In this document: piece by piece, positions 1 through 64,000 of the stretch
How positions within the stretch are numbered: the stretch's first letter is position 1
How the letters are laid out: each line of letters opens with the position of its first letter
Source of the DNA: Actinomarinicola tropica
Lineage (GTDB): Bacteria > Actinomycetota > Acidimicrobiia > Acidimicrobiales > SKKL01
Direction of reading: 5' to 3'
Length of the DNA: 64,000 nt
Assembly (NCBI RefSeq): GCF_009650215.1
Contig: NZ_CP045851.1
Coordinates: 62,001-126,000, forward strand
Notes under the pieces: model-generated
Database searches by the model: none
Seen by the model: only the letters and a program-made list of their open reading frames with translations
What the model was told of the DNA's origin: nothing
Made by a program: the position numbers and the translations under genes

Positions 1-365
1 TCGGCCTCGGCCTCACCACCTGGAGCCCCCTGGCGTCGGGCCTGCTCACCGGCAAGTACGTCGACGGCATCCCCGAGGGCAGCCGGGCCACGCTGCCGGG
101 CTACGAGTGGCTCCGCGACCTGGTGACCGATCCGGATCGCAACGCCGTCGTGCGCGACCTCCTGCCCATCGCCGAGCGGCTCGGGGCCACGATGTCCCAG
201 CTCGCCATCGCCTGGTGCGCGGCGAACCCCCGCGTGTCGACGGTGATCACCGGCGCCAGCCGGGTGGAGCAGGTGGAGGAGAACCTCGGCGCCCTCGACG
301 TGCTCGCGCAGCTCACCCCGGAGGTCATGGACGAGATCCGCACGGTCCTCCGTCGGGTCGGCTGA
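1..365 (+). CDS. Aldo/keto reductase, C-terminal part (5' end outside window)
   Basis: The reading frame is already open at base 3 and ends at a TGA, giving about 120 C-terminal residues of an NADPH-dependent aldo/keto reductase. The visible [15 protein letters not shown] stretch and the later [27 protein letters not shown] region are the conserved strand-7/8 part of the TIM barrel that binds the 2'-phosphate of NADPH, most like the potassium-channel beta-subunit/YghZ branch. The substrate cannot be told. The gene runs toward the TetR gene but a 114-base gap with palindromes separates them, so they are probably independent. Confidence 0.85.
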
Positions 366-402
366 CGTCAGCAGCGACCGCTCTACAGGCCCCTGATGTC
401 AG
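362..402. promoter_or_regulatory. Paired CTGAYGTCAG operator-like sites before the TetR gene
   Basis: CTGACGTCAG (362-371, embedded in a 12-base perfect palindrome) recurs as CTGATGTCAG at 393-402. The starts are 31 bases apart, about three helical turns, and both sites lie within 120 bases of the TetR start. This layout suits autoregulation by the adjacent TetR protein; the binding protein is inferred. Confidence 0.45.
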
Positions 403-479
403 CACGGCCTCATCCGGCGGCGTAGCCTGCCGATCGGGAGCTGACCGGGGATCGGTGCGGGGAGCGAAGGGAGATCCGG

Positions 480-1064
480 ATGGGTGCAGCGAAGCAGGTC
501 CGACGGCGACCGGACGACCGCCGGGCCGAGATCGTCGAGGCGGCGCGCGGCGTCTTCCTGCGCGGCGGCTACGACGGCTTCGCCCTGGCCGAGGTCGCGG
601 CGGCGGGCGAGGTGTCGAGGGGCTCGATCTACCGGTACTTCCCATCCGGTCGCGCCGACCTCTTCGTCGCCGTGCTCGACCAGGTGGTCGGCGAGCTCCA
701 CGAGCGCCTGCGCTACGCGGCGTCGGTGCCGTTCTCGCCCGCCACCCGGATGGAGCACGTCATCGGGGCGCTCTTCGCCTACTTCCAGGACGACCCCGAC
801 GCCTACCGCGCGCTGTTCCGCGACGTCTGGTCGACGGGGGAGCCCGAGATCGAGGCCGCAGGGCTCGCGGCCCGCGCCCTGCTCACCTCGGAGATCGCCG
901 GGGTGATCGCCGACGCCGAGCTCGACGTGGCCGAGCTGACGGCCGCCGCCTCGGGCATCCTCGGGTTCGCGCTGGCCACCGTCGACCTGGCGCTGCGTGG
1001 CGAGGTCGAGGCCGAGGCCGCGTGGCGGGTCACCTGCGCCTACGCCACGTCGCAGCTCGCCTGA
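480..1064 (+). CDS. TetR/AcrR family transcriptional regulator
   Basis: This 194-residue protein has the typical TetR layout. An N-terminal three-helix DNA-binding domain spans about residues 10-60, with the GGYDGFALAEVAAAGEVSRGSIYRYF helix-turn-helix, followed by a variable all-helical ligand-binding domain. The ATG is preceded by GAAGGGAGA, a plausible ribosome binding site. The effector cannot be predicted. The upstream paired palindromes are candidate autoregulatory operators. It converges on the histidine kinase gene with only six bases between the stop codons. Confidence 0.88.
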   Translation: MGAAKQVRRRPDDRRAEIVEAARGVFLRGGYDGFALAEVAAAGEVSRGSIYRYFPSGRADLFVAVLDQVVGELHERLRYAASVPFSPATRMEHVIGALFAYFQDDPDAYRALFRDVWSTGEPEIEAAGLAARALLTSEIAGVIADAELDVAELTAAASGILGFALATVDLALRGEVEAEAAWRVTCAYATSQLA

Positions 1065-1070
1065 GGCGGT

Positions 1071-2768
1071 TCAGCGGACGACGCTGAGCGTCGGGCGGGT
1101 GGCCCGGGGCAGGGCGTCGATCGGGAGCTCGGCCCGCACCGTCGTCCCCTCACCCGGCCCGGTCGTGACCCGGAGCCGGCCGCCGAGGAAGCCGGCCAGG
1201 CTCTCCATGGACGACAGGCCCCGCCCGCCGGCCGGCGGCCGTGCCATGCCGACCCCGTCGTCGCCGACCTCGACCCGCAGCACGTCGCGCTCGACCTCGA
1301 TCGCGACGCGCACGGCGGTGGCACGGGCGTGGCGCCACACGTTGGTCGTCGCCTCCTGGACGATGCGCATGACGATCGCCTCGGTGCGCCAGTCGAGCGT
1401 GAGGTCGGGGTCGACGTGCAGGTCGAGGGCCGGACGTCGCCCGCCGGCGAACACGTTCTCGACGTAGGCCCGGATGGGTGCGGCCAGGCCCTGCGAGGTC
1501 GTCTCGCAGGTGTCGAGCGGCTTCACCGCGAGCGAGAAGCGGCGCAGTGCGTCGGCCTGCTTGCCGAGGTCGTGGCGGACCCGGGCGGCGGCCTGGGTGG
1601 CCGAAGCGGTGGCGCCCGAGGAGCCGGCGTCGTCGAGCGACGCGCTGATGGTGGCCATGGCGGTGTAGAGCGACACCGCCTGGGCGTGGAGGTGGGCGGC
1701 GACGCGGTGGCGTCCGGCGTCCATGTGGTCCATGACCTCCGAGAGGATCTCGCCCCGCTCGATCGCGGCCCGCTCGACCTCGCGGTAGAGGCGCGTCGTC
1801 TCTCGGGCGGACAGGAGGTGGCGGACGGCGGAGAGCGCGAGCAGCGAGCTCAGCGCGACGAAGGCGAGGGTGGTGACCCAGTCGTGCTCCCGGCGCGCCC
1901 AGGCGACGCCGGCGATGACCGGCACGGCGACGAGCACGCCGACGATGACCACCGACTGGCGGCGCACCTGCGCCGCGGCGGGCAGGCGCTCGAGGCCGGT
2001 CGCCGGGGTGCGGGTGGAGAACAGGAAGAAGACGATGATCATCCCGAGCGAGGCGGCCTGGGCCATCAGCGCCGGGCCGCCGGGGGCGGGGAACCCGCTC
2101 AGCGCGTGGTGGATCTGGGCGATGGCGGCCAGCACCCCGGCCAGGCCGAGGACCACGCCGGCGGTGGCGGTGGCCCGCTCGTCGTGGCGCGTGCGCGCCC
2201 GGATCGCCAGCGCGACGAAGAGGCCGTGGAAGGAGCCGATCAGCCACACCCCGGACGAGACGGTGAACCAGGCGTCGGGGTGCGTGACGACCTGGCGCCC
2301 CCAGACGAGGGCGAGCGGCGTCGTCGCCGCGATCGTGGCCATGAGGAGGTCGATGGCATCGACGAGCGCGGCCCGCTCGCCGGAGCGCCGTCGGAGGATG
2401 AGCGAGTTGGCGGCGATGAGCACGACGATGGCGACGACCGAGCTCACCGGGCTCCAGTCGGTGGCCGGGTCCCACCCGTCCGCGGCGCGCGCCCGCAGGG
2501 AGTAGCTCATGAACGTGCCGAACGCGGCGGAGCCGGCCCACAGACGCCAGACGTGGCGGTCGCCGGGGGCGGCCCGCACCGACGCGACGAGGGCCAGCAC
2601 CAGGATGGGCACGGCGTAGAGGAGCCCGGCGAGCAGCAGGGCGTCGAGGTACTCGTGACGACCGTCGACGGACCACCACAGCACCCCGCAGAGCGGGACC
2701 GTCGACGCGGCGTAGACCATGCCGGCGCGCCGGAGCGCCGCGGGGACGACGAAGCGGTCGTGGGGCAT
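1071..2768 (-). CDS. Membrane sensor histidine kinase (NarL-type, orphan)
   Basis: This is a two-component sensor kinase of about 565 residues. The N-terminal half is a series of hydrophobic segments with no recognisable extracellular sensor domain. The VAAHLHAQAVSLYTAM segment resembles the HisKA_3 dimerisation box. The C-terminal HATPase domain shows an N-box (IVQEATTNVWRHA), a G1 box (VGDDGVGM) and GGRGLSSM. The ATG was chosen because GGGAGGA lies five bases upstream; an in-frame start 90 bases further upstream has no such site. No response regulator is adjacent, so its partner is encoded elsewhere. The signal is unknown. Confidence 0.85.
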   Translation of the reverse strand: MPHDRFVVPAALRRAGMVYAASTVPLCGVLWWSVDGRHEYLDALLLAGLLYAVPILVLALVASVRAAPGDRHVWRLWAGSAAFGTFMSYSLRARAADGWDPATDWSPVSSVVAIVVLIAANSLILRRRSGERAALVDAIDLLMATIAATTPLALVWGRQVVTHPDAWFTVSSGVWLIGSFHGLFVALAIRARTRHDERATATAGVVLGLAGVLAAIAQIHHALSGFPAPGGPALMAQAASLGMIIVFFLFSTRTPATGLERLPAAAQVRRQSVVIVGVLVAVPVIAGVAWARREHDWVTTLAFVALSSLLALSAVRHLLSARETTRLYREVERAAIERGEILSEVMDHMDAGRHRVAAHLHAQAVSLYTAMATISASLDDAGSSGATASATQAAARVRHDLGKQADALRRFSLAVKPLDTCETTSQGLAAPIRAYVENVFAGGRRPALDLHVDPDLTLDWRTEAIVMRIVQEATTNVWRHARATAVRVAIEVERDVLRVEVGDDGVGMARPPAGGRGLSSMESLAGFLGGRLRVTTGPGEGTTVRAELPIDALPRATRPTLSVVR

Positions 2769-2805
2769 GCGGTCCTCCCGGGTGCGAACCGGCAGAACCA
2801 TAGAC

Positions 2806-2819
2806 GTGACTGCAGTCAC
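2806..2819. promoter_or_regulatory. 14-base perfect palindrome at the kinase promoter
   Basis: GTGACTGCAGTCAC is a perfect palindrome lying just upstream of a TATGGT -10-like hexamer (minus strand, 2797-2802) for the histidine kinase gene. The position suits a repressor or activator site. The cognate protein is not evident. Confidence 0.4.
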
Positions 2820-2883
2820 ACGCCGCATCGTCGCCGCCTGACCACGCAACGTGCCCATGGAGGTGGGCGGGGCCTCGCCCCGG

Positions 2884-3327
2884 TCAGCGCTCCGGGAGGG
2901 AGACGACGGTGAAGAAGAACTCGTCGATCTGCTGGACCACCCGCACGAACTGGGCGAAGTCGACGGGCTTCGTCACGTAGGCGTTGGCGTGGAGGTCGTA
3001 GCTGCGGACGATGTCCTCCTCGGCCTGGGACGTGGTGAGGATGACCACCGGGATGCGCCGCAGCTCCGGGTCGGCCTTGACCTCGGCGAGCACCTCGCGC
3101 CCGTCGCGCCGGGGCAGGTTGAGGTCGAGCAGGACGAGGTCGGGCTTCGGGGCGTCGGCGAACTCGCCCTCCTGGCGGAGGAACGTCAGCGCCTCGTCGC
3201 CGTTGACCGCGATGTGGAGGTTGTTGACGAGCTTCGACTGCTCGAGGGCCTCCTTGGCGATCACGACGTCGCCCGGGTCGTCCTCGACGAGGAGGATCTC
3301 GATGGGTCGTGCCTTCTCGAGGTTCAT
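2884..3327 (-). CDS. Single-domain response regulator, Rcp1-like
   Basis: This 147-residue CheY-like receiver has no output domain. The acidic pocket is VEDD at about residues 14-17, the phospho-acceptor Asp lies in LVLLDLNLP, and the conserved Thr and Lys are in ILTTS and VTKPVD. The length and motifs match the Rcp1 type found with cyanobacterial phytochromes and CHASE3 kinases. Its ATG overlaps the stop of the upstream kinase by four bases (ATGA), so the kinase is its likely phosphodonor. It is the last gene of a three-gene operon and probably acts by protein-protein contact or as a phosphate sink. Confidence 0.88.
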
Positions 3328-4898
3328 GTCGGATCGCTTCCTGTCGTGGGTTCGAGTGCGGGTTCGGGGGTGCGGTCGGGGAGCTCGATCACGAAGCGCG
3401 TCCCCGGGCCGTCCGGTTGCTCGATGTGGATGGTGCCGCCGTGGTGCTCCACGATCTTGCGACACATCGCGAGCCCGATGCCGGTCCCGGCGTAGGCCTC
3501 CTTGCCGTGGAGGCGCTGGAAGATGACGAAGACCCGCTCGCCGAACTCCGGCTCGATGCCGATCCCGTTGTCGGTGAGCTCGACGATCCACCCGTCGTCG
3601 GCCGGGGCGCGACGGGAGCGGACGGTGACCTCGGGGGGCTCGTCGTCGCGGCGGAACTTGACCGAGTTGCCGAGGAGGTTCTGGAACAGCGAGACGAGCA
3701 GGATCGGGTCGCCGAGCACGCTCGGCATCTCGCCGACGTCGATCGTCGCGCCCGACGCCTCGATCGCCTCCGACAGGTTGTCGACCGCCTCGCCCAGGAC
3801 CTCGCCGAGGTCGACCCTCTCGTGCTCGCGGGTCAGCCGCCCCACCCGGGAGAAGGCGAGGAGGTCGTTGATGAGGTTCTGCATCCGTCGGGCGCCGTCG
3901 ACGGCGTAGGTGATGTACTGGTCGGCCCGCTCGTCCAGCTGGTCGCCGTAGCGGCTCTGGAGCAGCTGGGTGAACGAGATGACCTTGCGCAGGGGCTCCT
4001 GGAGGTCGTGCGAGGCGACGTAGGCGAACTGCTCGAGGTCGCTGTTCGACCGCTCGAGCTCCGCCGTCCGCTCCTCGAGCGCGGCGTAGGTGGTCTCGAT
4101 CGAGCGGAGGTCGTTGACGAGCCGGATGCGCATCTCCTCCATGGCCGTGGCCAGCCGCGCCAGCTCCAGGTGGTCGGGCGGGTCGATGTGTCGGCCGAGG
4201 TCGCCCTCGGCGATGGCCATGGCGTCGGCGCCCAGGGCGTCGAGCGGCGCGGCCACCGCACGGTGGTAGGTGCGCCAGAGCACGATCTTCGAGGTGATCG
4301 ACATGGCGGCCAGCCCCGCGATGGCGGCGATGAGGAAACTCGTCGCCGTGTTGACGTCCTCGATGGCCTCGGTGCGCTCCTCGCGGAGGGCGTCGTCGAG
4401 GGAGTCGAAGGACGCGCGCACCTCCTCGAAGAGCCGACGACCCTCCTCCAGCGACTCGGCGTCGCCGACGCTGGCCTCGCCGGCGCGAGCCGCGGCGATC
4501 GCCGGCGCCGCGTACTCCTCCGACCAGCGGGTGGTCGCCTCGTCGATGCGCTCGAGCTCGTCGGCGAGGACGCCGAACGACGCGAGGCGGCGGTCGAGGT
4601 CGGCGCGCAGGCGCTCGGCGTCCTCACGGCCGGACCGGAACGGCTCGAGGAAGAGGTCGTCCCCGTCGGAGATGACGAACCCGCGGACGCCGTTCTCCTG
4701 GTCGATGTGGGCCGACAGCAGCTCGGCGGACTCGACCATCGCCGGGTCGACCTCGTCGTAGACGCGGGAGCGGGCGTCGATGAGCCGCACCAGGCTGACG
4801 ACGGTGAGCACGATGATCGCGCCGATGATGACGAGCGTCACCGTCAGGAGCCGGCGGACCCGCTCCTTCAGGCTCGGCTGTCGCTCGGGGCGGCTCAT
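3324..4898 (-). CDS. CHASE3-HAMP sensor histidine kinase
   Basis: This 524-residue kinase has an N-terminal membrane helix at about 20-42, a periplasmic CHASE3-type helical sensor at about 45-180, a second helix, a HAMP linker, a coiled coil, a HisKA box with the phospho-acceptor His in [13 protein letters not shown], and a HATPase domain with N, G1 (DNGIGI), F (FQRLHG) and G2 ([14 protein letters not shown]) boxes. The SHDLQEPLR box is typical of phytochrome-like kinases that phosphorylate Rcp1 receivers, which fits the next gene. Both neighbours overlap it by four bases, indicating translational coupling. Confidence 0.9.
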
Positions 4899-6076
4899 CC
4901 CCGTCCCCGCACCTGGATCTTCACCAGGGCGACGTCGTCGGGCAGGTCGGCGCCGTGCGCGTCCTGCGCCGCGTGGATGAGCTGGTCGAGGAGGTCGCCG
5001 TAGGCGTAGCCCTCGGCGTGGTAGGTGCGGGCGATGTCCTCGAGCCGCTCCATCCCCAATCGGCCGTCCTCGGAGCGGCCCTCGAAGATGCCGTCGGTGA
5101 GGAGCACCATCGACCACTCGGGCGGCAGCTCGACGGTGGTCGGCTCGTCGAGCGCCCCGCCGGGCGCGATGCCGAGGGGCGGCACGGGCCGGCACTGGCG
5201 CAGCCAGCCCACCTCGGGCCGGATCATCAGCGGCGGCGGGTGGCCGCACAGCCGGATCGTTGCGCTCCGGCGGTCGGCGGGGACTTCGACGTCGCAGATC
5301 GTGGTGAAGAGGAAGCGGTCGCCGCGCTCGAGCTCGAGGAGGTCGTCGAGGGCCGAGATGATCGCCGGGGCGGGGAGCCCGGCGCGCACGAGCGAGCGCC
5401 AGGCGATGCGCAGCGCGACCCCGAGCGCCGCCTCGTCCGGGCCGTGGCCGCACACGTCGCCGATGACCGCCCGCAGGGTGCCGTCCGGCGTCTCGATGAC
5501 GTCGTAGAAGTCGCCACCGAGCTGGGCGTCGGGGCCGCCGGGTCGGTAGCGGGTGGTGATGGTGATGCGGGGGTCCGAGGTCAGCGGGTTCGGGAGCAGG
5601 CCGCGTGCCATGCGGGCGTTCTCGCGCTGGCGGCGCTCGGCGAGCAGCATCCGCCGACGGGCCTCGTCGCTCGCGCGCCGCTCCGCGGCGTAGCGGACGG
5701 CCCGGCTGATGTCGGCCCCGTCGACCTGGCCCTTGACCAGGTAGTCCTGGGCGCCGGCGGAGACGGACTCGATGCCCTTCTCGGCGTCGAACAGGCCGGT
5801 GAGCACCACCACGGGCACGCCCGGCGCGGCGTCGAGGACGCGCGTGACGGCGTCGATGCCCTGGGCGTCGGGCAGCCCGAGGTCGAGCAGGAGGCAGTCG
5901 ACCGCCGGGTGGGGTCCGTCGATCGCCTCGCCCACCGAGCGGGCGCGGAGCAGCTCGAAGCGCTCGCCGGTGTCGGCGAGCAGCTCCTCGACGAGGAGGG
6001 CGTCGCCGTCGTCGTCCTCGACGAGGAGGACCCTCATCGGCGTGTCGGGGTCGAGCCGCAGGCCAGCGCTGAGCAC
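4895..6076 (-). CDS. Response regulator fused to PP2C/SpoIIE-type serine phosphatase (RsbU-like)
   Basis: The protein is about 393 residues. A receiver domain occupies about residues 14-130 (VEDDDGD acidic pocket, LLLDLGLPD with the phospho-Asp, YLVKGQ Lys). A short coiled linker leads to a SpoIIE/RsbU-like PP2C phosphatase with the metal-binding GGDFYD and GDVCGHG motifs and DDVALV near the end. Such proteins dephosphorylate anti-anti-sigma factors when the receiver is phosphorylated, so the operon probably feeds a partner-switching stress pathway. The GTG start at 6076 is favoured because a TAGGCT -10 box lies six bases ahead, implying a leaderless mRNA; an ATG 39 bases downstream is the alternative. 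Confidence 0.88.
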   Translation of the reverse strand: MLSAGLRLDPDTPMRVLLVEDDDGDALLVEELLADTGERFELLRARSVGEAIDGPHPAVDCLLLDLGLPDAQGIDAVTRVLDAAPGVPVVVLTGLFDAEKGIESVSAGAQDYLVKGQVDGADISRAVRYAAERRASDEARRRMLLAERRQRENARMARGLLPNPLTSDPRITITTRYRPGGPDAQLGGDFYDVIETPDGTLRAVIGDVCGHGPDEAALGVALRIAWRSLVRAGLPAPAIISALDDLLELERGDRFLFTTICDVEVPADRRSATIRLCGHPPPLMIRPEVGWLRQCRPVPPLGIAPGGALDEPTTVELPPEWSMVLLTDGIFEGRSEDGRLGMERLEDIARTYHAEGYAYGDLLDQLIHAAQDAHGADLPDDVALVKIQVRGRG

Positions 6077-6082
6077 CGAGCG

Positions 6083-6088
6083 AGCCTA
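6083..6088 (-). promoter_or_regulatory. Leaderless-type -10 box (TAGGCT) for the phosphatase operon
   Basis: TAGGCT ends six bases before the GTG start codon, so transcription would begin at or next to the start codon. It heads the three-gene signalling operon. Confidence 0.5.
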
Positions 6089-6131
6089 CGCGACGACGCC
6101 TCGCGGCGGGTCAGGGTGCACAACTACCTCC

Positions 6132-7052
6132 CTAAGGGTGAGGCGGGGCCGGCACGCGATCGAGGACCGACGAGACCTCGCCGAACCGCTCGTGGCCCGA
6201 CTCCCAGTCCTCGCGCGCCCGCCGCAGCTCGTCGCGGTCCCGCCCGACGAAGTTCCACCACATCGCGAGCTCGTCGGGGAACGGCTCGCCGCCGAGCAGC
6301 AGGGCCTCGGTGGGTCCGTCGGCGCCGAGCGCCAGCTCGTCCCGGCCGAGCCCGAGGTAGGCGATCTCACCCGGGCGGACGACCTCGTCGCCGAGGCGGA
6401 CGGCCCCCGACATCACGACGAGGGCGTGCTCGTGGGTCGGCTCCGCGGGCAGGGTGCCCTCGACCGCCGCCCCGCACGACAGCGCGACCCCGACGAGGGG
6501 TGTGTCGGTGCGGGCGGCCGAGCGCACGTCGCCGAGCGCTCCGACGAGCACGGTGGCCCCCCACCCGCCTGCATCGACCGTCGGCAGCTCGGCGTGGTGC
6601 TCGAACGCGGGTGCGCCGTGCCGAGTGGCCTCGGGCTGCGCGACCCACAACTGGACGCCGTGCTGGACCGACGCGGCCGATGCCGGCGTCTCCTCGGCGT
6701 GCGCGATCCCGTTCCCTGCGGTCATCAGGTTGAGCTGCCCGGGTCGGATGAGCTGCTCGGTGCCGAGGCTGTCGTGGTGGAGCACCTCACCCTCGAGCAG
6801 CCAGGTGACCGTCTGCAGGCCGATGTGGGGGTGGGGGCCGACCTGCATCGGCGCGTCGGGCGCCGAGGGGCCGAAGTGGTCGGCGAAGCACCACGCGCCG
6901 ACCGTCCGCCGCTGGCGCTTCGGCAGCGTGCGCCGCACCCGCATGCCGCCGAGGTCGACCTCGCGCGCCTCGTGGCGCTCGACGCACGGGCGCTCGGGAG
7001 GATCGTGCTCGTCGTCGACGGGTGCGTCGTGGGTCGTCACGGGGCCGCTCAT
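6132..7052 (-). CDS. Pirin family protein (bicupin)
   Basis: This is a bicupin of about 306 residues. The N-terminal cupin carries the pirin signature: FADHFGP, then PHPHIGLQTVTWLLEGEVLHHDS and GNGIAHAEE, which supply the His/Glu metal ligands. The C-terminal pirin domain ends in GGEPFPDELAMWWNFVGRD. Family members are iron-dependent dioxygenases (quercetinase-like) or regulatory partners; which applies here is open. The chosen ATG lies downstream of AGGGAGGAAG. It ends 55 bases before the leaderless start of the divergent-side signalling operon and is probably monocistronic. Confidence 0.9.
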   Translation of the reverse strand: MSGPVTTHDAPVDDEHDPPERPCVERHEAREVDLGGMRVRRTLPKRQRRTVGAWCFADHFGPSAPDAPMQVGPHPHIGLQTVTWLLEGEVLHHDSLGTEQLIRPGQLNLMTAGNGIAHAEETPASAASVQHGVQLWVAQPEATRHGAPAFEHHAELPTVDAGGWGATVLVGALGDVRSAARTDTPLVGVALSCGAAVEGTLPAEPTHEHALVVMSGAVRLGDEVVRPGEIAYLGLGRDELALGADGPTEALLLGGEPFPDELAMWWNFVGRDRDELRRAREDWESGHERFGEVSSVLDRVPAPPHP

Positions 7053-7128
7053 CGCTCCATCTTCCTCCCTGGGGGTGGTCCGCGCCGCCGCGGGTTGAGC
7101 ACGGCGGGTGGGGGGTACGCGCCCTGCC

Positions 7129-8124
7129 ATGCCCAGCCACGCACGGCCCGTCCGCCGCCCGGCGGCCCGAGGCCCGCTCTCCGCCCACGTGCTCGCCGTC
7201 CTCGAGGGCGCGCACGGCCCGGCGCCGCAGATCCCGAGGTCCCCGGACCCCGACGACCTCCACCTCGCCCTGCACCTCTGCTACGAGCTGCACTACGGCG
7301 GCCTGCCCGGGGTCCCCGACGACCTCGAGTGGGACCCGCACCTCATCGCCTTCCGGCGGGTCCTCGAGCGCTGGTTCGAGGCGGACCTCTTCGATCGGGT
7401 CGGTCCCCCCGTCCCGTCCCAGGACGTCCGTGCCGCGCTCCCCGAGCTGATCCGCCACGACGACGGACCGTCGCTCTCGAGCTGGATGGTGGAGCACGGC
7501 ACGCTGACCGCCATGCGCGAGTTCGTGGTGCACCGGTCCTCGTACCAGCTGAAGGAGGCCGACCCCCACAGCTTCGCCATCCCTCGGCTCCCGCGCGCGG
7601 CCAAGGCCGGGCTCGTCTCGATCCAGGCCGGCGAGTACGGCGTCGAGCACCCCGACCACGTGATGCACTCGGAGCTGTTCGCCCGCACGATGCGCGACCT
7701 CGGCCTCGACGACCGGCCCAACGCCTACCTCGACCAGCTGCCGGCGACCACCTTGGCCAACGGCAACCTGGTGTCGATGTTCGGGCTCAACCGACGGTGG
7801 CGTGGCGCGCTCGTCGGACACCTGTCCGTGTTCGAGATGACGTCGGTCGAGCCCATGGGCCGGTACTCGGCGGCGCTCGAGCGCATGGGCGCGTCGCCGG
7901 TCGCTCGCCGCTTCTACGACGTGCACGTGATGGCCGACGCGGTGCACGAGGTCGTCGCGGTGGAGGAGATGGCCGGCCCGCTCGCCGACGAGGAGCCGGA
8001 GCTGGCCGGCGACATCCTCTTCGGGGCGCGCGCGGTGATCGCCTCGGAGGGCGCGTTCGCCCAGCACCTGCTCGACGCATTCGCGGAGGGACGCAGCTCG
8101 CTGCTCGAACCGGTTGCCGCCTGA
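7129..8124 (+). CDS. Iron-containing redox enzyme family protein (heme-oxygenase-like fold)
   Basis: This protein of about 331 residues resembles the heme-oxygenase-like diiron family (Pfam type Haem_oxygenas_2). The conserved pattern is visible as ELHYGG near the start, then EYGVEHPDHVMHSELF and FYDVHVMADAVHEVVAVEEM, which give the paired Glu/His ligands of a helical diiron site. Known relatives perform oxidative fragmentations or desaturations, but no substrate can be assigned. An in-frame GTG 21 bases upstream is a possible alternative start. The stop codon abuts the CsoR-type operator of the copper operon. Confidence 0.75.
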   Translation: MPSHARPVRRPAARGPLSAHVLAVLEGAHGPAPQIPRSPDPDDLHLALHLCYELHYGGLPGVPDDLEWDPHLIAFRRVLERWFEADLFDRVGPPVPSQDVRAALPELIRHDDGPSLSSWMVEHGTLTAMREFVVHRSSYQLKEADPHSFAIPRLPRAAKAGLVSIQAGEYGVEHPDHVMHSELFARTMRDLGLDDRPNAYLDQLPATTLANGNLVSMFGLNRRWRGALVGHLSVFEMTSVEPMGRYSAALERMGASPVARRFYDVHVMADAVHEVVAVEEMAGPLADEEPELAGDILFGARAVIASEGAFAQHLLDAFAEGRSSLLEPVAA

Positions 8125-8140
8125 TACCCCCTCAGGGTAT
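8124..8140. promoter_or_regulatory. CsoR-type copper operator
   Basis: ATACCC-CCTCA-GGGTAT is a perfect 6+5+6 inverted repeat that matches the GC-cored TACCC...GGGTA pattern of CsoR operators. It lies 33 bases upstream of the copper chaperone start and begins at the last base of the preceding stop codon. CsoR releases such sites on binding Cu(I), which fits the three copper genes downstream. No csoR gene lies in the window. Confidence 0.75.
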
Positions 8141-8173
8141 GGTGTCCATGTCGCCCCGACCAGGAGGTCCGCC

Positions 8174-8380
8174 ATGTCCACCGCCACCTACACCGTCCAG
8201 GGGATGACCTGCGACCACTGCGTCCAGGCCGTCCGCTCCGAGATCGAGAAGATCGACGGCGTCACCGGGGTCGCGGTGGACCTCGACAGCGGGTCGGTCG
8301 CCATCGAGTCGGCCGCGCCGGTCGACGACGCAGCCGTCCGGGCCGCCGTCGACGAGGCGGGGTACGAGCTCGCCTCGTGA
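8174..8380 (+). CDS. copZ: Copper chaperone, CopZ-like (HMA domain)
   Basis: This 68-residue single heavy-metal-associated domain has the GMTCDHC Cu(I)-binding CxxC loop near residue 11 and the usual ferredoxin-like beta-alpha-beta-beta-alpha-beta length. It should carry Cu(I) to the ATPase encoded two genes downstream. The ATG is fixed by AGGAGG six bases upstream. Transcription is probably controlled by the CsoR-type operator just before it. The next gene starts 13 bases downstream. Confidence 0.92.
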   Translation: MSTATYTVQGMTCDHCVQAVRSEIEKIDGVTGVAVDLDSGSVAIESAAPVDDAAVRAAVDEAGYELAS

Positions 8381-8393
8381 GCGCGAGCCGAAC

Positions 8394-8558
8394 GTGACCG
8401 CCCCCACCAAGCTCGCCGCCTTCGCCCTCCTGCTGCTCGTGGTGCTCGGTGCCTCGTTCGGCGTCGGCCGCCTCGTCGCGCCCGAGGGTGCGGACGAGGC
8501 ACCGGCGTCGACCACCACCACCACCGCCCCCGCCCACGGCCACGGAGGCGACCGATGA
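8394..8558 (+). CDS. 54-residue single-span membrane peptide in the copper operon
   Basis: A short GTG-started frame lies between the chaperone and the copper ATPase, and its TGA overlaps the ATPase ATG by four bases (ATGA). It encodes one strong hydrophobic segment (about residues 5-25: [20 protein letters not shown]), then an acidic and Thr-rich stretch ([11 protein letters not shown]), and ends in HGHGGD, a possible metal-binding tail. Similar N-terminal segments head larger copper-operon membrane proteins in other actinobacteria, so it may be a trimmed relative. No function is established. No strong ribosome binding site is visible, so translation may depend on coupling. Confidence 0.65.
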
Positions 8559-10798
8559 GCGACACCGCCGCCCGCCCCACCCGGCCCGTCCAGCTCGACA
8601 TCGGCGGGATGACGTGTGCGTCCTGCGCCGCCCGCATCGAGAAGAAGCTCAACAAGCTCGACGGCGTCACCGCCTCGGTCAACTACGCCACCGAGACTGC
8701 CGCGATCGACGCCCCCGACGACGTCGACGTCGCCGATCTCGTCGCCACGGTCGAGTCGGCGGGCTACAGCGCACGGGTCCCCGCGCCCGCCCGCGACGAG
8801 TCCGCGGCCGACGGCGAGCCGGCCGAGCGCGACCCCACCGATGCGCTGCGTGAGCGGCTGCTCGTCAGCGCCGCCCTCGCGCTGCCGGTCATCGCCATGG
8901 CGATGGTGCCGGCGCTCCAGTTCCGGCACTGGCAGTGGCTGTCGCTGACCCTCGCCGCCCCGGTCGTGGTCTGGGGCGCCCTGCCGTTCCACCGTGCGGC
9001 CTGGGTGAACCTCCGCCACGGCGCCGCGACGATGGACACCCTCATCTCCGTCGGCACGCTCGCGGCGTTCGCGTGGTCCCTCTACGCCCTGTTCATCGGC
9101 GAGGCGGGCGAGCCGGGCATGACGATGCCCTTCGAGCTGACGATCGCCCGCGGGTCGGGCTCGCACGAGATCTACCTCGAGGTGGCCGTCGCCGTCACCG
9201 CCTTCATCCTCGCCGGCCGCTACTTCGAGGCCCGCGCCAAGCGGCGGTCCGGGGCGGCGCTGCGTGCCCTGATGGAGCTCGGCGCGAAGGACGTGGGCGT
9301 GCTGCGTGACGGCACGGAGGTCCGCATCCCGATCGAGGAGCTGCGCGTCGACGAGCTGTTCGTGGTGCGGCCGGGGGAGAAGGTCGCCACCGACGGCGTC
9401 GTCGTCGAGGGCGCCTCGGCCATCGACGCCGCGCTGCTCACCGGCGAGAGCGTGCCCGTCGAGGTCCGCCCCGGCGACGGCGTGGTCGGCGCCACGGTGA
9501 ACGCCGGGGGTCGGCTCGTCGTGCGCGCCACCCGGGTGGGAGCCGACACCCAGCTCGCCCGCATGGCCCAGCTCGTCACCGAGGCTCAGTCGGGCAAGGC
9601 GCCGATCCAGCGGCTCGCCGACCGCATCTCCGCGGTGTTCGTCCCCGTCGTCATCGCGCTCGCGGTGGCCACGCTCGGCTTCTGGCTGGGCCGCGAGGGC
9701 GACGCGACGATGGCGTTCACCGCCGCGGTGGCGGTGCTCATCATCGCCTGCCCCTGCGCCCTCGGCCTGGCCACCCCGACAGCGCTGCTCGTGGGCACCG
9801 GCCGCGGCGCGCAGCTCGGCATCCTCATCCGCGGCCCCGAGATCCTCGAGTCGACCCGACGCATCGACACGATCGTCCTCGACAAGACAGGCACGGTCAC
9901 CGCCGGCGAGATGCGCCTCGTGGAGGTGCACGCGATCGACGGCGTGGACGAGCACGAGGTGCTGCGGCTCGTCGGCGCGGTCGAGGACGCGTCGGAGCAC
10001 CCGATCGCCGCCGCGATCGCCGACGGGGCCCGCGAGCGCGTCGGCACGCTGCCCCCCGTCGAGTCGTTCTCGAGCACCCAGGGTCGCGGCGTGCAGGGCG
10101 TGGTCGACGGTCACGCCGTCGTGGCCGGGCGGGCCGCGTTCCTGGCCGACTGGGGGCTGCACCTCCCGGCGCCGCTCGACGACGCCCGCCGCGCGGCGGA
10201 GTCCGCCGGACGGACACCGATCCTCGCCGGCTGGGACGGCGAGGCGCGCGCTGTGGTCGTCGTCGCCGACACCGTGAAGCCGACGTCGGCCGAGGCTGTC
10301 GCGCAGCTGCGCGACCTCGGGCTCGCGCCGGTCCTGCTCACCGGCGACAACGCCGCCGCCGCCCGCACCGTCGCCGACCAGGTGGGCATCGACGAGGTGG
10401 TCGCCGAGGTCCTCCCCGAGGACAAGCTCGACGTCGTGCGGCGCCTCCAGGAGGACGGTCGGGTCGTCGCCATGGTGGGCGACGGCGTGAACGACGCCGC
10501 GGCGCTCGCCCAGGCCGACCTCGGCCTGGCGATGGGCACCGGCACCGACGTGGCGATCGAGGCCAGCGACCTCACGCTCGTCCGCGGCGACCTGCGCGCC
10601 GCCGCCGACGCCATCCGCCTCTCGCGCCGGACGCTGGGCACGATCAAGGGGAACCTCTTCTGGGCGTTCGCCTACAACGTGGCCGCCCTGCCGCTCGCCG
10701 CGGCCGGCTACCTCAACCCGATGATCGCCGCCGCGGCCATGGCGTTCTCGAGCGTCTTCGTGGTGTCCAACAGCCTGCGGCTCCGCCGGTTCTCCTGA
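8555..10798 (+). CDS. copA: Copper-translocating P1B-type ATPase
   Basis: This 747-residue Cu(I)-exporting ATPase of the inner membrane has an N-terminal HMA domain (CxxC at residues 21 and 24), eight predicted membrane helices, the A-domain TGES loop, the membrane metal site CPC at 399-401 ([14 protein letters not shown]), the phosphorylation motif DKTGT with Asp443, the HP dipeptide of the N-domain ([10 protein letters not shown]) and the hinge [17 protein letters not shown] places it with copper/silver pumps rather than CPx zinc pumps. It is the last gene of the CsoR-type operon and is coupled to the 54-residue peptide. Family length is normal. Confidence 0.95.
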
Positions 10799-12223
<1,425 letters not shown>

Positions 12224-12238
12224 GCGGTCCCTCCCCGG

Positions 12239-13363
12239 TCAACCCGACACGACCCAGAAGAACCGGGCCGGTTCGGCGCCCAGGTTCGACCACCCCCGGA
12301 TCGGCACCCGCCGCACCATCAGCGCGTCGGCGGCGCGCATGACCGGTGTCTGGTCGCCGAGGTCGATGAGCACCAGCCCGTCGGCGACGAGGATGGCCTC
12401 GAGCCCCTTGTGGGCGAAGGCCGGGGCGCCGGACTCCTCCGGCCCGAGGGTGACGAGGTAGGAGCGCAGCGGCTCGGCCGGGTCGCCGAAGAGGGGGACG
12501 AGGCCCCCGGCGGGCTCGTCGAGCGTCCGGGCCCGGTCGTGGCGGACGAGGAGGTGGTCGACGGTGGCGCCGCCGCCGACGAGGTCGTCGAGGGCGATCC
12601 CGAGCGACTCGGTGAGCGGGACGAGGGTGTCGAGGGACAGCCCGCGGCGCCCCGTCTCGGCCTGGGAGATCGCCGCCGGCGTGACGCCGGCCAGCGCGGC
12701 CAGCTGCGCCTGGGTGAGGTTGCGCTCCCGGCGGAGGCGCCGGAGGCCCTCGCCGAGGCGACCGACCACCTGCTCGCGCCCGACCTCGATCGTGCCGTCC
12801 CGATCCCGGCCCAGCTCGACGAGCGTGCCCTGCACCTGCGCCGGCCGCCCCTCGGCCTTGACGATGCGCAGGCGGTCGCCCCGGCTGTCGAACACGCACT
12901 GGGCGATCTTGGTGATGCCGTCGATCGTGGCCTGGCTGAGCATCTCGCGGCTGCCGGTCCAGTAGGCGATGGTGCCGAGGTCGAGGAGCCGGGGGCAGAC
13001 GCGGCGGTAGAACGCCACCGTCGCCGGCGCCCCCCACCGGGCGACCAGCGCGTCGAGGCCGTCGACGACGAGTCGGGCGCCGACCGGGTCCGGGTGGTCG
13101 AGCAGCGTGCGCTCGACCTCCGCGGCGTCGGCCGGTGCGCGTGGGAGGGCCACGACCTCCTCGTCGGCGTGGCGGGGCGTGGTGCGGTCGTCGCCGACCA
13201 GGCGCACGCGGCGCCGTCGTTCGTCACCCGCGGCGAGGAAGGCCCGTGTGGGGGCCGCGGCCCCGTCGCGCTCCTCGGTGACCCAGACGACGTTGTCGCC
13301 GACGAGGAGCCCGCCGCGCAGCACCTCGTCGAGTCCGGGGATCCCGGTGGTCGCCGGTTGCAC
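12239..13363 (-). CDS. Fusion regulator: degenerate KaiC/RecA-like domain, XRE helix-turn-helix, cupin
   Basis: The protein has 374 residues. Residues 1-175 begin with TGIPGLDEVLRGGLLVGDNVVW, the start of KaiC/RAD55-type RecA folds, and keep a Walker-B-like LVVDGLDAL. The region where a P-loop GKT belongs reads VTEERDGAA, so ATP binding is probably lost. Residues 203-262 are an XRE helix-turn-helix (LRRERNLTQAQLAALAGVTPAAISQAE), and the remainder is a cupin-like sensor. XRE-cupin regulators are common; the RecA-like front domain is not. It starts at GTG beside an 11-base palindrome shared with the divergent DksA-type gene, suggesting autoregulation. Confidence 0.75.
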   Translation of the reverse strand: MQPATTGIPGLDEVLRGGLLVGDNVVWVTEERDGAAAPTRAFLAAGDERRRRVRLVGDDRTTPRHADEEVVALPRAPADAAEVERTLLDHPDPVGARLVVDGLDALVARWGAPATVAFYRRVCPRLLDLGTIAYWTGSREMLSQATIDGITKIAQCVFDSRGDRLRIVKAEGRPAQVQGTLVELGRDRDGTIEVGREQVVGRLGEGLRRLRRERNLTQAQLAALAGVTPAAISQAETGRRGLSLDTLVPLTESLGIALDDLVGGGATVDHLLVRHDRARTLDEPAGGLVPLFGDPAEPLRSYLVTLGPEESGAPAFAHKGLEAILVADGLVLIDLGDQTPVMRAADALMVRRVPIRGWSNLGAEPARFFWVVSG

Positions 13364-13364
13364 A

Positions 13365-13375
13365 TAGCCAGGCTA
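13365..13375. promoter_or_regulatory. 11-base palindrome in the XRE-cupin / DksA divergent promoter
   Basis: TAGCCAGGCTA begins two bases from the regulator start codon, and the half-site CATAG recurs about 30 bases away (13394-13398). It sits in the 53-base divergent spacer and is a natural operator for the XRE-cupin protein. Binding is inferred. Confidence 0.45.
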
Positions 13376-13404
13376 TACCTGAGACGAGGCAGGCATAGCG
13401 TCGT

Positions 13405-13410
13405 TAGCGT
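13405..13410 (+). promoter_or_regulatory. Leaderless-type -10 box (TAGCGT)
   Basis: TAGCGT ends six bases before the ATG of the DksA/TraR-type gene, the same geometry as the other leaderless promoters in this window. Confidence 0.5.
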
Positions 13411-13416
13411 GGCGGC

Positions 13417-13761
13417 ATGCAGGACCTCCGTGCCTCCACCGACGCGTCGCCGCGGGCCCTCCCGCTGGACGAGCTGCGCGCCCGGCTCACCGCCGAGCGC
13501 GACGAGCTGATGGCCCAGGCGGGCATCAGCCACGACGACCTCGTCGACCCGGAGGATCCGACGCGCGGCCACGACGCCGTGACCGCCGCGCTCCAGTCGA
13601 TGAACCAGGCCCACATCGCCGAGGTCAGCGAGGCCCTCGGCCGCATGGAGGCCGGCCGCTACGGCGATTGCGTCGACTGCGGGGCCGAGATCCCGGTGGA
13701 GCGCCTCGAGATCATGCCCGCGACCCGGTACTGCGTCGGCTGCCAGCAGCGCCACGAGTGA
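13417..13761 (+). CDS. TraR/DksA family zinc-finger protein
   Basis: This 114-residue protein has an N-terminal helical region and a C-terminal four-cysteine zinc finger (CVDCGAEIPVERLEIMPATRYCVGC), the hallmark of DksA/TraR proteins that bind the secondary channel of RNA polymerase. It has a coiled-coil-length N-terminus but not the full DksA DxxDxA tip, so it may be a stress-related paralogue rather than a ppGpp co-regulator. The start follows a leaderless-type -10 box. It diverges from the XRE-cupin regulator. Confidence 0.88.
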   Translation: MQDLRASTDASPRALPLDELRARLTAERDELMAQAGISHDDLVDPEDPTRGHDAVTAALQSMNQAHIAEVSEALGRMEAGRYGDCVDCGAEIPVERLEIMPATRYCVGCQQRHE

Positions 13762-13777
13762 CGTCGTCCGCCCCGGG

Positions 13778-13824
13778 CGCCTGATCGCGCGGGTGTCGAC
13801 GTCGACGCAACGGCGCGTCAGGCG
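13778..13824. terminator. Bidirectional terminator-like inverted repeat
   Basis: CGCCTGA (13778-13784) pairs with TCAGGCG (13818-13824), and the centre holds a perfect GTCGACGTCGAC palindrome (13795-13806), so the two symmetries share one centre. It lies between the convergent DksA-type and hemoglobin genes and contains the hemoglobin stop codon. No T-run follows. Confidence 0.45.
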
Positions 13825-14234
13825 TCGGCACCCGCGCCCGTCCGCGTCCCGTCGAGCTGCCACGCCCCGTCGACCAGCCGGCGGGACAAGGACGCCAACG
13901 ACCGCTCGGCATGGGCCTTGGCCGCCTCGGCCTGCGGGCCGGACCAGCCGGCGTCCACCGTCTCGACGAACAGCTGGTGCCAGCGGTCGAACCACTCGAC
14001 CTGGAGGGGGGCCCGCTCGTGGAGGTGGCGGTGGGCGGCGTACATCGCGCCGGCGTAGCTCGGATCACCGAGCAGGATCCGGCACCAGTAGTCGATGAGC
14101 CGGGGGATGTGGCTCGGCCAGTCGACCTCGGCGATCTCGTCGAAGACCGGCTCGAGCACGTCGTCGAACACCACGGCGCGGTAGAACGCGACGACCATGT
14201 CGTGGATCTGCGTGCGGGTGTCCAGGTCCGGCAT
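13818..14234 (-). CDS. Group III truncated hemoglobin
   Basis: This 138-residue globin resembles group III (class P) truncated hemoglobins. Visible features are the B-helix VAFYRAVVFDD, the FDEIAEVDW segment, the W50-containing E-helix, and HRHLHER (His68, His70, His72) followed by FDRWHQLF, which provides the proximal heme ligand; which His serves needs an alignment. Group III globins such as Campylobacter Ctb are linked to nitrosative stress. The ATG lies two bases from the TTCTAG-N6-CTAGAA operator, whose spacer reads TACGGT on this strand, a likely -10 box, so the gene looks repressible and leaderless or nearly so. Confidence 0.85.
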   Translation of the reverse strand: MPDLDTRTQIHDMVVAFYRAVVFDDVLEPVFDEIAEVDWPSHIPRLIDYWCRILLGDPSYAGAMYAAHRHLHERAPLQVEWFDRWHQLFVETVDAGWSGPQAEAAKAHAERSLASLSRRLVDGAWQLDGTRTGAGADA

Positions 14235-14236
14235 AC

Positions 14237-14254
14237 TTCTAGACCGTACTAGAA
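14237..14254. promoter_or_regulatory. Operator TTCTAG-N6-CTAGAA (site 1)
   Basis: A perfect 6+6+6 inverted repeat lies in the 38-base spacer between the divergent hemoglobin and PAS genes. The spacer ACCGTA reads TACGGT on the minus strand and is a good -10 box for the hemoglobin gene, so a bound protein would block it. A near-identical site recurs at 17986-18003. Confidence 0.7.
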
Positions 14255-14272
14255 CAACACGGGGGTTCCCTC

Positions 14273-14752
14273 ATGGCGACGGACGAGCTGGGCGGCGAGG
14301 CGGCCTGTGCCCTCCCGGTGCACGGCGACGTGGTCGAGGAGCTGACCGACCACGCCCTCGCGGACGTCCTGCGGCGCACGTCGGACGCCGTGGTCGTCGC
14401 CGACCGGGCCGGCGACGTCCTCCTCTGGAACGACGGGGCGACCCGCCTGCTCGGCTGGACGGCCGAGCAGATGGTCGGCCGCCCCATGTCGGCCATCGTC
14501 CCCGAGCGCCTCCGCGCCCGTCACGACGCCGGCTTCCACCGCACGATGGAGACCGGCGAGACGCAGTACGGCGACTCGATGCTCCAGGTCCCCGCCCAAC
14601 ACCGGGACGGGCACACCGTGTCGGTGGCCTTCACGGTGACGCTCCTGTGGCACCCGGGTCAGAAGGCGCCCTACGCCATCGCCGCGATCATGCGCGACGA
14701 CACCGAGCGGTGGGAGCTCGCCCGCGCCGTCCGGCTCAGCGGTGGCGGGTGA
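14273..14752 (+). CDS. Stand-alone PAS domain protein
   Basis: This 159-residue protein consists of a single PAS fold at about residues 30-150 (ADVLRRTSDAVVVADRAGDVLLWNDGATRLLGWTAEQMVGR, then HTVSVAFTVTLLW and IAAIMRDDTER). It has no kinase, cyclase or DNA-binding output, so it probably acts through a partner or binds a cofactor such as heme. It shares the site-1 operator with the divergent hemoglobin gene and overlaps the 3' end of the convergent cupin gene by 17 bases. Its role in the cluster is inferred from this location. Confidence 0.8.
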   Translation: MATDELGGEAACALPVHGDVVEELTDHALADVLRRTSDAVVVADRAGDVLLWNDGATRLLGWTAEQMVGRPMSAIVPERLRARHDAGFHRTMETGETQYGDSMLQVPAQHRDGHTVSVAFTVTLLWHPGQKAPYAIAAIMRDDTERWELARAVRLSGGG

Positions 14753-15110
14753 GGTCGATGCCGATGCCGGCCTTGCGTCGGTGGACCGTGAGGTACCAGA
14801 GGCCCTCGTCGCCGGCACGGAGGCGGCGGCCGGCGCCCTTCGGGATTTCGACGAGCAGGCGGGGGCCGACCTCCGCGTCCTCGCCGTCGACGGTGACGGT
14901 GCCCGTCCCGGCGAGGACGACGATGACGACGTCCACCGCGTCGTTCACGTGGTGCTCGACCACGTGCCCGGGTTCGAGCCGGACGAGGTTGGCGTTGAGG
15001 TCGCCCGCGGGCTGGAGCGTCCAGTGCACGCCATCGGCACCTGCGCCGTGCGCGGCGCCCGCCATGATCGCCGCGAGGTCGACGACCTGAGCGCGGTGGG
15101 TCGAGGTCAC
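14736..15110 (-). CDS. Small cupin-domain protein
   Basis: This protein of about 124 residues has one cupin barrel (LVRLEPGHVVEHHVNDAVDVVIVVLAGTGTVTVDGEDAEVGP, followed by IPKGAGRRL). The EHHV and later histidines offer a metal site. The GTG at 15110 was chosen because it overlaps the stop of the preceding gene by four bases (GTGA), the same coupling seen at the other junctions of this operon; an in-frame ATG 15 bases upstream is possible but has a poor ribosome site. It is the last of four coupled genes in the putative nitrosative-stress cluster. Substrate unknown. Confidence 0.75.
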   Translation of the reverse strand: MTSTHRAQVVDLAAIMAGAAHGAGADGVHWTLQPAGDLNANLVRLEPGHVVEHHVNDAVDVVIVVLAGTGTVTVDGEDAEVGPRLLVEIPKGAGRRLRAGDEGLWYLTVHRRKAGIGIDLTRHR

Positions 15111-16309
15111 GGCCGCCGTCTCCATCCCGACAAGAGTCGCACCCCGCGCACCGCACCGTCGAGGGCCCACGCGACGAGACCGAGCGCCAGCACCAGCTCG
15201 AGCTCGAGCAGGGCGGCCGCCGCGGCGACGTTCGCGGCGCCGACCCCGATCCACGATCGGGTCGTGGCGAAGCCGTCCGAGAGCTGCTCGTGGCCGCCAC
15301 CGCGGAGCACCGGTCCGAGGTAGGCGAGCGAGGCGACGAGGATCTGGGCGAAGCCCCCGATCGCGAGCGCCCGCAGGACGGGTGCGTCGTCCCCACCCGA
15401 CCTCATCACCAGGCCGAGCGCGGCAGCGCCGAGGGCCCACCAGACCACCCCGGCGATCAGCTGCACCAGGCGCGGGCCGGACCACGAGAGCTGACGGGCA
15501 CCGACCCGGGGGAGCAGCGCCAGGACCGATACGACGACGATCCCCTCGGCGACGAGCAGCACGGCCGCGAGGTCCCGCAGGTCGATCGCGAGGGCGCTCG
15601 CCGCCCCGGCCACGAGGATCGCCGACGTCGCCACCCACGCACGGATCCGTCCCGCGGTGGCGCGTGGCGACATCTTGGCCCGGACCTGGGTGGCGGCGAA
15701 GAACGGCAGCGTGGCGAGGATGACGCCGCCGACCAGCCCGAGCAGGTTGACGACGAGGTGCGCGGCGCGCAGGTCGGTCGATGCGCCGCCGGTCGCGAGG
15801 TGCACACCGACCGCGATGCCGACCACCCCGAAGGCGAGGGCCACGAGGTAGCCGTCGATCGCCGGGCCGTAGCGGTCCGTCGTCGCCGTCCTCCGGATCC
15901 CGACGAGGAGCCCCGCGAGGAGCAGGACCCCGCCGCCCACGAGCGTGCCGCCGACCGCGGCCACGAGGTCGGACCCCGCCTCGCGCCCGGACACGAGCAG
16001 CAGCGTCCCCGCCACGACGGCGGCCCTCTGGAGAGCCACGGCGCGGTCGGACGGTGCCGGCGAGGTCGACCAGGTGACGGCGAGCATCTGGGTGGCGCCG
16101 CTGATCGCCGAGAGGAGCGCGCCGACGAGCAGCAGGTGGAGCGGCAGCCACACGCCGGTCGAGTGGGGGACCACGGCGGCGACCGGCGCGGCGACGAGGA
16201 AGGCGGCTGCGGCCAGGAGGGTCGGCCGGGTCTGGCGGTGGACGACGGCGACGCGGTCCCTCCGACGGTCCTCCACCGCCCGATCATCGCTCACGGACGT
16301 CGCGGTCAT
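15107..16309 (-). CDS. Polytopic membrane protein of the NO-linked cluster (uncharacterised)
   Basis: This 400-residue integral membrane protein has about ten to twelve hydrophobic segments. Conserved-looking elements are LPLHLLLVGALLSAISGATQM and RAAHLVVNLLGLVGGVILATLPFFAATQVRAKMSPRAT, where histidines sit inside membrane helices as in heme-binding proteins of the NnrS or heme-copper type. It is not recognisable as a named enzyme. It overlaps both the upstream DUF59 gene and the downstream cupin gene by four bases. A role in NO or heme handling is inferred from its neighbours. Confidence 0.7.
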   Translation of the reverse strand: MTATSVSDDRAVEDRRRDRVAVVHRQTRPTLLAAAAFLVAAPVAAVVPHSTGVWLPLHLLLVGALLSAISGATQMLAVTWSTSPAPSDRAVALQRAAVVAGTLLLVSGREAGSDLVAAVGGTLVGGGVLLLAGLLVGIRRTATTDRYGPAIDGYLVALAFGVVGIAVGVHLATGGASTDLRAAHLVVNLLGLVGGVILATLPFFAATQVRAKMSPRATAGRIRAWVATSAILVAGAASALAIDLRDLAAVLLVAEGIVVVSVLALLPRVGARQLSWSGPRLVQLIAGVVWWALGAAALGLVMRSGGDDAPVLRALAIGGFAQILVASLAYLGPVLRGGGHEQLSDGFATTRSWIGVGAANVAAAAALLELELVLALGLVAWALDGAVRGVRLLSGWRRRP

Positions 16310-16647
16310 CGCGGGTGGAACCCGAGCAGCTCCATCGCCTCGGGCGACAGGCGGGCCGGCGTCCACGGCGGGTCCCACACCACGCGCAGCTCGACGTCGA
16401 GCTCGGGCAGCGCCGCGGCGAGCGCCTCCTCCGCCTCGCGCGGGAGCTGCTCGCTGACCGGGCAGCCCGGCGTGGTCAGCGTCATGTCGACCTCGAGGCG
16501 ACCGTCGCGCTGGCGCATGTCGTAGACGAGGCCGAGGCGCACGACGTCGAGCCCGAGCTCGGGGTCGATGACGCGCTCCAGGGCGTGGGCCGCCCTGGTG
16601 ACGACGTCCTGGTCGGGGGTGCTGATCTGCACGGCGCGCTCGGTCAT
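16306..16647 (-). CDS. DUF59/MIP18-type metal-sulfur cluster assembly protein
   Basis: This 113-residue protein matches the SufT/PaaD-like DUF59 fold: VIDPELGLDVVRLGLVYDM near the start and TLTTPGCPVSEQLP with the conserved Cys, then VVWDPPWTPARLSPEAM at the end. Such proteins help mature Fe-S or related metal centres. Here it is translationally coupled on both sides to membrane-protein genes, which suggests that it serves a metal centre made by this operon or repairs Fe-S clusters damaged by NO; this is inference. Confidence 0.87.
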   Translation of the reverse strand: MTERAVQISTPDQDVVTRAAHALERVIDPELGLDVVRLGLVYDMRQRDGRLEVDMTLTTPGCPVSEQLPREAEEALAAALPELDVELRVVWDPPWTPARLSPEAMELLGFHPR

Positions 16648-17966
16648 GACGAGGCCTCCCTGAGGATGCGACGGGGGGTGAGGGCGAGGTTCGCGGTGGT
16701 GGTCGCGCCGCACGCGGCGAGTGCGATCCCGCCGACGGCGACGGAGGTGGCGTGGACCGCCAGCAGCCCACCGACGACGAGCGTGAACCCGGCCGTCCCG
16801 AGCGCGAGTGCTGCGCGAGCCGGTCCAGGTCGGAACAGGTGGGCGAAGAGGAGCGGCGATCCGTCGGCACGAGCGCGGATCCCCCGGGCACGCAGCGCGC
16901 TGTACCCGATGAAGGGGACGATCTTGTGGACGTGGCCGACGATCGCGAGCCCGAGCCACCCGACGAGCGCCGCGACCTCGGCCGCCACGACGTCGGAGCG
17001 CCGTCCCGGCGACATCGGGAACAGGCCGCCCACCTCGGCGAGGGCGAGGGCGAGGAGGAGGAAGGCGGCCGACGTGAACAGGAAGGCGTGGAGCAGCTCG
17101 AGCTTGCGGCGGCGGTGGCGCACGCAGGTGAGCAGCGACGCGACGTGCGCACACAGCCCGACGGCGGCCAGGAGCCCGCCGATCCAGCCGATCGGCTGGA
17201 TGCCGAACAGGAGCCCGACGGTGAGGATCGGCGCGGCGACGACGAGGCTCCAGACCGCGACCTGCCCCTCGCGGTCGTGCGGCCGGTGCGCCAGCAGGAA
17301 CATGGGCCAGAGCTTCTCGGCGACGGCGACGTAGGTGAGGCCGAGCCACCCGACGAGCCCGAGGTGGGCGTGGGCGAGGACCCGGTGGGGCACGAGCGGG
17401 AACCAACCCGTCTGTCGGTCGAACGCGTAGACGACCCCGAACAGCACGGTGATCGCCAGGTAGGCCACGGAGAAGCGCAGCCCCCACAGCGGCAGGCCGC
17501 CGTCCCGGGACGAGAGCGGGCCGGAGAGGTTCCACACCGCCAGACCGACCGTGGCGGTGCCGACGACCCCACCGGTCGCGACCAGCGCCTCGGGCCCGTG
17601 GGCGAAGCCGCTCGGCAGGATCCAGGCGGTCGCCACCATGCCGACGAGGGTGACCCACCCGGCCCGCACCGAGCGCAGCGGGCGGCGGGCGACGACGGGG
17701 GCGAACTGGTGGAGGGCCCCGAGGACCCCGGTCGTGAGGAACGCGAGCATCGCCACGTGGACCGCGGAGACCGCGCCCGGATGCGTCGGTGCGGTGACGA
17801 GGCGGTCGGCCGCGAACCACACGGCGAGGCCGAGGCCGGTGAGGCCGACGCCGGCGGCGCCGAGGAACGCGAGGGGCAGCGCGGGCGGCGGGACCACGTC
17901 GGGCGCACCCGGTCCCGGGACGGCGACGGGCGGGACCATCGGTGTGGGGGGAGCGATGGCCGTCAC
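16644..17966 (-). CDS. Twelve-span membrane protein with heme-copper-oxidase-like histidines (NnrS/NorB-like)
   Basis: The protein has 440 residues. After a Pro-rich N-terminus there are about twelve membrane helices with His70, His86, HAH at 199-201, His293 and HVH at 345-347 placed within or at the ends of helices. The pattern recalls heme-copper oxidase/NO reductase large subunits and NnrS. It lacks the full canonical motifs, so enzymatic activity is not claimed. The GTG start is supported by AAGGAGGG about five bases upstream. It is the first gene of a four-gene operon starting at the site-2 operator. Confidence 0.72.
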   Translation of the reverse strand: MTAIAPPTPMVPPVAVPGPGAPDVVPPPALPLAFLGAAGVGLTGLGLAVWFAADRLVTAPTHPGAVSAVHVAMLAFLTTGVLGALHQFAPVVARRPLRSVRAGWVTLVGMVATAWILPSGFAHGPEALVATGGVVGTATVGLAVWNLSGPLSSRDGGLPLWGLRFSVAYLAITVLFGVVYAFDRQTGWFPLVPHRVLAHAHLGLVGWLGLTYVAVAEKLWPMFLLAHRPHDREGQVAVWSLVVAAPILTVGLLFGIQPIGWIGGLLAAVGLCAHVASLLTCVRHRRRKLELLHAFLFTSAAFLLLALALAEVGGLFPMSPGRRSDVVAAEVAALVGWLGLAIVGHVHKIVPFIGYSALRARGIRARADGSPLLFAHLFRPGPARAALALGTAGFTLVVGGLLAVHATSVAVGGIALAACGATTTANLALTPRRILREASS

Positions 17967-17985
17967 GCGGCCCTCCTTGACATAG

Positions 17986-18003
17986 TTCTATGAGTCGCTA
18001 GAA
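17986..18003. promoter_or_regulatory. Operator TTCTAT-N6-CTAGAA (site 2)
   Basis: This 18-base site differs from site 1 in one arm base (TTCTAT for TTCTAG) and has the same six-base spacer length. It sits in the divergent promoter between the membrane-protein operon and the DUF2249 operon. Recurrence at both divergent promoters of one cluster argues for a shared local regulator. Confidence 0.7.
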
Positions 18004-18054
18004 ATATACGGAGCCCCGATCCATCCGGTCAACCGCCTCCGAGGAGCCCGCACC

Positions 18055-18498
18055 ATGTCCGACACCGTCATCGACGTCCGCACGATCCCGCCGCGGGAGC
18101 GCCACCCGCTCATCTTCCGGGAGCTCGACGGGCTGACCCCGGGGACCTCGCTGCGCCTCCTGAACGACCACGACCCCCGTCCGCTGCGCTACCAGCTCGA
18201 GGCCGAACGCCCCGACCACTTCCGCTGGGAGTACGTGGAGGAGGGTCCCGAGCAGTGGGCGGTCGACATCACGAGCCGAGCCCACGTGATCGACGCTCGG
18301 CCGATCCTCGCCGCGGGTGACGAGCCGTTCCAGGCGATCATGGAGGCCGCGAGCCGGGTCGGTCAGGACGAGATCCTCGTGGTGTGGGCACCGTTCGAGC
18401 CCGTGCCGCTGGAGGGCGTGCTCGCCGAGCAGGGGTTCCGCTTCGTCGCCGACGAGGTCGCACCCGGGGACTGGCGCGTGTGCTTCCTCCGGTCATGA
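18055..18498 (+). CDS. Double DUF2249 domain protein
   Basis: The 147-residue protein starts with a canonical DUF2249 domain (IDVRTIPPRERHPLIFRELDGLTPG, LLNDHDPRPLRYQLE). From about residue 78 comes a second, degenerate copy starting VIDARPILAAGDEPFQAI and ending GDWRVCFLR. DUF2249 proteins are SirA/TusA-like and recur beside denitrification, hemerythrin and NO-response genes, but their biochemistry is unsettled. GAGGAG lies about eight bases before the ATG. It is followed 27 bases later by the wHTH regulator, probably in one transcript under operator site 2. Confidence 0.87.
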   Translation: MSDTVIDVRTIPPRERHPLIFRELDGLTPGTSLRLLNDHDPRPLRYQLEAERPDHFRWEYVEEGPEQWAVDITSRAHVIDARPILAAGDEPFQAIMEAASRVGQDEILVVWAPFEPVPLEGVLAEQGFRFVADEVAPGDWRVCFLRS

Positions 18499-18525
18499 GG
18501 CGCATCGGGTGAGGGGGCGGGCATC

Positions 18526-19191
18526 ATGAGCGGCGTGGTGACCCTCCAGCAGCAGGCCCGAGCGCTCGGCGATCCCACGCGCCACGGGGTATTCCGGTAC
18601 CTCGCCGACGCCGGCCACCCCGTCGGCGTCGCCGAGCTCACCGCCCACTTCGGGCTCAACCACAACGCCATCCGCCAGCACCTGGCGAAGCTTCTCGACG
18701 CCGACCTCGTCGTCGAGGGGCGGATGGCCACCGGCGGCCCCGGCCGTCCCCGGCTCGTCTACGAGGTCGACCCGACCGCAGAGAGCCGCTGGGGCGTCAC
18801 CGGTCCCTACGAGCGCCTCAGCGTGCTGCTCGCGGAGATCATCCGCACCGGCGAGACGCCGCGCGAGATCGGTCGCCGCGCCGGGGAGCGGTACCGCAGC
18901 GGCACGGCGACCGATGCCGAGGCGACGATCGTCGAGGTGGCCGAGGCGATGGCCCGGGAGGGGTTCGAGCCCGACGTGCGCCGGACCGGCGGCAGGGTGG
19001 AGATCGTGCTCCAGAACTGCCCGTTCGCCAACACGGCCGCCGCCGACCCGCAGACGATCTGCTCGCTGCACGAGGGCATCGCCGAAGGCGTCGCCGGACC
19101 GGATGGCCCGGTCGTCGTCGAGCGGCTCGAGGCGCACGACCCCCACGAGGCCGGATGCCGTCTGTGCCTCAGGGTCGAGCACCCCGCCTGA
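18526..19191 (+). CDS. Winged-helix regulator with four conserved-type cysteines (SufR-like, putative Fe-S sensor)
   Basis: The 221-residue protein has an N-terminal winged helix (LGDPTRHGVFRYLADAGHPVGVAELTAHFGLNHNAIRQHLAKL) with the GGPGRPRLVYEV wing of ArsR/DeoR-like SufR proteins. The C-terminal domain carries Cys165 (NCPF), Cys179 (ICSLH), and Cys211 and Cys214 (CRLC), the spacing expected for a 4Fe-4S cluster. SufR-type regulators lose DNA affinity when the cluster is oxidised or nitrosylated. Its position makes it the prime candidate for binding the two TTCTA(G/T)-N6-CTAGAA sites. The NO-sensing role is inferred. Confidence 0.8.
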   Translation: MSGVVTLQQQARALGDPTRHGVFRYLADAGHPVGVAELTAHFGLNHNAIRQHLAKLLDADLVVEGRMATGGPGRPRLVYEVDPTAESRWGVTGPYERLSVLLAEIIRTGETPREIGRRAGERYRSGTATDAEATIVEVAEAMAREGFEPDVRRTGGRVEIVLQNCPFANTAAADPQTICSLHEGIAEGVAGPDGPVVVERLEAHDPHEAGCRLCLRVEHPA

Positions 19192-19301
19192 TCACGGCTC
19201 CGGGAGGGCGGCCCGGTCGGGCCGAACGTAGCCCCGCTTGAGTCCTGCCGGTCGGGGAGCCCCTCGCTACGGTCGGCGGGTCACCGACGAAGGGAGGTGG
19301 C

Positions 19302-19430
19302 ATGTCCGACGGCAAGACCCGCAAGAAGGGCAGATCGGTGCTCGAGAAGCGCAAGGCGAAGCACGAGCGCCGCGCCGCCAGGGACGCGGCGAACGCCCGC
19401 CGCGACCGTCTCCAGCCCCAGGGCAGCTAG
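19302..19430 (+). CDS. 42-residue highly basic peptide
   Basis: A short frame with a strong ribosome site (GGGAGG, eight bases upstream) encodes a peptide rich in Lys and Arg (KTRKKGRSVLEKRKAKHERRAARDAA) with no hydrophobic segment. It is predicted to be one charged helix, perhaps RNA- or ribosome-associated. No homologue is recognised. It is flanked by the wHTH regulator upstream and converges on the DUF2804 gene 13 bases downstream. The good ribosome site and codon-like composition argue that it is real. Confidence 0.6.
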   Translation: MSDGKTRKKGRSVLEKRKAKHERRAARDAANARRDRLQPQGS

Positions 19431-19443
19431 TCGCTGACCCGCC

Positions 19444-20457
19444 TCACCAGCGTTGACGGGCCTCCTCGGCGAACCCGGGGAGGCCCTCGACGCGCACCTC
19501 CTCACCGTCCTCGGTGCGCACGTGCCCGGACCAGGTGCCGAACACCTGGTGGGTCTCGCTGCCGTACTGCCCGCCGGCGTCGGCGCCGGAGTGCTTGTCG
19601 AACCGGGGTGCGAGCGTGACGTCGAGCCGTCCGTGGGGGTCGCGCACGCGCCACGGCTCCATCGGCCGGTCCCAGTCGTAGGTCCACTCGAGCTCGTCGC
19701 CGAGCTTGGTGAGCCGTCCGTCGAGGACGAACCCGTTCTCGGTGAAACCCGTGCCCTCGGTCCACTTCGCACCGAACTGCAGGCCGACGAGACGGCCGTC
19801 GACGCGGCCACCCCCGCCGCCCCAGTTCCAGCGGATCTCGCGGGGCCAGCGTCCGCGCCCGACGTCGAGTGCCGACCACCCGTCGATCGTCCACGCCCGG
19901 TCGCCGACGACCAGCTCGCCCGACGCCGCCCGGAGCCACTGCTTCGATGTGAAGTTGAAGATCTCGTCGCTCCACGGGATCACGACGTTGAGCGACTCCA
20001 GGTCGTCGGGCCGCTCCATGCGCACGTCGATGCGCCCCGGCCGGCCGTCGGCCTCCGTCCACGACGCCCGGAGGCGGGTGCCCGTCGCGTCGTCGCGCAC
20101 GTCCATCGCGAACTCCTCGCGGTCGACGACGAGCGGCGCGGCGCCGACGACGTCGGGCAGCGTGACGACGCCCGGCTCGGTGAGGACGCTGCCCCCACCG
20201 GTTGCCCCGTCGGCGATGTCGTGCCAGTAGACGTCGGCGAGGCCGATCGCCTCCACGTCCGCGTAGACCCACGACACGATCAGGTCGCCGGACATCACGC
20301 ACCAGTAGTCCCAGCGCTTGTTCTGCGGGTGGGGACCGAGGTTCGCCCGGTGGAGCGGTCGGCGAGACCAGCCCCGGGCCGCCGTGGCGAGCGTCGCCCC
20401 GTCGGGGGTGCACAGGTCGACCGGCGCGGTGATCTCCGGTTCGTGGGTCGTGGCCAT
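19444..20457 (-). CDS. DUF2804 family protein
   Basis: This 337-residue protein has the DUF2804 pattern: WSRRPLHRANLG near the N-terminus, KRWDYWCVMSGDLIVSW, and later REIRWNWGGGGGRVDGRLVGLQFG with ENGFVLDGRLTKL. The fold is probably a lipocalin-like or CrtC-like beta structure; the function is unknown. A TAGGTT -10 box six bases before the ATG indicates leaderless transcription. It diverges from the kinase/AAA fusion gene with only 33 bases between start codons, so their promoters overlap. Confidence 0.82.
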   Translation of the reverse strand: MATTHEPEITAPVDLCTPDGATLATAARGWSRRPLHRANLGPHPQNKRWDYWCVMSGDLIVSWVYADVEAIGLADVYWHDIADGATGGGSVLTEPGVVTLPDVVGAAPLVVDREEFAMDVRDDATGTRLRASWTEADGRPGRIDVRMERPDDLESLNVVIPWSDEIFNFTSKQWLRAASGELVVGDRAWTIDGWSALDVGRGRWPREIRWNWGGGGGRVDGRLVGLQFGAKWTEGTGFTENGFVLDGRLTKLGDELEWTYDWDRPMEPWRVRDPHGRLDVTLAPRFDKHSGADAGGQYGSETHQVFGTWSGHVRTEDGEEVRVEGLPGFAEEARQRW

Positions 20458-20463
20458 GACCGC

Positions 20464-20469
20464 AACCTA
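20464..20469 (-). promoter_or_regulatory. Leaderless-type -10 box (TAGGTT)
   Basis: TAGGTT on the minus strand ends six bases before the DUF2804 ATG. Confidence 0.5.
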
Positions 20470-20490
20470 GGACGGCGCGAGGCTGGAGGT

Positions 20491-21942
20491 GTGACCACGC
20501 AGGCCGCCGCCGTCGCCGAGACTCATGCCGCGGTCGTCGTCTTCCTCGGTGACCGAGCGTACAAGCTGCGCAAGCCCGTCGACCTCGGGTTCCTCGACTA
20601 CACGACGCGCGCGGCCCGGCTCGATGCCGCGACCCGGGAGGTCGACCTCAACCGGCGGCTCGCGCCCGACGTGTACCTGGGCATCGCCGACGTGCACGAC
20701 ACCGACGGCGCGCTCGCCGACCACCTGGTGGTCATGCGGCGGATGCCGGTCGACCGGCGCCTGTCGACGCTCGTCACCGACGGCGCCGCGAAGGTCGAGG
20801 CCGAGGTGCGGCGCATCGCCCGCGTGGTCGCCGACTTCCACGCCCGGGCCGAGCGCAGCGACGCCGCCGACGAGTGCGCCGGACGCGACGCGCTGGCCCG
20901 CCGCTGGCGGGACAACACCCGGGAGATGACGAGCCTCGTCGGCTCGGTCCTCGACCGTGAGGCGGTCGAGGCCGTGGACGCGCTGGCGGCGCGGTACCTG
21001 GCGGGCCGCGGCCCGCTGATCGCGGGCCGCGTCGCGGAGGGTCGGGCGGTGGACGGCCACGGCGACCTGCTGGCCGACGACATCTTCTGCCTCGACGACG
21101 GGCCCCGCATCCTCGACTGCCTCGAGTTCGACGACCAGCTCCGCTACGAGGACGTCCTCGCCGACGTGGCGTTCCTGGCCATGGACCTCGAGCGGCTGGG
21201 CCGCCCCGACCTCGGCGCGCTGTTCCTCGAGGCCTATCGCGACGCGGCGGGGGACTCGTGGCCGGTCGCCCACGCCCACCACCACATCGCCTACCGGGCC
21301 CAGGTCCGCGCCAAGATCGCCGCGATCCGCGCCTCCCAGGGCGACGAGCAGTCGCAGACCGCCGCCCGGCACCTGCTCGACCTGTGCCGCACCCACCTGG
21401 ACGCGGCGCGGATCCGGCTGGTCCTCGTCGGCGGTCTGCCCGGGACCGGGAAGTCGACGCTGGCGGCCGGGCTCGGCGCCTCGCTCGGCGCCGTGGTGCT
21501 GCGCTCCGACGTCGTCCGCAAGGAGCTGCTCGGCGTCCCGGTCGATGCGTCCGTCGCGGCGTCGTTCGGCGAGGGGGCGTACGCCCCCGACGTGACGCGA
21601 CGGGTCTACGACGAGCTGCGGCGACGGGCCGCCGAGCACGTCGGGCTCGGCGCGTCGGTCGTGCTCGACGCGTCGTGGACCGACGCGCACGAGCGCGACC
21701 TGGCGCGACTCGTCGCGAGGGAGGGCCACGCCGACCTGCGGGAGCTGTCCTGCGTGGTCCCGCAGGAGGTCGCGGCGGCGCGCATCCACGCACGCGCCGC
21801 GCGGGGCGGCGACGCCTCCGACGCCGACGAGGCGGTGGCGGCGCAGATGGCGGCCACCGCCGACGCCTGGCCCGAGGCGACCGAGGTGTCCACGCTGGGC
21901 ACGCCCGACGCGGTGCTGGCAGGCGTGCTCGACCGCCTCTGA
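20491..21942 (+). CDS. Bifunctional aminoglycoside-phosphotransferase-like / AAA kinase protein
   Basis: This 483-residue fusion has an APH/CHK-like kinase fold in residues 1-310 (ETHAAVVVFLGDRAYKLRKPVDLGFLDY, and the catalytic VDGHGDLLADDIFCL followed by ILDCLEFDD). Residues 310-483 are a P-loop kinase of the gluconate/zeta-toxin-like type (LVGGLPGTGKSTLAAGL; LDASWTDAHERD). This architecture is widespread in actinobacteria, often beside stress genes; the substrate is unknown. The GTG start is the best fit to the family N-terminus, although GGAGGT sits unusually close, so a GTG about 47 bases upstream cannot be excluded. Confidence 0.85.
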   Translation: MTTQAAAVAETHAAVVVFLGDRAYKLRKPVDLGFLDYTTRAARLDAATREVDLNRRLAPDVYLGIADVHDTDGALADHLVVMRRMPVDRRLSTLVTDGAAKVEAEVRRIARVVADFHARAERSDAADECAGRDALARRWRDNTREMTSLVGSVLDREAVEAVDALAARYLAGRGPLIAGRVAEGRAVDGHGDLLADDIFCLDDGPRILDCLEFDDQLRYEDVLADVAFLAMDLERLGRPDLGALFLEAYRDAAGDSWPVAHAHHHIAYRAQVRAKIAAIRASQGDEQSQTAARHLLDLCRTHLDAARIRLVLVGGLPGTGKSTLAAGLGASLGAVVLRSDVVRKELLGVPVDASVAASFGEGAYAPDVTRRVYDELRRRAAEHVGLGASVVLDASWTDAHERDLARLVAREGHADLRELSCVVPQEVAAARIHARAARGGDASDADEAVAAQMAATADAWPEATEVSTLGTPDAVLAGVLDRL

Positions 21943-21951
21943 CCCGGCCCG

Positions 21952-23292
21952 CTACGCCACCCACCCGTCCCGGGTGCGGGGCATGCCGCTCGACCCGTGC
22001 TCACCACCTCGCACGCCGAGCACCTGGTGCACGGCGAGGCCGCCGTCCTCGAACCCGATCGCGGAGGCGACCATGTAGAGGAGCCACACCCGCGCCCGGC
22101 CCTCGCCGACGAGGGCGACGGCCTCGTCCCATCGCTGCTGGAGGTTCGCCACCCACGCCCGCAGCGTCGTCCCGTAGTGCTCCCGCAGCGACTCGACGTC
22201 GCGCACCTCGAAGCCCGCCGCCTCCATCCCGAGCACGACGTCGCCCACGTCGATCAGCTCGCCGTCGGGGAAGACGTAGCGGTGCGCGAACGAGCGCCCG
22301 GCGAGCCGCGAACCTCCGACGGACGAGATGGCGTGGTTGAGGAGCCGCCCCTCCGGCCGCAGCAGCGACCAGAGCGTGCCGAGGTAGGTGGACATCCGCG
22401 CCGCGCCGACGTGCTCGAACATGCCGATCGACGAGATGGCGTCGAAGGCCTCCCCGTGGAGCTCCCGGTAGTCCTGCAGCCGGACCTCCACCCGGTCGTC
22501 GAGCCCCGCGTCCCTGACGCGCGCCCGGGCGAGCTGCGCCTGCTGCTCGCTGATCGTGATGGCGACCACGCGAGCGTCGTGATGGCGGGCGGCGTGGATC
22601 GCCATCGACCCCCACCCGCACCCCACGTCGAGGAGGCGCGCGCCGGGGCGCTCGTGCAGGCCGAGCTTGCGGCAGACGAGCTCGTGCTTGGCGTCCTGCG
22701 CGGCCTCGAGGGTCGTCGCGTCGTCGACGAACCGGGCGCACGAGTAGGTGAGGGAGGGTCCGAGGACCAGTCGGTAGAAGTCGTTGCCGACGTCGTAGTG
22801 GTGGCTGACCGCCGTGGCGTCCCGCCGGCGCGAGTGGCGCAACCCACGGGGTCGGGCCTCCTCCGGCGGTGGCGGTGGCGGCCGGTCGAGCAGCCCGAGC
22901 CGTCGGGCCGCCTGCACCGCCGCCGGCACGGTGCGCAGCGTCGTCCGGAGCCGCTGGCCGGCCGGGCGCAGCGCGGCGACGACGGCGAAGATGTCGCCGT
23001 CGACGTCGAGGTCGCCGGCGACGAACGCCCGCCCCGCGCCCAGCTCGCCCGGCGCCCACGCCATCCGACGGATCGCCTCGGGGGAGCGGAGCACGAGCGC
23101 GCCCGGACCGCCGCGTGGACCGAGCCGGCTGCCGTCCCAGAACCGCACCTCGACCGTCGGTCGGCCGAGGTAGGCCTCGACGAGCGGGCGGAGCTGGTCC
23201 GCCAACCCTGCGTCGCGGCGCGCGCGCAGGTCGATGGTGACACCGGTGCGCACCGCACCGGGTCGGGTCGTGACGTCGTCCTGGAGCGCCAC
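21952..23292 (-). CDS. Cyclopropane-fatty-acyl-phospholipid synthase family methyltransferase
   Basis: This protein of about 446 residues has an N-terminal lipid-binding (SCP-like) region and a C-terminal SAM methyltransferase (LLDVGCGWGSMAIHAA, the SAM loop). SHHYDVGNDFYRL and YSCARF are the CFA synthase signatures, and SSIGMFEHVG and the RYVFPDGEL stretch follow. It should methylenate or methylate acyl chains of membrane phospholipids. The GTG start is fixed by AAGGAGG five bases upstream. A 25-base perfect palindrome lies 28 bases upstream of the start and is a candidate operator. Confidence 0.9.
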   Translation of the reverse strand: MALQDDVTTRPGAVRTGVTIDLRARRDAGLADQLRPLVEAYLGRPTVEVRFWDGSRLGPRGGPGALVLRSPEAIRRMAWAPGELGAGRAFVAGDLDVDGDIFAVVAALRPAGQRLRTTLRTVPAAVQAARRLGLLDRPPPPPPEEARPRGLRHSRRRDATAVSHHYDVGNDFYRLVLGPSLTYSCARFVDDATTLEAAQDAKHELVCRKLGLHERPGARLLDVGCGWGSMAIHAARHHDARVVAITISEQQAQLARARVRDAGLDDRVEVRLQDYRELHGEAFDAISSIGMFEHVGAARMSTYLGTLWSLLRPEGRLLNHAISSVGGSRLAGRSFAHRYVFPDGELIDVGDVVLGMEAAGFEVRDVESLREHYGTTLRAWVANLQQRWDEAVALVGEGRARVWLLYMVASAIGFEDGGLAVHQVLGVRGGEHGSSGMPRTRDGWVA

Positions 23293-23320
23293 CCGGGCCT
23301 CCTTCGCCTCGCCTCGTTCA

Positions 23321-23345
23321 CGTCGCGACGCGACGCGTCGCGACG
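23321..23345. promoter_or_regulatory. 25-base perfect palindrome upstream of the CFA synthase gene
   Basis: Arms CGTCGCGACGCG and CGCGTCGCGACG flank a single central A, with imperfect extension through CGTTC and GAACG outside. Perfect 12+1+12 symmetry in a promoter region usually marks a dimeric or tetrameric regulator site. The regulator is unknown. Confidence 0.55.
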
Positions 23346-23458
23346 AGGAACGTAGCCACGCGGCGCCGCGGATCCAGCCGGTTTTCGGGACCTTCGGCGG
23401 TTCACGCGGCGGCGGGTCCGCCGTACCGTGGACCTGGTCCCGGGGAAGGGGGTGCCCG

Positions 23459-24256
23459 ATGGCGAGCGTGCACGAGGACGGACGGCGGGCGAACAAGGTG
23501 TGGCTCGGGCTCTTCGGCGCGGTCGTGCTGGTCGCGATCGTCGTCGTGCTGGTCCTCCTGTTCGGAGGTGACGACGGGGACGACGACGCGGCGTCGACGA
23601 CCACATCGGAGGTGGTCGAGACGACCACGACCACCGAGGCGACAACGACCACGGAGGCGACGACCACCACGAGCGCGGCGACGCCGGCCGGCGTCACCGA
23701 CCAGGAGGCGGCCTCGATCGTGTGGCCCGACCCTGAGGGGTCGATCACCTACGACGACCCGATCGACGCCGCGGCGGGCTACGCCGAGGAGCTCGTCGGG
23801 TTCACCGACCCGCTCTACGGCGAGCTCATGGAGGGCGATTCCCGCTCCGGCGAGGTCGAGGTGCGGGCCGTCGAGGACGGACCGGCGACGATCGTCCTCG
23901 TCCGGCAGATGAGCGACGAGGCGTGGTACGTGCTCGGCTCGGTCACCGAGAGCATCGAGCTCGACGACCCGGTCGCCGGCACGGCCATCGACGACCCGCT
24001 CCAGCTGAGCGGCCGGGCGCGCGCCTTCGAGGGCACCGTCCAGGTGGCGGTGTTCGAGCGCGGCGCGACCGAGCCGCTCGGCGAGGGCTTCGTCACCGGC
24101 AGCGGCAGCGAGGAGCTGGGCCCGTTCGAGGGCGAGGTGTCGTGGGAGAACCCGGGTGGCGGCTGGGGTGCGGTGGTCCTCTACACGCTCGGCGGTGAGG
24201 ACGGGGTGGTGTGGGAGGCGGTGTCGGTGCCCGTCGGGTTCATCGGCGGCGACTGA
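23459..24256 (+). CDS. Membrane-anchored Gmad2 immunoglobulin-like domain protein
   Basis: This 265-residue protein has a short basic N-terminus, one membrane helix (about residues 15-37), a low-complexity Thr/Glu/Asp linker (VVETTTTTEATTTTEATTTT), an uncharacterised extracellular domain at about residues 80-160, and a C-terminal Gmad2-type beta-sandwich (IELDDPVAGTAIDDPLQLSGRA ... EVSWENPGGGWGAVVLYTLGGEDG). Gmad2 domains accompany GerMN proteins in spore and envelope contexts. Here it is probably an extracytoplasmic anchored protein of unknown partner. GGGGAAGGGGG precedes the ATG. Confidence 0.82.
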   Translation: MASVHEDGRRANKVWLGLFGAVVLVAIVVVLVLLFGGDDGDDDAASTTTSEVVETTTTTEATTTTEATTTTSAATPAGVTDQEAASIVWPDPEGSITYDDPIDAAAGYAEELVGFTDPLYGELMEGDSRSGEVEVRAVEDGPATIVLVRQMSDEAWYVLGSVTESIELDDPVAGTAIDDPLQLSGRARAFEGTVQVAVFERGATEPLGEGFVTGSGSEELGPFEGEVSWENPGGGWGAVVLYTLGGEDGVVWEAVSVPVGFIGGD

Positions 24257-24276
24257 GGACCGGCTGTCGCCACCTA

Positions 24277-24295
24277 GTAGGTGTGCCTAACATGC
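24277..24295. promoter_or_regulatory. IdeR/DtxR-type iron box
   Basis: TAGGT-GT-GCCTAAC (24278-24291) closely follows the IdeR/DtxR consensus TWAGGTWAGSCTWACCTWA in its left half and centre, while the right half is weaker. It overlaps the -10 box of the siderophore-interacting protein gene, where an iron-loaded repressor would block transcription. A separate perfect palindrome, CACCTAGTAGGTG, overlaps its left edge. Confidence 0.6.
24288..24293 (+). promoter_or_regulatory. Leaderless-type -10 box (TAACAT)
   Basis: TAACAT ends six bases before the ATG of the siderophore-interacting protein gene and lies inside the iron box. Confidence 0.5.
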
Positions 24296-24299
24296 GGCG

Positions 24300-25094
24300 A
24301 TGACCGACCTCTCGACGTACCGCACCTTCCTCACGCACGTGGCGGCCGTCGGCGAGGTCGGACCCGGCCTCGTCCAGGTCACCTTCCAGGGCGGGGACCT
24401 CGAGGGCTTCGAGCCCGTCGGGCCCGACACGTTCCTCTACCTCCTCCTGCCGCCGCCGGGGCGCCGGGACCTGACCATCGACCGGTCCTTCACCTGGACC
24501 GCCTACCAAGAGATGCCCGAGGAGCTCCGACCGGTCGGCGCCTACTACACCCTGCGGCACTGGCGACCCGAGGCTGCCGAGCTCGACATCTGGATGGTGC
24601 TCCACGACGACCCCGGCCCGGCCTCGGGCTGGGCGACCCGCGCCGCGCCCGGCGACCCGGTGGCCCTCTGGGGCCCGCGCACGGCCTACGACCCCCCACC
24701 GGACACCGACTGGTTCCTCCTCGTGGCCGACGAGACCGGCCTGCCGGCCGCCGCGGTGATCTGCGAGACGCTCCCGCCCGACGTCCCGATCCGTGTGGTC
24801 GCGGAGGTGGCCGACGCCGCGCACCACCAGCCGCTCCCGGAGCGGCCCGGCCTCGACGTGCGCTGGATGCACCGCGACGGGCGCCCCGCGGGACGCACCA
24901 CGGCCCTGCTCGACGCCGTGGCTGCTGCGGACTGGCCGGAGGGCAACCCCTACGTCTGGGGCGGGGCCGAGAGCCGCGCGGTGAGCGCGGTGCGTCGCTT
25001 CGTGCGCGGGACGAGGGACCTGCCACGCGAGCGGGTCAGCCTCGTCGGCTACTGGCGCCACGCCGACCACCCGCCGGAGCCCGACGAGGACTGA
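24300..25094 (+). CDS. Siderophore-interacting protein (FAD/NAD(P)H ferric-siderophore reductase family)
   Basis: This 264-residue protein of the SIP/ViuB family has an N-terminal FAD-binding barrel (LVQVTFQGGDLEGFEPVGPDTFLYLLLP, then YTLRHWRPEAAELDIWMVLHDDPGPASGWATRAAPGD). The C-terminal part starts DTDWFLLVADETGLPAAAVICE and includes YVWGGAESRAVSAVRRFVR. These enzymes release iron from ferric siderophores in the cytoplasm. The overlapping IdeR-type box supports iron repression. No siderophore synthesis or uptake genes are adjacent. Confidence 0.92.
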   Translation: MTDLSTYRTFLTHVAAVGEVGPGLVQVTFQGGDLEGFEPVGPDTFLYLLLPPPGRRDLTIDRSFTWTAYQEMPEELRPVGAYYTLRHWRPEAAELDIWMVLHDDPGPASGWATRAAPGDPVALWGPRTAYDPPPDTDWFLLVADETGLPAAAVICETLPPDVPIRVVAEVADAAHHQPLPERPGLDVRWMHRDGRPAGRTTALLDAVAAADWPEGNPYVWGGAESRAVSAVRRFVRGTRDLPRERVSLVGYWRHADHPPEPDED

Positions 25095-25170
25095 CGGCGG
25101 CTCCCCGGGCGCTCCGGCCCGTCCGGGTAGGGTGCGGCCGGCGACCCTCCCGGTCACCGGCGAGCCTCAC

Positions 25171-26610
25171 ATGACGACCTCCTCCGCATCCGATCCTGCC
25201 CCGAACCTGTTCGGCGCCTCACGGCCCGAGGGGGCCAAGCTGGCGTCGATCGTCGCCGGCCGCATGGTCGCCGACATCGCCGCGGCCGGGTGGCCGGAGG
25301 GCCAGGTGATCGGCTCGGAGGCCGAGCTGCTCGAACGCTACGGCGTGAGCCGGGCCGTCTTCCGCGAGGCGGTCCGCCTCCTCGAGCACCAGCGCATCGG
25401 TCGCATGCGGCGCGGCCCCGGTGGCGGACTCGTCGTCACCGAGCCGAGCGTCGACACCGTCATCGACGCGGTCGCCGTCTACCTCCTGCACATCCAGGCC
25501 GACCTCGCCGAGGTCTTCGAGGCCCGCCACGCCCTCGAGCAGGCGGCCGCCGAGCTGGCGGCCGAGCGCCTCACCGAGGACGACCTCGCCGAGATGCGCG
25601 ACCTCGCCGACCGCGAGGCCCAGGGCGAGCAGACGAGCCACCGCGAGCTCCACAACCTCGTGGCGGCCGCGACGCAGAACCCCGCGCTCGAGTTCTTCGT
25701 CGACCTCCTCAACCGGGTGACGCTCCTCTACTCGCCCGAGGCCAGCGCGCTCACCCGCGCGGTGCGCGCCGAGTCCGCCGTGGCGCACCAGAAGATCGTC
25801 GACTCCATCGTCCACGCCGACATGCACCGGGCGGGTCGCCGCATGCGGACCCACCTCGAGGCCGAGGCCGAGTTCATCCAGCGTCGCCTCCCGGCCCGGC
25901 CGCGCCTCGACGAGGTGTTCGCCGCCCCTGCCCCGGGCACCGCCAAGCTGGCCGAGAGCGTCGCCCGCCAGATCGTGGGCGAGGTCACCGACGGTGGGTG
26001 GGTCGTCGGTCGCCCGCTCGGCTCCGAGCAGGAGCTGATGGAGCGCTACGACATCTCGCGGGCGGTCCTGCGCGAGGCGGTGCGGGTGTTGGAGCACCAC
26101 GACATCGCTCGGATGCGCCGAGGTCCGGGCGGCGGGCTGTTCGTCACCGAGCCCGGGGTCGACGCCACGGCCGAGGCGATGGCGCTCTACCTCAACCGGC
26201 GCAACGTGGGCAGCGCCCACCTCTTCGAGGTGCGGGGCATCGTCGAGATGACCGTGCTCGACCGGGTCGTCGACGGGCTCACCGACGAGGTCGTCGCGAC
26301 GCTGGAGCGCGTCCTCGACGCCGAGGAGGCCGCGTCCCCCGAGGAGTTCCCGCTCGTCGGCCACGACCTGCACCAGGTCCTCGCCGACATGTCCGGGAAC
26401 CGGGTCCTCGCGCTGCTCACCAACGTGCTCGTCCGCCTGTCCCGCACCTACGCAGCGACGATGGGGGAGGCCACGGGCAACCCGCTGCCCACCGACGAGA
26501 TCACCAAGGCCCACCGCCGCATCGTCGAGCCGATCGTCGCCCGCGACCTCGGCCTGGCCCGCCGACGCATGCGCCGGCACCTCGACGCCCTCACCGGCTG
26601 GGAGCGCTGA
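25171..26610 (+). CDS. Tandem-duplicated GntR/FadR-type regulator (wHTH-FCD-wHTH-FCD)
   Basis: The 479-residue protein is two FadR-type regulators fused head to tail. Repeat 1 has a winged helix (IGSEAELLERYGVSRAVFREAVRLLEH ... RMRRGPGGGLVVTEP) at about 15-85 and an FCD-like helical domain to about 235. Repeat 2 repeats the winged helix nearly word for word (LGSEQELMERYDISRAVLREAVRVLEH ... RMRRGPGGGLFVTEP) at about 255-325, followed by a second FCD. FadR proteins act as dimers, so this is a covalent pseudo-dimer. The convergent acyl-CoA dehydrogenase gene hints at acyl-CoA control. A GTG 39 bases upstream is an alternative start. Confidence 0.88.
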   Translation: MTTSSASDPAPNLFGASRPEGAKLASIVAGRMVADIAAAGWPEGQVIGSEAELLERYGVSRAVFREAVRLLEHQRIGRMRRGPGGGLVVTEPSVDTVIDAVAVYLLHIQADLAEVFEARHALEQAAAELAAERLTEDDLAEMRDLADREAQGEQTSHRELHNLVAAATQNPALEFFVDLLNRVTLLYSPEASALTRAVRAESAVAHQKIVDSIVHADMHRAGRRMRTHLEAEAEFIQRRLPARPRLDEVFAAPAPGTAKLAESVARQIVGEVTDGGWVVGRPLGSEQELMERYDISRAVLREAVRVLEHHDIARMRRGPGGGLFVTEPGVDATAEAMALYLNRRNVGSAHLFEVRGIVEMTVLDRVVDGLTDEVVATLERVLDAEEAASPEEFPLVGHDLHQVLADMSGNRVLALLTNVLVRLSRTYAATMGEATGNPLPTDEITKAHRRIVEPIVARDLGLARRRMRRHLDALTGWER

Positions 26611-26616
26611 CGCCGC

Positions 26617-27765
26617 TCACAGCTGCAGCGACCGGCCGATGATCTCCTTCATGATCTCGGTGGTGCCGCCGTAGATGCGGGTGACCCGGGCGTCGGCGTA
26701 GGCCCGGCCGATCGGGTACTCGGCCATGAACCCGTAGCCGCCGTGGAGCTGCACGCCGACGTCGACCGCCCGTCCCTGGAGCTCGGTGCACCACCACTTC
26801 GCCATCGCCGCGTCCTCCGCGGTGAGGGTGCCGGCATCGAGCGCGGTGATGCAGCGGTCGATGAACGACTGGCCGACCTCGACCTCGGTGGCGAGCGTGG
26901 CCAGCTCGAAGCGGGTGTTCTGGAACGAGCCGATCGACTGGCCGAACGCCGAGCGCTCGCGCACGTAGGCGACGGTCCAGTCGAGCGCGGCGCGGGCGGC
27001 GGCGACGCCCGCCACGGCGATCGAGAGCCGCTCCTGCGCGAGGTTCGTGACCAGGTGGCCGAACCCGCCGCCCTCGACCCCGAGCAGGTTCTCCTTCGGC
27101 ACCCGCACGTCGACGAAGCTCAGCTCCGCGGTGTCCTGGGAGTGGAGGCCGATCTTCTCCAGGTTCCGACCCCGTGTGAAGCCCTCCATGCCGCGTTCGA
27201 GGACGAGCAGCGACATGCCGCGGTGGCGCTCGGTCGGGTCGGTCTTGACCGCGGTGATGACGAGGTCGGCGTTGATGCCGTTGGTGATGAACGTCTTGGA
27301 CCCGTTGACCACGTAGCTGTCGCCGTCGTCGATCGCGGTGGTGGTCATCGACGCCAGGTCCGACCCGATGCCGGGCTCGGTCATGGCGATGGCGGTGACG
27401 AGCTCGCCCGACGCGACTCCGGGGATCCACCGCTCGGCCTGCTCGGCGGTCGTGAGGTCGCGGAGGTACGGGATGCAGATGTCGTTGTGCAGGGTGAGCC
27501 CGAGCCCGGCGCCACCCAGCCCCGCCATCTGGACCTCCTCGCCGATGACCGCGTTGTAGCGGAAGTCGCGCACACCGCCGCCGCCGAGGTCGGCCGGCAG
27601 GTCCATGCCGAGGAACCCCGCGGCGCCGGCGGCGGTGAACAGCTCCCGGTCGACCACGCCCTCGCGCTCCCACCGCTCGACGTGCGGCACGGCCTCGCGG
27701 CGCAGGAACTCGCGGACGCTCTCGCGGAACATCTCGTGCTCGGGTTCGAAGATCGTGCGCTCCAC
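26617..27765 (-). CDS. Acyl-CoA dehydrogenase
   Basis: This 382-residue flavoprotein has full family length. Landmarks are AIAMTEPGIGSDLASM (FAD/substrate loop), SYVVNGSKTFITNG, QERLSIAVAGVAAARAALDWTVAYVRERSAFGQSIGSFQNTRF and QLHGGYGFMAEYPIGRAYADARVTRIYGGTTEIMKEII near the C-terminus. It introduces the alpha-beta double bond in acyl-CoA, passing electrons to ETF. Chain length cannot be fixed. The GTG start follows GAGGAG by five bases. It diverges from the thioesterase gene and probably belongs to the acyl-CoA catabolism block that follows. Confidence 0.93.
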   Translation of the reverse strand: MERTIFEPEHEMFRESVREFLRREAVPHVERWEREGVVDRELFTAAGAAGFLGMDLPADLGGGGVRDFRYNAVIGEEVQMAGLGGAGLGLTLHNDICIPYLRDLTTAEQAERWIPGVASGELVTAIAMTEPGIGSDLASMTTTAIDDGDSYVVNGSKTFITNGINADLVITAVKTDPTERHRGMSLLVLERGMEGFTRGRNLEKIGLHSQDTAELSFVDVRVPKENLLGVEGGGFGHLVTNLAQERLSIAVAGVAAARAALDWTVAYVRERSAFGQSIGSFQNTRFELATLATEVEVGQSFIDRCITALDAGTLTAEDAAMAKWWCTELQGRAVDVGVQLHGGYGFMAEYPIGRAYADARVTRIYGGTTEIMKEIIGRSLQL

Positions 27766-27801
27766 GCGTGCTCCTCGGTCGGGGCCCCGCTCGACAAAAA
27801 G

Positions 27802-27807
27802 TATCCT
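27802..27807 (+). promoter_or_regulatory. Leaderless-type -10 box (TATCCT)
   Basis: TATCCT ends six bases before the ATG of the thioesterase-like gene, preceded by an A-tract that stands out in this GC-rich DNA. Confidence 0.55.
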
Positions 27808-27813
27808 GATCCC

Positions 27814-28638
27814 ATGACGACCGACGCCCAGGACCTGGGCCAGACCATGTCACGTCACGTGCTCACCCGGCTGGGCCTCCAGGTCGTCACCGGCGACCAC
27901 CTGCGGTTCGACCTGCTGCTCGACGACGCCCACCTCGACGCCGACGGGCACATCGACGTCGGCGTCCTCGGCACCTACATCGACATGACGTCGTCCCAGC
28001 CGCGGGAGATGCAGGCCGGGCGACCGTTCGTCCACGCCGACATCTCGTTCCACCGCCTCGCCCGGCCCGAGGGCGCGCGCCTGTCCGCCGACGCCCGGGC
28101 CCTGCGGCTCGGCAAGCGCACCGGTGTGATCGAGATCGAGGTCCACGACGACGCCGGCGTCCACGTCGCCCGCAGCGTGCAGGGCATCGCGTTCCCGAGC
28201 GGGGCGCCCACGCTGCGGCGGAGCCACGCCGACGAGGTCGAGGACCGCTTCTTCACCCAGTTCCACGGCGAGTGCACCCTCGATGGGCCCTTCCGCGACG
28301 TGGTCGGCATCAGTGGTCCGCACGGCGACGGGCCCGACGCGTGGTGGGAGATCGCGCTGAGCGACGTGAACGTCAACGGCTTCGGCGGCCTCCACGGCGG
28401 CGTGGCGACCGCCCTCGTCGATGCCGCCGCCACCGGCGCCGTGCGCGTCGCCGGCCACGAGCCCGCCGGCGCGCTCAGCCTGGCCGTGCGGTACCTGGCG
28501 CCGAGCCTCGCGGGACCGATCCGGGCGCGAGGGCGCGTCACCGGTCGGGTCGGCGACGTCGCCGTCGTCGCCGTCGAGGTGCGCGACGCCGACGAGAACC
28601 TCACGATCCTGAGCGACGTCCACGTCGCCACGCGATGA
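27814..28638 (+). CDS. Double-hotdog acyl-CoA thioesterase-like protein (PaaI family)
   Basis: The 274-residue protein has two hotdog folds. The first, at about residues 12-130, is more divergent. The second, about 165-274, has the PaaI/4HBT signature VNVNGFGGLHGGVATALVDAAATGAVR, in which the Asn-Gly-HGG loop holds the thioester site, followed by LSLAVRYLAPSLAGPIRARGRV. It likely hydrolyses acyl- or aryl-CoA thioesters or acts as a dehydratase-like partner; the exact substrate is unknown. The first gene of a co-directional run, it is followed 31 bases later by an LLM oxidoreductase. Confidence 0.82.
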   Translation: MTTDAQDLGQTMSRHVLTRLGLQVVTGDHLRFDLLLDDAHLDADGHIDVGVLGTYIDMTSSQPREMQAGRPFVHADISFHRLARPEGARLSADARALRLGKRTGVIEIEVHDDAGVHVARSVQGIAFPSGAPTLRRSHADEVEDRFFTQFHGECTLDGPFRDVVGISGPHGDGPDAWWEIALSDVNVNGFGGLHGGVATALVDAAATGAVRVAGHEPAGALSLAVRYLAPSLAGPIRARGRVTGRVGDVAVVAVEVRDADENLTILSDVHVATR

Positions 28639-28669
28639 TCGACCGACCGACCACACAGGGGGACCACCG

Positions 28670-29569
28670 ATGAGCGCCACGACCATGGACCTGGGCCGGG
28701 TCGGCATCTGGACCGGGGCGATGGACGCCATGCCGTCGTCCGATGCCGCCGGGTTCGCCCGTCTGATCGAGGAGCTGGGCTTCCGTACGCTCTGGATCCC
28801 CGAGACCGTCGGGCGCGACCCGATGGTCAACGCCACGTTGCTGCTCGAGCGGACCTCGACGCTGCAGATCGCCACCGGCATCGCCAACGTCTACGCCCGC
28901 GACGCCGTCACCATGGCCAACACCCAACGGGCCATCGAGGAGGCGTTCCCCGGCCGGTTCCTCCTCGGCCTCGGCGTGAGCCACGCCCACCTCGTCGACC
29001 GCGTCCGCAAGCACGACTACTCCAAGCCGTACTCCTACATGGTCGACTACCTCACCGACATGGACGGCTCGATCTTCCGTGCCGTCGGTCCCGAGCAGCT
29101 GCCCCAGGCTCGGGTGCTCGCCGCCCTCGGCCCGAAGATGCTCGAGCTCGCGGCCACGAAGGCCAACGGCGCCCACCCCTACTTCGTCCCGGTGGAGCAC
29201 ACGGCGCGGGCCCGCGAGATCATGGGCCCCGACGCCACCCTCGCCCCCGAGCAGATGGTCGTGCTCGACACCGACCCGACCACCGCCCGCGAGACCGCCC
29301 GCAAGAACATGTCGGTCTACCTGCGGGCCCCGAACTACGTGAACAACCTCAAGCGGTTCGGGTTCACCGACGAGGACGTCGTGGCCGACGCCCCGAGCGA
29401 CCGGCTGGTCGACGCCATCGTCGCCTGGGGCGACGTCGACGCCATCGTCGACCGCGTGCGTGCCCACCACGACGCCGGCGCCGACCACGTCGCGGTGCAG
29501 GTGCTCGCGGCGGGCACCTTCGTCCCGCCCGAGGACCAGCTGCGCGAGCTGGCCGCCGCGCTGCTCTGA
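28670..29569 (+). CDS. LLM-class F420-dependent oxidoreductase
   Basis: This 299-residue TIM-barrel flavin/F420 enzyme of the luciferase-like family starts LGRVGIWTGAMDAMPSSDAAGFARLIEELGFRTLWIPETVGRDP. The cofactor-cradling elements TSTLQIATGIANVYARDAVTMANTQRAIEEAFPGRFLLGLGVSH are clear, close to the F420 family annotated as TIGR03620. It would transfer a hydride from F420H2 to an unknown, possibly acyl-CoA or xenobiotic, substrate. A GGGGGACC motif precedes the ATG. It is followed 11 bases later by a DoxX gene. Confidence 0.9.
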   Translation: MSATTMDLGRVGIWTGAMDAMPSSDAAGFARLIEELGFRTLWIPETVGRDPMVNATLLLERTSTLQIATGIANVYARDAVTMANTQRAIEEAFPGRFLLGLGVSHAHLVDRVRKHDYSKPYSYMVDYLTDMDGSIFRAVGPEQLPQARVLAALGPKMLELAATKANGAHPYFVPVEHTARAREIMGPDATLAPEQMVVLDTDPTTARETARKNMSVYLRAPNYVNNLKRFGFTDEDVVADAPSDRLVDAIVAWGDVDAIVDRVRAHHDAGADHVAVQVLAAGTFVPPEDQLRELAAALL

Positions 29570-29580
29570 GGATCGCGGCC

Positions 29581-30105
29581 GTGAGCGACGCCGCCGCCGT
29601 CGATCTGGCGCTCCTGCTGTTGCGTGGGGTCGTCGGCGTCGTCATGCTCGCCCACGGGGTGAACCACATCGTGGGCGGCGGCAAGATCGCCGGCACCGCC
29701 GGGTGGTTCGAGTCGCTCGGCATGCGCCCCGGTCGGCTCCATGCCTGGCTGGCGAGCCTCACCGAGGTCGGCGCCGGGGTGCTGCTGCTGCTCGGCCTGG
29801 CGACGTCGCTCGCGGCCGGTGGCGCCCTCGGCGTGATGGTCGTCGCGTGGGTCACCAACCACCGGGGCAACGGGTTCTTCATCTTTCGCCCCGGCGAGGG
29901 TTGGGAGTACGTGATGACCCTGTCGGTCGTCTCGGCCGCGATCGGTCCCCTCGGCGGTGGGGGCTGGTCGCTCGACCACGCCCTCGACCTCGACGACACG
30001 TTCTCCGGCGTCAGCGGGTTGGTGCTCGCGCTGGGCCCCGGCCTCCTCGGCGCCGCCGCGCTCCTCGCCGCCTTCTGGCGCCCACCCCGACCGACCTCGG
30101 CGTAG
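29581..30105 (+). CDS. DoxX family membrane protein
   Basis: This 174-residue membrane protein has four hydrophobic segments and the DoxX signature (ALLLLRGVVGVVMLAHGVNHIVGGGKIAGTAGWFESLGMRPG, then TEVGAGVLLLLGLATSLAAGGALGVMVVAW). DoxX proteins are small quinone-linked or redox-associated membrane proteins with poorly defined roles. It begins at GTG just after the LLM gene and is probably co-transcribed with it. Confidence 0.88.
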   Translation: MSDAAAVDLALLLLRGVVGVVMLAHGVNHIVGGGKIAGTAGWFESLGMRPGRLHAWLASLTEVGAGVLLLLGLATSLAAGGALGVMVVAWVTNHRGNGFFIFRPGEGWEYVMTLSVVSAAIGPLGGGGWSLDHALDLDDTFSGVSGLVLALGPGLLGAAALLAAFWRPPRPTSA

Positions 30106-30108
30106 GGT
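30103..30108 (+). promoter_or_regulatory. Leaderless-type -10 box (TAGGGT)
   Basis: TAGGGT, which includes the DoxX stop codon, ends six bases before the GTG of the next membrane-protein gene. Confidence 0.45.
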
Positions 30109-30114
30109 GCGGCC

Positions 30115-30954
30115 GTGGTCGGGCGGAGCGGCGTCGACGAGCGGTGGGACGGGGACGTGGACGCGGTCGGTCAGCCACGGGCGCCGCGGTGGTCGCTGCC
30201 CACGCTCGTCGCGTTTGCCTCGCTGACCTCGCTGGTCGCCGGCGTCGGGTTGGTGAGCCTCGGGTGGTCCGACCCACGCCTCGCGGCTCCGGTGCTGAGC
30301 GTCGTGGGCCTCGGGTGGCTGACGATCGGGTGGCGGCGCCGGTGGCCGCCTCGGCTGCGGCGCGCGTTGTCCTGCGCGATGGCTGTCGGCATCTTCGTCG
30401 GACTCGTGCTGCACATGTTCCAGCCACCCTCGGAGGCCGAGCTCGTGGCCCGGCTGGACGACCTCCCGACCGTCGAGTCCGCGGGCGGTGGCATCGCCCG
30501 TGCGTGGGTGGTGGGCGAGTCCGAGCTGCCCTGGATCGCGCCCGTGGTGCGGCGGTCCGGCTCCTTGGCCGACGGCGACGAGCCAGGAGCGGTGGCGAAC
30601 GCCCTTCGCCGCAGGGGCTACGAGGCGGAGGTGCTGGGCCCGGTGTCCTCATCCCCGTCCGATCGGTTGGGGCTGTGGCACGTCCGGGCCGTCGACGACC
30701 GCACCACCCTCCTGGTCCAGCTCGACGCCGAGGGCGCGCTCGTCCAGGCGTCGTGGGCGGCTCCGGGCATCGACACCTGGCCGCTCGGTTCCCCCGCCGC
30801 CCCGGGGTTCGGCGGGTGGATCGTGATGCCTGCCATCGCCCGGTCGGTGCTCTACGTGCTGGCCCTCGTCGGTGCGGCGCTCGTCGGCACGTCGGTCGTG
30901 CTGCTGGCGCGCAACTGGCGCTGCTTCATCACGCGACCCGACGAGCCCTCGTAG
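30115..30954 (+). CDS. Hypothetical membrane protein with an extracytoplasmic domain
   Basis: The 279-residue protein is not recognised. It has three N-terminal hydrophobic segments (about residues 30-50, 58-72 and 85-100), a soluble domain of about 130 residues (YEAEVLGPVSSSPSDRLGLWHVRAVDDRTTLLVQLDAEGALVQASW) and a C-terminal membrane helix followed by a short basic tail. The repeated beta-like pattern of the soluble part suggests a small alpha/beta domain. The GTG start follows a leaderless-type -10 box. Confidence 0.65.
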   Translation: MVGRSGVDERWDGDVDAVGQPRAPRWSLPTLVAFASLTSLVAGVGLVSLGWSDPRLAAPVLSVVGLGWLTIGWRRRWPPRLRRALSCAMAVGIFVGLVLHMFQPPSEAELVARLDDLPTVESAGGGIARAWVVGESELPWIAPVVRRSGSLADGDEPGAVANALRRRGYEAEVLGPVSSSPSDRLGLWHVRAVDDRTTLLVQLDAEGALVQASWAAPGIDTWPLGSPAAPGFGGWIVMPAIARSVLYVLALVGAALVGTSVVLLARNWRCFITRPDEPS

Positions 30955-30957
30955 AGG

Positions 30958-30963
30958 TACCGT
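30958..30963 (+). promoter_or_regulatory. Leaderless-type -10 box (TACCGT)
   Basis: TACCGT ends seven bases before the GTG of the VOC gene; the same hexamer and spacing precede three other genes here. Confidence 0.45.
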
Positions 30964-30970
30964 CCAGGGA

Positions 30971-31366
30971 GTGGCGATCGAGCTGAACCACACGATCGTC
31001 GGCGCGGTCGACGCCGAGGCGTCGGCCCGCTGGCTGGCCGAGATGCTCGGCCTCGACCAGCCCGTCCACGTCGGCCACTTCTGGCAGGTCCGCATGGCCA
31101 ACGGCGTCGACCTGGACTTCGCGTCGATGGGCGACGAGCCCGTCGTCCCCCAGCACTACGCGTTCCTCATCTCCGAGGACGAGTTCGACGAGGTCCACGG
31201 GCGGCTGCTGCTCGGCGACCACGACATCTGGGCCGACCCGGGCCAGCGGTACCCCGGCGATATCAACCACAACGACGGCGGCCGCGGCGTGTACTTCCTC
31301 AGCAACGACGGCCACTTCCTCGAGGTGATCACCCGCCCCTACGGCAGCGGGTCCCCCTCCGCCTGA
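30971..31366 (+). CDS. VOC (glyoxalase/dioxygenase-fold) protein
   Basis: This 131-residue vicinal-oxygen-chelate protein opens with IELNHTIVGAVDAEASARWLAEMLGL, has QHYAFLISEDEFDEVHGRL in the middle and ends in GRGVYFLSNDGHFLEVITRPYG. His6-type, His-in-QHYAF and Glu-in-FLEV positions match VOC metal ligands. Substrate unknown. It converges on the YqeY-like gene. Confidence 0.85.
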   Translation: MAIELNHTIVGAVDAEASARWLAEMLGLDQPVHVGHFWQVRMANGVDLDFASMGDEPVVPQHYAFLISEDEFDEVHGRLLLGDHDIWADPGQRYPGDINHNDGGRGVYFLSNDGHFLEVITRPYGSGSPSA

Positions 31367-31397
31367 GCGGTCGCTCGGGGACGCGGGCCGTCTGTCC

Positions 31398-31730
31398 TCA
31401 GCAGGCGAGGTGGGCGTCGAGGATGGCGGCCTGGCGGCGACGGTCGTCGGCCAGGTCGTGCCGGCCGATCGCCACCATCTCGTCGACCGCGTCGAGCAGC
31501 TCGTCGCGGATGGACGCGACGACGGCTCGGACGTCGTCCTCGTCCAGGTCACGGCGGGCGACGTCGTTGGCGTGGAGCCCGACGGCGGCGCGGGAGTGCG
31601 CGGCGTCGACCGCTTCGGCGTTGGCGATCGCGGCGAGGGTCGTACGCAGCGTCGAGAGGCGCAGGGCGTCGCGCGCCTTCATCGCCGGCAGGACCTCGGC
31701 TTGGAGTCGGTCGCGGATCGGCTCGGTCAT
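31398..31730 (-). CDS. GatB/YqeY domain protein
   Basis: This protein of about 110 residues corresponds to the YqeY helical domain, related to the C-terminal tail domain of GatB. It starts MTEPIRDRLQAEVLPAMKARDALRLSTLRTTLAAIANAEAV, the standard YqeY opening. It is shorter than the usual 145-150 residues: the family C-terminal repeat of the domain is missing after HDLADDRRRQAAILDAHLAC, so it may be a truncated or minimal version. A tRNA-related role is assumed for the family but unproven. Upstream lies the repeat-rich spacer. Confidence 0.78.
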   Translation of the reverse strand: MTEPIRDRLQAEVLPAMKARDALRLSTLRTTLAAIANAEAVDAAHSRAAVGLHANDVARRDLDEDDVRAVVASIRDELLDAVDEMVAIGRHDLADDRRRQAAILDAHLAC

Positions 31731-31766
31731 CTCGGCACGGTGCCACCGCCCGGCGGGCCCGTCGAA

Positions 31767-31810
31767 CCGGTTCCGACCCGGCACCGGCCCGGTTCCGACC
31801 CGGCACCGGG
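31767..31810. repeat. 22-base tandem repeat, two copies
   Basis: The unit beginning CCGGTTCCGACCCGGCACCG occurs twice head to tail with an exact period of 22 bases, directly before palindromic element copy A. Confidence 0.75.
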
Positions 31811-31812
31811 CC

Positions 31813-31861
31813 GATCTTGGTACCGATCGCGACCGTCAGTGTCGCGATGCGTACCGAGAAC
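31813..31861. repeat. 49-base palindromic element, copy A
   Basis: Outer arms (TCTTGGTAC ... GTACCGAGAAC) and inner arms GATCGCGAC / GTCGCGATG enclose a CGTCAGT loop. The 15-base core arms pair at 13 of 15 positions. It shares length, arms and loop with copy B, 83 bases away, and resembles copy C at 59.7 kb. Confidence 0.8.
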
Positions 31862-31895
31862 GGTCGGCGGGAGGGGTGCCCGGCGTGGAGGGGCG

Positions 31896-31944
31896 GTTCT
31901 GGGTACGGATCGCGACCGTCAGTGTCGCGATACGTACCGAGAAC
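31896..31944. repeat. 49-base palindromic element, copy B
   Basis: This copy has the outer arms GTTCTGGGTAC and GTACCGAGAAC. The inner arms pair at 14 of 15 core positions around the same CGTCAGT loop as copy A. It is the most symmetric copy. Confidence 0.8.
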
Positions 31945-31972
31945 GGCCGGTGGACCGTGGGTGCGCACCGGC

Positions 31973-32021
31973 CGACGGGGGCCGGTCGCGGGCCGCCGCC
32001 CGACGGGGGCCGGTCGCGGGC
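31973..32021. repeat. GC-rich direct repeat, two copies 28 bases apart
   Basis: CGACGGGGGCCGGTCGCGGG occurs at 31973 and again at 32001. It lies between palindromic copy B and the 3' end of the SRPBCC gene. Confidence 0.7.
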
Positions 32022-32037
32022 AAAGGCCCCGCGGGGG

Positions 32038-32517
32038 TCAGTCGTCGGCGAGCAGGACGGCCAGGCGCTCGACGGAGCGCTCGAGCATCTCGAGCGGCAC
32101 GATCGGGAACGTGATCCGGTCCCGCAGCTTGGGGTTCAGCCCGCTCCAGTCGCAGTAGTTGGTGACCTCGGTCGTGCCGTCGTCCAGCGCGACCAGCTCC
32201 CAGCCGTAGACGTGGCCGAGGGGCTTCGGGTGGTCGGTCGATCCGACGCTCCACTCGACGAGCCGGTCGGGCTCGATGCGGGTGACCCGGTTGAGGACCG
32301 TGTACTTGCCCATCGGCAGGTCGCCGAGCGGCTCGCGGTCCATGTGCATGGTGAACGCCTGGCCCACCTCGGTGAGCGGCGTGGCGTCGGGCGCCGCCTC
32401 GAGCATCCCCGAGCCGTCGATGTCGACGTGGCCCTGGGGATGGGACACGACGGCGAAGATGCGGCCGGCCGGCGCCGCGACCCGACGGGTGGCGGCGATG
32501 CGCTCGGCCGCGCTCAC
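32038..32517 (-). CDS. SRPBCC (START/Bet v1-like) family protein
   Basis: This 159-residue helix-grip protein opens with ERIAATRRVAAPAGRIFAVVSHPQGHVDIDGSGM, the usual SRPBCC start, and continues with VTRIEPDRLVEWSVG and TTEVTNYCDW. Such proteins bind or transform hydrophobic ligands. The GTG start overlaps the upstream enoyl-CoA hydratase stop by four bases and has GGAGGGG four bases before it, so it is translationally coupled and probably works on a ligand from the same CoA pathway. Confidence 0.85.
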   Translation of the reverse strand: MSAAERIAATRRVAAPAGRIFAVVSHPQGHVDIDGSGMLEAAPDATPLTEVGQAFTMHMDREPLGDLPMGKYTVLNRVTRIEPDRLVEWSVGSTDHPKPLGHVYGWELVALDDGTTEVTNYCDWSGLNPKLRDRITFPIVPLEMLERSVERLAVLLADD

Positions 32518-33347
32518 GACCCCTCCGCCGGCAGTCGGGTGAACGACGGGGGGCGCTTCTCGAGGAACGACATGACGCCCTCGGTGAAGTCCGGCCGCCG
32601 GAAGCTCTCGGCCATGTGGACGAACGCGTCGCCCTCGGCGGCGCCGAGCCCACGGTGGAGCTGCTCGTAGACCTGGCGCTTCATCACCGCCATCGACGCG
32701 GGTGAGCACGTGTCGGCCAGGCGCTGGACGTAGGCCCGGCAGTGGTCGAGCAGCTCGTCGCCGGGCATCGACGCGTTGACGAGCCCGAGCTGCGCCGCCT
32801 CCCGCCCGTCGATCGTGCGGGATGACAGCAGCAGGTCGAGCGCCACCGCGGGCCCGACCTGTCGGGGGAGCAGCCAGCTGAGGCCGAACTCGGCGACCAG
32901 CCCCCGCTGGGCGAACGCGGTGAGCATCACCGCGTCGTCGCTCATGAAGCGCAGGTCGCAGCACAGCACGAACGGGTAGGCCATGCCCGCCACCGCACCG
33001 TTGATGGCGGCGATGACGGGCTTCTCGGTGGCCATCAGGTAGGAGAACGTGCCGTCGAAGTCCCCGATCTCCTGCGGCGCGTCGCCGCGTGCCAGCGTCT
33101 CGGCCAGCGGGCTCGAGCGCTCACCGCCGGCCATGTCCTCGAGCCGCCCGAGGTCGGCGCCGGCGCAGAAGCCCCTGCCCGCGCCCGTGATGACGATGGC
33201 GACGACGTCCCGATCGGCCGCGGCTCGTCCCACGGCGTCGCGCACCTCGCGGGCCATGACGTCGGTCCAGGCGTTGAGGGCCTCGGGCCGATGGAGCGTG
33301 ATGAGCCCCATCGGCCCGTCGACCTCGTAGCGGATCTGCTCGTACAT
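32514..33347 (-). CDS. Enoyl-CoA hydratase/isomerase family protein
   Basis: This 277-residue crotonase-fold protein has the CoA-binding and oxyanion-hole segments ITGAGRGFCAGADLGRLE and KPVIAAINGAVAGMAYPFVLCCDLRFMSDDA, and FAQRGLVAEFGLSWLLPRQVG, which has a Glu at the position of a catalytic acid. It probably hydrates or isomerises an enoyl-CoA in the pathway shared with the upstream thiolase (26-base gap). The ATG at 33347 lies just downstream of a poly-G/C tract. Confidence 0.92.
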   Translation of the reverse strand: MYEQIRYEVDGPMGLITLHRPEALNAWTDVMAREVRDAVGRAAADRDVVAIVITGAGRGFCAGADLGRLEDMAGGERSSPLAETLARGDAPQEIGDFDGTFSYLMATEKPVIAAINGAVAGMAYPFVLCCDLRFMSDDAVMLTAFAQRGLVAEFGLSWLLPRQVGPAVALDLLLSSRTIDGREAAQLGLVNASMPGDELLDHCRAYVQRLADTCSPASMAVMKRQVYEQLHRGLGAAEGDAFVHMAESFRRPDFTEGVMSFLEKRPPSFTRLPAEGS

Positions 33348-33373
33348 GCCGTCCCCCCCCGGGGCTGGAGCTC

Positions 33374-34612
33374 CTAGATGCGTTCGATGATGATCGCAGG
33401 CGCCATGCCGCCGGCGGCGCACATGGTGATGAGGCCCCGCTCGAGGTCCTGGCGCTCGAGCTCGTCGAGCAGCGTGCCGACGAGCATCGAGCCGGTCGCC
33501 CCGATCGGGTGGCCGAGGGCGATGGCACCGCCGTTGACGTTGATCTTCTCGCGGTCGATGCCGAGGTCGCGGATGTACTTCTCGACGACGACGGCGAAGG
33601 CCTCGTTGACCTCGAACAGGTCGATGTCGTCGAGCGTCATGCCGGCCTTCTCGAGGACCTTGCGGGTGGCGGGCACCGGGGCGTTGAGCATCAGCGTCGG
33701 GTCGTCGCCGACGTTGGCCATGGCGACGACGCGGGCACGGGGCGTCCAGCCGTTGGCCGTCGCCACCTCGGAGTTGGCGAGGAGCAGCGCGCCGGCGCCG
33801 TCGACGACGCCGGAGGAGTTGCCGGCGTGGTGGACGTGCTCGATCTCGAGGTCCGGGTACCGGCGGAGGATCTCGCTGCGGAAGGTGCGGCCGTCCTCGT
33901 CGAGGGGGATGTCGGCGACGGCCTCGAACGACGGCGCCAGCTGGGACAGCTTCTCGGCCGTGGTGCCGGGGCGCGGGTACTCCTCGCGGTCGAGGGCGAG
34001 GGTGCCGTCGGGGTGGTGGACGGGCACGAGGCTGCGCTCGAACCGCCCCTCCTCGATGGCGACGGCGGCCCGGCGCTGCGACTCGGCGCCCAGCTCGTCG
34101 AGGGCCTGGCGCGAGATGCCCTCGAGGGTGGCGATGGCGTCGGCGGCCACGCCCTGGTTCGACTGCGGGTGCAGCTCGCGCAGGTGCGGGTTGCCCTTGT
34201 CCATGAACGGGTGGCGCACCTTCGAGGAGTTCTCGGCGTAGGACGACATCATCTCCGCGCCGCCGGCGACCACGACGCCCTCGAGGCCGCTGGCGACCAT
34301 GCCGGCGGCGAGGTTGACCGCGGTGATGCCCGAGCCGCAGTAGCGGTCGAGGGTGAACCCGCTGGTGGTGGTGTCCCACCCGGCGTCGAGCGCGGTCATG
34401 CGGCCGAGCGCGCCGCCCTGGGTGCCCACCTGGAGGGAGCAGCCCCAGATCACGTCGTCCACGATGCTGGTGTCGAGGTCGTTGCGCTCGGCCAGGGCCC
34501 GCAGCGTCGCCGCGCCGAGCACCTGCGGGTGCACGTCGGCGAGCGCCCCCTTGCCGACCTTGCCGACGCCGCGGGGGGTGCGGCACGCATCGATGATCCA
34601 GGCCTCGGTCAC
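33374..34612 (-). CDS. Thiolase family protein (acetyl-CoA C-acyltransferase)
   Basis: This 412-residue thiolase has the nucleophilic Cys in LDRYCGSGITAVNLAAGM, the HEAF-equivalent NEAFAVVVEKYI, GGAIALGHPIGATGSML with the catalytic His and TMCAAGGMAPAIIIER with the second Cys. It cleaves 3-oxoacyl-CoA or acts in reverse. The replacement of His by Asn in the NEAF motif is common in degradative thiolases. GTG start with AGGAGG six bases upstream. A perfect GAGTGCACTC palindrome (34639-34648) lies in the divergent spacer and may be an operator. First gene of the thiolase-hydratase-SRPBCC operon. Confidence 0.94.
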   Translation of the reverse strand: MTEAWIIDACRTPRGVGKVGKGALADVHPQVLGAATLRALAERNDLDTSIVDDVIWGCSLQVGTQGGALGRMTALDAGWDTTTSGFTLDRYCGSGITAVNLAAGMVASGLEGVVVAGGAEMMSSYAENSSKVRHPFMDKGNPHLRELHPQSNQGVAADAIATLEGISRQALDELGAESQRRAAVAIEEGRFERSLVPVHHPDGTLALDREEYPRPGTTAEKLSQLAPSFEAVADIPLDEDGRTFRSEILRRYPDLEIEHVHHAGNSSGVVDGAGALLLANSEVATANGWTPRARVVAMANVGDDPTLMLNAPVPATRKVLEKAGMTLDDIDLFEVNEAFAVVVEKYIRDLGIDREKINVNGGAIALGHPIGATGSMLVGTLLDELERQDLERGLITMCAAGGMAPAIIIERI

Positions 34613-34694
34613 GAGGGTCCTCCTAGGTGAGAGCAATTGAGTGCACTCTAGGTGCTCCGAGCGGCGGCGTGCCCGCGCGGGCGAGGATGGGCCC

Positions 34695-36029
34695 GTGGAC
34701 GACCGACTGACCGGCCAGACCGTCGAGCTCCTGCAGACGATGATCCGCAACGCCTGCGTCAACGAGGGCACGGTCGAGTCGGGCCAGGAGATCCGCAACG
34801 CCGAGGTGCTCGCCTCGTTCCTCGACGGCAGCGGCGCCGACGTCGAGCTGTTCCACGCCGCACCGGGACGCACCACGCTCGTCGCCCGCGTCGAGGGCTC
34901 CGACCCCTCGGCGCCGAGCCTCTGCCTGAACGGCCACACCGACGTCGTGCCCGTCTCGCCCGACGGGTGGTCCCGCGACCCCTTCGCCGCCGAGCTGGTC
35001 GACGGCGAGATCTGGGGACGGGGCGCTGTCGACATGCTCAACCTCACGGCGTCGATGGCCGTGGCGGTCCGCCACCTCCTCGCCAGCGGTCTGCGGCCCC
35101 GCGGCGACCTCGTGCTCCTCGCGGTGGCCGACGAGGAGTCGGGCAGCCGGTGGGGTGCGCGCTGGATGGCCGAGCACCACGCCGACCTCATCACGACCGA
35201 CTTCGTGCTCACCGAGAACGGCGGGCTCCACGGCGGCAGCGACACGTCCCCGACGGTGAGCGTGACGGTCGGCGAGAAGGGCGTCGCGTGGCGCCGGCTC
35301 ACCGTGCGGGGCACGCCGGGCCACGGGTCGATGCCCTTCCGCGCCGACAACGCCCTCGTCACCGCCGCCGGCGTCGTCAGCCGGCTGGCCGAGTACCGGC
35401 CGCCCCCGATGTTCCACGAGCTGTGGCGCCGCCAGGTCGCCGCCCTGCCCGTCGACGACGAGACGAGGGAGACGCTGCTCGACCCGGACCGCATCGACGA
35501 CCTGCTCGCCACGATGCCGGGGCCGGCCGGGCACTTCTACTCGTGCACCCACACGACGTTCTCGCCCAACACGGTCACCAGCCAGTCGAAGACCAACGTC
35601 ATCCCCGACACGGTGACGATCGACGTCGACGTGCGCACGCTCCCCGGCGAGGGACCCGAGGAGGTCGAGGCCCACCTGCGCGCTGCACTCGGCGACGACC
35701 TGTTCGCCCGCGTCGAGGTCGAGCCGCTGATCGACGACCGGGCCAGCACCAGCCGGACCGACACGCCGCTGTGGGACGCGCTCCAGCGCGGCGTGGCCCG
35801 CTCGTTCGACCGGGCGACCCTCCACCCGCAGCTGTCGGTCGGGTTCACCGACGCCCGCGTCCACCGCGAGCTCGGCGCGATCGCCTACGGCGCCGGTCTC
35901 CTCAGCCCGAACCTCAGCTCGCGCGAGTTCGGCCGTCGCTTCCACGGCAACGACGAGCGCATCGACGTCGAGTCGCTCGGCCTCACGACCCGGCTGTGGA
36001 TCGACGTCGTGCGCGACCTCCTCGGCTGA
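34695..36029 (+). CDS. M20 family metallopeptidase / deacylase
   Basis: This 444-residue di-zinc hydrolase of the M20 (ArgE/DapE/CPG2) family has the metal motifs LCLNGHTDVVPV, WGRGAVDML and VADEESGSRWGA, plus VGEKGVAWRRLTVRGTPGHGSMPF at the dimerisation domain and a final RRFHGNDERI. Family members cleave dipeptides, N-acyl amino acids or carbamates; the substrate is not evident. The GTG start has GAGGA seven bases upstream. It diverges from the thiolase operon. Confidence 0.9.
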   Translation: MDDRLTGQTVELLQTMIRNACVNEGTVESGQEIRNAEVLASFLDGSGADVELFHAAPGRTTLVARVEGSDPSAPSLCLNGHTDVVPVSPDGWSRDPFAAELVDGEIWGRGAVDMLNLTASMAVAVRHLLASGLRPRGDLVLLAVADEESGSRWGARWMAEHHADLITTDFVLTENGGLHGGSDTSPTVSVTVGEKGVAWRRLTVRGTPGHGSMPFRADNALVTAAGVVSRLAEYRPPPMFHELWRRQVAALPVDDETRETLLDPDRIDDLLATMPGPAGHFYSCTHTTFSPNTVTSQSKTNVIPDTVTIDVDVRTLPGEGPEEVEAHLRAALGDDLFARVEVEPLIDDRASTSRTDTPLWDALQRGVARSFDRATLHPQLSVGFTDARVHRELGAIAYGAGLLSPNLSSREFGRRFHGNDERIDVESLGLTTRLWIDVVRDLLG

Positions 36030-36042
36030 CCCGCAGCACCTC

Positions 36043-36067
36043 GGCGAATAGGGTGTGCTCATTCGCC
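36043..36067. promoter_or_regulatory. Inverted repeat GGCGAAT-N11-ATTCGCC at an LLM promoter
   Basis: Perfect seven-base arms flank a spacer that includes most of a TAGGGT -10-like hexamer (36049-36054), 24 bases before the LLM oxidoreductase ATG. The placement over the promoter suits a repressor site. Confidence 0.5.
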
Positions 36068-36090
36068 AAGGGACGACGAGGGGACCGACC

Positions 36091-37128
<1,038 letters not shown>

Positions 37129-37162
37129 CGGCCCAGGCCCTCGCGCCAGGGGAGCCCGGGCT

Positions 37163-38071
37163 TCAGCCCTTGCGGAACGGGCGGCCGAGGTCGAACTCGA
37201 CGTCGGCCCACTTGTCGGCGGCCGCCGCGAGCTCCTCGACCTCCCAGTAGCCGTCCTTGGTGACGGCGTCGACGATCGACCACGGCTTGAACATGTGGAC
37301 CTCGCCGCCGCGCACGAAGAAGACCTTGCCGGCGATGCGGCACTCCTCGGTGGCCAGGTAGGCGACGAACGGGGCGATGTTGGCGGGATCCGACGGGTCC
37401 CAGCCCTCGTCGGTCGGCCCCATGCGGTCGGCCGCGCCGGGGATCGTCATCGTGAGGCGCGTCCGCGCCGCGGGGGCGATGGCGTTGCACCGCACCCCGT
37501 AGCGGCCGATCTCGTCCTGGAGGATCGTCGTGAACGAGGCGATGCCGCTCTTGGCCGCGCCGTAGTTGGTCTGACCCGCGTTGCCGAACAGGCCCGACGT
37601 CGAGCTGGTGTTGATGATCGACGCCTTGACCTCCTCACCGGCCTTGGCCTTCTCCCGCCAGTAGGCGGCGGCCCAGCGGGTCGGGACGAAGTGGCCCTTC
37701 AGGTGGACGTGGATGACGGCGTCCCACTCCTGCTCGGTCATGTTGACGAGCATCCGGTCCCGCAGGATGCCGGCGTTGTTCACGAGCACGTGGAGGTCGC
37801 CGAACTCCTCGATCGCCGCGTTGATGAGGCGCTGCCCACCCTCCCAGTCGGCGACGTCGTCGTGGTTGGCGATGGCGGTGCCGCCGGCGGCGCGGATCTC
37901 GGCGACGACCTCGTCGGCAGGGGTGGCGTCGCTGCCGCTGCCGTCCTCGGCACCGCCGAGGTCGTTGACGACGACCTTCGCTCCCTCGTGAGCGAAGAGG
38001 AGCGCGTGCTCGCGCCCCACGCCGCGGCCGGCCCCCGTGATGATCGCGACCCGTCCGTCCAGTGCACCCAT
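37163..38071 (-). CDS. SDR family oxidoreductase (3-hydroxyacyl-CoA dehydrogenase-like)
   Basis: This 302-residue short-chain dehydrogenase has the NAD loop VAIITGAGRGVGREHALLFAHEGAKVVVNDLGG, VNNAGILRDRMLVNMTEQEWDAVIHVHLKGHF, and the catalytic Ser, Tyr and Lys in INTSSTSGLFGNAGQTNYGAAKSGI. The NDLGG motif and long C-terminus resemble the dehydrogenase domain of peroxisomal multifunctional enzyme 2, so a (3R)-hydroxyacyl-CoA substrate is likely. GGGAGGGG lies five bases before the ATG. A TATATT -10 box is visible further upstream. Confidence 0.93.
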   Translation of the reverse strand: MGALDGRVAIITGAGRGVGREHALLFAHEGAKVVVNDLGGAEDGSGSDATPADEVVAEIRAAGGTAIANHDDVADWEGGQRLINAAIEEFGDLHVLVNNAGILRDRMLVNMTEQEWDAVIHVHLKGHFVPTRWAAAYWREKAKAGEEVKASIINTSSTSGLFGNAGQTNYGAAKSGIASFTTILQDEIGRYGVRCNAIAPAARTRLTMTIPGAADRMGPTDEGWDPSDPANIAPFVAYLATEECRIAGKVFFVRGGEVHMFKPWSIVDAVTKDGYWEVEELAAAADKWADVEFDLGRPFRKG

Positions 38072-38145
38072 GTGGTCCCCTCCCAGGGCTCGTCCTCGTG
38101 GTGCCGCCGAATATAGGACACCCAATCCCGGTCCGAGGCCGCTGG

Positions 38146-38151
38146 TACCGT
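38146..38151 (+). promoter_or_regulatory. Leaderless-type -10 box (TACCGT)
   Basis: TACCGT ends seven bases before the GTG of the TauE/SafE gene. Confidence 0.45.
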
Positions 38152-38158
38152 CCCGCCC

Positions 38159-38881
38159 GTGGACCTGTCGATCGTGGCGTGGGCAGCGGTGCTCGCCGCC
38201 GTGCTGCTCGGCGCCACCATCCAGGGCGCCATCGGGTTCGGGATGAACCTGGTCAGCGTGCCGGTCATCGCGCTCGTCGCACCGGACACGCTGCCGATCG
38301 CCGCGATCCTGCTCGGCGTGCCGATCTCGGTCGTGATGGCCCGCTACGAGCGGGCGTCGGTCGACCGCTCCGGCGTCCTCTGGCTGTTCGTCGGCCGGGT
38401 CCCGGGCAGCGCAGCCGGCGCGGCGGTCGTCGTCGCCGCCTCGACCCGGGACCTCCAGCTGTTCGTGGGCGCGGTCGTGCTGCTGATGGTCCTGGCGAGC
38501 ATCACCGCCCCGCCGATCCCCGTCCGGCGCGAGACCCAGGTCGGCGCGGGGTTCGTGTCCGGCATCACCGGCACCGCGGCGGGCATCGGCGGGCCGCCGG
38601 TGGCGCTGCTGTACCAGCGGCACTCCGGTCCGGTCATGCGCGCCACCCTGGCCGCGACGTTCTTCCTCGGGACGATCCTCTCGGTCACGACCCTCGCCGT
38701 CTCCGGATCCATCCCGCGCGACGGCGTGCTCCTCGGCGCGGCCAGCATCCCCTTCGTGGTCCTCGGCTCGCGCTCGGGCCGGCGCTTCCACGCCCTGCTC
38801 GAGCGGCGGTGGCTGCGCCCCGCGGTGCTCGCGTTCTCCGCCGTCTCGGCCGGCGTCGTGGTGGTCGACGCGCTCTGGTAG
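38159..38881 (+). CDS. TauE/SafE family membrane transporter
   Basis: This 240-residue membrane protein has about eight hydrophobic segments. The duplicated TauE/SafE motif is visible as GATIQGAIGFGMNLVSVPVIALVAPDTLPIA in the first half and FVSGITGTAAGIGGPPVALLYQR in the second. The family exports sulfite or sulfoacetate and related anions; the actual substrate is unknown. A leaderless-type -10 box precedes the GTG. Confidence 0.88.
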   Translation: MDLSIVAWAAVLAAVLLGATIQGAIGFGMNLVSVPVIALVAPDTLPIAAILLGVPISVVMARYERASVDRSGVLWLFVGRVPGSAAGAAVVVAASTRDLQLFVGAVVLLMVLASITAPPIPVRRETQVGAGFVSGITGTAAGIGGPPVALLYQRHSGPVMRATLAATFFLGTILSVTTLAVSGSIPRDGVLLGAASIPFVVLGSRSGRRFHALLERRWLRPAVLAFSAVSAGVVVVDALW

Positions 38882-38924
38882 CTCGCACCTACGGTGTCCC
38901 GAGACATCGCACAGGGGGGAACCG

Positions 38925-39725
38925 ATGACCGACGAGGTGCTGGTCGACACGTCCGACCACATCGCCACCATCACGCTCAACCGACCTGACCGGCTCAACG
39001 CCATCAGCGGCCCGATGCTGCGGGAGCTGTCCCGCATCCTCGTCGAGTGCGACGCGCGCCGCGACGTGCGCGCCATCGTGCTGACCGGTGCAGGCCGTGG
39101 CTTCTGCGCCGGTCTCGACCTGCAGGCCGTGTCGGCCGGCGGCCTCGGCGGTGGCTCCGATGACGCCGGCTCGGGCGGTGGCGCCCCACCGACGCGGCTC
39201 GACGACTCGCCGCCGTTCGTCCTGCGCCGCCTCGACACGCCGGTGCTCTGCGGCTTGAACGGTCCCGCGGCCGGCTACGGCATGGACATGGCGCTCGGCT
39301 GCGACCTGATCGTCGCGTCCGAGCACGCCTCGATGTCGCCACCCATCCAGCGGGGCGTGGTGCCCGAGAGCGGAGGCACGTGGCTGCTGCCCCGGCTCAT
39401 CGGCTGGCAGCGGGCGTGCGAGGTGGCGATGCTCGGCGACAAGCTCCGCGCCGACGATCTGGCACGGCTCGGACTCGTCAACGCCGTCGTGCCCGCCGAC
39501 GACTTCGACGACACCGTCCGCGAGTGGGCGAGGCGGCTGGCCCGTCAGGCGCCGCTGGCCATGCAGGCCACCAAGCGGAGCATGCGGCTGGGCCTCGACG
39601 CCTCCTTCGACGCCAACGCCCACCACGTGATGGCCGAGTTCCGGGTGCTCAGCCGCACCAAGGACTTCGCCGAGGGTGTGGCGGCGTTCGTGGAGAAGCG
39701 CGACCCCCGCTACGAAGGCCGGTAG
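38925..39725 (+). CDS. Enoyl-CoA hydratase/isomerase family protein
   Basis: This 266-residue crotonase-fold enzyme has LTGAGRGFCAGLDLQAVSAG (oxyanion loop), NGPAAGYGMDMALGCDLIVASEHASMSPPIQRGVVPESGGTWLLPRLIGWQRA, and a C-terminal helical trimerisation region. PESGGTWLLPR includes the Glu often used for catalysis. It is a paralogue of the hydratase at 32.5 kb but is not in the same operon. A Gly-rich insertion (SAGGLGGGSDDAGSGGG) follows the oxyanion loop. Confidence 0.92.
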   Translation: MTDEVLVDTSDHIATITLNRPDRLNAISGPMLRELSRILVECDARRDVRAIVLTGAGRGFCAGLDLQAVSAGGLGGGSDDAGSGGGAPPTRLDDSPPFVLRRLDTPVLCGLNGPAAGYGMDMALGCDLIVASEHASMSPPIQRGVVPESGGTWLLPRLIGWQRACEVAMLGDKLRADDLARLGLVNAVVPADDFDDTVREWARRLARQAPLAMQATKRSMRLGLDASFDANAHHVMAEFRVLSRTKDFAEGVAAFVEKRDPRYEGR

Positions 39726-39734
39726 GCCCGCCCG

Positions 39735-40091
39735 TCAGTCGGCGGCGTGCCGCGGGTTGGCGATCTCGACGTCGGCTCGGGCCGTGGCGCGCAGGTGGGC
39801 GAGCAGCGCCGGGTCGGCGACGTCGATCGAGCCGTCGCGGATCGCGCCGGCCAGCTCCTCCACCAGCTCGTCGAGCGGCCCGTCGTGGCCGAGCAGGTCG
39901 ACGAGACCCGCACGCTCGGCGGCCTCGGCGATGTCGCCCTGCTCGAGCTCGCGGATGACGGTCGAGAGCACGTTCACCGCCACCCGGGCGTGGAACTGCA
40001 CCCGCCCCTCCACGGAGGCCATGACGTCCTCCTCCAGGAAGGAGCGGACGGCGTCGAGCAGCTCGACGGCGGTCGGACGCGGCTGGGTCAT
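39735..40091 (-). CDS. DUF6285 family protein
   Basis: This 118-residue all-helical protein starts PRPTAVELLDAVRSFLEEDVMASVEGRVQFHARVAVNVLSTVIREL, the pattern called DUF6285. It has no catalytic motif. Proteins of this type are encoded next to ACAD10/11-like phosphotransferases and are probably their partners. Here the ATG overlaps the phosphotransferase stop by four bases. It is the last gene of a three-gene overlapping operon. Confidence 0.82.
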   Translation of the reverse strand: MTQPRPTAVELLDAVRSFLEEDVMASVEGRVQFHARVAVNVLSTVIRELEQGDIAEAAERAGLVDLLGHDGPLDELVEELAGAIRDGSIDVADPALLAHLRATARADVEIANPRHAAD

Positions 40092-41062
40092 GCGAGGAGC
40101 TCCATGAGGTCGTGCTCCACCTCGGCGACGCGGCGGCCGATCGCCGCCTGCTCCACCGAGCGGCGCACCCCGGACAGGTGGACGCCGACCTGCATGAGGC
40201 AGATCACCGCCCATCGCAGGTTGCCGAACACCTCCCAGTAGTGGACGGCGTCGACGTCGATCTGGCCGCCGGCCGCCCGGTAGCCGGCGAGGAGGTCGTC
40301 GAGCCCACCGACACCCCCGGCGCGCCCCGCACCGCCGAAGCGCCAGGAGCGCACGCACATCCAGCCGACGTCCTCGGCCGGGTCGCCGACGTGGGCCAGC
40401 TCCCAGTCGAGAACGGCCCGCAGGCCCTCCGGCCCGACGATGAGGTTGCCGACCCGGAAGTCGCCGTGCACGACCACCTGGCGGTCGCACGGCGGCGGGT
40501 CCGTGCGCAGCCAGCGGAACGCCACCTCGAGCACGGGGCGCACCGCACCGAGGTCGTCGACCACGCGGTGGAGGTCGTCGAGCTGGCGGAGTGCCGGGTG
40601 GTCGTCGCCTACGCGCGCGGCCAGGCCGCTGTCGGCGAGGCCGATGCTGTGGACGCGGGCGAGGGCCTCGCCGCACTGCGCAGGGAGCACCTGCCGCGCC
40701 CCGGCGTAGGCGTCGTCGCGGACGATGCGCCGACCGAGGGCCTCGCCCTCCACGGCGTCCATGACGAAGCCCCGACCGAGGTGGTCGTCGGGATCGAGCA
40801 CGAAGCGCACCGCGGGCACGGGCACGCCGGCCGCCGCTGCGGCAGCGAGCAGCCGGCTCTCGTCGACCGGCGTCGTCGACCCCGGCGGATCGCGCCGCAG
40901 GACCAGGTCGTGGGCCGATCCGTCGGGGGAGGTGGCGCGGAACGACCACAGCTCCCGCGACGCCCCTCCCGAGAGCCGCCGTAGGCCCTCGACGCTCGTG
41001 CCGGCGCCGAGGTGGCGTTCGGCGGCTGCCGCCAGGGCGTCGGGGTCGAGCCGCTCGCTCAC
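40088..41062 (-). CDS. Phosphotransferase family protein (ACAD10/11 N-terminal kinase-like)
   Basis: This 324-residue APH-fold kinase shows RRLSGGASRELWSF (nucleotide loop), DLVLRRDPPGS (ATP-binding Lys replaced by Arg in a family-typical way), VVVHGDFRVGNLIVGPEGLRAVLDWELAHVGDPAEDVGW with the catalytic Asp and metal-binding Asp. Relatives phosphorylate hydroxyl groups of 4-hydroxyacyl-CoA or related acids so that an acyl-CoA dehydrogenase-like protein can eliminate phosphate. The GTG start overlaps the upstream stop (GTGA). The partner genes on each side suggest a dedicated pathway. Confidence 0.88.
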   Translation of the reverse strand: MSERLDPDALAAAAERHLGAGTSVEGLRRLSGGASRELWSFRATSPDGSAHDLVLRRDPPGSTTPVDESRLLAAAAAAGVPVPAVRFVLDPDDHLGRGFVMDAVEGEALGRRIVRDDAYAGARQVLPAQCGEALARVHSIGLADSGLAARVGDDHPALRQLDDLHRVVDDLGAVRPVLEVAFRWLRTDPPPCDRQVVVHGDFRVGNLIVGPEGLRAVLDWELAHVGDPAEDVGWMCVRSWRFGGAGRAGGVGGLDDLLAGYRAAGGQIDVDAVHYWEVFGNLRWAVICLMQVGVHLSGVRRSVEQAAIGRRVAEVEHDLMELLA

Positions 41063-42075
41063 CCGGTGAGGCCCACCGGGCGCCCGTCGATGATCTGGTC
41101 CAGGTACTCCGACAGCCCGTACCCGGTGCGCCCGTCGAGGGTCCACTCGGTCATCCCCTCGGAGATGCGGGTCATCAGCTGGTCGCCGTCGGGCGTGGTG
41201 CGCCGGTTGCGGAGGGGCACGAGGTTGAGCACCGCGCCGCCGATCTCGAGCTCCTCCCCCGACGCCGTGCGGGCGACGGCGCGGATGCGCTCGTGGTAGT
41301 CGCCCTCGTCGGTCCAGTCGGTGTCGATGGTGGCGTCGACGATCGGCTCGTACCGCCCGTCACGCAGCAGCATCCCGCCGATGCGGGCCGAGCCGTCGCG
41401 CGAGGCGACGATCGAGACCATGAAGCCGAGGTCGTCGCCGAAGTTGGCGGTGAGCCAGCGGTACCACCACGGGCTCTGCCAGAAGCGCGGGCCCCACGAG
41501 TGGTCGCGCAGGCCGAAGCCGTCGACCGGCCACTCGTCGTCGCCGACGCGGATGACACCGCTGCCCGCGACGTGCTGCTCGTAGTGCCCGCGGGCGAAGC
41601 CCTCACCCGTCTCCTCGATGGGGGTGCCGTCGTCGTTGACAGGCTCGCCGCCGAACATCGGGGACACCCCCCGGTAGGTGAGCTCGACGTGGCAGTCGAC
41701 CCACGGGTTCTCGGTGAACGCCTGCTTCGGGTCGGCCATCGCCAGCGGATCGTCGAGCAGCACGACCTTGCCGTCGTAGGCGACCCTCAGCTCCTCGAAG
41801 GGCGTGACCACGTCGAAGCGCATGCCCCCGGCATCGAAGGCGTCGTTGTCGGCGATCGGCGGTCGGGCGAACATGAAGGCCGCCCTCCCGTCGGGCAGGT
41901 ACAGGCACGTCGTCATCTCGGCGTAGCCCTCGTTGGCGCGGTTGCCGAGGCGGAAGAAGCCACCGATGCGCTCGGTCGGGTCGTACACGTTGAAGTACAT
42001 CGACTCGTTGAAGTTGGTGGCCTCCTCCAACGGGTGCATGTGCTCGTCCTGCGGTTCGAGCCGGTACCTGGCCAT
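41059..42075 (-). CDS. DUF7064/DUF7065 (CrtC/AttH-like) protein
   Basis: This 338-residue beta-rich protein has HPLEEATNFNESMYFNVYDPTERIGGFFRLGNRANEGYAEMTTCLYLPDG near the start and GFGLRDHSWGPRFWQSPWWYRWLTANFGDDLGFM in the middle, the tandem lipocalin-like pattern of hydroxyneurosporene-synthase-like proteins annotated as DUF7064/7065. Some relatives bind or hydrate hydrophobic ligands such as terpenoids or fatty acyl groups; no activity is certain. First gene of the operon with the phosphotransferase and DUF6285 genes. CGGGAAGGGACC precedes the ATG. Confidence 0.82.
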   Translation of the reverse strand: MARYRLEPQDEHMHPLEEATNFNESMYFNVYDPTERIGGFFRLGNRANEGYAEMTTCLYLPDGRAAFMFARPPIADNDAFDAGGMRFDVVTPFEELRVAYDGKVVLLDDPLAMADPKQAFTENPWVDCHVELTYRGVSPMFGGEPVNDDGTPIEETGEGFARGHYEQHVAGSGVIRVGDDEWPVDGFGLRDHSWGPRFWQSPWWYRWLTANFGDDLGFMVSIVASRDGSARIGGMLLRDGRYEPIVDATIDTDWTDEGDYHERIRAVARTASGEELEIGGAVLNLVPLRNRRTTPDGDQLMTRISEGMTEWTLDGRTGYGLSEYLDQIIDGRPVGLTG

Positions 42076-42147
42076 GGTCGGTCCCTTCCCGCGGCGGTCC
42101 CCGGCCGCGTGTCCGGTCGATGCTCTCACGCGAGCACCGCCCGCGTC

Positions 42148-43092
42148 TCAGGCGTCGCTGAGCAGGACCACCTTCCCGAACTTGCCGCCCGCCGCGAAGT
42201 GCTCGTAGGCGGCCTCGACCTCGTGGAGGGGGAAGGTGGCGTCGATCGGCACCGTGATCCGACCCGACCCCAGCAGGGGGATCACGTGCCGCTCGACGGC
42301 TCGGGCCGCGGCCGCCTTGTCCTCGAGCGACCGGGCCCGCAGCGTCGAGCCGTGGATGCGGCCGCGCGCCGCCATGAGCGCGAGCAGGTTGACCTCGACC
42401 TTGGCGCCGGCGCCGACGCCGATGACCGTGATGCGCCCGCCGGGTGCGAGCGCCGCCAGGTCGGCGCCGAGGTTGTCGCCGCCGATCAGCTCCAGCACCA
42501 GGTCGAAGGGGCCGTGGTCGCCGAAGCCCTCCGGGTCGACGACCGTGGCCCCGAGCGTGGCGACGGCGTCGCGCCGAGAGGCGTCGCGCACCGTGGCGAC
42601 GACCTCGGCGCCGGCCGCGACCGCCAGCTGCACCCCCGCGGTGCCGACGCCGCCGGCCGCCCCGTGGACGCACACCCGCTCGCCCATCGCCAGGCCGGCC
42701 TGGGTGAAGAGGGCGTCGTGCGCGGTGGTGAACGCCTCCGGGAACCCGCCGGCCACCGCCCACTCGACCCCGTCGGGGATCGGGACGAGGTGGCGCTCGT
42801 GGACGACGAGGCGCTCGGCCTGGGCGCCGCCGCCGACGACCGCCATCACGCGGTCGCCCTCCTCGAACCGGACGGCGCCGGGCCCGAGGGCGACGACCTC
42901 GCCGGCGACCTCGAGGCCGGGGACGTCGGCTGGGGATCCCGGCGGGGCGGGGTAGCGACCGGCGCGCTGGAGGAGGTCGGCGGCGTTCAGCCCGGCAGCG
43001 CGGACCGCCACCAGGACCTCGCCCGTGCCGGGGACCGGATCGGGTCGCTCCTGCCACTCGATGCGTCCGTCCACGATCGTCGCTGCGTGCAT
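42148..43092 (-). CDS. NAD(P)H:quinone oxidoreductase-like zinc-independent MDR
   Basis: This 314-residue medium-chain dehydrogenase/reductase of the quinone oxidoreductase (PIG3/QOR) type shows VLVAVRAAGLNAADLLQRAGRYPAPPGSPADVPGLEVAGEVVALG, then VCVHGAAGGVGTAGVQLAVAAGAEVVATVRDA (NADPH loop). No zinc ligands are present. The ATG at 43092 follows a TACCGT box by seven bases, implying leaderless transcription; a GTG nine bases upstream is less likely. Confidence 0.92.
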   Translation of the reverse strand: MHAATIVDGRIEWQERPDPVPGTGEVLVAVRAAGLNAADLLQRAGRYPAPPGSPADVPGLEVAGEVVALGPGAVRFEEGDRVMAVVGGGAQAERLVVHERHLVPIPDGVEWAVAGGFPEAFTTAHDALFTQAGLAMGERVCVHGAAGGVGTAGVQLAVAAGAEVVATVRDASRRDAVATLGATVVDPEGFGDHGPFDLVLELIGGDNLGADLAALAPGGRITVIGVGAGAKVEVNLLALMAARGRIHGSTLRARSLEDKAAAARAVERHVIPLLGSGRITVPIDATFPLHEVEAAYEHFAAGGKFGKVVLLSDA

Positions 43093-43099
43093 GGCGGCC

Positions 43100-43105
43100 A
43101 CGGTA
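43100..43105 (-). promoter_or_regulatory. Leaderless-type -10 box (TACCGT)
   Basis: TACCGT on the minus strand ends seven bases before the ATG of the quinone oxidoreductase gene, which helps to fix that start. Confidence 0.5.
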
Positions 43106-43128
43106 GACCGACCGCGCCGATGTGACCC

Positions 43129-43158
43129 TTGTCAACAAACCAACGTTTGACGTACCGT
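43129..43158 (+). promoter_or_regulatory. Promoter with internal inverted repeat for the polyester hydrolase gene
   Basis: TTGTCA (43129-43134) and TACCGT (43153-43158) are separated by 18 bases, a good -35/-10 pair. Between them CAAAC-CAAC-GTTTG (43136-43149) forms a short perfect inverted repeat that could be an operator. The implied leader is about 115 bases. Confidence 0.45.
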
Positions 43159-43278
43159 GCTGTCAGCTAACCGCGGGGGCAGGGCGTGGTTGGCCACACA
43201 CCGGGGGTTCGGCGGAACAGAGGTCAGCCGACCGAGGCTCGGGCCACCGGCGACGCGACCATGAAGGGGAAACCACAC

Positions 43279-44376
43279 ATGACCACCACCGCACGACGGC
43301 GACAGACGTTCGTCGCCATCATCGCGATGCTCCTCGCGAGCCTCGCCCTCTCACCGGGGGCCGACGCCCAGGCGAGCAACCCGTACCAGCGGGGTCCGAA
43401 CCCGACGCAGTCGAGCATCGAGGCGCTGCGCGGGCCGTACTCCACGACGACGACCTCGGTGTCGAGCTTCGTGTCCGGCTTCGGCGGCGGCACGATCTAC
43501 TACCCGACGGGCACCAACGAGACCTTCGGCGGCGTCGTCGTCGCTCCCGGGTTCACCGCGAGCCAGAGCTCGATGAGCTGGCTGGGCCACCGCCTCGCCT
43601 CGCAGGGCTTCGTCGTGTTCACCATCGACACGAACGGGCGCTTCGACCAGCCGGGCAGCCGTGCCGACCAGCTCCTCGCCGCGGCCGACTACCTGGCCGA
43701 CGACAGCTCGAGCGCCGTCCAGGCGCGTCTCGACGACAGCCGCATGGCCGTCATGGGCCACTCGATGGGCGGTGGCGGCTCGATCGAGGCCTCTTCCGAC
43801 CGGTCCTCGCTGAAGGCGTCGATCCCGCTGACCCCGTGGCACACCCGCAAGACGTGGAGCTCGGTGCAGGTGCCGACCCTCGTCGTCGGTGCGGAGAACG
43901 ACTCCGTGGCCTCGACCAGCTCGCACGCCATCCCGCTCTACAACGGTCTGCCGTCCTCGCTGGACAAGGCCTACCTGGAGCTCGACGGCGCCAGCCACTT
44001 CGCCCCGAACTCCAACAACACGACGATCGCGGCGTACTCCATCTCCTGGCTGAAGCGCTTCGTCGACAACGACACCCGCTACGACCAGTTCCTGTGCGGC
44101 CCGAACCACACGGCCGACCGGGACATCAGCGACTACCGCAGCACCTGCCCCTACAGCCCCGTCGACCCCGGTGATCCTGGCGACCCCGGTACGCCGGGCG
44201 GGGAGTGCGTCCGCACCCACACCCGCAACCACGTCGACGCCGGCCGTGCCACCAACGTCTGGGGCACCGCCTACGCCGTCGGCAGCGGCGACAACCTGGG
44301 CAGCCACAGCTACTTCAACTACGTCTCCCTCCAGTCCATCTCCGGAGGCTGGACAGAGGTGTCCAGCTGCCCGTAG
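43279..44376 (+). CDS. Secreted polyester hydrolase (cutinase / PET hydrolase family) with C-terminal accessory domain
   Basis: The 365-residue protein has a signal peptide (RRR, hydrophobic stretch, ADA-QA cleavage site near residue 30). The mature enzyme begins [10 protein letters not shown] as in Thermobifida cutinases and Cut190. Catalytic Ser162 lies in GHSMG, Asp208 in AENDS and His240 in [12 protein letters not shown] supplies the wobbling Trp, and the FLCGP...TCPY pair forms the conserved disulfide. After about residue 298 come a [12 protein letters not shown] linker and a domain of about 60 residues ([15 protein letters not shown] ... SSCP) like the C-terminal domain of some PHB depolymerases. 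Natural targets are cutin or aliphatic polyesters; PET activity is untested. An ATG 18 bases upstream is an alternative start. Confidence 0.92.
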
Positions 44377-44402
44377 CTCTCAGCTGACCCCCAGCTGAAC
44401 CG

Positions 44403-44444
44403 CGACCCCGCCCGCCGGACACCTGCCCCGGCGAGGCGGGGTCG
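44403..44444. terminator. Strong two-part hairpin terminator between convergent genes
   Basis: CGACCCCGCC pairs with GGCGGGGTCG (ten base pairs), and the inner CGCCGG pairs with CCGGCG around a nine-base loop, with one unpaired A between the stems. It lies between the hydrolase gene and the convergent HNH gene. No T-run is present on either side. Confidence 0.75.
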
Positions 44445-44462
44445 TGCGCGTCCGGCGTGCGG

Positions 44463-45836
44463 TCATGCGGGTGGTGTGGTGGGTGTGCGGTCGGGGCGGT
44501 GGATGGTCCAGGTGCCGTCGGGTGCGCGGGTGGGGTGCCAGCCGTGGTTCTTGAGGCGGTTGTGGGTGTCGCAGAGCACCGCGGCGTTGGCTTGGTCTGT
44601 GGGTCCGCCGCGGCTCGCGTCGATGGTGTGGTCGATCTGCAGGCCGTGTCGGCGGTGGCAGCCGTTCCAGATGCACCGCAGCCCGTCGGGGTGCTGCAGT
44701 GAGTTGGTGAGCTCGGCCGCGTCGCGGGCCGATCCGGTGAAGAACCGCTGGCGGCGTCCGAGGTCGATCACGTTGGAGTCGGCGTCGATGATCACCCGGC
44801 GGACCTGGCCGGCCAGTGCCGCGGCGACCACGTCGGACGGGGCGAGGGGCACCCCCGACACGGTGCGGCACACACGAGGCCCACTCGGGTCGAATGCGCT
44901 GTCGGTGCCGGTGAGGGCGGTCTCGAAGGTGTCCAGATCGACGACGATGTTGACCAGCGGCACCGCCCGGCCGACGGTGGAGGCCGCCCGGGCGAAGATC
45001 GCGGCGAGCGCATCGGCGCGGCGTTGCGCGGGAGTGCGGGCCAGGTCGGCATCGGTCGCGGCGTCGCCGAGCCGCGTGCGGGCGTCGGCCCAGTCGGCGA
45101 GGAGCTCGGCGCGGGCGAACCACTCGAAGGTCTCCGCGATGGCGGCGCCCTGCAGGTTGCCGAACCCGCCGGTGAGGGTGAACCCGCCGTCGAGGTTCTC
45201 GACGACCGAGGCGTGGCGCCGTTCGTGGGACGTCTCGGCGTCGTGTTCGGTGCCGTCGACATCGGCGAGGCGTTCCCACTCCCGCAACCAACGACAGAAC
45301 CCCTCATGACCTTCGCGGCGCGCCATCTCGACGAGCACGTCCTCGATGAGCGGCAGCAGGTCCACGACTCGAGGGTTGCGCGCCACCCGCTCGACCGCCC
45401 GCACGTGACCGGTCGGGACCTCACCCGCCCGATGCGCCGCAGCCAGCGCCGGCACGTCTCGCAGCACCCGCGCGCACTGCACCCGCGCCCGCGCCTCGCC
45501 GTGCGGCAACCGGCCCAGGTGCCGGACCGCCACCGCCGCCGAGGCCAACCCGTCCACTGCGTACGCCTGCGAGCGGTCCAGATGCCCCGCCAGATGGTCG
45601 GTCACGGCGTCGATGCGGCGACGGAGGACTTCCACGTCGCGCACCAACCCCATCTCCGACCTGGCGTCCAGCACATCGAGATCGACCGAACCGAGCAGAT
45701 CGATCGCCCGGGCCAACGCCGACAGCGCCACACCCGGATCCACCGGACCCACATCTGCTTCCCCGACATCGAGCAGCACCACAGCCGCACCTCCGCCATC
45801 GCCATCACACAAGCCGGCACCGAAGCCGACGAACAC
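44463..45836 (-). CDS. DUF222 / HNH endonuclease domain protein (13E12-type)
   Basis: This 457-residue protein has an N-terminal helical DUF222 region at about residues 30-330 and a C-terminal HNH nuclease fold: CIWNGCHRRHGLQIDHTIDASRGGPTDQANAAVLCDTHNRLKNHGWHPTRAPDGTW. The HNH triad is carried by DH, N and H. This architecture is highly multicopy in actinobacteria (the M. tuberculosis 13E12 repeats) and may be selfish or defence-related; its biology is unknown. The exact start is uncertain; GTG codons downstream are alternatives. Confidence 0.87.
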   Translation of the reverse strand: MFVGFGAGLCDGDGGGAAVVLLDVGEADVGPVDPGVALSALARAIDLLGSVDLDVLDARSEMGLVRDVEVLRRRIDAVTDHLAGHLDRSQAYAVDGLASAAVAVRHLGRLPHGEARARVQCARVLRDVPALAAAHRAGEVPTGHVRAVERVARNPRVVDLLPLIEDVLVEMARREGHEGFCRWLREWERLADVDGTEHDAETSHERRHASVVENLDGGFTLTGGFGNLQGAAIAETFEWFARAELLADWADARTRLGDAATDADLARTPAQRRADALAAIFARAASTVGRAVPLVNIVVDLDTFETALTGTDSAFDPSGPRVCRTVSGVPLAPSDVVAAALAGQVRRVIIDADSNVIDLGRRQRFFTGSARDAAELTNSLQHPDGLRCIWNGCHRRHGLQIDHTIDASRGGPTDQANAAVLCDTHNRLKNHGWHPTRAPDGTWTIHRPDRTPTTPPA

Positions 45837-45920
45837 GGCGACCGAACCGGACGGGGAAGAACACCGACCCGACCACCTGCACCCACCCTACGAAGGGGGT
45901 GTGACAGTGACGGGCCGCCG

Positions 45921-47306
45921 TCAGTCGAAGATCGCTCCGGGGTTGAGGACGCCCGCCGGATCGAACGTGGCCTTGATCCCGCGCATCAGCTCGACGGCCG
46001 TCGGGTCGACGGACTCCAGGAAGTACCGCTTCTTCGACCGGCCGATCCCGTGCTCGCCCGACACCGCACCGCCCAGCTCGACGCCGGTGCCGAGGACCGC
46101 CGACATCAGCCGGCTGCGGACCTCGTCGTCGGGCTGGAAGACTGAGAGGTGGACGTTCCCGTCCCCGGCGTGACCGCAGCCGACCACGAGCGACTCGTGC
46201 TGCGCGGCCAGCTCCTGGCAGCGGGCGAGGTAGTCCGGGATGCGACTGCGGGGCACGACGACGTCGACGATGTCGTGGGCGCCGGCGGCCTTCGCCGTCC
46301 AGAAGGCCTTCTCCCGGGCATCGATCAGGGCGGCACCCGCGCCGGAGGGCAGCACGTACACGTCGAGCGCGCCCATCGCCCCGACCAGCGCTGCGAGCTC
46401 GGCCGTGTCCTCCTCGACCCGCGCCTCGGTCCGGCTCTCGAGCACGACGACCAGGTAGGCGAGCGCCGCCGCCTGCACGTCGGGCGGCACGCCGAGGTCG
46501 AGACCGACGTTGGCGGTGATCGCCCCCATGGTGACGAGGTCGATGTACTCGAGGATCGTCGGACCGATGCCGGAGGCGACCACGCGGGGGACGGCGGCGG
46601 CGATGTGCTCCAGGTCGGGGAACGGCACGAGGATCGTGGCCCCGTGGGTGAGGCGGGGGTGGAGGCGCAGGATCGCCTCGGTGGTGAGGGCGAGCGTCCC
46701 CTCCGAGCCGATGACGAGTTGGGTGAGGTCGTAGCCGGAGGTCGACTTCACGAACCGGCCGCCGGTGCGGATCACGTCGCCCCTGCCCGTGACCGCGGTG
46801 AGGCCGAGGACGTTGTGGCGGGTCACGCCGTAGCGGACCGCCCGCATCCCGCCGGCGTTCGTCGCGACGTTGCCGCCGAGGCTGGCGGAGCTCTCGCCCG
46901 GGAACACCGGGTACACGAGGCCGTGAGCGTCCGTCTCGGCGTCGAGCTGGGCGAGCGTCACGCCGGGCCGGACGACGGCGACCTGGTCGTCGGGGTCGAT
47001 CTCGACGATGTCGGCCATCCGGTCGAACGCCACGACCAGGCCGTCGGACCGCGGGAGGCACGCGCCGGACAGGCCGGTCCCGGAGCCCCGAGCGGTGAGC
47101 GGCACCCCGACATCGGCGGCCCACCGGACGACTGCGGCGACCTCGTCGGTGGACCCCGGGTGGACGACGCCGAGGGGCCGCACCGGCCCGAGCCCGAGCG
47201 CCTCGTCGTGGGTGAGGTCCACGCCGACCGCGTCACCGACCTCGACGTGGGCGGCGCCGACGACGGCGGCCAGCGCGTCCTCGACCTGGCTCGGATCGAC
47301 CGCCAT
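45921..47306 (-). CDS. FAD-binding oxidase of the GlcD / D-lactate dehydrogenase type
   Basis: This 461-residue VAO-family flavoprotein shows TARGSGTGLSGACLPRSDGLVVAFDRM and FPGESSASLGGNVATNAGGMRAVRYGVTRHNVLG (FAD loops), KSTSGYDLTQLVIGSEGTLALTTEA, and the C-terminal cap CGHAGDGNVHLS and GAVSGEHGIGRSKKRYFLE. It should oxidise a 2-hydroxy acid such as glycolate or D-lactate. Electron partners GlcE/GlcF are absent, so it may be the single-subunit D-LDH-like form. Its ATG shares one base with the stop of a 33-residue frame (TGATG), so it is translationally coupled. Confidence 0.92.
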   Translation of the reverse strand: MAVDPSQVEDALAAVVGAAHVEVGDAVGVDLTHDEALGLGPVRPLGVVHPGSTDEVAAVVRWAADVGVPLTARGSGTGLSGACLPRSDGLVVAFDRMADIVEIDPDDQVAVVRPGVTLAQLDAETDAHGLVYPVFPGESSASLGGNVATNAGGMRAVRYGVTRHNVLGLTAVTGRGDVIRTGGRFVKSTSGYDLTQLVIGSEGTLALTTEAILRLHPRLTHGATILVPFPDLEHIAAAVPRVVASGIGPTILEYIDLVTMGAITANVGLDLGVPPDVQAAALAYLVVVLESRTEARVEEDTAELAALVGAMGALDVYVLPSGAGAALIDAREKAFWTAKAAGAHDIVDVVVPRSRIPDYLARCQELAAQHESLVVGCGHAGDGNVHLSVFQPDDEVRSRLMSAVLGTGVELGGAVSGEHGIGRSKKRYFLESVDPTAVELMRGIKATFDPAGVLNPGAIFD

Positions 47307-47407
47307 CAGAGCGTCGACCAGCCGCCGGCGGGGGCCAGGAGCACCGCGGTGACCATGGCGGTGCGTCCGGCGAACCGCCCCGGGACGCTCGTGCTCGGCT
47401 CGGACAT
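47306..47407 (-). CDS. 33-residue upstream peptide, possible truncated SDR start
   Basis: A short frame with an excellent ribosome site (AGGAGGT, six bases before the ATG) reads SVPGRFAGRTAMVTAVLLAPAGGW. The GRFAGRTAMVT part is the N-terminus expected of a short-chain dehydrogenase just before its glycine-rich loop, but the frame stops soon after. Its TGA shares a base with the GlcD-like ATG. It is either a deletion remnant that now drives translation of the oxidase or a regulatory upstream peptide. Confidence 0.55.
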   Translation of the reverse strand: MSEPSTSVPGRFAGRTAMVTAVLLAPAGGWSTL

Positions 47408-47473
47408 GCGGCGACCTCCTGGCGTCGGGCCTGAGCGCAGCGTACGGCGCGTCGGGAGCCCGTCGCCCGGAGC

Positions 47474-49204
47474 TCAGCCGGTGGCGATGCGGTGCTGGAG
47501 GGTGAACGCCTCGGCGCGGGTGATCGCCCGGTCGGGCAGGAACGAGTTCGTCCCGCCGACCCCGGTGGTGACGCCGGCGTCGCGTGCCCAGCCGACGGCG
47601 CGGGCGTAGTACGAGGTCGACGCGACGTCGTCGAAGCCGGACAGGGGTGCCGGCGGGGTCGACTCGACGCGCCAGAGCATGGTCAGCAGCTCGGCGCGGC
47701 TGATCGTGCGGTGCGGTTCGAAGCGGTTGCTCCCGCCGACGCCGGTGGTGATGCCCCGCCAGCGCGCCCAGTCCACCGCCGTGGTGAAGAACGTCCCGCT
47801 CGGGACGTCGTCGAACCCCGCGGCCGGCGCGCCGGTCGGACCACCCCGGATGCGCCAGACCATGGTGACGGCCTCGGCACGGGTGATCTCGCGGTGGGGG
47901 AGGAACAGGTTGCCGCCGGCGCCGGTCGTGTAGCCGTGGTGCTGGGCCCAGGCGACGGGGGTCGAGAAGAAGGTGCCCGATCGGGGCACGTCGAGGAACG
48001 TCGACGGCGGGATCGGGGCGGGCGTGGCCGGCGTGCCGGTGACGGCGGCGACGAGCTCGGGGATGTCGACGACACCGGCGCCGGTGCGGGCGTCGCGCCC
48101 CGCGGTGTGGACGTCCCGCGCCGTCGACTCGAGGAGCTGCTCGATCTGGTCGGGGGTGAGCGACGGATCGAGGTGGCGGGCGAGGGCGGCGGCGCCGGCG
48201 ACCATCGGCGCGGCGTACGAGGTGCCGGCACCCGGCTCCCAGTCGGTCCGGCTGAGTCCGACCACGTTCGCGCCCGGTGCGGCGAGGTCGACCTGTGAGC
48301 CCCAGGTGGAGAAGGAGGCGTAGCCGTCGTCGCTGGTGGTGGCGCCGACACCGATGACGCCGGGCATGGCGGCGGGGTACTCGACGGGGTTGCCGTCGGC
48401 GCCGTGGTTGCCGGTGGCGGCGACGACGACGACGCCCTCGGCCCGGGCCTCGGCGATGGCGGCCTCGACGACCGTCGACCGGGTGGTCCCGGCGAGCGAC
48501 ATGTTGATGACGTCGGCCCCGTTGTCGGCCGCCCAGAGGATCCCCTCGGCGACGTGGGACATCGAGCAGACCGTCCCCGCGCAGACGACGACCGGCTGGA
48601 TGGCGACGTCACGGACCGTCGCCGACAGGAAGAGGCCGTTGCCGTGGGTCGCGGTGATCATCGACGCAACGAAGGTGCCGTGGCCGTCGAAGTCGGTCGT
48701 CGTGGGGGCGTCGTCGACGACGGACCAGCCCGTGAGGACGAGGCCGGCGAGATCGGGGTGGGAGGCCTGCACGCCCGTGTCGAGGACGGCGACCACGGTC
48801 CCGGCGGCCGAGCGGTCCCAGGCGCGGTCGGCGCCGACCGCGGCGAGCTGCCACTGGCTGCTGCGGAGCGGGTCGCCGAGGCTGCCGAGCGACACGTCGG
48901 CGCGGGCGGAGCCGACGAGCGACCAGGTGCCGTCCTCCTCGGCGGCGACGACGTCGGGGTCCGCCGTCAGCGACCGGACCGCGGCGGCAGGGTCGTTCGT
49001 CGCAGGCACGGCGTAGCGGACGACGTCGAGGTCGTCACCGACGCGCTCGACGGCCGCCACCACCGTGTGCCCGGCGGGTGCGACCTCGGCCGGTGCGAGC
49101 TCGTCGAGCGCTGGCGCGCGGTCCTCACCGGCCCCGGCCGGCGCGGCGCCGAGCAGCGAGACGGCGAGGATGGTCGCGAGCGGGAGCACGGAGCGGCGGG
49201 CCAT
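47474..49204 (-). CDS. Secreted S8 subtilisin-like protease with three SLH repeats
   Basis: The 576-residue protein has a signal peptide (RRSVLPLATILAVSLLGAAPAGA), an inhibitor-like prodomain to about residue 110 and an S8 catalytic domain with Asp142 (VLDTGV), His175 (DGHGT) and Ser329 (GTSYAAP). From about residue 402 there are three S-layer-homology repeats, each with an FxDVP/FDDV start and an ITRAEA or ISRAEL motif. SLH repeats usually bind secondary cell wall polymers, so the protease is probably displayed on the wall. No sortase signal is present. Substrate unknown. Confidence 0.93.
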   Translation of the reverse strand: MARRSVLPLATILAVSLLGAAPAGAGEDRAPALDELAPAEVAPAGHTVVAAVERVGDDLDVVRYAVPATNDPAAAVRSLTADPDVVAAEEDGTWSLVGSARADVSLGSLGDPLRSSQWQLAAVGADRAWDRSAAGTVVAVLDTGVQASHPDLAGLVLTGWSVVDDAPTTTDFDGHGTFVASMITATHGNGLFLSATVRDVAIQPVVVCAGTVCSMSHVAEGILWAADNGADVINMSLAGTTRSTVVEAAIAEARAEGVVVVAATGNHGADGNPVEYPAAMPGVIGVGATTSDDGYASFSTWGSQVDLAAPGANVVGLSRTDWEPGAGTSYAAPMVAGAAALARHLDPSLTPDQIEQLLESTARDVHTAGRDARTGAGVVDIPELVAAVTGTPATPAPIPPSTFLDVPRSGTFFSTPVAWAQHHGYTTGAGGNLFLPHREITRAEAVTMVWRIRGGPTGAPAAGFDDVPSGTFFTTAVDWARWRGITTGVGGSNRFEPHRTISRAELLTMLWRVESTPPAPLSGFDDVASTSYYARAVGWARDAGVTTGVGGTNSFLPDRAITRAEAFTLQHRIATG

Positions 49205-49251
49205 GCTCGTCCATCGGCCCCGTCCGCCCCGTGCATGAGGGTTGGCGGCGG

Positions 49252-49668
49252 TCAGGCGCCGACGGCGACCAGCTCCACGTCGAAGACGAGCGTCTTGCCC
49301 GCGAGGGGGTGGTTGGCGTCGACGACCGCGGTGGTCTCGCCGAGCTCGGTGACCCAGAGCGTCATCTCCTGACCGTCGACCTGGGCGCGCAGCGGGATGC
49401 CCTCGGTGGTGCCCTCGGGGAGCTGGGCGCGGTCGACCGTCTGGGCCAGGCCGGGCTGGTGCTCGCCGTAGGCCTCCTGGGGCGGGATGGTCACGGTGCG
49501 GGTCTCGCCCTCGGCCATCTCGAGCACGGCGTTGTCGAGGCCGGGGATGATCTCGCCGACCCCGGCGGTGAACTCGAGCGGCTCACGACCCTCGGAGGAG
49601 TCGAACGTGGCGCCGTCCTCGGTCCTCCCCGTGTAGTGGATGCGGACCTTGTCTCCGGTGCTGGGCAT
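49252..49668 (-). CDS. FKBP-type peptidyl-prolyl isomerase (SlyD-like)
   Basis: This 138-residue isomerase opens with GDKVRIHYTGRTEDGATFDSSEGREPLEFTAGVGEIIPGLDNAVLEMAEGETRTVTIPPQEAYGEHQPGLAQTV, the FKBP core with an inserted-flap region as in SlyD. The His-rich metal-binding tail of E. coli SlyD is absent. A cytoplasmic folding role is expected. AAGGAG six bases upstream fixes the ATG. It diverges from the VOC gene. Confidence 0.93.
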   Translation of the reverse strand: MPSTGDKVRIHYTGRTEDGATFDSSEGREPLEFTAGVGEIIPGLDNAVLEMAEGETRTVTIPPQEAYGEHQPGLAQTVDRAQLPEGTTEGIPLRAQVDGQEMTLWVTELGETTAVVDANHPLAGKTLVFDVELVAVGA

Positions 49669-49810
49669 GCCGGTCTCCTTCGCTGGCGAGCATCCCACGG
49701 TAGGGACGGGCGCCGGACCTCCCAACGTGGCGCCGATGAGTCCGGCGGGCCCGGTGCGTCTCCACACCACCATCCACCCACGAACCGTCCACGACGAAAC
49801 GGAGCCCACG

Positions 49811-50215
49811 ATGAGCTTCTACGCCTACCTCTTCTTCAGCGGTGACTGCCGCCAGGCCTTCGAGCACTACCAGCAGGTGTTCGGCGGCGAGCTCGAGATC
49901 ATGACCCACGCCGAGGTCCCCGAGGGGTCCGAGATGCCGGGCGCCGAGGACCACCACGTCATGCACGCGGCGCTGAAGGTCGGCGACGCCACGCTGATGG
50001 GGTCCGACGACCCGACGGGCGACGGCGGTCCGAAGGTCGGCCTCGCGGTCACCTTCGGCGCGCCCGACGAGACCGAGGCCAAGCGGGTCTTCGACGCGCT
50101 CGCCGAAGGGGGCGAGGTCCAGATGCCGTTCGAGGCCACGTTCTTCTCCAAGGGCTTCGGTGCCCTCGTCGACCGGTGGGGCGTGTCCTGGATGATCGAT
50201 ACCGAGGAGGCCTGA
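49811..50215 (+). CDS. VOC family protein (PhnB/glyoxalase-like)
   Basis: This 134-residue PhnB-type VOC protein starts SFYAYLFFSGDCRQAFEHYQQVFGGELEIMTHAEVPE and contains HHVMHAALKVGDATLMGSDD and GVSWMIDTEEA near the end. PhnB-like proteins lack a clear enzymatic role. The distance to serS is only 25 bases, but a leaderless-type -10 box lies in that gap, so serS has its own promoter. Confidence 0.9.
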   Translation: MSFYAYLFFSGDCRQAFEHYQQVFGGELEIMTHAEVPEGSEMPGAEDHHVMHAALKVGDATLMGSDDPTGDGGPKVGLAVTFGAPDETEAKRVFDALAEGGEVQMPFEATFFSKGFGALVDRWGVSWMIDTEEA

Positions 50216-50228
50216 CACCCGGGGTTGG

Positions 50229-50234
50229 TACCGT
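50229..50234 (+). promoter_or_regulatory. Leaderless-type -10 box (TACCGT) for serS
   Basis: TACCGT ends six bases before the serS ATG, leaving no room for a leader or a T-box. Confidence 0.5.
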
Positions 50235-50240
50235 CTTCGG

Positions 50241-51530
50241 ATGCTCGACCTGCGACGCATCCGGACCGAACCCGACGCGGTGAAGGCCGCGCTGGCACGG
50301 CGGGGCGACGACGGGTCGTCGGTCGACGAGGTCCTGCGCCTCGACGCCGACCGCCGGGCCAGGGCCGGCGAGCGCGACGACCTGCGGGCCCGGGTCAACG
50401 CCATCTCCAAGGAGGTCGGCGCGCTCTTCCGCGACGGGAAGAAGGACGAAGCCGCAGGGCTGCAGGCCGAGAGCAAGGCCGCCGGGGAGCGCGAGAAGCA
50501 GCTCGACGCCGAGGTCACGACCCTCGACGCCGAGCTGCGCGACCGTCTCCTCCGCATGCCGAACCTGCCGAGCCCCGACGCGCCCGACGGGGCGTCGGAG
50601 GCGGACAACCCGGTCCTGCGCACCGAGGGCTACGACCCCGACGCCTACGGCGAGCACCAGCGCGTGCCGCACTGGGACATCGGCGCCGAGCTCGGGTGGC
50701 TCGACCCGGACGCCGCCGGGCGCATCTCCGGCGCCATGTTCTCGATGTACCGCGGGCCCGGCGCCCGGCTCCTGCGCGCCATGGTCCAGCTGTCCCTCGA
50801 CCGCAACGGCGACGCCTACGAGGAGATCCGGCCGCCCACGCTCGTGCGCACCGACACGATGGTCTCCACCGGGCACCTGCCGAAGTTCGAGGACGAGGCG
50901 TACCACATGGAGCGCGACGACCTCTGGGCCATCCCCACCGCCGAGGTGCCGCTCACGTCCCTCGGCCGGGACCAGATCCTCGACGAGGCCGACCTGCCGT
51001 TGCGGTTCATGGCCTACACGTCCTGCTACCGCCGCGAGGCCGGGTCCGCAGGTCGTGACACCCGTGGCGTGCTGCGCTCCCACGAGTTCGACAAGGTCGA
51101 GCTGCTGGCCTACGCAGCGAACGCCGAGCAGGCGATCGCCTGCCAGGAGGACGTCCTCGCCCGCAGCGAGTCGATCCTCGCCGATCTCGGCCTGGCCTAC
51201 CGGGTGGTCGACCTGTGCACAGGCGACCTCGGCAACTCCGCGGCCCGCACGTGGGATGTCGAGGCCTACGCCCCGGGCTGCGACATGTGGCTGGAGGTCA
51301 GCTCGGTGTCCTGGTTCAGCGACTACCAGGCCCGCCGGGCGAACATCCGCTTCCGGCCCGCCGGCGGCGGATCGCCCGAGGTGATCCACACGGTCAACGG
51401 GTCGGCGATGGGCTGGCCCCGCACCTGGGCTGCCGTCGTCGAGACGCATCGGCAGCCCGATGGAACGATCCGGGTCCCCAAGGTGTTGCAGCCGTACATG
51501 GGTGGCGTCGAGGTCATCGGCCGGCGCTGA
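50241..51530 (+). CDS. serS: Serine--tRNA ligase
   Basis: This 429-residue class II aminoacyl-tRNA synthetase has full length. The N-terminal tRNA-binding coiled coil starts LDLRRIRTEPDAVKAALARRG and spans about residues 30-110. Motif 2 is CYRREAGSAGRDTRGVLRSHEFDKVE, and the motif 3 region is RRANIRFRP ... VHTVNGSAMGWPRT. It charges tRNA-Ser and tRNA-Sec. Its stop shares a base with the start of the osmolyte transporter ATPase (TGATG), so the transporter is probably read from the serS transcript. Confidence 0.97.
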   Translation: MLDLRRIRTEPDAVKAALARRGDDGSSVDEVLRLDADRRARAGERDDLRARVNAISKEVGALFRDGKKDEAAGLQAESKAAGEREKQLDAEVTTLDAELRDRLLRMPNLPSPDAPDGASEADNPVLRTEGYDPDAYGEHQRVPHWDIGAELGWLDPDAAGRISGAMFSMYRGPGARLLRAMVQLSLDRNGDAYEEIRPPTLVRTDTMVSTGHLPKFEDEAYHMERDDLWAIPTAEVPLTSLGRDQILDEADLPLRFMAYTSCYRREAGSAGRDTRGVLRSHEFDKVELLAYAANAEQAIACQEDVLARSESILADLGLAYRVVDLCTGDLGNSAARTWDVEAYAPGCDMWLEVSSVSWFSDYQARRANIRFRPAGGGSPEVIHTVNGSAMGWPRTWAAVVETHRQPDGTIRVPKVLQPYMGGVEVIGRR

Positions 51531-52678
51531 TGGCCACCACAGAGGGCGGCGACGTCGCGATCCGCCTGTCGGGCGTCGAGAAGCGGTTCCCCGGTGCCGC
51601 CTCCCCGGCGGTCACCTCGCTCGACCTCGAGGTCCCGCAGGGGCGCATCGTCACCTTCGTCGGGCCCTCGGGGTGCGGGAAGACGACGACGCTGAAGATG
51701 ATCAACCGCCTGATCGAGCCGACGGACGGCACGATCGAGGTGCTCGGCCGCGACGTCCTGTCGATGAAGAAGGCCGAGCTGCGCCGCCAGATCGGCTACG
51801 TCATCCAGCAGATCGGTCTGTTCCCCCACAAGACCGTCGCCGCCAACATCGGCACCGTCCCGCACCTGCTCGGGTGGAGCAAGCAGCGCATCGCCGAGCG
51901 CGTCGACGAGCTCGTCGACCTGGTCGGCCTGGAGCGAACCATGCTGCGGCGCTACCCGGCCGAGCTGTCGGGGGGCCAGCAGCAGCGCGTGGGCGTGGCC
52001 CGGGCCCTGGCCGCCGACCCGCCGATCCTGCTGATGGACGAGCCGTACAGCGCGGTCGACCCGATCGTGCGCGCCCGGCTGCAGGACGAGCTCCTCGCGC
52101 TGCAGCGCCGCGTGCAGAAGACGATCGTCCTCGTCACCCACGACATCGACGAGGCGATCAAGCTCGGCGACGAGGTCGTGCTCTTCCAGGTGGGCGGCGT
52201 CGTCGCCCAGCAGGGTCCGCCGGCCGAGGTGCTGGCTGCTCCGGCATCGGCGTTCGTCGAGGAGTTCCTCGGGCGGGAACGGGGCCTGAAGCGACTCGCC
52301 CTCCTCACGGTCGCCGACGTCGCCCTCACCACCGGCTGGGCGGTCGAGGCCAGCGCGCCGCCGTCGGAGGCCCTCGCCGTGATGGCCGCCAACGCCCTCA
52401 CCTGGATCGGCGTCCGCGACGGCGACCGCCTGCTCGGCTGGACGTGGGGCCGCGACCTCGACGGTGTGGACGCGGTCGGCGAGGCGCCGCTGCACGGGTT
52501 CCTCGCCGAGGTCCGGCCCGACACGCCTCTGCGCGAGGCGCTCGACGGCATCGTCGGCTCCCGCACCCGGGTCGCGGTCGTCACCGACGACGACGGCCGC
52601 TACCAGGGGATGCTCACCGTCGCCGACATCAGCGAGGGCATCTCCCCCGACGCCGCCGGACACGACGAGAGGGGCTGA
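51530..52678 (+). CDS. Quaternary amine/osmolyte ABC transporter ATP-binding subunit (OpuC/ProV-like)
   Basis: The 382-residue ATPase has Walker A VGPSGCGKTTTLKMI, a Q-loop VIQQIGLFPHKTV, the signature LSGGQQQRVGVARALA, Walker B ILLMDEPYSAVD and the switch His in VTHDIDEA. After about residue 245 it has two CBS-like segments (TRVAVVTDDDGRYQGMLTVADISEG), which sense ionic strength in OpuA/OpuC relatives. It energises uptake of glycine betaine, choline or a similar solute together with the next three genes. Translationally coupled to serS. Confidence 0.93.
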   Translation: MATTEGGDVAIRLSGVEKRFPGAASPAVTSLDLEVPQGRIVTFVGPSGCGKTTTLKMINRLIEPTDGTIEVLGRDVLSMKKAELRRQIGYVIQQIGLFPHKTVAANIGTVPHLLGWSKQRIAERVDELVDLVGLERTMLRRYPAELSGGQQQRVGVARALAADPPILLMDEPYSAVDPIVRARLQDELLALQRRVQKTIVLVTHDIDEAIKLGDEVVLFQVGGVVAQQGPPAEVLAAPASAFVEEFLGRERGLKRLALLTVADVALTTGWAVEASAPPSEALAVMAANALTWIGVRDGDRLLGWTWGRDLDGVDAVGEAPLHGFLAEVRPDTPLREALDGIVGSRTRVAVVTDDDGRYQGMLTVADISEGISPDAAGHDERG

Positions 52679-52681
52679 CCC

Positions 52682-53359
52682 GTGCTCCTCGCCCAGGCCT
52701 CGCTGCGCGACGAGCTCGTCTCGTGGTCGTGGATCAGCGAGCGGTGGGACCAGGTGTGGGAGGCCACGCTCAACCACCTCCAGCTCACCGTCGTCGCCGT
52801 GGGCATCGGGCTGCTCATCGCGATCGCGCTGTCGGCCGTCGCCCTCGCGTGGCGCCCCGCCTACGCCCCGATCACGTGGGTCACCGGGTTCCTCTACACG
52901 ATCCCCAGCCTGGCGCTGTTCTCGTTCCTGGTGCCGATCCTCGGCCTCGGGTTCGTCACGGCCCAGGTGGCGCTGGTCAGCTACACGCTGCTCATCCTGG
53001 TGCGGAACATCGTCGCCGGCGTCGACGGTGTGCCCGCGGCGGTGAAGGAGGCCGCCGACGGCATGGGCTACACGCCGCTGCGACGGTTCGTCGCCGTCGA
53101 CCTGCGCCTGGCCACGCCGACGATCGTGGCCGGCATCCGCATCGCCGCGGTCACCGTCGTCGGACTCGTGACGATCACCGCGCTCATCGGCGAGGGCGGG
53201 TACGGCGTGTTCATCCTCGACGGCCTGCGGCGGCGGTTCTCGACGCCGATCGTCCTCGGGACCGTCCTGTCGGTGCTGCTCGCGGTCGCCATCGACATCG
53301 CCCTCGTGCTCGTCGAACGTGCTCTGACGCCGTGGGCCCGGCGGGGGGTGCGGCACTGA
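52682..53359 (+). CDS. Osmolyte ABC transporter permease 1 (OpuCB/ProW-like)
   Basis: The 225-residue permease has about six membrane helices and the MetI-like coupling loop EAADGMGYTPLRRFVAVDLRLATPTIVAGIRIAAV. VTGFLYTIPSLALFSFLVPILG is typical of the OpuB/OpuC permease family. GTG start three bases after the ATPase stop. Its TGA shares one base with the second permease ATG. Confidence 0.92.
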   Translation: MLLAQASLRDELVSWSWISERWDQVWEATLNHLQLTVVAVGIGLLIAIALSAVALAWRPAYAPITWVTGFLYTIPSLALFSFLVPILGLGFVTAQVALVSYTLLILVRNIVAGVDGVPAAVKEAADGMGYTPLRRFVAVDLRLATPTIVAGIRIAAVTVVGLVTITALIGEGGYGVFILDGLRRRFSTPIVLGTVLSVLLAVAIDIALVLVERALTPWARRGVRH

Positions 53360-54114
53360 TGGACGCGCTCGGCGAGCTGTGGGACTTCCTCTCGACGGAG
53401 TCGAACTGGTGGGGCCGCAACGGCATCGCCACGCGCACGTGGGCCCACGTGCGGATCTCGGTGCTCGCGCTGGTGCTCTCGGCGGCCATCGCGATCCCCC
53501 CGGCGGTGGTGCTCGGCCACATCAAGCGGGGCGGTCTCGCCGCCGTCTCGGTGGTGAACATCGGGCGGGCCCTCCCGAGCTTCGGGATCCTCGCCCTGGC
53601 GTTCCCGCTCTCGATCCAGCTCGGACTCGGCCTGGGCTTCTGGCCGACGCTCGTCCCGCTGGTGTTCCTCGGCATCCCGCCGATCTTCATGAACGCCTAC
53701 ACGGGCGTGCGCGGCGTCGACCCGGGGGTCGTCGAGTCGGCCAACGGCATGGGGCTCACCGCGCGGCAGGTGCTCTGGCAGGTCGAGCTCCCGATCGCGA
53801 TTCCGCTGATGGTCACCGGTCTGAGGGTGTCGGCGGTGCAGATCGTCGCCACGGCGACCCTCGGCGCACTGGTCGGGTTCTCCGCCCTCGGCTCGTTCAT
53901 CACCGAGGGCATCGCGCAGTTCGACGACGGCAAGATGCTCACCGGTGGACTGCTCGTCGCGCTGCTCGCGATCCTGACCGAGGTCGGCTTCTCTCTGCTG
54001 GAACGTAGCCTGACGCCCTGGAGCCGCTCCCGACGGGGGACCGAGATCGTCGACGAGGGCTCCGAGACCCCAACACAGACGGCACCGGCGGTGCCGGGAA
54101 GGACAGTCACATGA
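53359..54114 (+). CDS. Osmolyte ABC transporter permease 2 (OpuCD-like)
   Basis: This 251-residue permease has about six membrane helices and the coupling loop ESANGMGLTARQVLWQVELPIAIPLMVTGLRVSAVQIVATATL. INIGRALPSFGILALAFPL-type residues occur in helix 3 (VVNIGRALPSFGILALAFPL). It has a charged C-terminal tail rich in Ser/Thr/Glu. Together with permease 1 it forms the heterodimeric channel. It overlaps the binding-protein gene by four bases (ATGA). Confidence 0.92.
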   Translation: MDALGELWDFLSTESNWWGRNGIATRTWAHVRISVLALVLSAAIAIPPAVVLGHIKRGGLAAVSVVNIGRALPSFGILALAFPLSIQLGLGLGFWPTLVPLVFLGIPPIFMNAYTGVRGVDPGVVESANGMGLTARQVLWQVELPIAIPLMVTGLRVSAVQIVATATLGALVGFSALGSFITEGIAQFDDGKMLTGGLLVALLAILTEVGFSLLERSLTPWSRSRRGTEIVDEGSETPTQTAPAVPGRTVT

Positions 54115-55127
54115 ACCTCCGACACCGACCGTGGGCGCTGCTGCTCGCCCTCCTCGCCGCGCTCTCGCTCGTGGCCGCGGCCTGCGGCGACGACGACGGC
54201 GACGACACCGGCACCGGCGACGACGGCACCGAGACCACCGAGGCGACCGGCGACGACGGCGGCGACGACGGTGCCGCCGCCTCCGACGTGGTCCTCGGCG
54301 GCCCCCCGGACTGCCCGACCAACCCGGGCTGCATCCCCGGCCTGCGTGACCTCTACGGCGTCGACCTCGAGGGCGACTTCGTGTCCCTCGACGGCGGCGG
54401 CCCGCTCACCGCCGAGGCGCTGCGTGGCGGCGAGATCGACGTCGCGGTGTTCTTCTCCACCAACCCGACCGTCTCCGAGGAGGGCTGGGTCGTCCTCGAG
54501 GACCCGGAGGGCCTGGTGAAGGCGGACAACATCGTGCCCGTCATGTCCGAGGAGCTCGCCGATGCCTACGGCGATGCCTTCACGACCCTCGTGAACGAGA
54601 TCTCCGCCACCCTCGACACCGAGGGCCTGACCGAGCTGAACCGACTCGTCGACGTCGAGCTCGAGGACCCCGAGGACGTCGCCACCCAGTGGCTCGAGGA
54701 CAACGACCTGCTCTCCGGCAACGGGGAGCCCACCGGTGACGGTCCCACGGTGACGATCGGTGCCCAGGACTTCACCGAGAGCCGCGTGCTGGCCCAGGTC
54801 TACGGCCAGGCCCTCGAGGCCGGCGGGTACCCGGTCGAGTACCAGGACCTCGGTGGCTTCCGTGACGTCGTGTTCTCGTCGTTCGACTCGGGCGACATCA
54901 ACTTCACGCTGGAGTACGCGGCGTCGGCGCTCGAGTTCCTCAACGAGTTCGCCGGTGAGGCCACCGCGGACGGCGAGGAGACCACCGAGCTCCTGCGGGG
55001 GTACCTCGAGGAGAGCGGCCTCGTCGCCCTCGACCCGTCGCCCGCGGTCGACCAGAACATCTTCGTCATGACGCCCGAGCGCTCCGAGGAGCTCGGCATC
55101 ACCTCGCTCGCCGACCTGGCGGGCTGA
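54111..55127 (+). CDS. Osmolyte-binding lipoprotein with swapped half order (OpuAC-type, apparently circularly permuted)
   Basis: This is a 338-residue lipoprotein with lipobox LVAAAC (Cys25) and an Asp/Thr/Gly-rich linker to about residue 58. Residues 60-200 (VLGGPPDCPTNPGCIPGL, GGPLTAEALRGGEIDVA, DNIVPV, LNRLVDVELEDPEDVATQWL) match what is normally the second half of OpuC-type binding proteins. Residues 213-338 (TVTIGAQDFTESRVLAQVYGQALEAGGY ... DPSPAVDQNIFVMTPE ... ITSLADLAG) match the normal first half and end where the second half should start. The fold can still close around betaine or choline. Swapped halves are known between OpuAC and ProX classes. Last gene of the operon. Confidence 0.85.
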   Translation: MNLRHRPWALLLALLAALSLVAAACGDDDGDDTGTGDDGTETTEATGDDGGDDGAAASDVVLGGPPDCPTNPGCIPGLRDLYGVDLEGDFVSLDGGGPLTAEALRGGEIDVAVFFSTNPTVSEEGWVVLEDPEGLVKADNIVPVMSEELADAYGDAFTTLVNEISATLDTEGLTELNRLVDVELEDPEDVATQWLEDNDLLSGNGEPTGDGPTVTIGAQDFTESRVLAQVYGQALEAGGYPVEYQDLGGFRDVVFSSFDSGDINFTLEYAASALEFLNEFAGEATADGEETTELLRGYLEESGLVALDPSPAVDQNIFVMTPERSEELGITSLADLAG

Positions 55128-55143
55128 CCTCGACCCCGGTCAG
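55124..55143. terminator. Short hairpin spanning both convergent stop codons
   Basis: CTGACC (55124-55129) pairs with GGTCAG (55138-55143) around an eight-base loop. The arms hold the stop codons of the binding-protein and crcB genes. It is a weak hairpin without a T-run. Confidence 0.35.
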
Positions 55144-55472
55144 GGGGCGACCGCGATCCCGAGCGCAGCGGCGGCGACGCCCGCCGCGCAGCTGGCGGCC
55201 ACGTAGCCGACGGCCAGGATCCGGTCGCCTCCCGACCAGAGGCGTGCCGCCTCGACGCACAGCATCGAGAACGTCGTCAGCGTGCCGGCGCCCGCGACGC
55301 CGGCGACCGTGGCGACGGGCGGGTCGACGTCCGCCAGCAGCCCGAGGGCGAACGCCCCGACGACGTTCACCGTGAAGGTTCCGTACGGGACCGTCTGGTT
55401 GGCCCGCGACGCCGAGGAGCGGACGAGGGCGCCGACGGCGGCGGCCAGCGCGAAGCCGACGACCGTGATCAC
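55140..55472 (-). CDS. crcB: Fluoride channel subunit CrcB (second of pair)
   Basis: This 110-residue, four-helix Fluc/CrcB protein shows VGALVRSSASRANQTVPYGTFTVNVVGAFALGLLADV (the N of TxxxN lines the pore) and GAGTLTTFSMLCVEAARL (the TTFS motif). It forms the channel that lets fluoride leave the cell. The GTG overlaps the preceding crcB stop by four bases (GTGA), so the two are made together and probably heterodimerise. No fluoride riboswitch is visible ahead of the operon. Confidence 0.93.
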   Translation of the reverse strand: MITVVGFALAAAVGALVRSSASRANQTVPYGTFTVNVVGAFALGLLADVDPPVATVAGVAGAGTLTTFSMLCVEAARLWSGGDRILAVGYVAASCAAGVAAAALGIAVAP

Positions 55473-55858
55473 GGGTTGGCTCCGACGAGCCGCCGACCGA
55501 GCGCGGTGCCGAGCGCCACGGCCGCGAGCCCGGCGCCGACGGAGAGGGCCAGGTCCGCCAGCCCGTCGGCCGGTCGGCCGTCGCCGAGGGCCTCGGCCGT
55601 GCGGACGACGAGCGTGGAGAACGTCGACAGCCCGCCGCAGAAGCCGGCGGCGGCCGCCTGCCAGCGGCCGAGGCGCGCCCGGCTCGGGCGGGCGACGACG
55701 TCGTGGGTGGCGATGCCGAGCAGCAGGCACCCGAGCACGTTGGCGACCAGGGTCGCCCAGCCGACGCCCTCGGTTCCGGTGTCGAGCAGCTCGCCGATGC
55801 CCCAGCGCGTCGCCGCGCCGAGCACCGCGGCGACGACCAGCAGCGCCCGGCCGCTCAC
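55469..55858 (-). CDS. crcB: Fluoride channel subunit CrcB (first of pair)
   Basis: This 129-residue CrcB protein has four membrane helices. GAATRWGIGELLDTGTEGVGWATLVANVLGCLLLGI gives the pore Asn, and GFCGGLSTFSTLVVRTAEAL gives the STFS motif. Its GTG overlaps the upstream ATP-grasp stop by four bases, and its own stop overlaps the second crcB. Paired, dissimilar crcB genes usually form antiparallel heterodimers in actinobacteria. Confidence 0.93.
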   Translation of the reverse strand: MSGRALLVVAAVLGAATRWGIGELLDTGTEGVGWATLVANVLGCLLLGIATHDVVARPSRARLGRWQAAAAGFCGGLSTFSTLVVRTAEALGDGRPADGLADLALSVGAGLAAVALGTALGRRLVGANP

Positions 55859-56706
55859 ACCCGGTCGAGGATCGCGGCGGTCAGCCGTCCGAGCGACCCC
55901 GGTGCCTCGCGCAGCCAGAGGTCGGGCTCGATGAGCTCCAGCTCCATCAGGTGAGGTCGCCCGTCGACGTCGACCATGTCGACCCGGGCGTAGAGCAGCT
56001 CCGCCCCGGTGGCCTCCTCGGCGGCCGCCAGCGCGGTGCGGGCGACGTGGAGCTGCGCGTCGGTCGGGTCGACGTGGGTGTTGTGCGCCCCGTACTGCAG
56101 CTGGACCCGGAAGTCCCCGTCGGCGGGCCGCTTCACGAACGAGTGGGCGACCTGGCCGTCGATCACCACGACCGCGGTCTCGCCGGGGTCGGTGATCGAG
56201 CGCACGAACGGCTGCACGAGCAGGTCGTGGTGGGCGACGAGGTCGGCGACGATCTCGTCGCTCAGCGGCCGGTCCGGGCCGACCCGGTAGGTGTCGCACG
56301 AGCCGACCGACACCGCCGGCTTCACGATGAGCTCGACGAGGTGGGCGAGGTCGGTGGCCAGGTCGAGGTCGGTGCCCTTCGGGACGAGGCGGGTCGGCAC
56401 CACATCGACGCCGGCGTCGGCGAGGTCGAGCAGGTACCGCTTGTGGGAGTTCCAGGCCACGACCTCCGGCCGGTTCCACAGGGTGGGGACCGAATCGGCC
56501 CAGGCGACGAAGGCGTCGTGGTGAGCGGTGTAGTCCCACGTGGAGCGGATGACGCAGACATCGGGCTCGGACCAGTCGAACGCCGGGTCGTCCCACGCCA
56601 CGTACGCGGTGGTGGCTCCGCCGTCGGTGAGCGCGGCGAGCAGGAGCTCGTCGTCGGGCGAGGGCACGGGCAGCTCGCGGCAGGTGACGACGGCGACGTG
56701 CGGCAT
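55855..56706 (-). CDS. ATP-grasp domain protein (RimK/glutathione-synthetase-like)
   Basis: The 283-residue protein has ATP-grasp features: VCVIRSTWDYTAHHDAFVAW, NSHKRYLLDLADAGVDVVPTRLV, the Lys of ELIVKPAVSVGSCDTYRVG, VQPFVRSITDPGETAVVVIDG and YARVDMVDVDGRPHLMELELIEPDLWL with the metal-binding Asp/Glu. It should ligate a carboxylate to an amine or thiol; the substrate is unknown. A leaderless-type -10 box (TAGGCT) precedes the ATG. It is coupled to two crcB genes, an unexplained pairing. Confidence 0.82.
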   Translation of the reverse strand: MPHVAVVTCRELPVPSPDDELLLAALTDGGATTAYVAWDDPAFDWSEPDVCVIRSTWDYTAHHDAFVAWADSVPTLWNRPEVVAWNSHKRYLLDLADAGVDVVPTRLVPKGTDLDLATDLAHLVELIVKPAVSVGSCDTYRVGPDRPLSDEIVADLVAHHDLLVQPFVRSITDPGETAVVVIDGQVAHSFVKRPADGDFRVQLQYGAHNTHVDPTDAQLHVARTALAAAEEATGAELLYARVDMVDVDGRPHLMELELIEPDLWLREAPGSLGRLTAAILDRV

Positions 56707-56712
56707 GCCCGG

Positions 56713-56718
56713 AGCCTA
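56713..56718 (-). promoter_or_regulatory. Leaderless-type -10 box (TAGGCT) for the ATP-grasp/crcB operon
   Basis: TAGGCT ends six bases before the ATP-grasp ATG, the same hexamer and spacing as before the phosphatase operon at 6.1 kb. Confidence 0.5.
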
Positions 56719-56725
56719 CGGGTGG

Positions 56726-57619
56726 TCAGAGGAGCGGACCGGCGTCGATGCCGCCGGTCTTCTCCGGGTTGAGCACCGCCCAGATCCGGTCGACCTTCCC
56801 GTCGACGACCGAGCACGCCAGCACCATCGCGATCTGGTCCCCCTCTGTGACCACGACGCCGGGCTGGCCGTTGACGAGCTGGGGACGCACCTCCATCGAG
56901 GGACGCAGCTCGCGGCGCGCGAGGTTGACGACCAGGCGCGCCACGCGGTCGGCGCCGACGACCGGCCGCCGTCCGGCCCGGCGCACCCCGCCGCCGTCCC
57001 CGACCTCCACGGCATCCGGGGCGAGGACCGCGGCGAGGGTGCCGAGGTCGCCCTCGACCGCCGCGGTCAGGAACGCGTTGGTGACCGCCCACGCGTCGTC
57101 GTCGGTCGGGCGGAAGCGCGGCCGGGCCTCGGCGACCCGTCGACGGGCGCGCGACGCCACCTGACGGCACGCCGCGGGCGAACGGCCGACCACCTCGCCG
57201 ATCTCGTCGAACGGGACCTGGAACACGTCGGCGAGCAGGAACACGACGCGCTCGACCGGCCCGAGCCGCTCGAGGACGGTCACGAACCCCAGCGTGAGCG
57301 ACTCGACGAGCACGGCGCGATCGGCCGGATCGTGGTCGGTCGTCACCACCTCGGGCAACCACGGGCCCACGTACTCCTCGCGTCGGTGCTGGGCCGAGCG
57401 GAGGCGGTCGAGCGCCAGCCGGCTCACGACCGTCGTCAGCCAGGCCTCCGGCCGCTCGATCGTGGCGCGGTCGGCGCGCTCCCAGCGCAGCCACGCGTCC
57501 TGCACGACGTCCTCGGCGTCGATCCGGCTGCCGGTCATCCGGTACGCCACACCGAGGAGGCGGGCGCGCTCGGCCTCGAACAGGTCGCCGTCGAGGGATC
57601 GGGAGCCGGTCGTGCTCAT
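56726..57619 (-). CDS. ECF41-type sigma factor (SigJ-like) with fused SnoaL domain
   Basis: The 297-residue protein has sigma region 2 (LLGVAYRMTGSRIDAEDVVQDAWLRW) and region 4 (LGPVERVVFLLADVFQVPFDEIGEVVGRSPAACRQVASRARRRV), joined by a linker with WLPE. From about residue 180 a SnoaL/NTF2-like domain contains GDGGG, corresponding to the DGGGK motif of ECF41 sigma factors. That fused domain sets activity in place of an anti-sigma factor. It overlaps the FAD oxidoreductase gene by four bases, the usual ECF41 arrangement, and the operon has a matching promoter. Confidence 0.93.
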   Translation of the reverse strand: MSTTGSRSLDGDLFEAERARLLGVAYRMTGSRIDAEDVVQDAWLRWERADRATIERPEAWLTTVVSRLALDRLRSAQHRREEYVGPWLPEVVTTDHDPADRAVLVESLTLGFVTVLERLGPVERVVFLLADVFQVPFDEIGEVVGRSPAACRQVASRARRRVAEARPRFRPTDDDAWAVTNAFLTAAVEGDLGTLAAVLAPDAVEVGDGGGVRRAGRRPVVGADRVARLVVNLARRELRPSMEVRPQLVNGQPGVVVTEGDQIAMVLACSVVDGKVDRIWAVLNPEKTGGIDAGPLL

Positions 57620-58914
57620 GCCACCGCGAGTCTTGCGCCCCTCGCCGCCGCCAGCCGACCGGCCGTCGCCGCGCTGCTCGCGGCGGCGTCGGCGAGCAGC
57701 CCGTCCGGGCCCACCCAGTCGCCGGCGAGGAGCACCCCAGGACGCGTCGGGTCCTCGACGGGAGGCCGACCGGCCAGGCCGCCGGTGGCGGCGGTGGGGA
57801 GGGCGCCGGTCACCGTCATGCGGGCGAGGAAGCGCTCCTCGACGACGTCGCCCGGCGCGATGCCGGCCCGGGCGGCGAGGGCCCGGAGGGCGGAGCGGAC
57901 CTCATCGCTCCGGTCGGCGTCGTCGGACCTCAGGTAGCGCATCACGTGGACGACGGCGCCGCCCTCCGGCGCGAGGTCGGCGGGCGGGCAGTGGGTGGAG
58001 AGGTAGACGGGCTCGTCGATGCCGATCACGAAGGGGACGGCGGGCGGCCGTCGGAGGCCGAGCTCGAGGCAGGCGGCGAGCGCCGGTGGCCCGAGGCGGC
58101 CCGACTCGGCGACGGGCCGACCGAGGAGCGCGGTCGCGGCAGCGGGCGTGCCGGTGGCGACGACAGCGGTGCCTGCGAGGAGGTCGCCGCTGGACGTGCG
58201 GACCTCCACGTTGCCGTCCGCGGACGGTGCCAGTGCCTGCACCGCCGTGTCCCGGCGGACCTCGACGCCGAGCTCCGTGGCCCGCCGCGCCAGGTCGTCG
58301 ACGAGCGTCTGCCAGCCGCCGTCGAGGTAGCGCACACCCGTCGTCAGCCCGAGCTGGAGCTGGCGGATGGCGGCGACGCCGTCCAGCTCGTCGGTCGCGG
58401 CCGCGTAGGTGGTCAGGCGGACGAGGGCACGGAGGAGGTCGGCGCCGGCCGCCGGCAGCCGGAGCCGGTCGATCGCCTGGTCGGCGGTGAGGCCGGCGAA
58501 CCGCTCGGGGTCGAGGCGTGGGATCCGGGCGGTGACCGCCGCGACCGTCGGCTTCTGGCGCGCCGACACGAGCGTGGTGCGCAGGAGGCTCATCGGCCCC
58601 TGGGGCACGACGTGCAGCTGGCCGCCGCGGAGGCCGCGGGCGGCGCTGGTGTCGGGCGCGCCGCCCCTGTCGGTGCGCACACCGAGGTCGGCGAGCACGG
58701 GAGCAGCCTGACCGTCGACGTACAGCGCACGCGGTCCGCGGTTGAACGTGAACCCCTGGCGGCGGTCGGTTCGCGCCCGGCCGCCGAGGTCTCGACCCTC
58801 GACCAGCAGCACGTCGGCTCCGGCCCTCGCTGCGGTGCACGCCGCGACGAGCCCGGCGAGGCCCCCGCCCACCACGATCACGTCCCTGCGCCTCTCGGTC
58901 CTCGTCTCGCTCAC
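57616..58914 (-). CDS. FAD-dependent oxidoreductase (amine oxidase / phytoene-desaturase-like), ECF41 partner
   Basis: This 432-residue flavoprotein has an N-terminal dinucleotide loop VIVVGGGLAGLVAACTAARAGADVLLVEGRDLGGRART, GFTFNRGPRALYVDG and a C-terminal FAD loop GVLLAGDWVGPDGLLADAAASSAATAGRLAA. It resembles NAD(P)-binding amine oxidases and carotenoid-type desaturases; the substrate is unknown. ECF41 sigma factors are typically encoded beside a carboxymuconolactone decarboxylase, an oxidoreductase or an epimerase, which this gene fits. GTG start with GAGGAG upstream. First gene of the operon. Confidence 0.88.
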   Translation of the reverse strand: MSETRTERRRDVIVVGGGLAGLVAACTAARAGADVLLVEGRDLGGRARTDRRQGFTFNRGPRALYVDGQAAPVLADLGVRTDRGGAPDTSAARGLRGGQLHVVPQGPMSLLRTTLVSARQKPTVAAVTARIPRLDPERFAGLTADQAIDRLRLPAAGADLLRALVRLTTYAAATDELDGVAAIRQLQLGLTTGVRYLDGGWQTLVDDLARRATELGVEVRRDTAVQALAPSADGNVEVRTSSGDLLAGTAVVATGTPAAATALLGRPVAESGRLGPPALAACLELGLRRPPAVPFVIGIDEPVYLSTHCPPADLAPEGGAVVHVMRYLRSDDADRSDEVRSALRALAARAGIAPGDVVEERFLARMTVTGALPTAATGGLAGRPPVEDPTRPGVLLAGDWVGPDGLLADAAASSAATAGRLAAARGARLAVA

Positions 58915-58947
58915 GGCGTCGCTCTCCTCGGTCGTCGACACCCACCT

Positions 58948-58974
58948 GACGAGGCGGCGTCGCCAGGTGTGACA
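58948..58974 (-). promoter_or_regulatory. ECF41-type promoter (TGTCACA-N16-CGTC)
   Basis: On the minus strand TGTCACA (58974-58968) and CGTC (58951-58948) are separated by 16 bases, matching the published ECF41 -35 and -10 elements. It lies 34 bases before the oxidoreductase GTG, so the sigma factor probably activates its own operon. Confidence 0.75.
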
Positions 58975-58999
58975 CCCCCCGTGGTGCTTCACTGCGGAG

Positions 59000-59677
59000 A
59001 TGGACCTCTCCCGGCAGCGGCGCGAGTACGAGACGGTCGGCATGGAGCCGTCGGACCTCGACCCTGACCCGTTCGCCCAGTTCGTCCGGTGGATGGAGGA
59101 CGCCCAGGCGTCGGGCACCGCCGAGCCGACCGCCGTCGTGCTCTCGACCGCCGACGTCCGGGGCCGACCGTCGGCCCGCGCCGTGCTGCTGAAGGACATC
59201 TCCGGCGGCGGCTTCGTCGTGTTCACGAACTACGACAGCCGCAAGGGACGCGAGGTCGCGGTGAACCCCTGGGCCGCGCTGACGTTCGTGTGGCTCGAGC
59301 TGTCCCGCCAGGTGCGGGTCGAGGGCCACGTCGAGCACCTCGAGCCCGCCGAGTCCGACGCCTACTTCGCGACCCGGCCCCGGGGCAGCCAGATCGGCGC
59401 GTGGGCATCGCCCCAGAGCCACCCGATCGCCGACCGGGCCGAGCTCGACCGCTACGTCGCCGAGGCCACCGCCCGCTTCGACGGCGTCGACCCCATCCCG
59501 CGCCCGCCGAACTGGGGCGGCCTGCGCGTGGTGCCGGTGGCGATCGAGCTGTGGCAGGGCCGGGGGAGCCGGCTGCACGACCGGCTGGTCTACGTGCCGG
59601 CCGACGGCGAGCCCGCGCCCGAGCCGGGTTCGGAGGTGCGCGTCGGCCGCTGGCGGATCGAGCGCCGCGCCCCGTAG
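59000..59677 (+). CDS. pdxH: Pyridoxamine 5'-phosphate oxidase
   Basis: This 225-residue FMN enzyme (EC 1.4.3.5) has RGRPSARAVLLKDISGGGFVVFTNYDSRKGREVAVNPWAALTFVWLELSRQVRVEGHVEHL (FMN and PLP contacts), RPRGSQIGAWASPQSHPI, and the C-terminal signature RPPNWGGLRVVPVAIELWQGRGSRLHDRLVY ... WRIERRAP. It makes pyridoxal phosphate in the salvage pathway. It diverges from the ECF41 operon and converges on an LLM gene across palindromic element copy C. Confidence 0.96.
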   Translation: MDLSRQRREYETVGMEPSDLDPDPFAQFVRWMEDAQASGTAEPTAVVLSTADVRGRPSARAVLLKDISGGGFVVFTNYDSRKGREVAVNPWAALTFVWLELSRQVRVEGHVEHLEPAESDAYFATRPRGSQIGAWASPQSHPIADRAELDRYVAEATARFDGVDPIPRPPNWGGLRVVPVAIELWQGRGSRLHDRLVYVPADGEPAPEPGSEVRVGRWRIERRAP

Positions 59678-59714
59678 CCGCGCGCCCCCGTCGCCGCGCG
59701 CTCGCTCTCCGGCC

Positions 59715-59763
59715 GTTCTTGGTACGGATCGCGACGCATCTGGTCGTCGCGGGTACCGAGAAC
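59715..59763. repeat. 49-base palindromic element, copy C
   Basis: The outer arms GTTCTTGGTAC and GTACCGAGAAC pair at ten of eleven positions. The left core GGTACGGATCGCGAC equals copy B, while the loop and right core have diverged. Same length as copies A and B, but 28 kb away. It sits between convergent pdxH and LLM genes and may end both transcripts. Confidence 0.75.
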
Positions 59764-59779
59764 CGAACGGAACGGTGGG

Positions 59780-60718
59780 CTAGAGGTCGGCGACCTCGGG
59801 GAGGACCCGCTCGGCGAGGAGCGACAGGTGGTCGAGGTCGTCGAGGTCGAGGACCTGCAGGTAGATGCGGGAGGCACCGGCGTCGGCCCACCGGCGCAGC
59901 GTGGCGAGCACCTCGTCGGGCGTCCCGGCGGCGCCGTTGGCCCGCAGCTCGTCGGGTTCACGACCGATGCGGCCGGCCCGGTGGGACACCTCGCGCTCGT
60001 CGGCGCCGCAGCAGACGACGAGCGCCGCGGAGAAGCGCATCGACGCAGGGTCGCGGTCGATGCTCCGGCAGGCCTCCTCGACCCGGCCCTTCTGCTGGAC
60101 GAAACCGTCGAGCGGCGCGAACGGCAGGTTGAACTCGTCGGCGTAGCGGGCGGCGAGCGCCGGGGTCCGCCGCGGCCCGCCACCGCCGATGATGATCGGT
60201 GGGTGCGGGGACTGCACGGGCTTGGGCAGCGCAGGTGAGTCGGTGAAGGCGTAGAAGCGGCCGTCCATCGAGAAGGTCCCGCCCTCGGGGGTGTCCCACA
60301 GCCCGGTGATGGCGGCGAGCTGCTCCTCGAAGCGGTCGAAGCGCTCACCGAGGGGCGGGAAGGGGATGCCGTAGGCCCGGTGCTCGTCCTCGTACCACCC
60401 GGTGCCGAGGCCGAGCTCGACCCGCCCGCCGCTCATCTCGTCGACCTGGGCGACGGAGATCGCGAGCGGCCCGGGCAGGCGGAAGGTCATCGCGGTCACG
60501 AGGGTGCCGAGGCGGACGCGCTCGGTGTCGCGGGCGAGCGCGGCGAGGGTGAGCCATGCGTCGGTCGGGCCGGGCAGGCCGGAGACCCCGCCCATCTTCA
60601 GGTAGTGGTCGGACCGGAAGAAGGCGTCGAAGCCGAGGTCCTCGGTGGCCCTCGCCACGGCCAGGAGCTGGGAGTAGGTGGCGCCCTGCTGCGGTTCGGT
60701 GAAGATGCGGAGGTCCAT
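59780..60718 (-). CDS. LLM-class F420-dependent oxidoreductase
   Basis: This 312-residue luciferase-like enzyme shows YSQLLAVARATEDLGFDAFFRSDHYLKMGG, LRLGTLVTAMTFRLPGPLAISVAQVDEMSGGRVELGLGTGWYEDEHRAYGIPFPP and HPPIIIGGGGPRRTPALAARYADEFN, the pattern of the TIGR03560-type F420 family. The substrate is unknown. A TACCCT box seven bases before the ATG indicates leaderless transcription. It is the third LLM enzyme in this window and is not near the other two. Confidence 0.92.
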   Translation of the reverse strand: MDLRIFTEPQQGATYSQLLAVARATEDLGFDAFFRSDHYLKMGGVSGLPGPTDAWLTLAALARDTERVRLGTLVTAMTFRLPGPLAISVAQVDEMSGGRVELGLGTGWYEDEHRAYGIPFPPLGERFDRFEEQLAAITGLWDTPEGGTFSMDGRFYAFTDSPALPKPVQSPHPPIIIGGGGPRRTPALAARYADEFNLPFAPLDGFVQQKGRVEEACRSIDRDPASMRFSAALVVCCGADEREVSHRAGRIGREPDELRANGAAGTPDEVLATLRRWADAGASRIYLQVLDLDDLDHLSLLAERVLPEVADL

Positions 60719-60725
60719 GCGTCGG

Positions 60726-60731
60726 AGGGTA
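60726..60731 (-). promoter_or_regulatory. Leaderless-type -10 box (TACCCT)
   Basis: TACCCT on the minus strand ends seven bases before the LLM ATG. Confidence 0.45.
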
Positions 60732-60745
60732 CCGGCGCCGGTCGC

Positions 60746-61615
60746 TCAGCTCTCGGGTGCGCGGGGTGTGGGCCGGCGGAGCCCGACGGCGAGCACGACG
60801 GCGATGGCGACGGCAGCGCCGAGGACCACGCCGATCCGCTCCGGGCCGATGTCGGTGATCCAGTGGCGGATGTCGTTGCTGAGGCCGGTGACCAGGTCCA
60901 CCGGGCCCGACGGCGGCGGGTTCGTCGGATCGTCGAGGACCCGGACCGCCCAGTAGCCGTAGTAGGCGAGGTAGGTGCCGGCGAGGACGAGCAGGGCCCC
61001 CGAGACCTTGTTGATGTGGGGCTGCGCCCGACGCAGGTTGCGCACCAGCCCGCCCTTCGCGAGGGCGAGGGCGACGGTGATGGCGGAGAGCACGAGGCCC
61101 ATCCCGACCGCGTACATGACGAACCCCGCCACGCCGGCGACCAGGTTGTTGGAGCGCACGGTGGGGGCGATGACCGGGAGGAACAGCCCGATCGTGCACG
61201 ACAGCGACACCAGGGCGTAGCTGATCCCGAAGAGGAACATCGACGACAGCTCGCGGCCGCCCGTGCCCATCTGGACCTTGGGGAGCCGCAGCGACAGCTG
61301 GAACCCCCGCAGCATGGCGATGCCGAGCACCACGAGGCCGGCACCGATGATCATCGTCACCCACGGCAGGGCGTCGAAGATCGACAGCGACAGCTGGGTG
61401 ATCGCCAGGCCGATCACGCCGAAGACGACGACGAACCCGGCGGTGACCGACAGCGCCACGCCGATCGCCCGCGGGGCCGACGCCCGGGAGTCCTGCGGCG
61501 CGCCATCGAGCCCGAGGAAGTACGAGAGGTACGCGGGCAGCATGGCGAACCCGCACGGGTTGACCGCGGCGACCATCCCGAGCGTGAAGGCGTAGGCCAG
61601 CTCGGCGTCGATCAT
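60746..61615 (-). CDS. ccdA: Cytochrome c biogenesis protein CcdA (DsbD-type membrane reductant conduit)
   Basis: This 289-residue membrane protein has six to eight helices. The two redox cysteines lie in VAAVNPCGFAMLPAYLSYFLG (helix 1) and ALVSLSCTIGLFLPVI (helix 4), as in CcdA/DsbD-beta. It carries electrons from cytoplasmic thioredoxin to an outside thioredoxin-like partner, here the TlpA-type protein encoded ten bases upstream. A C-terminal extension with an extra helix is present. Confidence 0.94.
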   Translation of the reverse strand: MIDAELAYAFTLGMVAAVNPCGFAMLPAYLSYFLGLDGAPQDSRASAPRAIGVALSVTAGFVVVFGVIGLAITQLSLSIFDALPWVTMIIGAGLVVLGIAMLRGFQLSLRLPKVQMGTGGRELSSMFLFGISYALVSLSCTIGLFLPVIAPTVRSNNLVAGVAGFVMYAVGMGLVLSAITVALALAKGGLVRNLRRAQPHINKVSGALLVLAGTYLAYYGYWAVRVLDDPTNPPPSGPVDLVTGLSNDIRHWITDIGPERIGVVLGAAVAIAVVLAVGLRRPTPRAPES

Positions 61616-61625
61616 CGTCCCCGCC

Positions 61626-62252
61626 TCAGCCGAAGTGCTCGTCGAGCCGGGCGCGCAGGTCGTCGGCGGTCAGCTCGCCGGAGTGGACCTCGACGACGGT
61701 GCCCGCCTCGTCGACGAACACCGTGGTCGGCATGCCGGTGCCGCCGAGGTCGCCGAGCGCGTCGCCGGTCGCGTCGCGGCCGACGTCGTAGGTGATCCCG
61801 GTGGAGTCGACGAGCGCCTGGCCGTCCGACGCGACCCGATCGATGCTGAGCCCGAGGAAGGCCACGGAGTCGCCCACCTCCTGGTGGACCTCCTCGAAGG
61901 CCGGCATCTCCCGGACGCACGGCGCGCACCACTCGGCGAAGAAGTTGAGGACGAGCGGCTGGCCGAGGTAGCCGGCGGTGTTGAGCGACTCCCCATCGAA
62001 CGACTCGTACGCCAGGGCCAGTGGCGCACCGACGACGCCGGCGCCGGCGGGATCGACCGCCTCCTCGTCCTGCAGCTCGATGACGCCCTCGGGCTCGTCG
62101 TCCTCGTCGTCGAGCGTCAGCGCGACCAGGGCGCCGGCGGCGACGGCCACGATGGCCGCGATCAGGGTCCCGACGACGAGCACGCGCACGGGCATGCCGA
62201 CGACGGTGCGTTCGCCCTGCGCGGGGCGTTCGGTGGGCTCTGTGCCTGGCAC
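61626..62252 (-). CDS. Membrane-anchored TlpA/ResA-like thiol-disulfide oxidoreductase
   Basis: This 208-residue protein has one N-terminal membrane helix (about residues 21-46), an acidic linker and a redoxin domain with the active site FFAEWCAPCVREMPAFEEV and the cis-Pro loop GGTGMPTTVFVDEAG. It would reduce disulfides in apocytochrome c or other exported proteins, recharged by CcdA. The GTG is fixed by AGGAGG five bases upstream. First gene of the TlpA-CcdA operon. Confidence 0.93.
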   Translation of the reverse strand: MPGTEPTERPAQGERTVVGMPVRVLVVGTLIAAIVAVAAGALVALTLDDEDDEPEGVIELQDEEAVDPAGAGVVGAPLALAYESFDGESLNTAGYLGQPLVLNFFAEWCAPCVREMPAFEEVHQEVGDSVAFLGLSIDRVASDGQALVDSTGITYDVGRDATGDALGDLGGTGMPTTVFVDEAGTVVEVHSGELTADDLRARLDEHFG

Positions 62253-62278
62253 CGCGACCTCCTGTGACGGGCCCGACG

Positions 62279-63091
62279 CTACCGCTGCGCGTTCGGTGGG
62301 AGCGAAGCGGCGTGACCGATGACCCACTCGATCAGGTCGGCGCCGTCGGACCACACCTGGGGCGGCGGGGCGTACGGGACGACGGGCTGGCCCGACCGCA
62401 CGGCGAGCGCCATGTCGACGACGGGGCCGAGGTGGGGAGCGACCCGGTCGCGCGCCCATCGCCCCGCCCCCGACTTCGAGGTCGTCGTCAGGGTGTCGAT
62501 CGTGAACAGCAGGCGCAGCGGACCGAGCACGCCCCAGGCCAGGCCGTAGGGCGAGGTGAGCTGGTCGTCGGGCATGTCGGCGCCGACGGCTCGCCAGAGC
62601 TGGAGGAGCTCGGTCCAGTAGCCGTCGAGGTTCTCCCGGCACCACCGGCGCACGACGGCGGGGTCGCACCAGACCTCGTCGCGCGTGAGCGGGACGCCGT
62701 GGACGGTGAGGGGGTGGTCCCGCAGCGTCAGCCAGGTGGCGGGGTTGGCCTCGAAGGCGCCGTCGGCGTGCACCTCGCCCTCGTGGGCGAACGGCACGGT
62801 GTCGGCCTGCGACGGGTCCGCCGCCAGGTCCGAGCGGAGGACGTAGATGGCGTCGAACGGGCGCGGCGGGTCGAGCTGCCGGTGGACGAGCCGCAGCCCG
62901 TCGAGGTCGACGGTCGACGGCCGCCGGTGCACGACCACCACGGCGTCGACGTCGCTCACGCCGTCGCGGTGGTCGTCGAGGGCGGTCGAGCCGACGAGGT
63001 GCACGCCCTCGACGAGGTCGGGGACGTGCTCGGCGGTCAGGCGGACGAAGCGCTCGACCACCGGGCGCACCGTGTCGGGGAGGCGGCTCAT
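62279..63091 (-). CDS. Nucleotidyltransferase with aminoglycoside-adenylyltransferase-like C-terminal domain
   Basis: The 270-residue protein has a nucleotidyltransferase core HLVGSTALDDHRDGVSDVDAVVVVHRRP, with the GS...DxD metal site, and a C-terminal helical domain (VVRRWCRENLDGYWTELLQLWRAVGAD ... SKSGAGRWA) like AadA/DUF4111 proteins. Known relatives adenylylate aminoglycosides; resistance cannot be claimed from sequence. GGAGGCG lies just before the ATG. Confidence 0.82.
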   Translation of the reverse strand: MSRLPDTVRPVVERFVRLTAEHVPDLVEGVHLVGSTALDDHRDGVSDVDAVVVVHRRPSTVDLDGLRLVHRQLDPPRPFDAIYVLRSDLAADPSQADTVPFAHEGEVHADGAFEANPATWLTLRDHPLTVHGVPLTRDEVWCDPAVVRRWCRENLDGYWTELLQLWRAVGADMPDDQLTSPYGLAWGVLGPLRLLFTIDTLTTTSKSGAGRWARDRVAPHLGPVVDMALAVRSGQPVVPYAPPPQVWSDGADLIEWVIGHAASLPPNAQR

Positions 63092-63268
63092 CGCCTCCAG
63101 TGTGGTTCGCCCGGCGGCGGGCCGGAGCTCGCTCGTCGGAGGTTCATGCCTCCGGGCAGTCGCTCCGGCCCGCCGTCCGGTGACCTGTCGACGGTCGGGT
63201 CCCGACGCTCCAGGGGGGAGAGGTGCGTCGAGGCCCGACCGCCGCGTTCTGAGCGGTCCTTCCGGCCG

Positions 63269-63625
63269 CTAGGCGGTCCGGAGGTGCTCAGGGATGGGGA
63301 CGACCGGCAGCTGGTCCTCGGGACGAGGGTTCTTGGGCGGTCGTCCCCGGCGCCGCTTCTGCGCCAGGATCCGGCCGTTCAGGAACAGCTGGCCGCCCCA
63401 CACGCCCCACGGCTCACGCCGCTCGAGCGCACCCTCCAGGCAGGGAGCGATCACGGGGCAGCTCGAGCAGATGGTCTTGGCTCGAGCGATGTCCTGCAGC
63501 TCCTCGGAGAAGAAGAGGTGCGACAGCGAGGCCGTGTCGTCCACGCGGCAGCTCGCGGCGTCCCACCAGTCCGCCGGCTCGGCGGCGAGGGTGGGCAATC
63601 GTTCGACGTCGGGTTCGGTCAACAT
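63269..63625 (-). CDS. WhiB-family Fe-S transcription factor
   Basis: The 118-residue protein has the four WhiB cysteines at 26, 53, 56 and 62 (CSSCPVIAPC) for a 4Fe-4S cluster, the GVWGG turn at 74-78 and a basic C-terminal tail with RRRGRPPK at 91-98, which resembles an AT-hook. WhiB proteins bind the principal sigma factor and respond to NO or oxygen. Which subclass it belongs to is not clear. The 197-base upstream spacer contains the terminator of the next gene. Confidence 0.95.
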   Translation of the reverse strand: MLTEPDVERLPTLAAEPADWWDAASCRVDDTASLSHLFFSEELQDIARAKTICSSCPVIAPCLEGALERREPWGVWGGQLFLNGRILAQKRRRGRPPKNPRPEDQLPVVPIPEHLRTA

Positions 63626-63758
63626 GCGGGGTCCCCAGGGTGTGTGTGGCGTGTGTACGTGGTCGTGGCGGTCGGGAGTCGAGGGGCTGGGAGTCGGCGG
63701 ATGGGTGTCGGGGGCTGGGTCAGGTGATCGTCAGGGGCGGTGCGACTCCGACGGTGAA

Positions 63759-63804
63759 AAGCAGAACGGCCGCCGGGATGTCCCGACGGCCGTTCGGAGT
63801 GCTT
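63759..63804 (-). terminator. Intrinsic terminator for the gene entering from the right edge
   Basis: AACGGCCGCCGGGA (63765-63778) pairs with TCCCGACGGCCGTT (63781-63794) at 13 of 14 positions, and AAGCA pairs with TGCTT outside. On the minus strand the hairpin is followed by TTTTC, a rare T-run in this DNA. Confidence 0.75.
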
Positions 63805-63821
63805 CTCATCGCTGAGCGTGC

Positions 63822-64000
63822 TCAGGGTGAGGGCTCCTTCGGCCGCCAGGCCTTGTGCGAGATGGCGTCGGTGAGGTTCACGGTCGGGGCACCGAAGGTC
63901 GACACGCGAGGACGCCACTCGCACGGGTACGTGCCGGCACCGCCGCCGAACTGGTCCATCGCCGGGCGCGCGACGCCGGCGAGGGCCATGCGGCCTGCCG
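63822..64000 (-). CDS. C-terminal part of an unrecognised protein (5' end outside window)
   Basis: About 59 residues of a minus-strand frame run in from the window edge and end at TGA. The visible part contains ALAGVARPAMDQFGGG and CEWRPRVSTFGAPTVNLTD and ends AWRPKEPSP. No family is recognised. The frame keeps GC-rich third positions and is followed within 20 bases by a strong terminator with a T-run, which supports it being a real gene end. Confidence 0.5.
   Translation of the reverse strand, partial: AGRMALAGVARPAMDQFGGGAGTYPCEWRPRVSTFGAPTVNLTDAISHKAWRPKEPSP

Follow-up and report, generated by a model that had tools for sequence, protein, structure and literature searches.

Which regulator acts at an inverted repeat that recurs at two divergent promoters of one gene cluster, and to what signal does it respond? 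The window, meaning the whole 64,000-nucleotide stretch of DNA that was analysed, contained an 18-bp inverted repeat at 14237-14254 (operator 1; TTCTAGACCGTACTAGAA) between trHb (minus strand) and the PAS gene (plus strand). A second copy was present at 17986-18003 (operator 2; TTCTATGAGTCGCTAGAA) between memA (minus strand) and the DUF2249 gene (plus strand). The sequence-only reading had placed the repeat at both divergent promoters of a candidate nitric oxide (NO) regulon, and these coordinates were confirmed. Allowing up to two mismatches to TTCTAK-N6-CTAGAA, the window matched at these two places only, each counted on both strands (4 rows); the mean over 100 shuffles was 0.18 and the maximum 2. 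The exact symmetrical form, TTCTA-N8-TAGAA, occurred in the 3,715,454-base genome (3.72 Mb) at operators 1 and 2 only, and a reversed-pattern control gave 0.

The gene content of the cluster was as previously described: trHb, a PAS gene, a four-gene operon (14736-17966, minus strand), a double DUF2249 gene and a winged helix-turn-helix (wHTH) regulator gene. The trHb product (13818-14234, minus strand) is a group III truncated haemoglobin (phmmer to 2ig3, E 6.5e-7). It had no Pfam match of its own, and its homologue in L070 matched PF01152 (24.2 bits, cut-off 21). The single-PAS-domain protein (14273-14752, plus strand) matched PF08448 (E 1.9e-10) and TIGR00229 (E 5.5e-17). The minus-strand operon comprised memA (P0005; 16644-17966), a DUF59/FeS_assembly_P (SufT-like) gene (16306-16647; PF01883, E 9.2e-19), a second membrane protein gene, memB (P0007; 15107-16309; homologue in 14 of 59 loci), and lastly a cupin-domain gene (14736-15125; PF07883, E 1.5e-8). 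The double DUF2249 protein (18055-18498, plus strand) matched PF10006 over two stretches (E 9.5e-46) and was followed by the regulator, P0001 (221 aa; 18526-19191, plus strand).

The search was then extended to 57 loci that surround relatives of the wHTH protein. TCTA-N8-TAGA was present in 49 copies in 35 of these loci, compared with 1-6 copies for the same half-sites at each of the remaining spacers in the range 2-20, and 49/49 core sites fell outside called genes. The longer TTCTA-N8-TAGAA gave 15 copies in 11 of the 57 loci; 19 permuted half-sites gave at most 1 each. At a spacer of 8, the excess over base composition was 26-fold for TCGA, 12.5-fold for TCTA, 11.1-fold for GATC and 8.6-fold for ACGA. 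A non-iterated 26-bp matrix was built from 49 sites of the 57 loci, with the window's own sites excluded, and scored operators 1 and 2 at 31.0 and 36.2 bits. When one locus was left out at a time, matrix matches were obtained in 49 of 57 loci, and 40 permuted matrices reached a mean of 2.7 and a maximum of 9 loci. An iterated weight matrix was discarded because it drifted AT-rich (2196 matches vs 2185 in reversed sequence), and all counts rest on fixed patterns or the non-iterated matrix. A chance origin of the repeat is ruled out by the spacer, half-site and permuted-matrix controls.

In 29 of 59 loci, the interval from -40 to 250 bp upstream of the regulator match contained a site of at least 15 bits. 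Synteny extended to the gaps themselves. In L049, the trHb/PAS gap contained a 29.8-bit site, with trHb 11 bp and PAS 15 bp away, and the memA/DUF2249 gap carried TTCTAGTAGATAGTAGAA. The motif was thus found beside orthologous clusters, so the claim of a shared operator was not refuted by this comparison. Eight of the 57 loci (L090, L093, L094, L095, L096, L099, L100 and L105), mostly the most diverged, had no site by matrix despite a conserved recognition helix. Judged by its conservation, the repeat behaves as a true operator, and its regulon takes in the wHTH gene itself.

P0001 has an N-terminal wHTH domain of the ArsR/MarR kind (HTH_20, E 1.2e-8; 35.2 bits, cut-off 27) and a C-terminal Cys domain. 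In a model of mean pLDDT 89.1, residues 1-90 gave Z scores up to 13.5 to ArsR repressors. Residues 81-218 aligned with TRAPP TPC6 (2bjn_B; Z 11.6, 127 aligned, 3.4 A) and with other TRAPP-like structures (2cfh_D, Z 10.6; 2c0j_B, Z 10.5), Z scores under about 13 being compatible with a common arrangement in helical folds. The recognition helix (residues 46-58, a helix in the model; HNAIRQHLAKLLD) is encoded at 18661-18699 (plus strand), and N45-H52 was identical in 58/58 rows (the window plus the 57 named loci). Candidate cluster ligands lie within 19018-19158 (plus strand): Cys165 (19018-19020), Cys179 (19060-19062), His182 (19069-19071) and Cys211 (19156-19158). All four were invariant in the 57 covering rows of 58 (L091 ends early). 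Cys214 had been proposed as the fourth ligand; it is Cys in only 2 of 57 rows, and a four-Cys cluster is ruled out on this count.

The regulators form one supported clade, one side of a 100/100 branch holding 56 of 95 rows. Two proteins outside it, L211 and L212, have a near-identical helix (NAIRQHL, NAVRQHL) without a core site; the site is therefore not predicted by the helix alone. In L157, also outside the clade, homologues of DUF2249, memA and DUF59 adjoin the regulator, and the only core match is poor and 3.6 kb away.

Binding of the wHTH protein to the operator is predicted, and the operator might instead belong to another regulator that controls both the cluster and the wHTH gene. An XRE-cupin regulator is encoded nearby (12239-13363), and its homologue in L052 has an upstream site. 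Counting the own genome, 12 of the 59 genomes contained the exact 10-base form. Six of these are among the 19 genomes that carry a close relative of the regulator (E below 1e-30), and six lack one. In the AT-rich genomes among these, whole-genome counts were no higher than in the reversed control: 5 vs 7 for G023, 5 vs 10 for G039 and 4 vs 9 for G050. Set against a second regulator, XRE-cupin homologues were found in just 4 of 59 loci, and the motif tracks the wHTH clade (35/57 loci inside vs 1/35 outside). In addition, six genomes, own included, carry both exact sites and a close wHTH relative; each of the six has at least one site no more than 5 kb from the wHTH gene, as do 10 of the 18 sites overall. 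Control by another regulator is very unlikely, and P0001 was retained as the candidate ligand of the operator.

P0001 was compared with ArnR of Corynebacterium glutamicum, which represses narKGHJI and hmp. The available text of PMC12343034 describes ArnR as a [4Fe-4S] NO sensor with Cys 179/193/223, a nearby conserved His and, as modelled, a TRAPP-like sensor domain. Both proteins are actinobacterial and combine a wHTH domain with a C-terminal sensor domain. Shared features are three conserved Cys, the first pair as C-X13-C, a conserved His close by and a sensor fold resembling TRAPP. Some family relatives are encoded beside nar genes: among other-clade relatives, narI matches were 112 bases away in G660 and 6-10 kb away in G373, G621 and G502. 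P0001 differs from ArnR in its second Cys spacing (32, compared with 30) and in its targets, which are DUF2249, trHb, a heme-copper-fold protein and RIC. No narI match was obtained at E 0.001 or better in the window's genome (G000), and narKGHJI is the ArnR target; P0001 is therefore ArnR-like and not an ArnR orthologue. Other-clade relatives were also found near NirK-like genes (L146, L149, L154, L157), and the NirK-like proteins tested all scored below the NirK cut-off (154.7, 192.2 and 173.9 vs 296.3).

The regulator had been called SufR-like. This assignment did not hold: P0001 scored 21.5 bits against TIGR02702 (cut-off 178.8), over residues 18-87 only. As is predicted for P0001, SufR (Synechocystis; Rv1460 of M. 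tuberculosis) is a wHTH, three-Cys Fe-S repressor, and SufB genes have a site in two loci here; it differs from P0001 in Cys spacing and main targets. Apart from the SufT-like DUF59 gene, no suf genes were found among the eight cluster genes scanned. P0001 resembles ArnR more than SufR, ArnR being compared by its published description and not by sequence alignment.

Targets were defined as genes with a site of at least 15 bits at -40 to 250 bp upstream, and denominators are the loci having the gene. Sites preceded DUF2249 in 9/15 loci, memA in 10/14, trHb in 9/18, RIC in 3/8, COX1 in 4/6 and SufB in 2/5. Hemerythrin-DUF2249 genes had a site in 5 of 59 loci. The recurring neighbours were the regulator, DUF2249, truncated haemoglobin, memA, hemerythrins, the RIC Fe-S repair protein and SufB. 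RIC proteins exceeded the NCBIfam cut-off of 204.7 in L082 (230.8) and L152 (212.9), and in Aquihabitans (L056) the site-bearing genes were a RIC gene and the regulator. The NO-handling character ascribed to the targets was supported, in that these genes fit NO handling and Fe-S repair. PAS and cupin genes, also counted as regulon members, are present in the cluster and proved peripheral (3/59 and 5/59 loci, respectively).

Several site-bearing genes are not NO genes, namely cytochrome oxidase, E1 dehydrogenase, a NuoF-like gene, nitronate monooxygenase and aconitase, and these would suit redox or Fe-S control as well. On a rival reading, the regulator and operator are unchanged and the signal is the state of Fe-S clusters, iron or oxidative stress, as it is for SufR, with NO as one insult among several. 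Operators at SufB genes (L057, L061) and at aconitase (L080) point this way, as do the DUF59/SufT-like genes within the operon. The M. tuberculosis SufR homologue is also an Fe-S repressor that requires three Cys (203, 216, 244), according to the available part of PMC6034842. The counts speak against this reading: of 59 loci, those with a site numbered 9 for trHb, 9 for DUF2249, 10 for memA and 5 for hemerythrin-DUF2249, vs 2 for SufB. The low SufR score of P0001 and its Cys spacing of 14 + 32, compared with 14 + 30 in ArnR and 13 + 28 in the M. tuberculosis homologue as given in those two sources, weigh on the same side, the second spacing not being constant within the regulator clade. A general Fe-S or iron signal is considered unlikely.

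The sign of control was examined at the promoters. A sigma-70-like promoter for the memA operon, TTGACC-18-TATATT, was located at 18003-18032 (minus strand; 10/12 matches, shuffles mean 0.0) as a consensus match only, and the last base of its -10 box is common to operator 2. The spacer of operator 1 had been read as the -10 box of the haemoglobin gene; a consensus scan gave this no support (0 sigma-70-like promoters at 14100-14400), and the promoter claim at this site is no more than plausible. A leaderless start of trHb is plausible from the sequence, because its ATG lies 3 bases after the operator core (TAGA-agt-ATG). Of 71 site-gene pairs, 18 had the site centre at most 30 bp from the called start, and the other 53 had it at 31-150 bp. 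Genes were called with retrained models. A number of the called starts are probably wrong, which makes these distances approximate. At some sites an ATG at +11 was passed over by the gene caller. Position does not fix the sign, and the 53 pairs at 31-150 bp would be open to P0001 acting as an activator that senses O2, redox or NO. The base common to operator 2 and the -10 box speaks against activation, as do the 18 pairs within 30 bp of the start, which leave no space for a downstream promoter. Activation is most improbable, and repression is the preferred reading.

P0001 is probably a dimeric Fe-S repressor of the ArnR kind, released by NO, that controls an NO-removal and Fe-S-repair regulon through the operator. 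The conserved operator, its placement near gene starts, its link to the regulator clade, the target list and the invariant Cys/His set were computed here. By analogy with ArnR, P0001 may be a dimer with a [4Fe-4S] cluster that takes NO as its signal and represses rather than activates, and on this analogy NO sensing is plausible. The wHTH domain would bind WTCTAGTA-NN-TACTAGAW as a dimer, at operators that would overlap or adjoin core promoters, both that of the regulator gene or its cluster and those of further genes close by. The [4Fe-4S] cluster would be ligated by Cys165, Cys179 and Cys211 and perhaps also by His182. Nitrosylation of the cluster by NO would take P0001 off the DNA. Truncated haemoglobin, DUF2249 and hemerythrin proteins, the heme-copper-fold membrane protein, RIC, DUF59 and SufB would then be made, and these proteins would remove NO and mend Fe-S damage.

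Heme-copper-like membrane proteins had been listed among the cluster products. This held for memA, a 12-helix protein modelled (pLDDT 84.1) with the heme-copper oxidase/NO reductase fold; memB could not be placed. The memA model aligned with cbb3 (8smr_E; Z 33.8, 388 aligned, 3.2 A) and with NO reductase (cNOR, 4xyd_A; Z 32.6, 378 aligned, 3.3 A). Neither memA nor memB had a Pfam or NCBIfam match at E 0.01, and the Pfam scan gave no NnrS match for memA, which is no proof against kinship. In hhalign the two proteins aligned collinearly over 338 columns, at a probability of 1.7% and an E of 0.03. Heme-copper oxidases carry heme ligands on helix 2, an HxH on helix 10 and a His-His pair on helix 7 for CuB/FeB. 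With helices assigned by order along the chain and not by residue alignment, memA has H86 in helix 63-93 and H345 and H347 in helix 320-360, all invariant in 12/12 sequences. No His was found in modelled helix 232-253, the counterpart of helix 7 in that order. It is possible, and suggested here tentatively, that the clade stands apart as an NO-sensing regulator with an operator of its own, and that memA represents an undescribed branch of the heme-copper oxidase superfamily. The latter would have kept the heme ligands and lost the helix-7 His pair; paired with DUF2249 and DUF59, it would be a membrane haem protein that binds or handles NO.

The operator had been described as unlike the known NsrR, FNR/DNR and NorR site patterns. 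It differs from the motifs quoted in the available part of PMC1274295: NsrR (gATGyAT-N5-ATrCATc), HcpR (wyTTGACnnnnGTCAArw) and DNR (CTTGATnnnnATCAAG). P0001 lacks the Rrf2 domain of NsrR, Pfam and NCBIfam scans having given ArsR/HTH_20-type matches, and NsrR, HcpR, DNR and NorR belong to protein families other than that of P0001. NorR is an activator at sigma-54 promoters. Targets of these four regulators overlap in kind with those listed here (RIC/DnrN, globins, nirK, NO reductase). The operator of KstR, a TetR-type regulator of mycobacteria (TnnAACnnGTTnnA; as given in the available part of PMC1995591), likewise contains TTCTAG and CTAGAA strings within an inverted repeat; it is ruled out by its reversed half-site order (TAGAAC-NN-GTTCTA). 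DUF2249 has been linked to nitrogen-oxide metabolism through DrpA/DrpB of Thermus and haloarchaeal genes in the available parts of PMC6282519 and PMC11218638; the regulators there differ, and the haloarchaeal motif is CGAAYATDKTYG.

Among the matches listed in open-licence literature, the operator motif was found in no NO regulator. The best reading is that the operator and regulon are newly described and the regulator type, an NO-sensing Fe-S repressor, is already known, ArnR's own site lying outside the comparison. If true, this extends the ArnR type beyond corynebacteria. For the Acidimicrobiia, a large, mostly uncultured and little-studied actinobacterial class of soil and water, it provides an NO-response circuit that can be tested, because the operator is exact and the targets are listed. 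It also supplies a regulatory context for the unexplained DUF2249 family and makes memA, a membrane protein of heme-copper fold that lacks annotation, a likely NO protein.

The shorter core, TCTA-N8-TAGA, occurred at five places in the own genome, operators 1 and 2 plus three more. The reversed control gave 4, and the three additional cores could therefore all be chance. Two of them score 16.0 and 16.9 bits and look like chance; they lie near a fatty-acyl-reductase-like/TetR pair and near LytB/HD genes. The third (22.4 bits) precedes a hemerythrin-like gene and is promising.

Two copies of an 18-bp inverted repeat, each within a divergent gene pair, were located in the window. Operator 1 (14237-14254) separates the genes for a group III truncated haemoglobin (phmmer match to 2ig3, E 6.5e-7) and a PAS protein. 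Operator 2 (17986-18003) separates a four-gene operon (membrane protein memA, DUF59, second membrane protein memB, cupin) from a double DUF2249 gene followed by the gene for the wHTH regulator, P0001. The genome consists of one 3.72 Mb contig, and a whole-genome search returned the exact form TTCTA-N8-TAGAA at operators 1 and 2 only (reversed control, 0). A weaker copy (22.4 bits), which may be due to chance, was present elsewhere in this genome, outside the window, at G000:C1:1505080-1505095 (L143 4081-4096); a hemerythrin-like gene scoring 23.4 bits, just below the Pfam cut-off of 25.3, begins 19 bp further on.

The motif was counted in a named set of 57 loci (757,283 bases), each encoding a relative of the wHTH protein. 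Titles were mostly Acidimicrobiia, Acidimicrobiales or Actinobacteria, the exceptions being Armatimonadetes (L075) and Thermoanaerobacterales (L074); the nearest regulator relative was from an Acidimicrobiia MAG (L049, 75% identity). The core TCTA-N8-TAGA was found 49 times in 35 of the 57 loci, against 1 to 6 copies for the same half-sites at any other spacer from 2 to 20; named-set counts are somewhat inflated by near-copy loci such as L052/L053 and L072/L075. The exact TTCTA-N8-TAGAA form occurred 15 times in 11 loci, and 19 other half-site orderings gave at most one copy each. All 49 core sites were intergenic by our own gene calling. A 26-bp matrix, applied with one locus left out at a time, placed a site of at least 13 bits in 49 of 57 loci, whereas 40 column-permuted matrices averaged 2.7 loci and never exceeded 9. 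The operator consensus was WTCTAGTA-NN-TACTAGAW; counted from the centre, positions -12 (T) and +11 (A) were conserved as well. Excess over base composition, calculated at spacer 8 for all 256 four-base half-sites, was a weaker control and alone would not single out TCTA, which ranked second (12.5-fold) behind TCGA (26-fold) and near GATC (11.1). The operator, clade and regulon were not found in the open-licence literature among the matches listed, and the operator may be new to the family.

Because the named loci were chosen via the wHTH gene, a contrast with other loci was required. Forty loci were scanned, and three without a family member and two inside the operator-linked clade were set aside. 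The remaining 35 (33 distinct regions) encode outside-clade family members from other actinobacteria and, in two cases, from the window's own genome; the core was present in one of them. In a tree of 95 rows, the clade (56 rows) formed one side of a 100/100 branch. Residues N45-H52 of the recognition helix were identical in 58/58 rows (named set and window). Outside the clade this helix was mostly different (LHPNTVR, GRTLAAY and others), yet L211 and L212 had an almost identical helix without a core site. Two clade members beyond the named set, L152 (GC 39%, same class) and L153 (another class), each had one difference in the helix, and their predicted sites repeat the operator picture. L152 carried TTCTAGTATTCAATAGAA between the regulator and the gene for the Fe-S repair protein RIC, approximately 400 bp ahead of the called RIC start; in L153, four matrix matches scoring 17 to 35 bits lay close to the regulator, to DUF2249/memA and to a hemerythrin-DUF2249 gene. 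In 29 of 59 loci a site of at least 15 bits preceded the regulator match, which suggests autoregulation.

At genome level, a close regulator relative was defined as E < 1e-30. Six genomes, including that of the window, contained both a close relative and exact 10-base sites. In all six the regulator gene had a site no more than 5 kb away, and 10 of the 18 sites lay this close. Exact sites were absent from 13 more genomes with a close relative, 14 were found in six genomes without one, and totals in AT-rich genomes were no higher than the reversed control. The exact 10-base form is therefore narrow, and position alone is telling. In genome G018, strong operator copies lay at the ends of two contigs (C46:14850-14867 and C48:93-110; L010, L018) and no close regulator relative was found (best E 3.0e-12); the regulator gene may have fallen into a gap of the assembly.

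Outside-clade relatives L146, L149, L154, L157 and G660:C1:4477811-4478398 lie near NirK-like, DUF2249 or narI genes, suggesting that the larger family is a broad group of nitrogen-oxide regulators that recognise other DNA sites. In L157 (7295-9877) the regulator adjoins DUF2249, memA and DUF59 homologues (67, 46 and 61% identity), but no good operator match was present, which would make this gene set older than the operator or independent of it. The window's own genome encodes two further paralogues, L141 8382-9146 and L142 7179-7898, both outside the clade.

Candidate targets were assigned using best homologues in 59 loci and a site of at least 15 bits from -40 to 250 bp upstream of the start. 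Sites preceded memA in 10 of the 14 loci having the gene, DUF2249 in 9/15, truncated haemoglobin in 9/18 by one query and 12/18 by a second, COX1 in 4/6, hemerythrin-DUF2249 in 5/15, RIC in 3/8, PAS in 2/3, SufB in 2/5, aconitase in 1/1, single hemerythrin in 1/4, NirK-like in 1/4, memB in 2/14, DUF59 in 1/17, cupin in 0/5 and NasC-like in 0/3; several low counts belong to operon-internal genes. Further first genes behind a site encoded an E1 dehydrogenase, a NuoF-like protein and a nitronate monooxygenase, and in L054 a truncated haemoglobin gene was followed by a nitrate-reductase-like operon. RIC proteins of L082 and L152 scored above the curated cut-off; the NirK-like proteins tested (154.7, 192.2 and 173.9) were all under theirs (296.3). 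As judged from predicted sites, the theme of the candidate regulon is NO handling and Fe-S repair, plus some respiratory and Fe-S enzymes. An operator precedes the SufB genes at L057:15371-16627 and L061:14716-16152 by 100-136 bp, an arrangement that would bring Fe-S assembly under the same control.

The memA product (P0005, 16644-17966, minus strand) is unannotated, with no Pfam or NCBIfam match in our scans. A model built from 12 sequences (pLDDT 84.1) aligned along most of its length with cbb3 oxidase (Z 33.8) and with bacterial NO reductase (Z 32.6), a clear heme-copper oxidase/NO reductase fold. H86 (helix 2) and H345/H347 (helix 10) were invariant in the 12 sequences, and the protein may bind haem. 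The modelled seventh helix of P0005, the position of a His pair in oxidases and NO reductases, contained no His, and the usual second metal site is probably missing.

The kind of regulator is already known from ArnR and SufR. ArnR of C. glutamicum is described as a dimeric [4Fe-4S] repressor whose cluster is nitrosylated by NO, with loss of DNA binding, and which has three conserved cysteines (179, 193 and 223), a conserved His close by and a TRAPPC3-like sensor domain (PMC12343034). In P0001, Cys165, Cys179, Cys211 and His182 were invariant in the 57 rows covering them, and the model of residues 81-218 matched TRAPP TPC6 (Z 11.6). The first Cys spacing is 14, as in ArnR, whereas it is 13 in the M. 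tuberculosis SufR homologue (PMC6034842). Cys214, listed with these cysteines in the sequence-only reading, was dropped as a fourth cluster ligand, since no more than 2 of 57 rows have a Cys at this position. The likeness to ArnR in cysteines, His, spacing and TRAPP-like domain makes it quite probable that P0001 is an NO-released [4Fe-4S] repressor, an estimate slightly lowered by L211, L212 and L157. NO would nitrosylate the predicted cluster and so release the repressor. The -10 box of the memA operon promoter (10/12 consensus match) has one base in common with operator 2, and for 18 of 71 site-gene pairs the distance from site centre to called start was no more than 30 bp; repression is favoured by these positions. 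For the truncated haemoglobin gene of the window and three other site-gene pairs, the core stops 3 bases short of the ATG.
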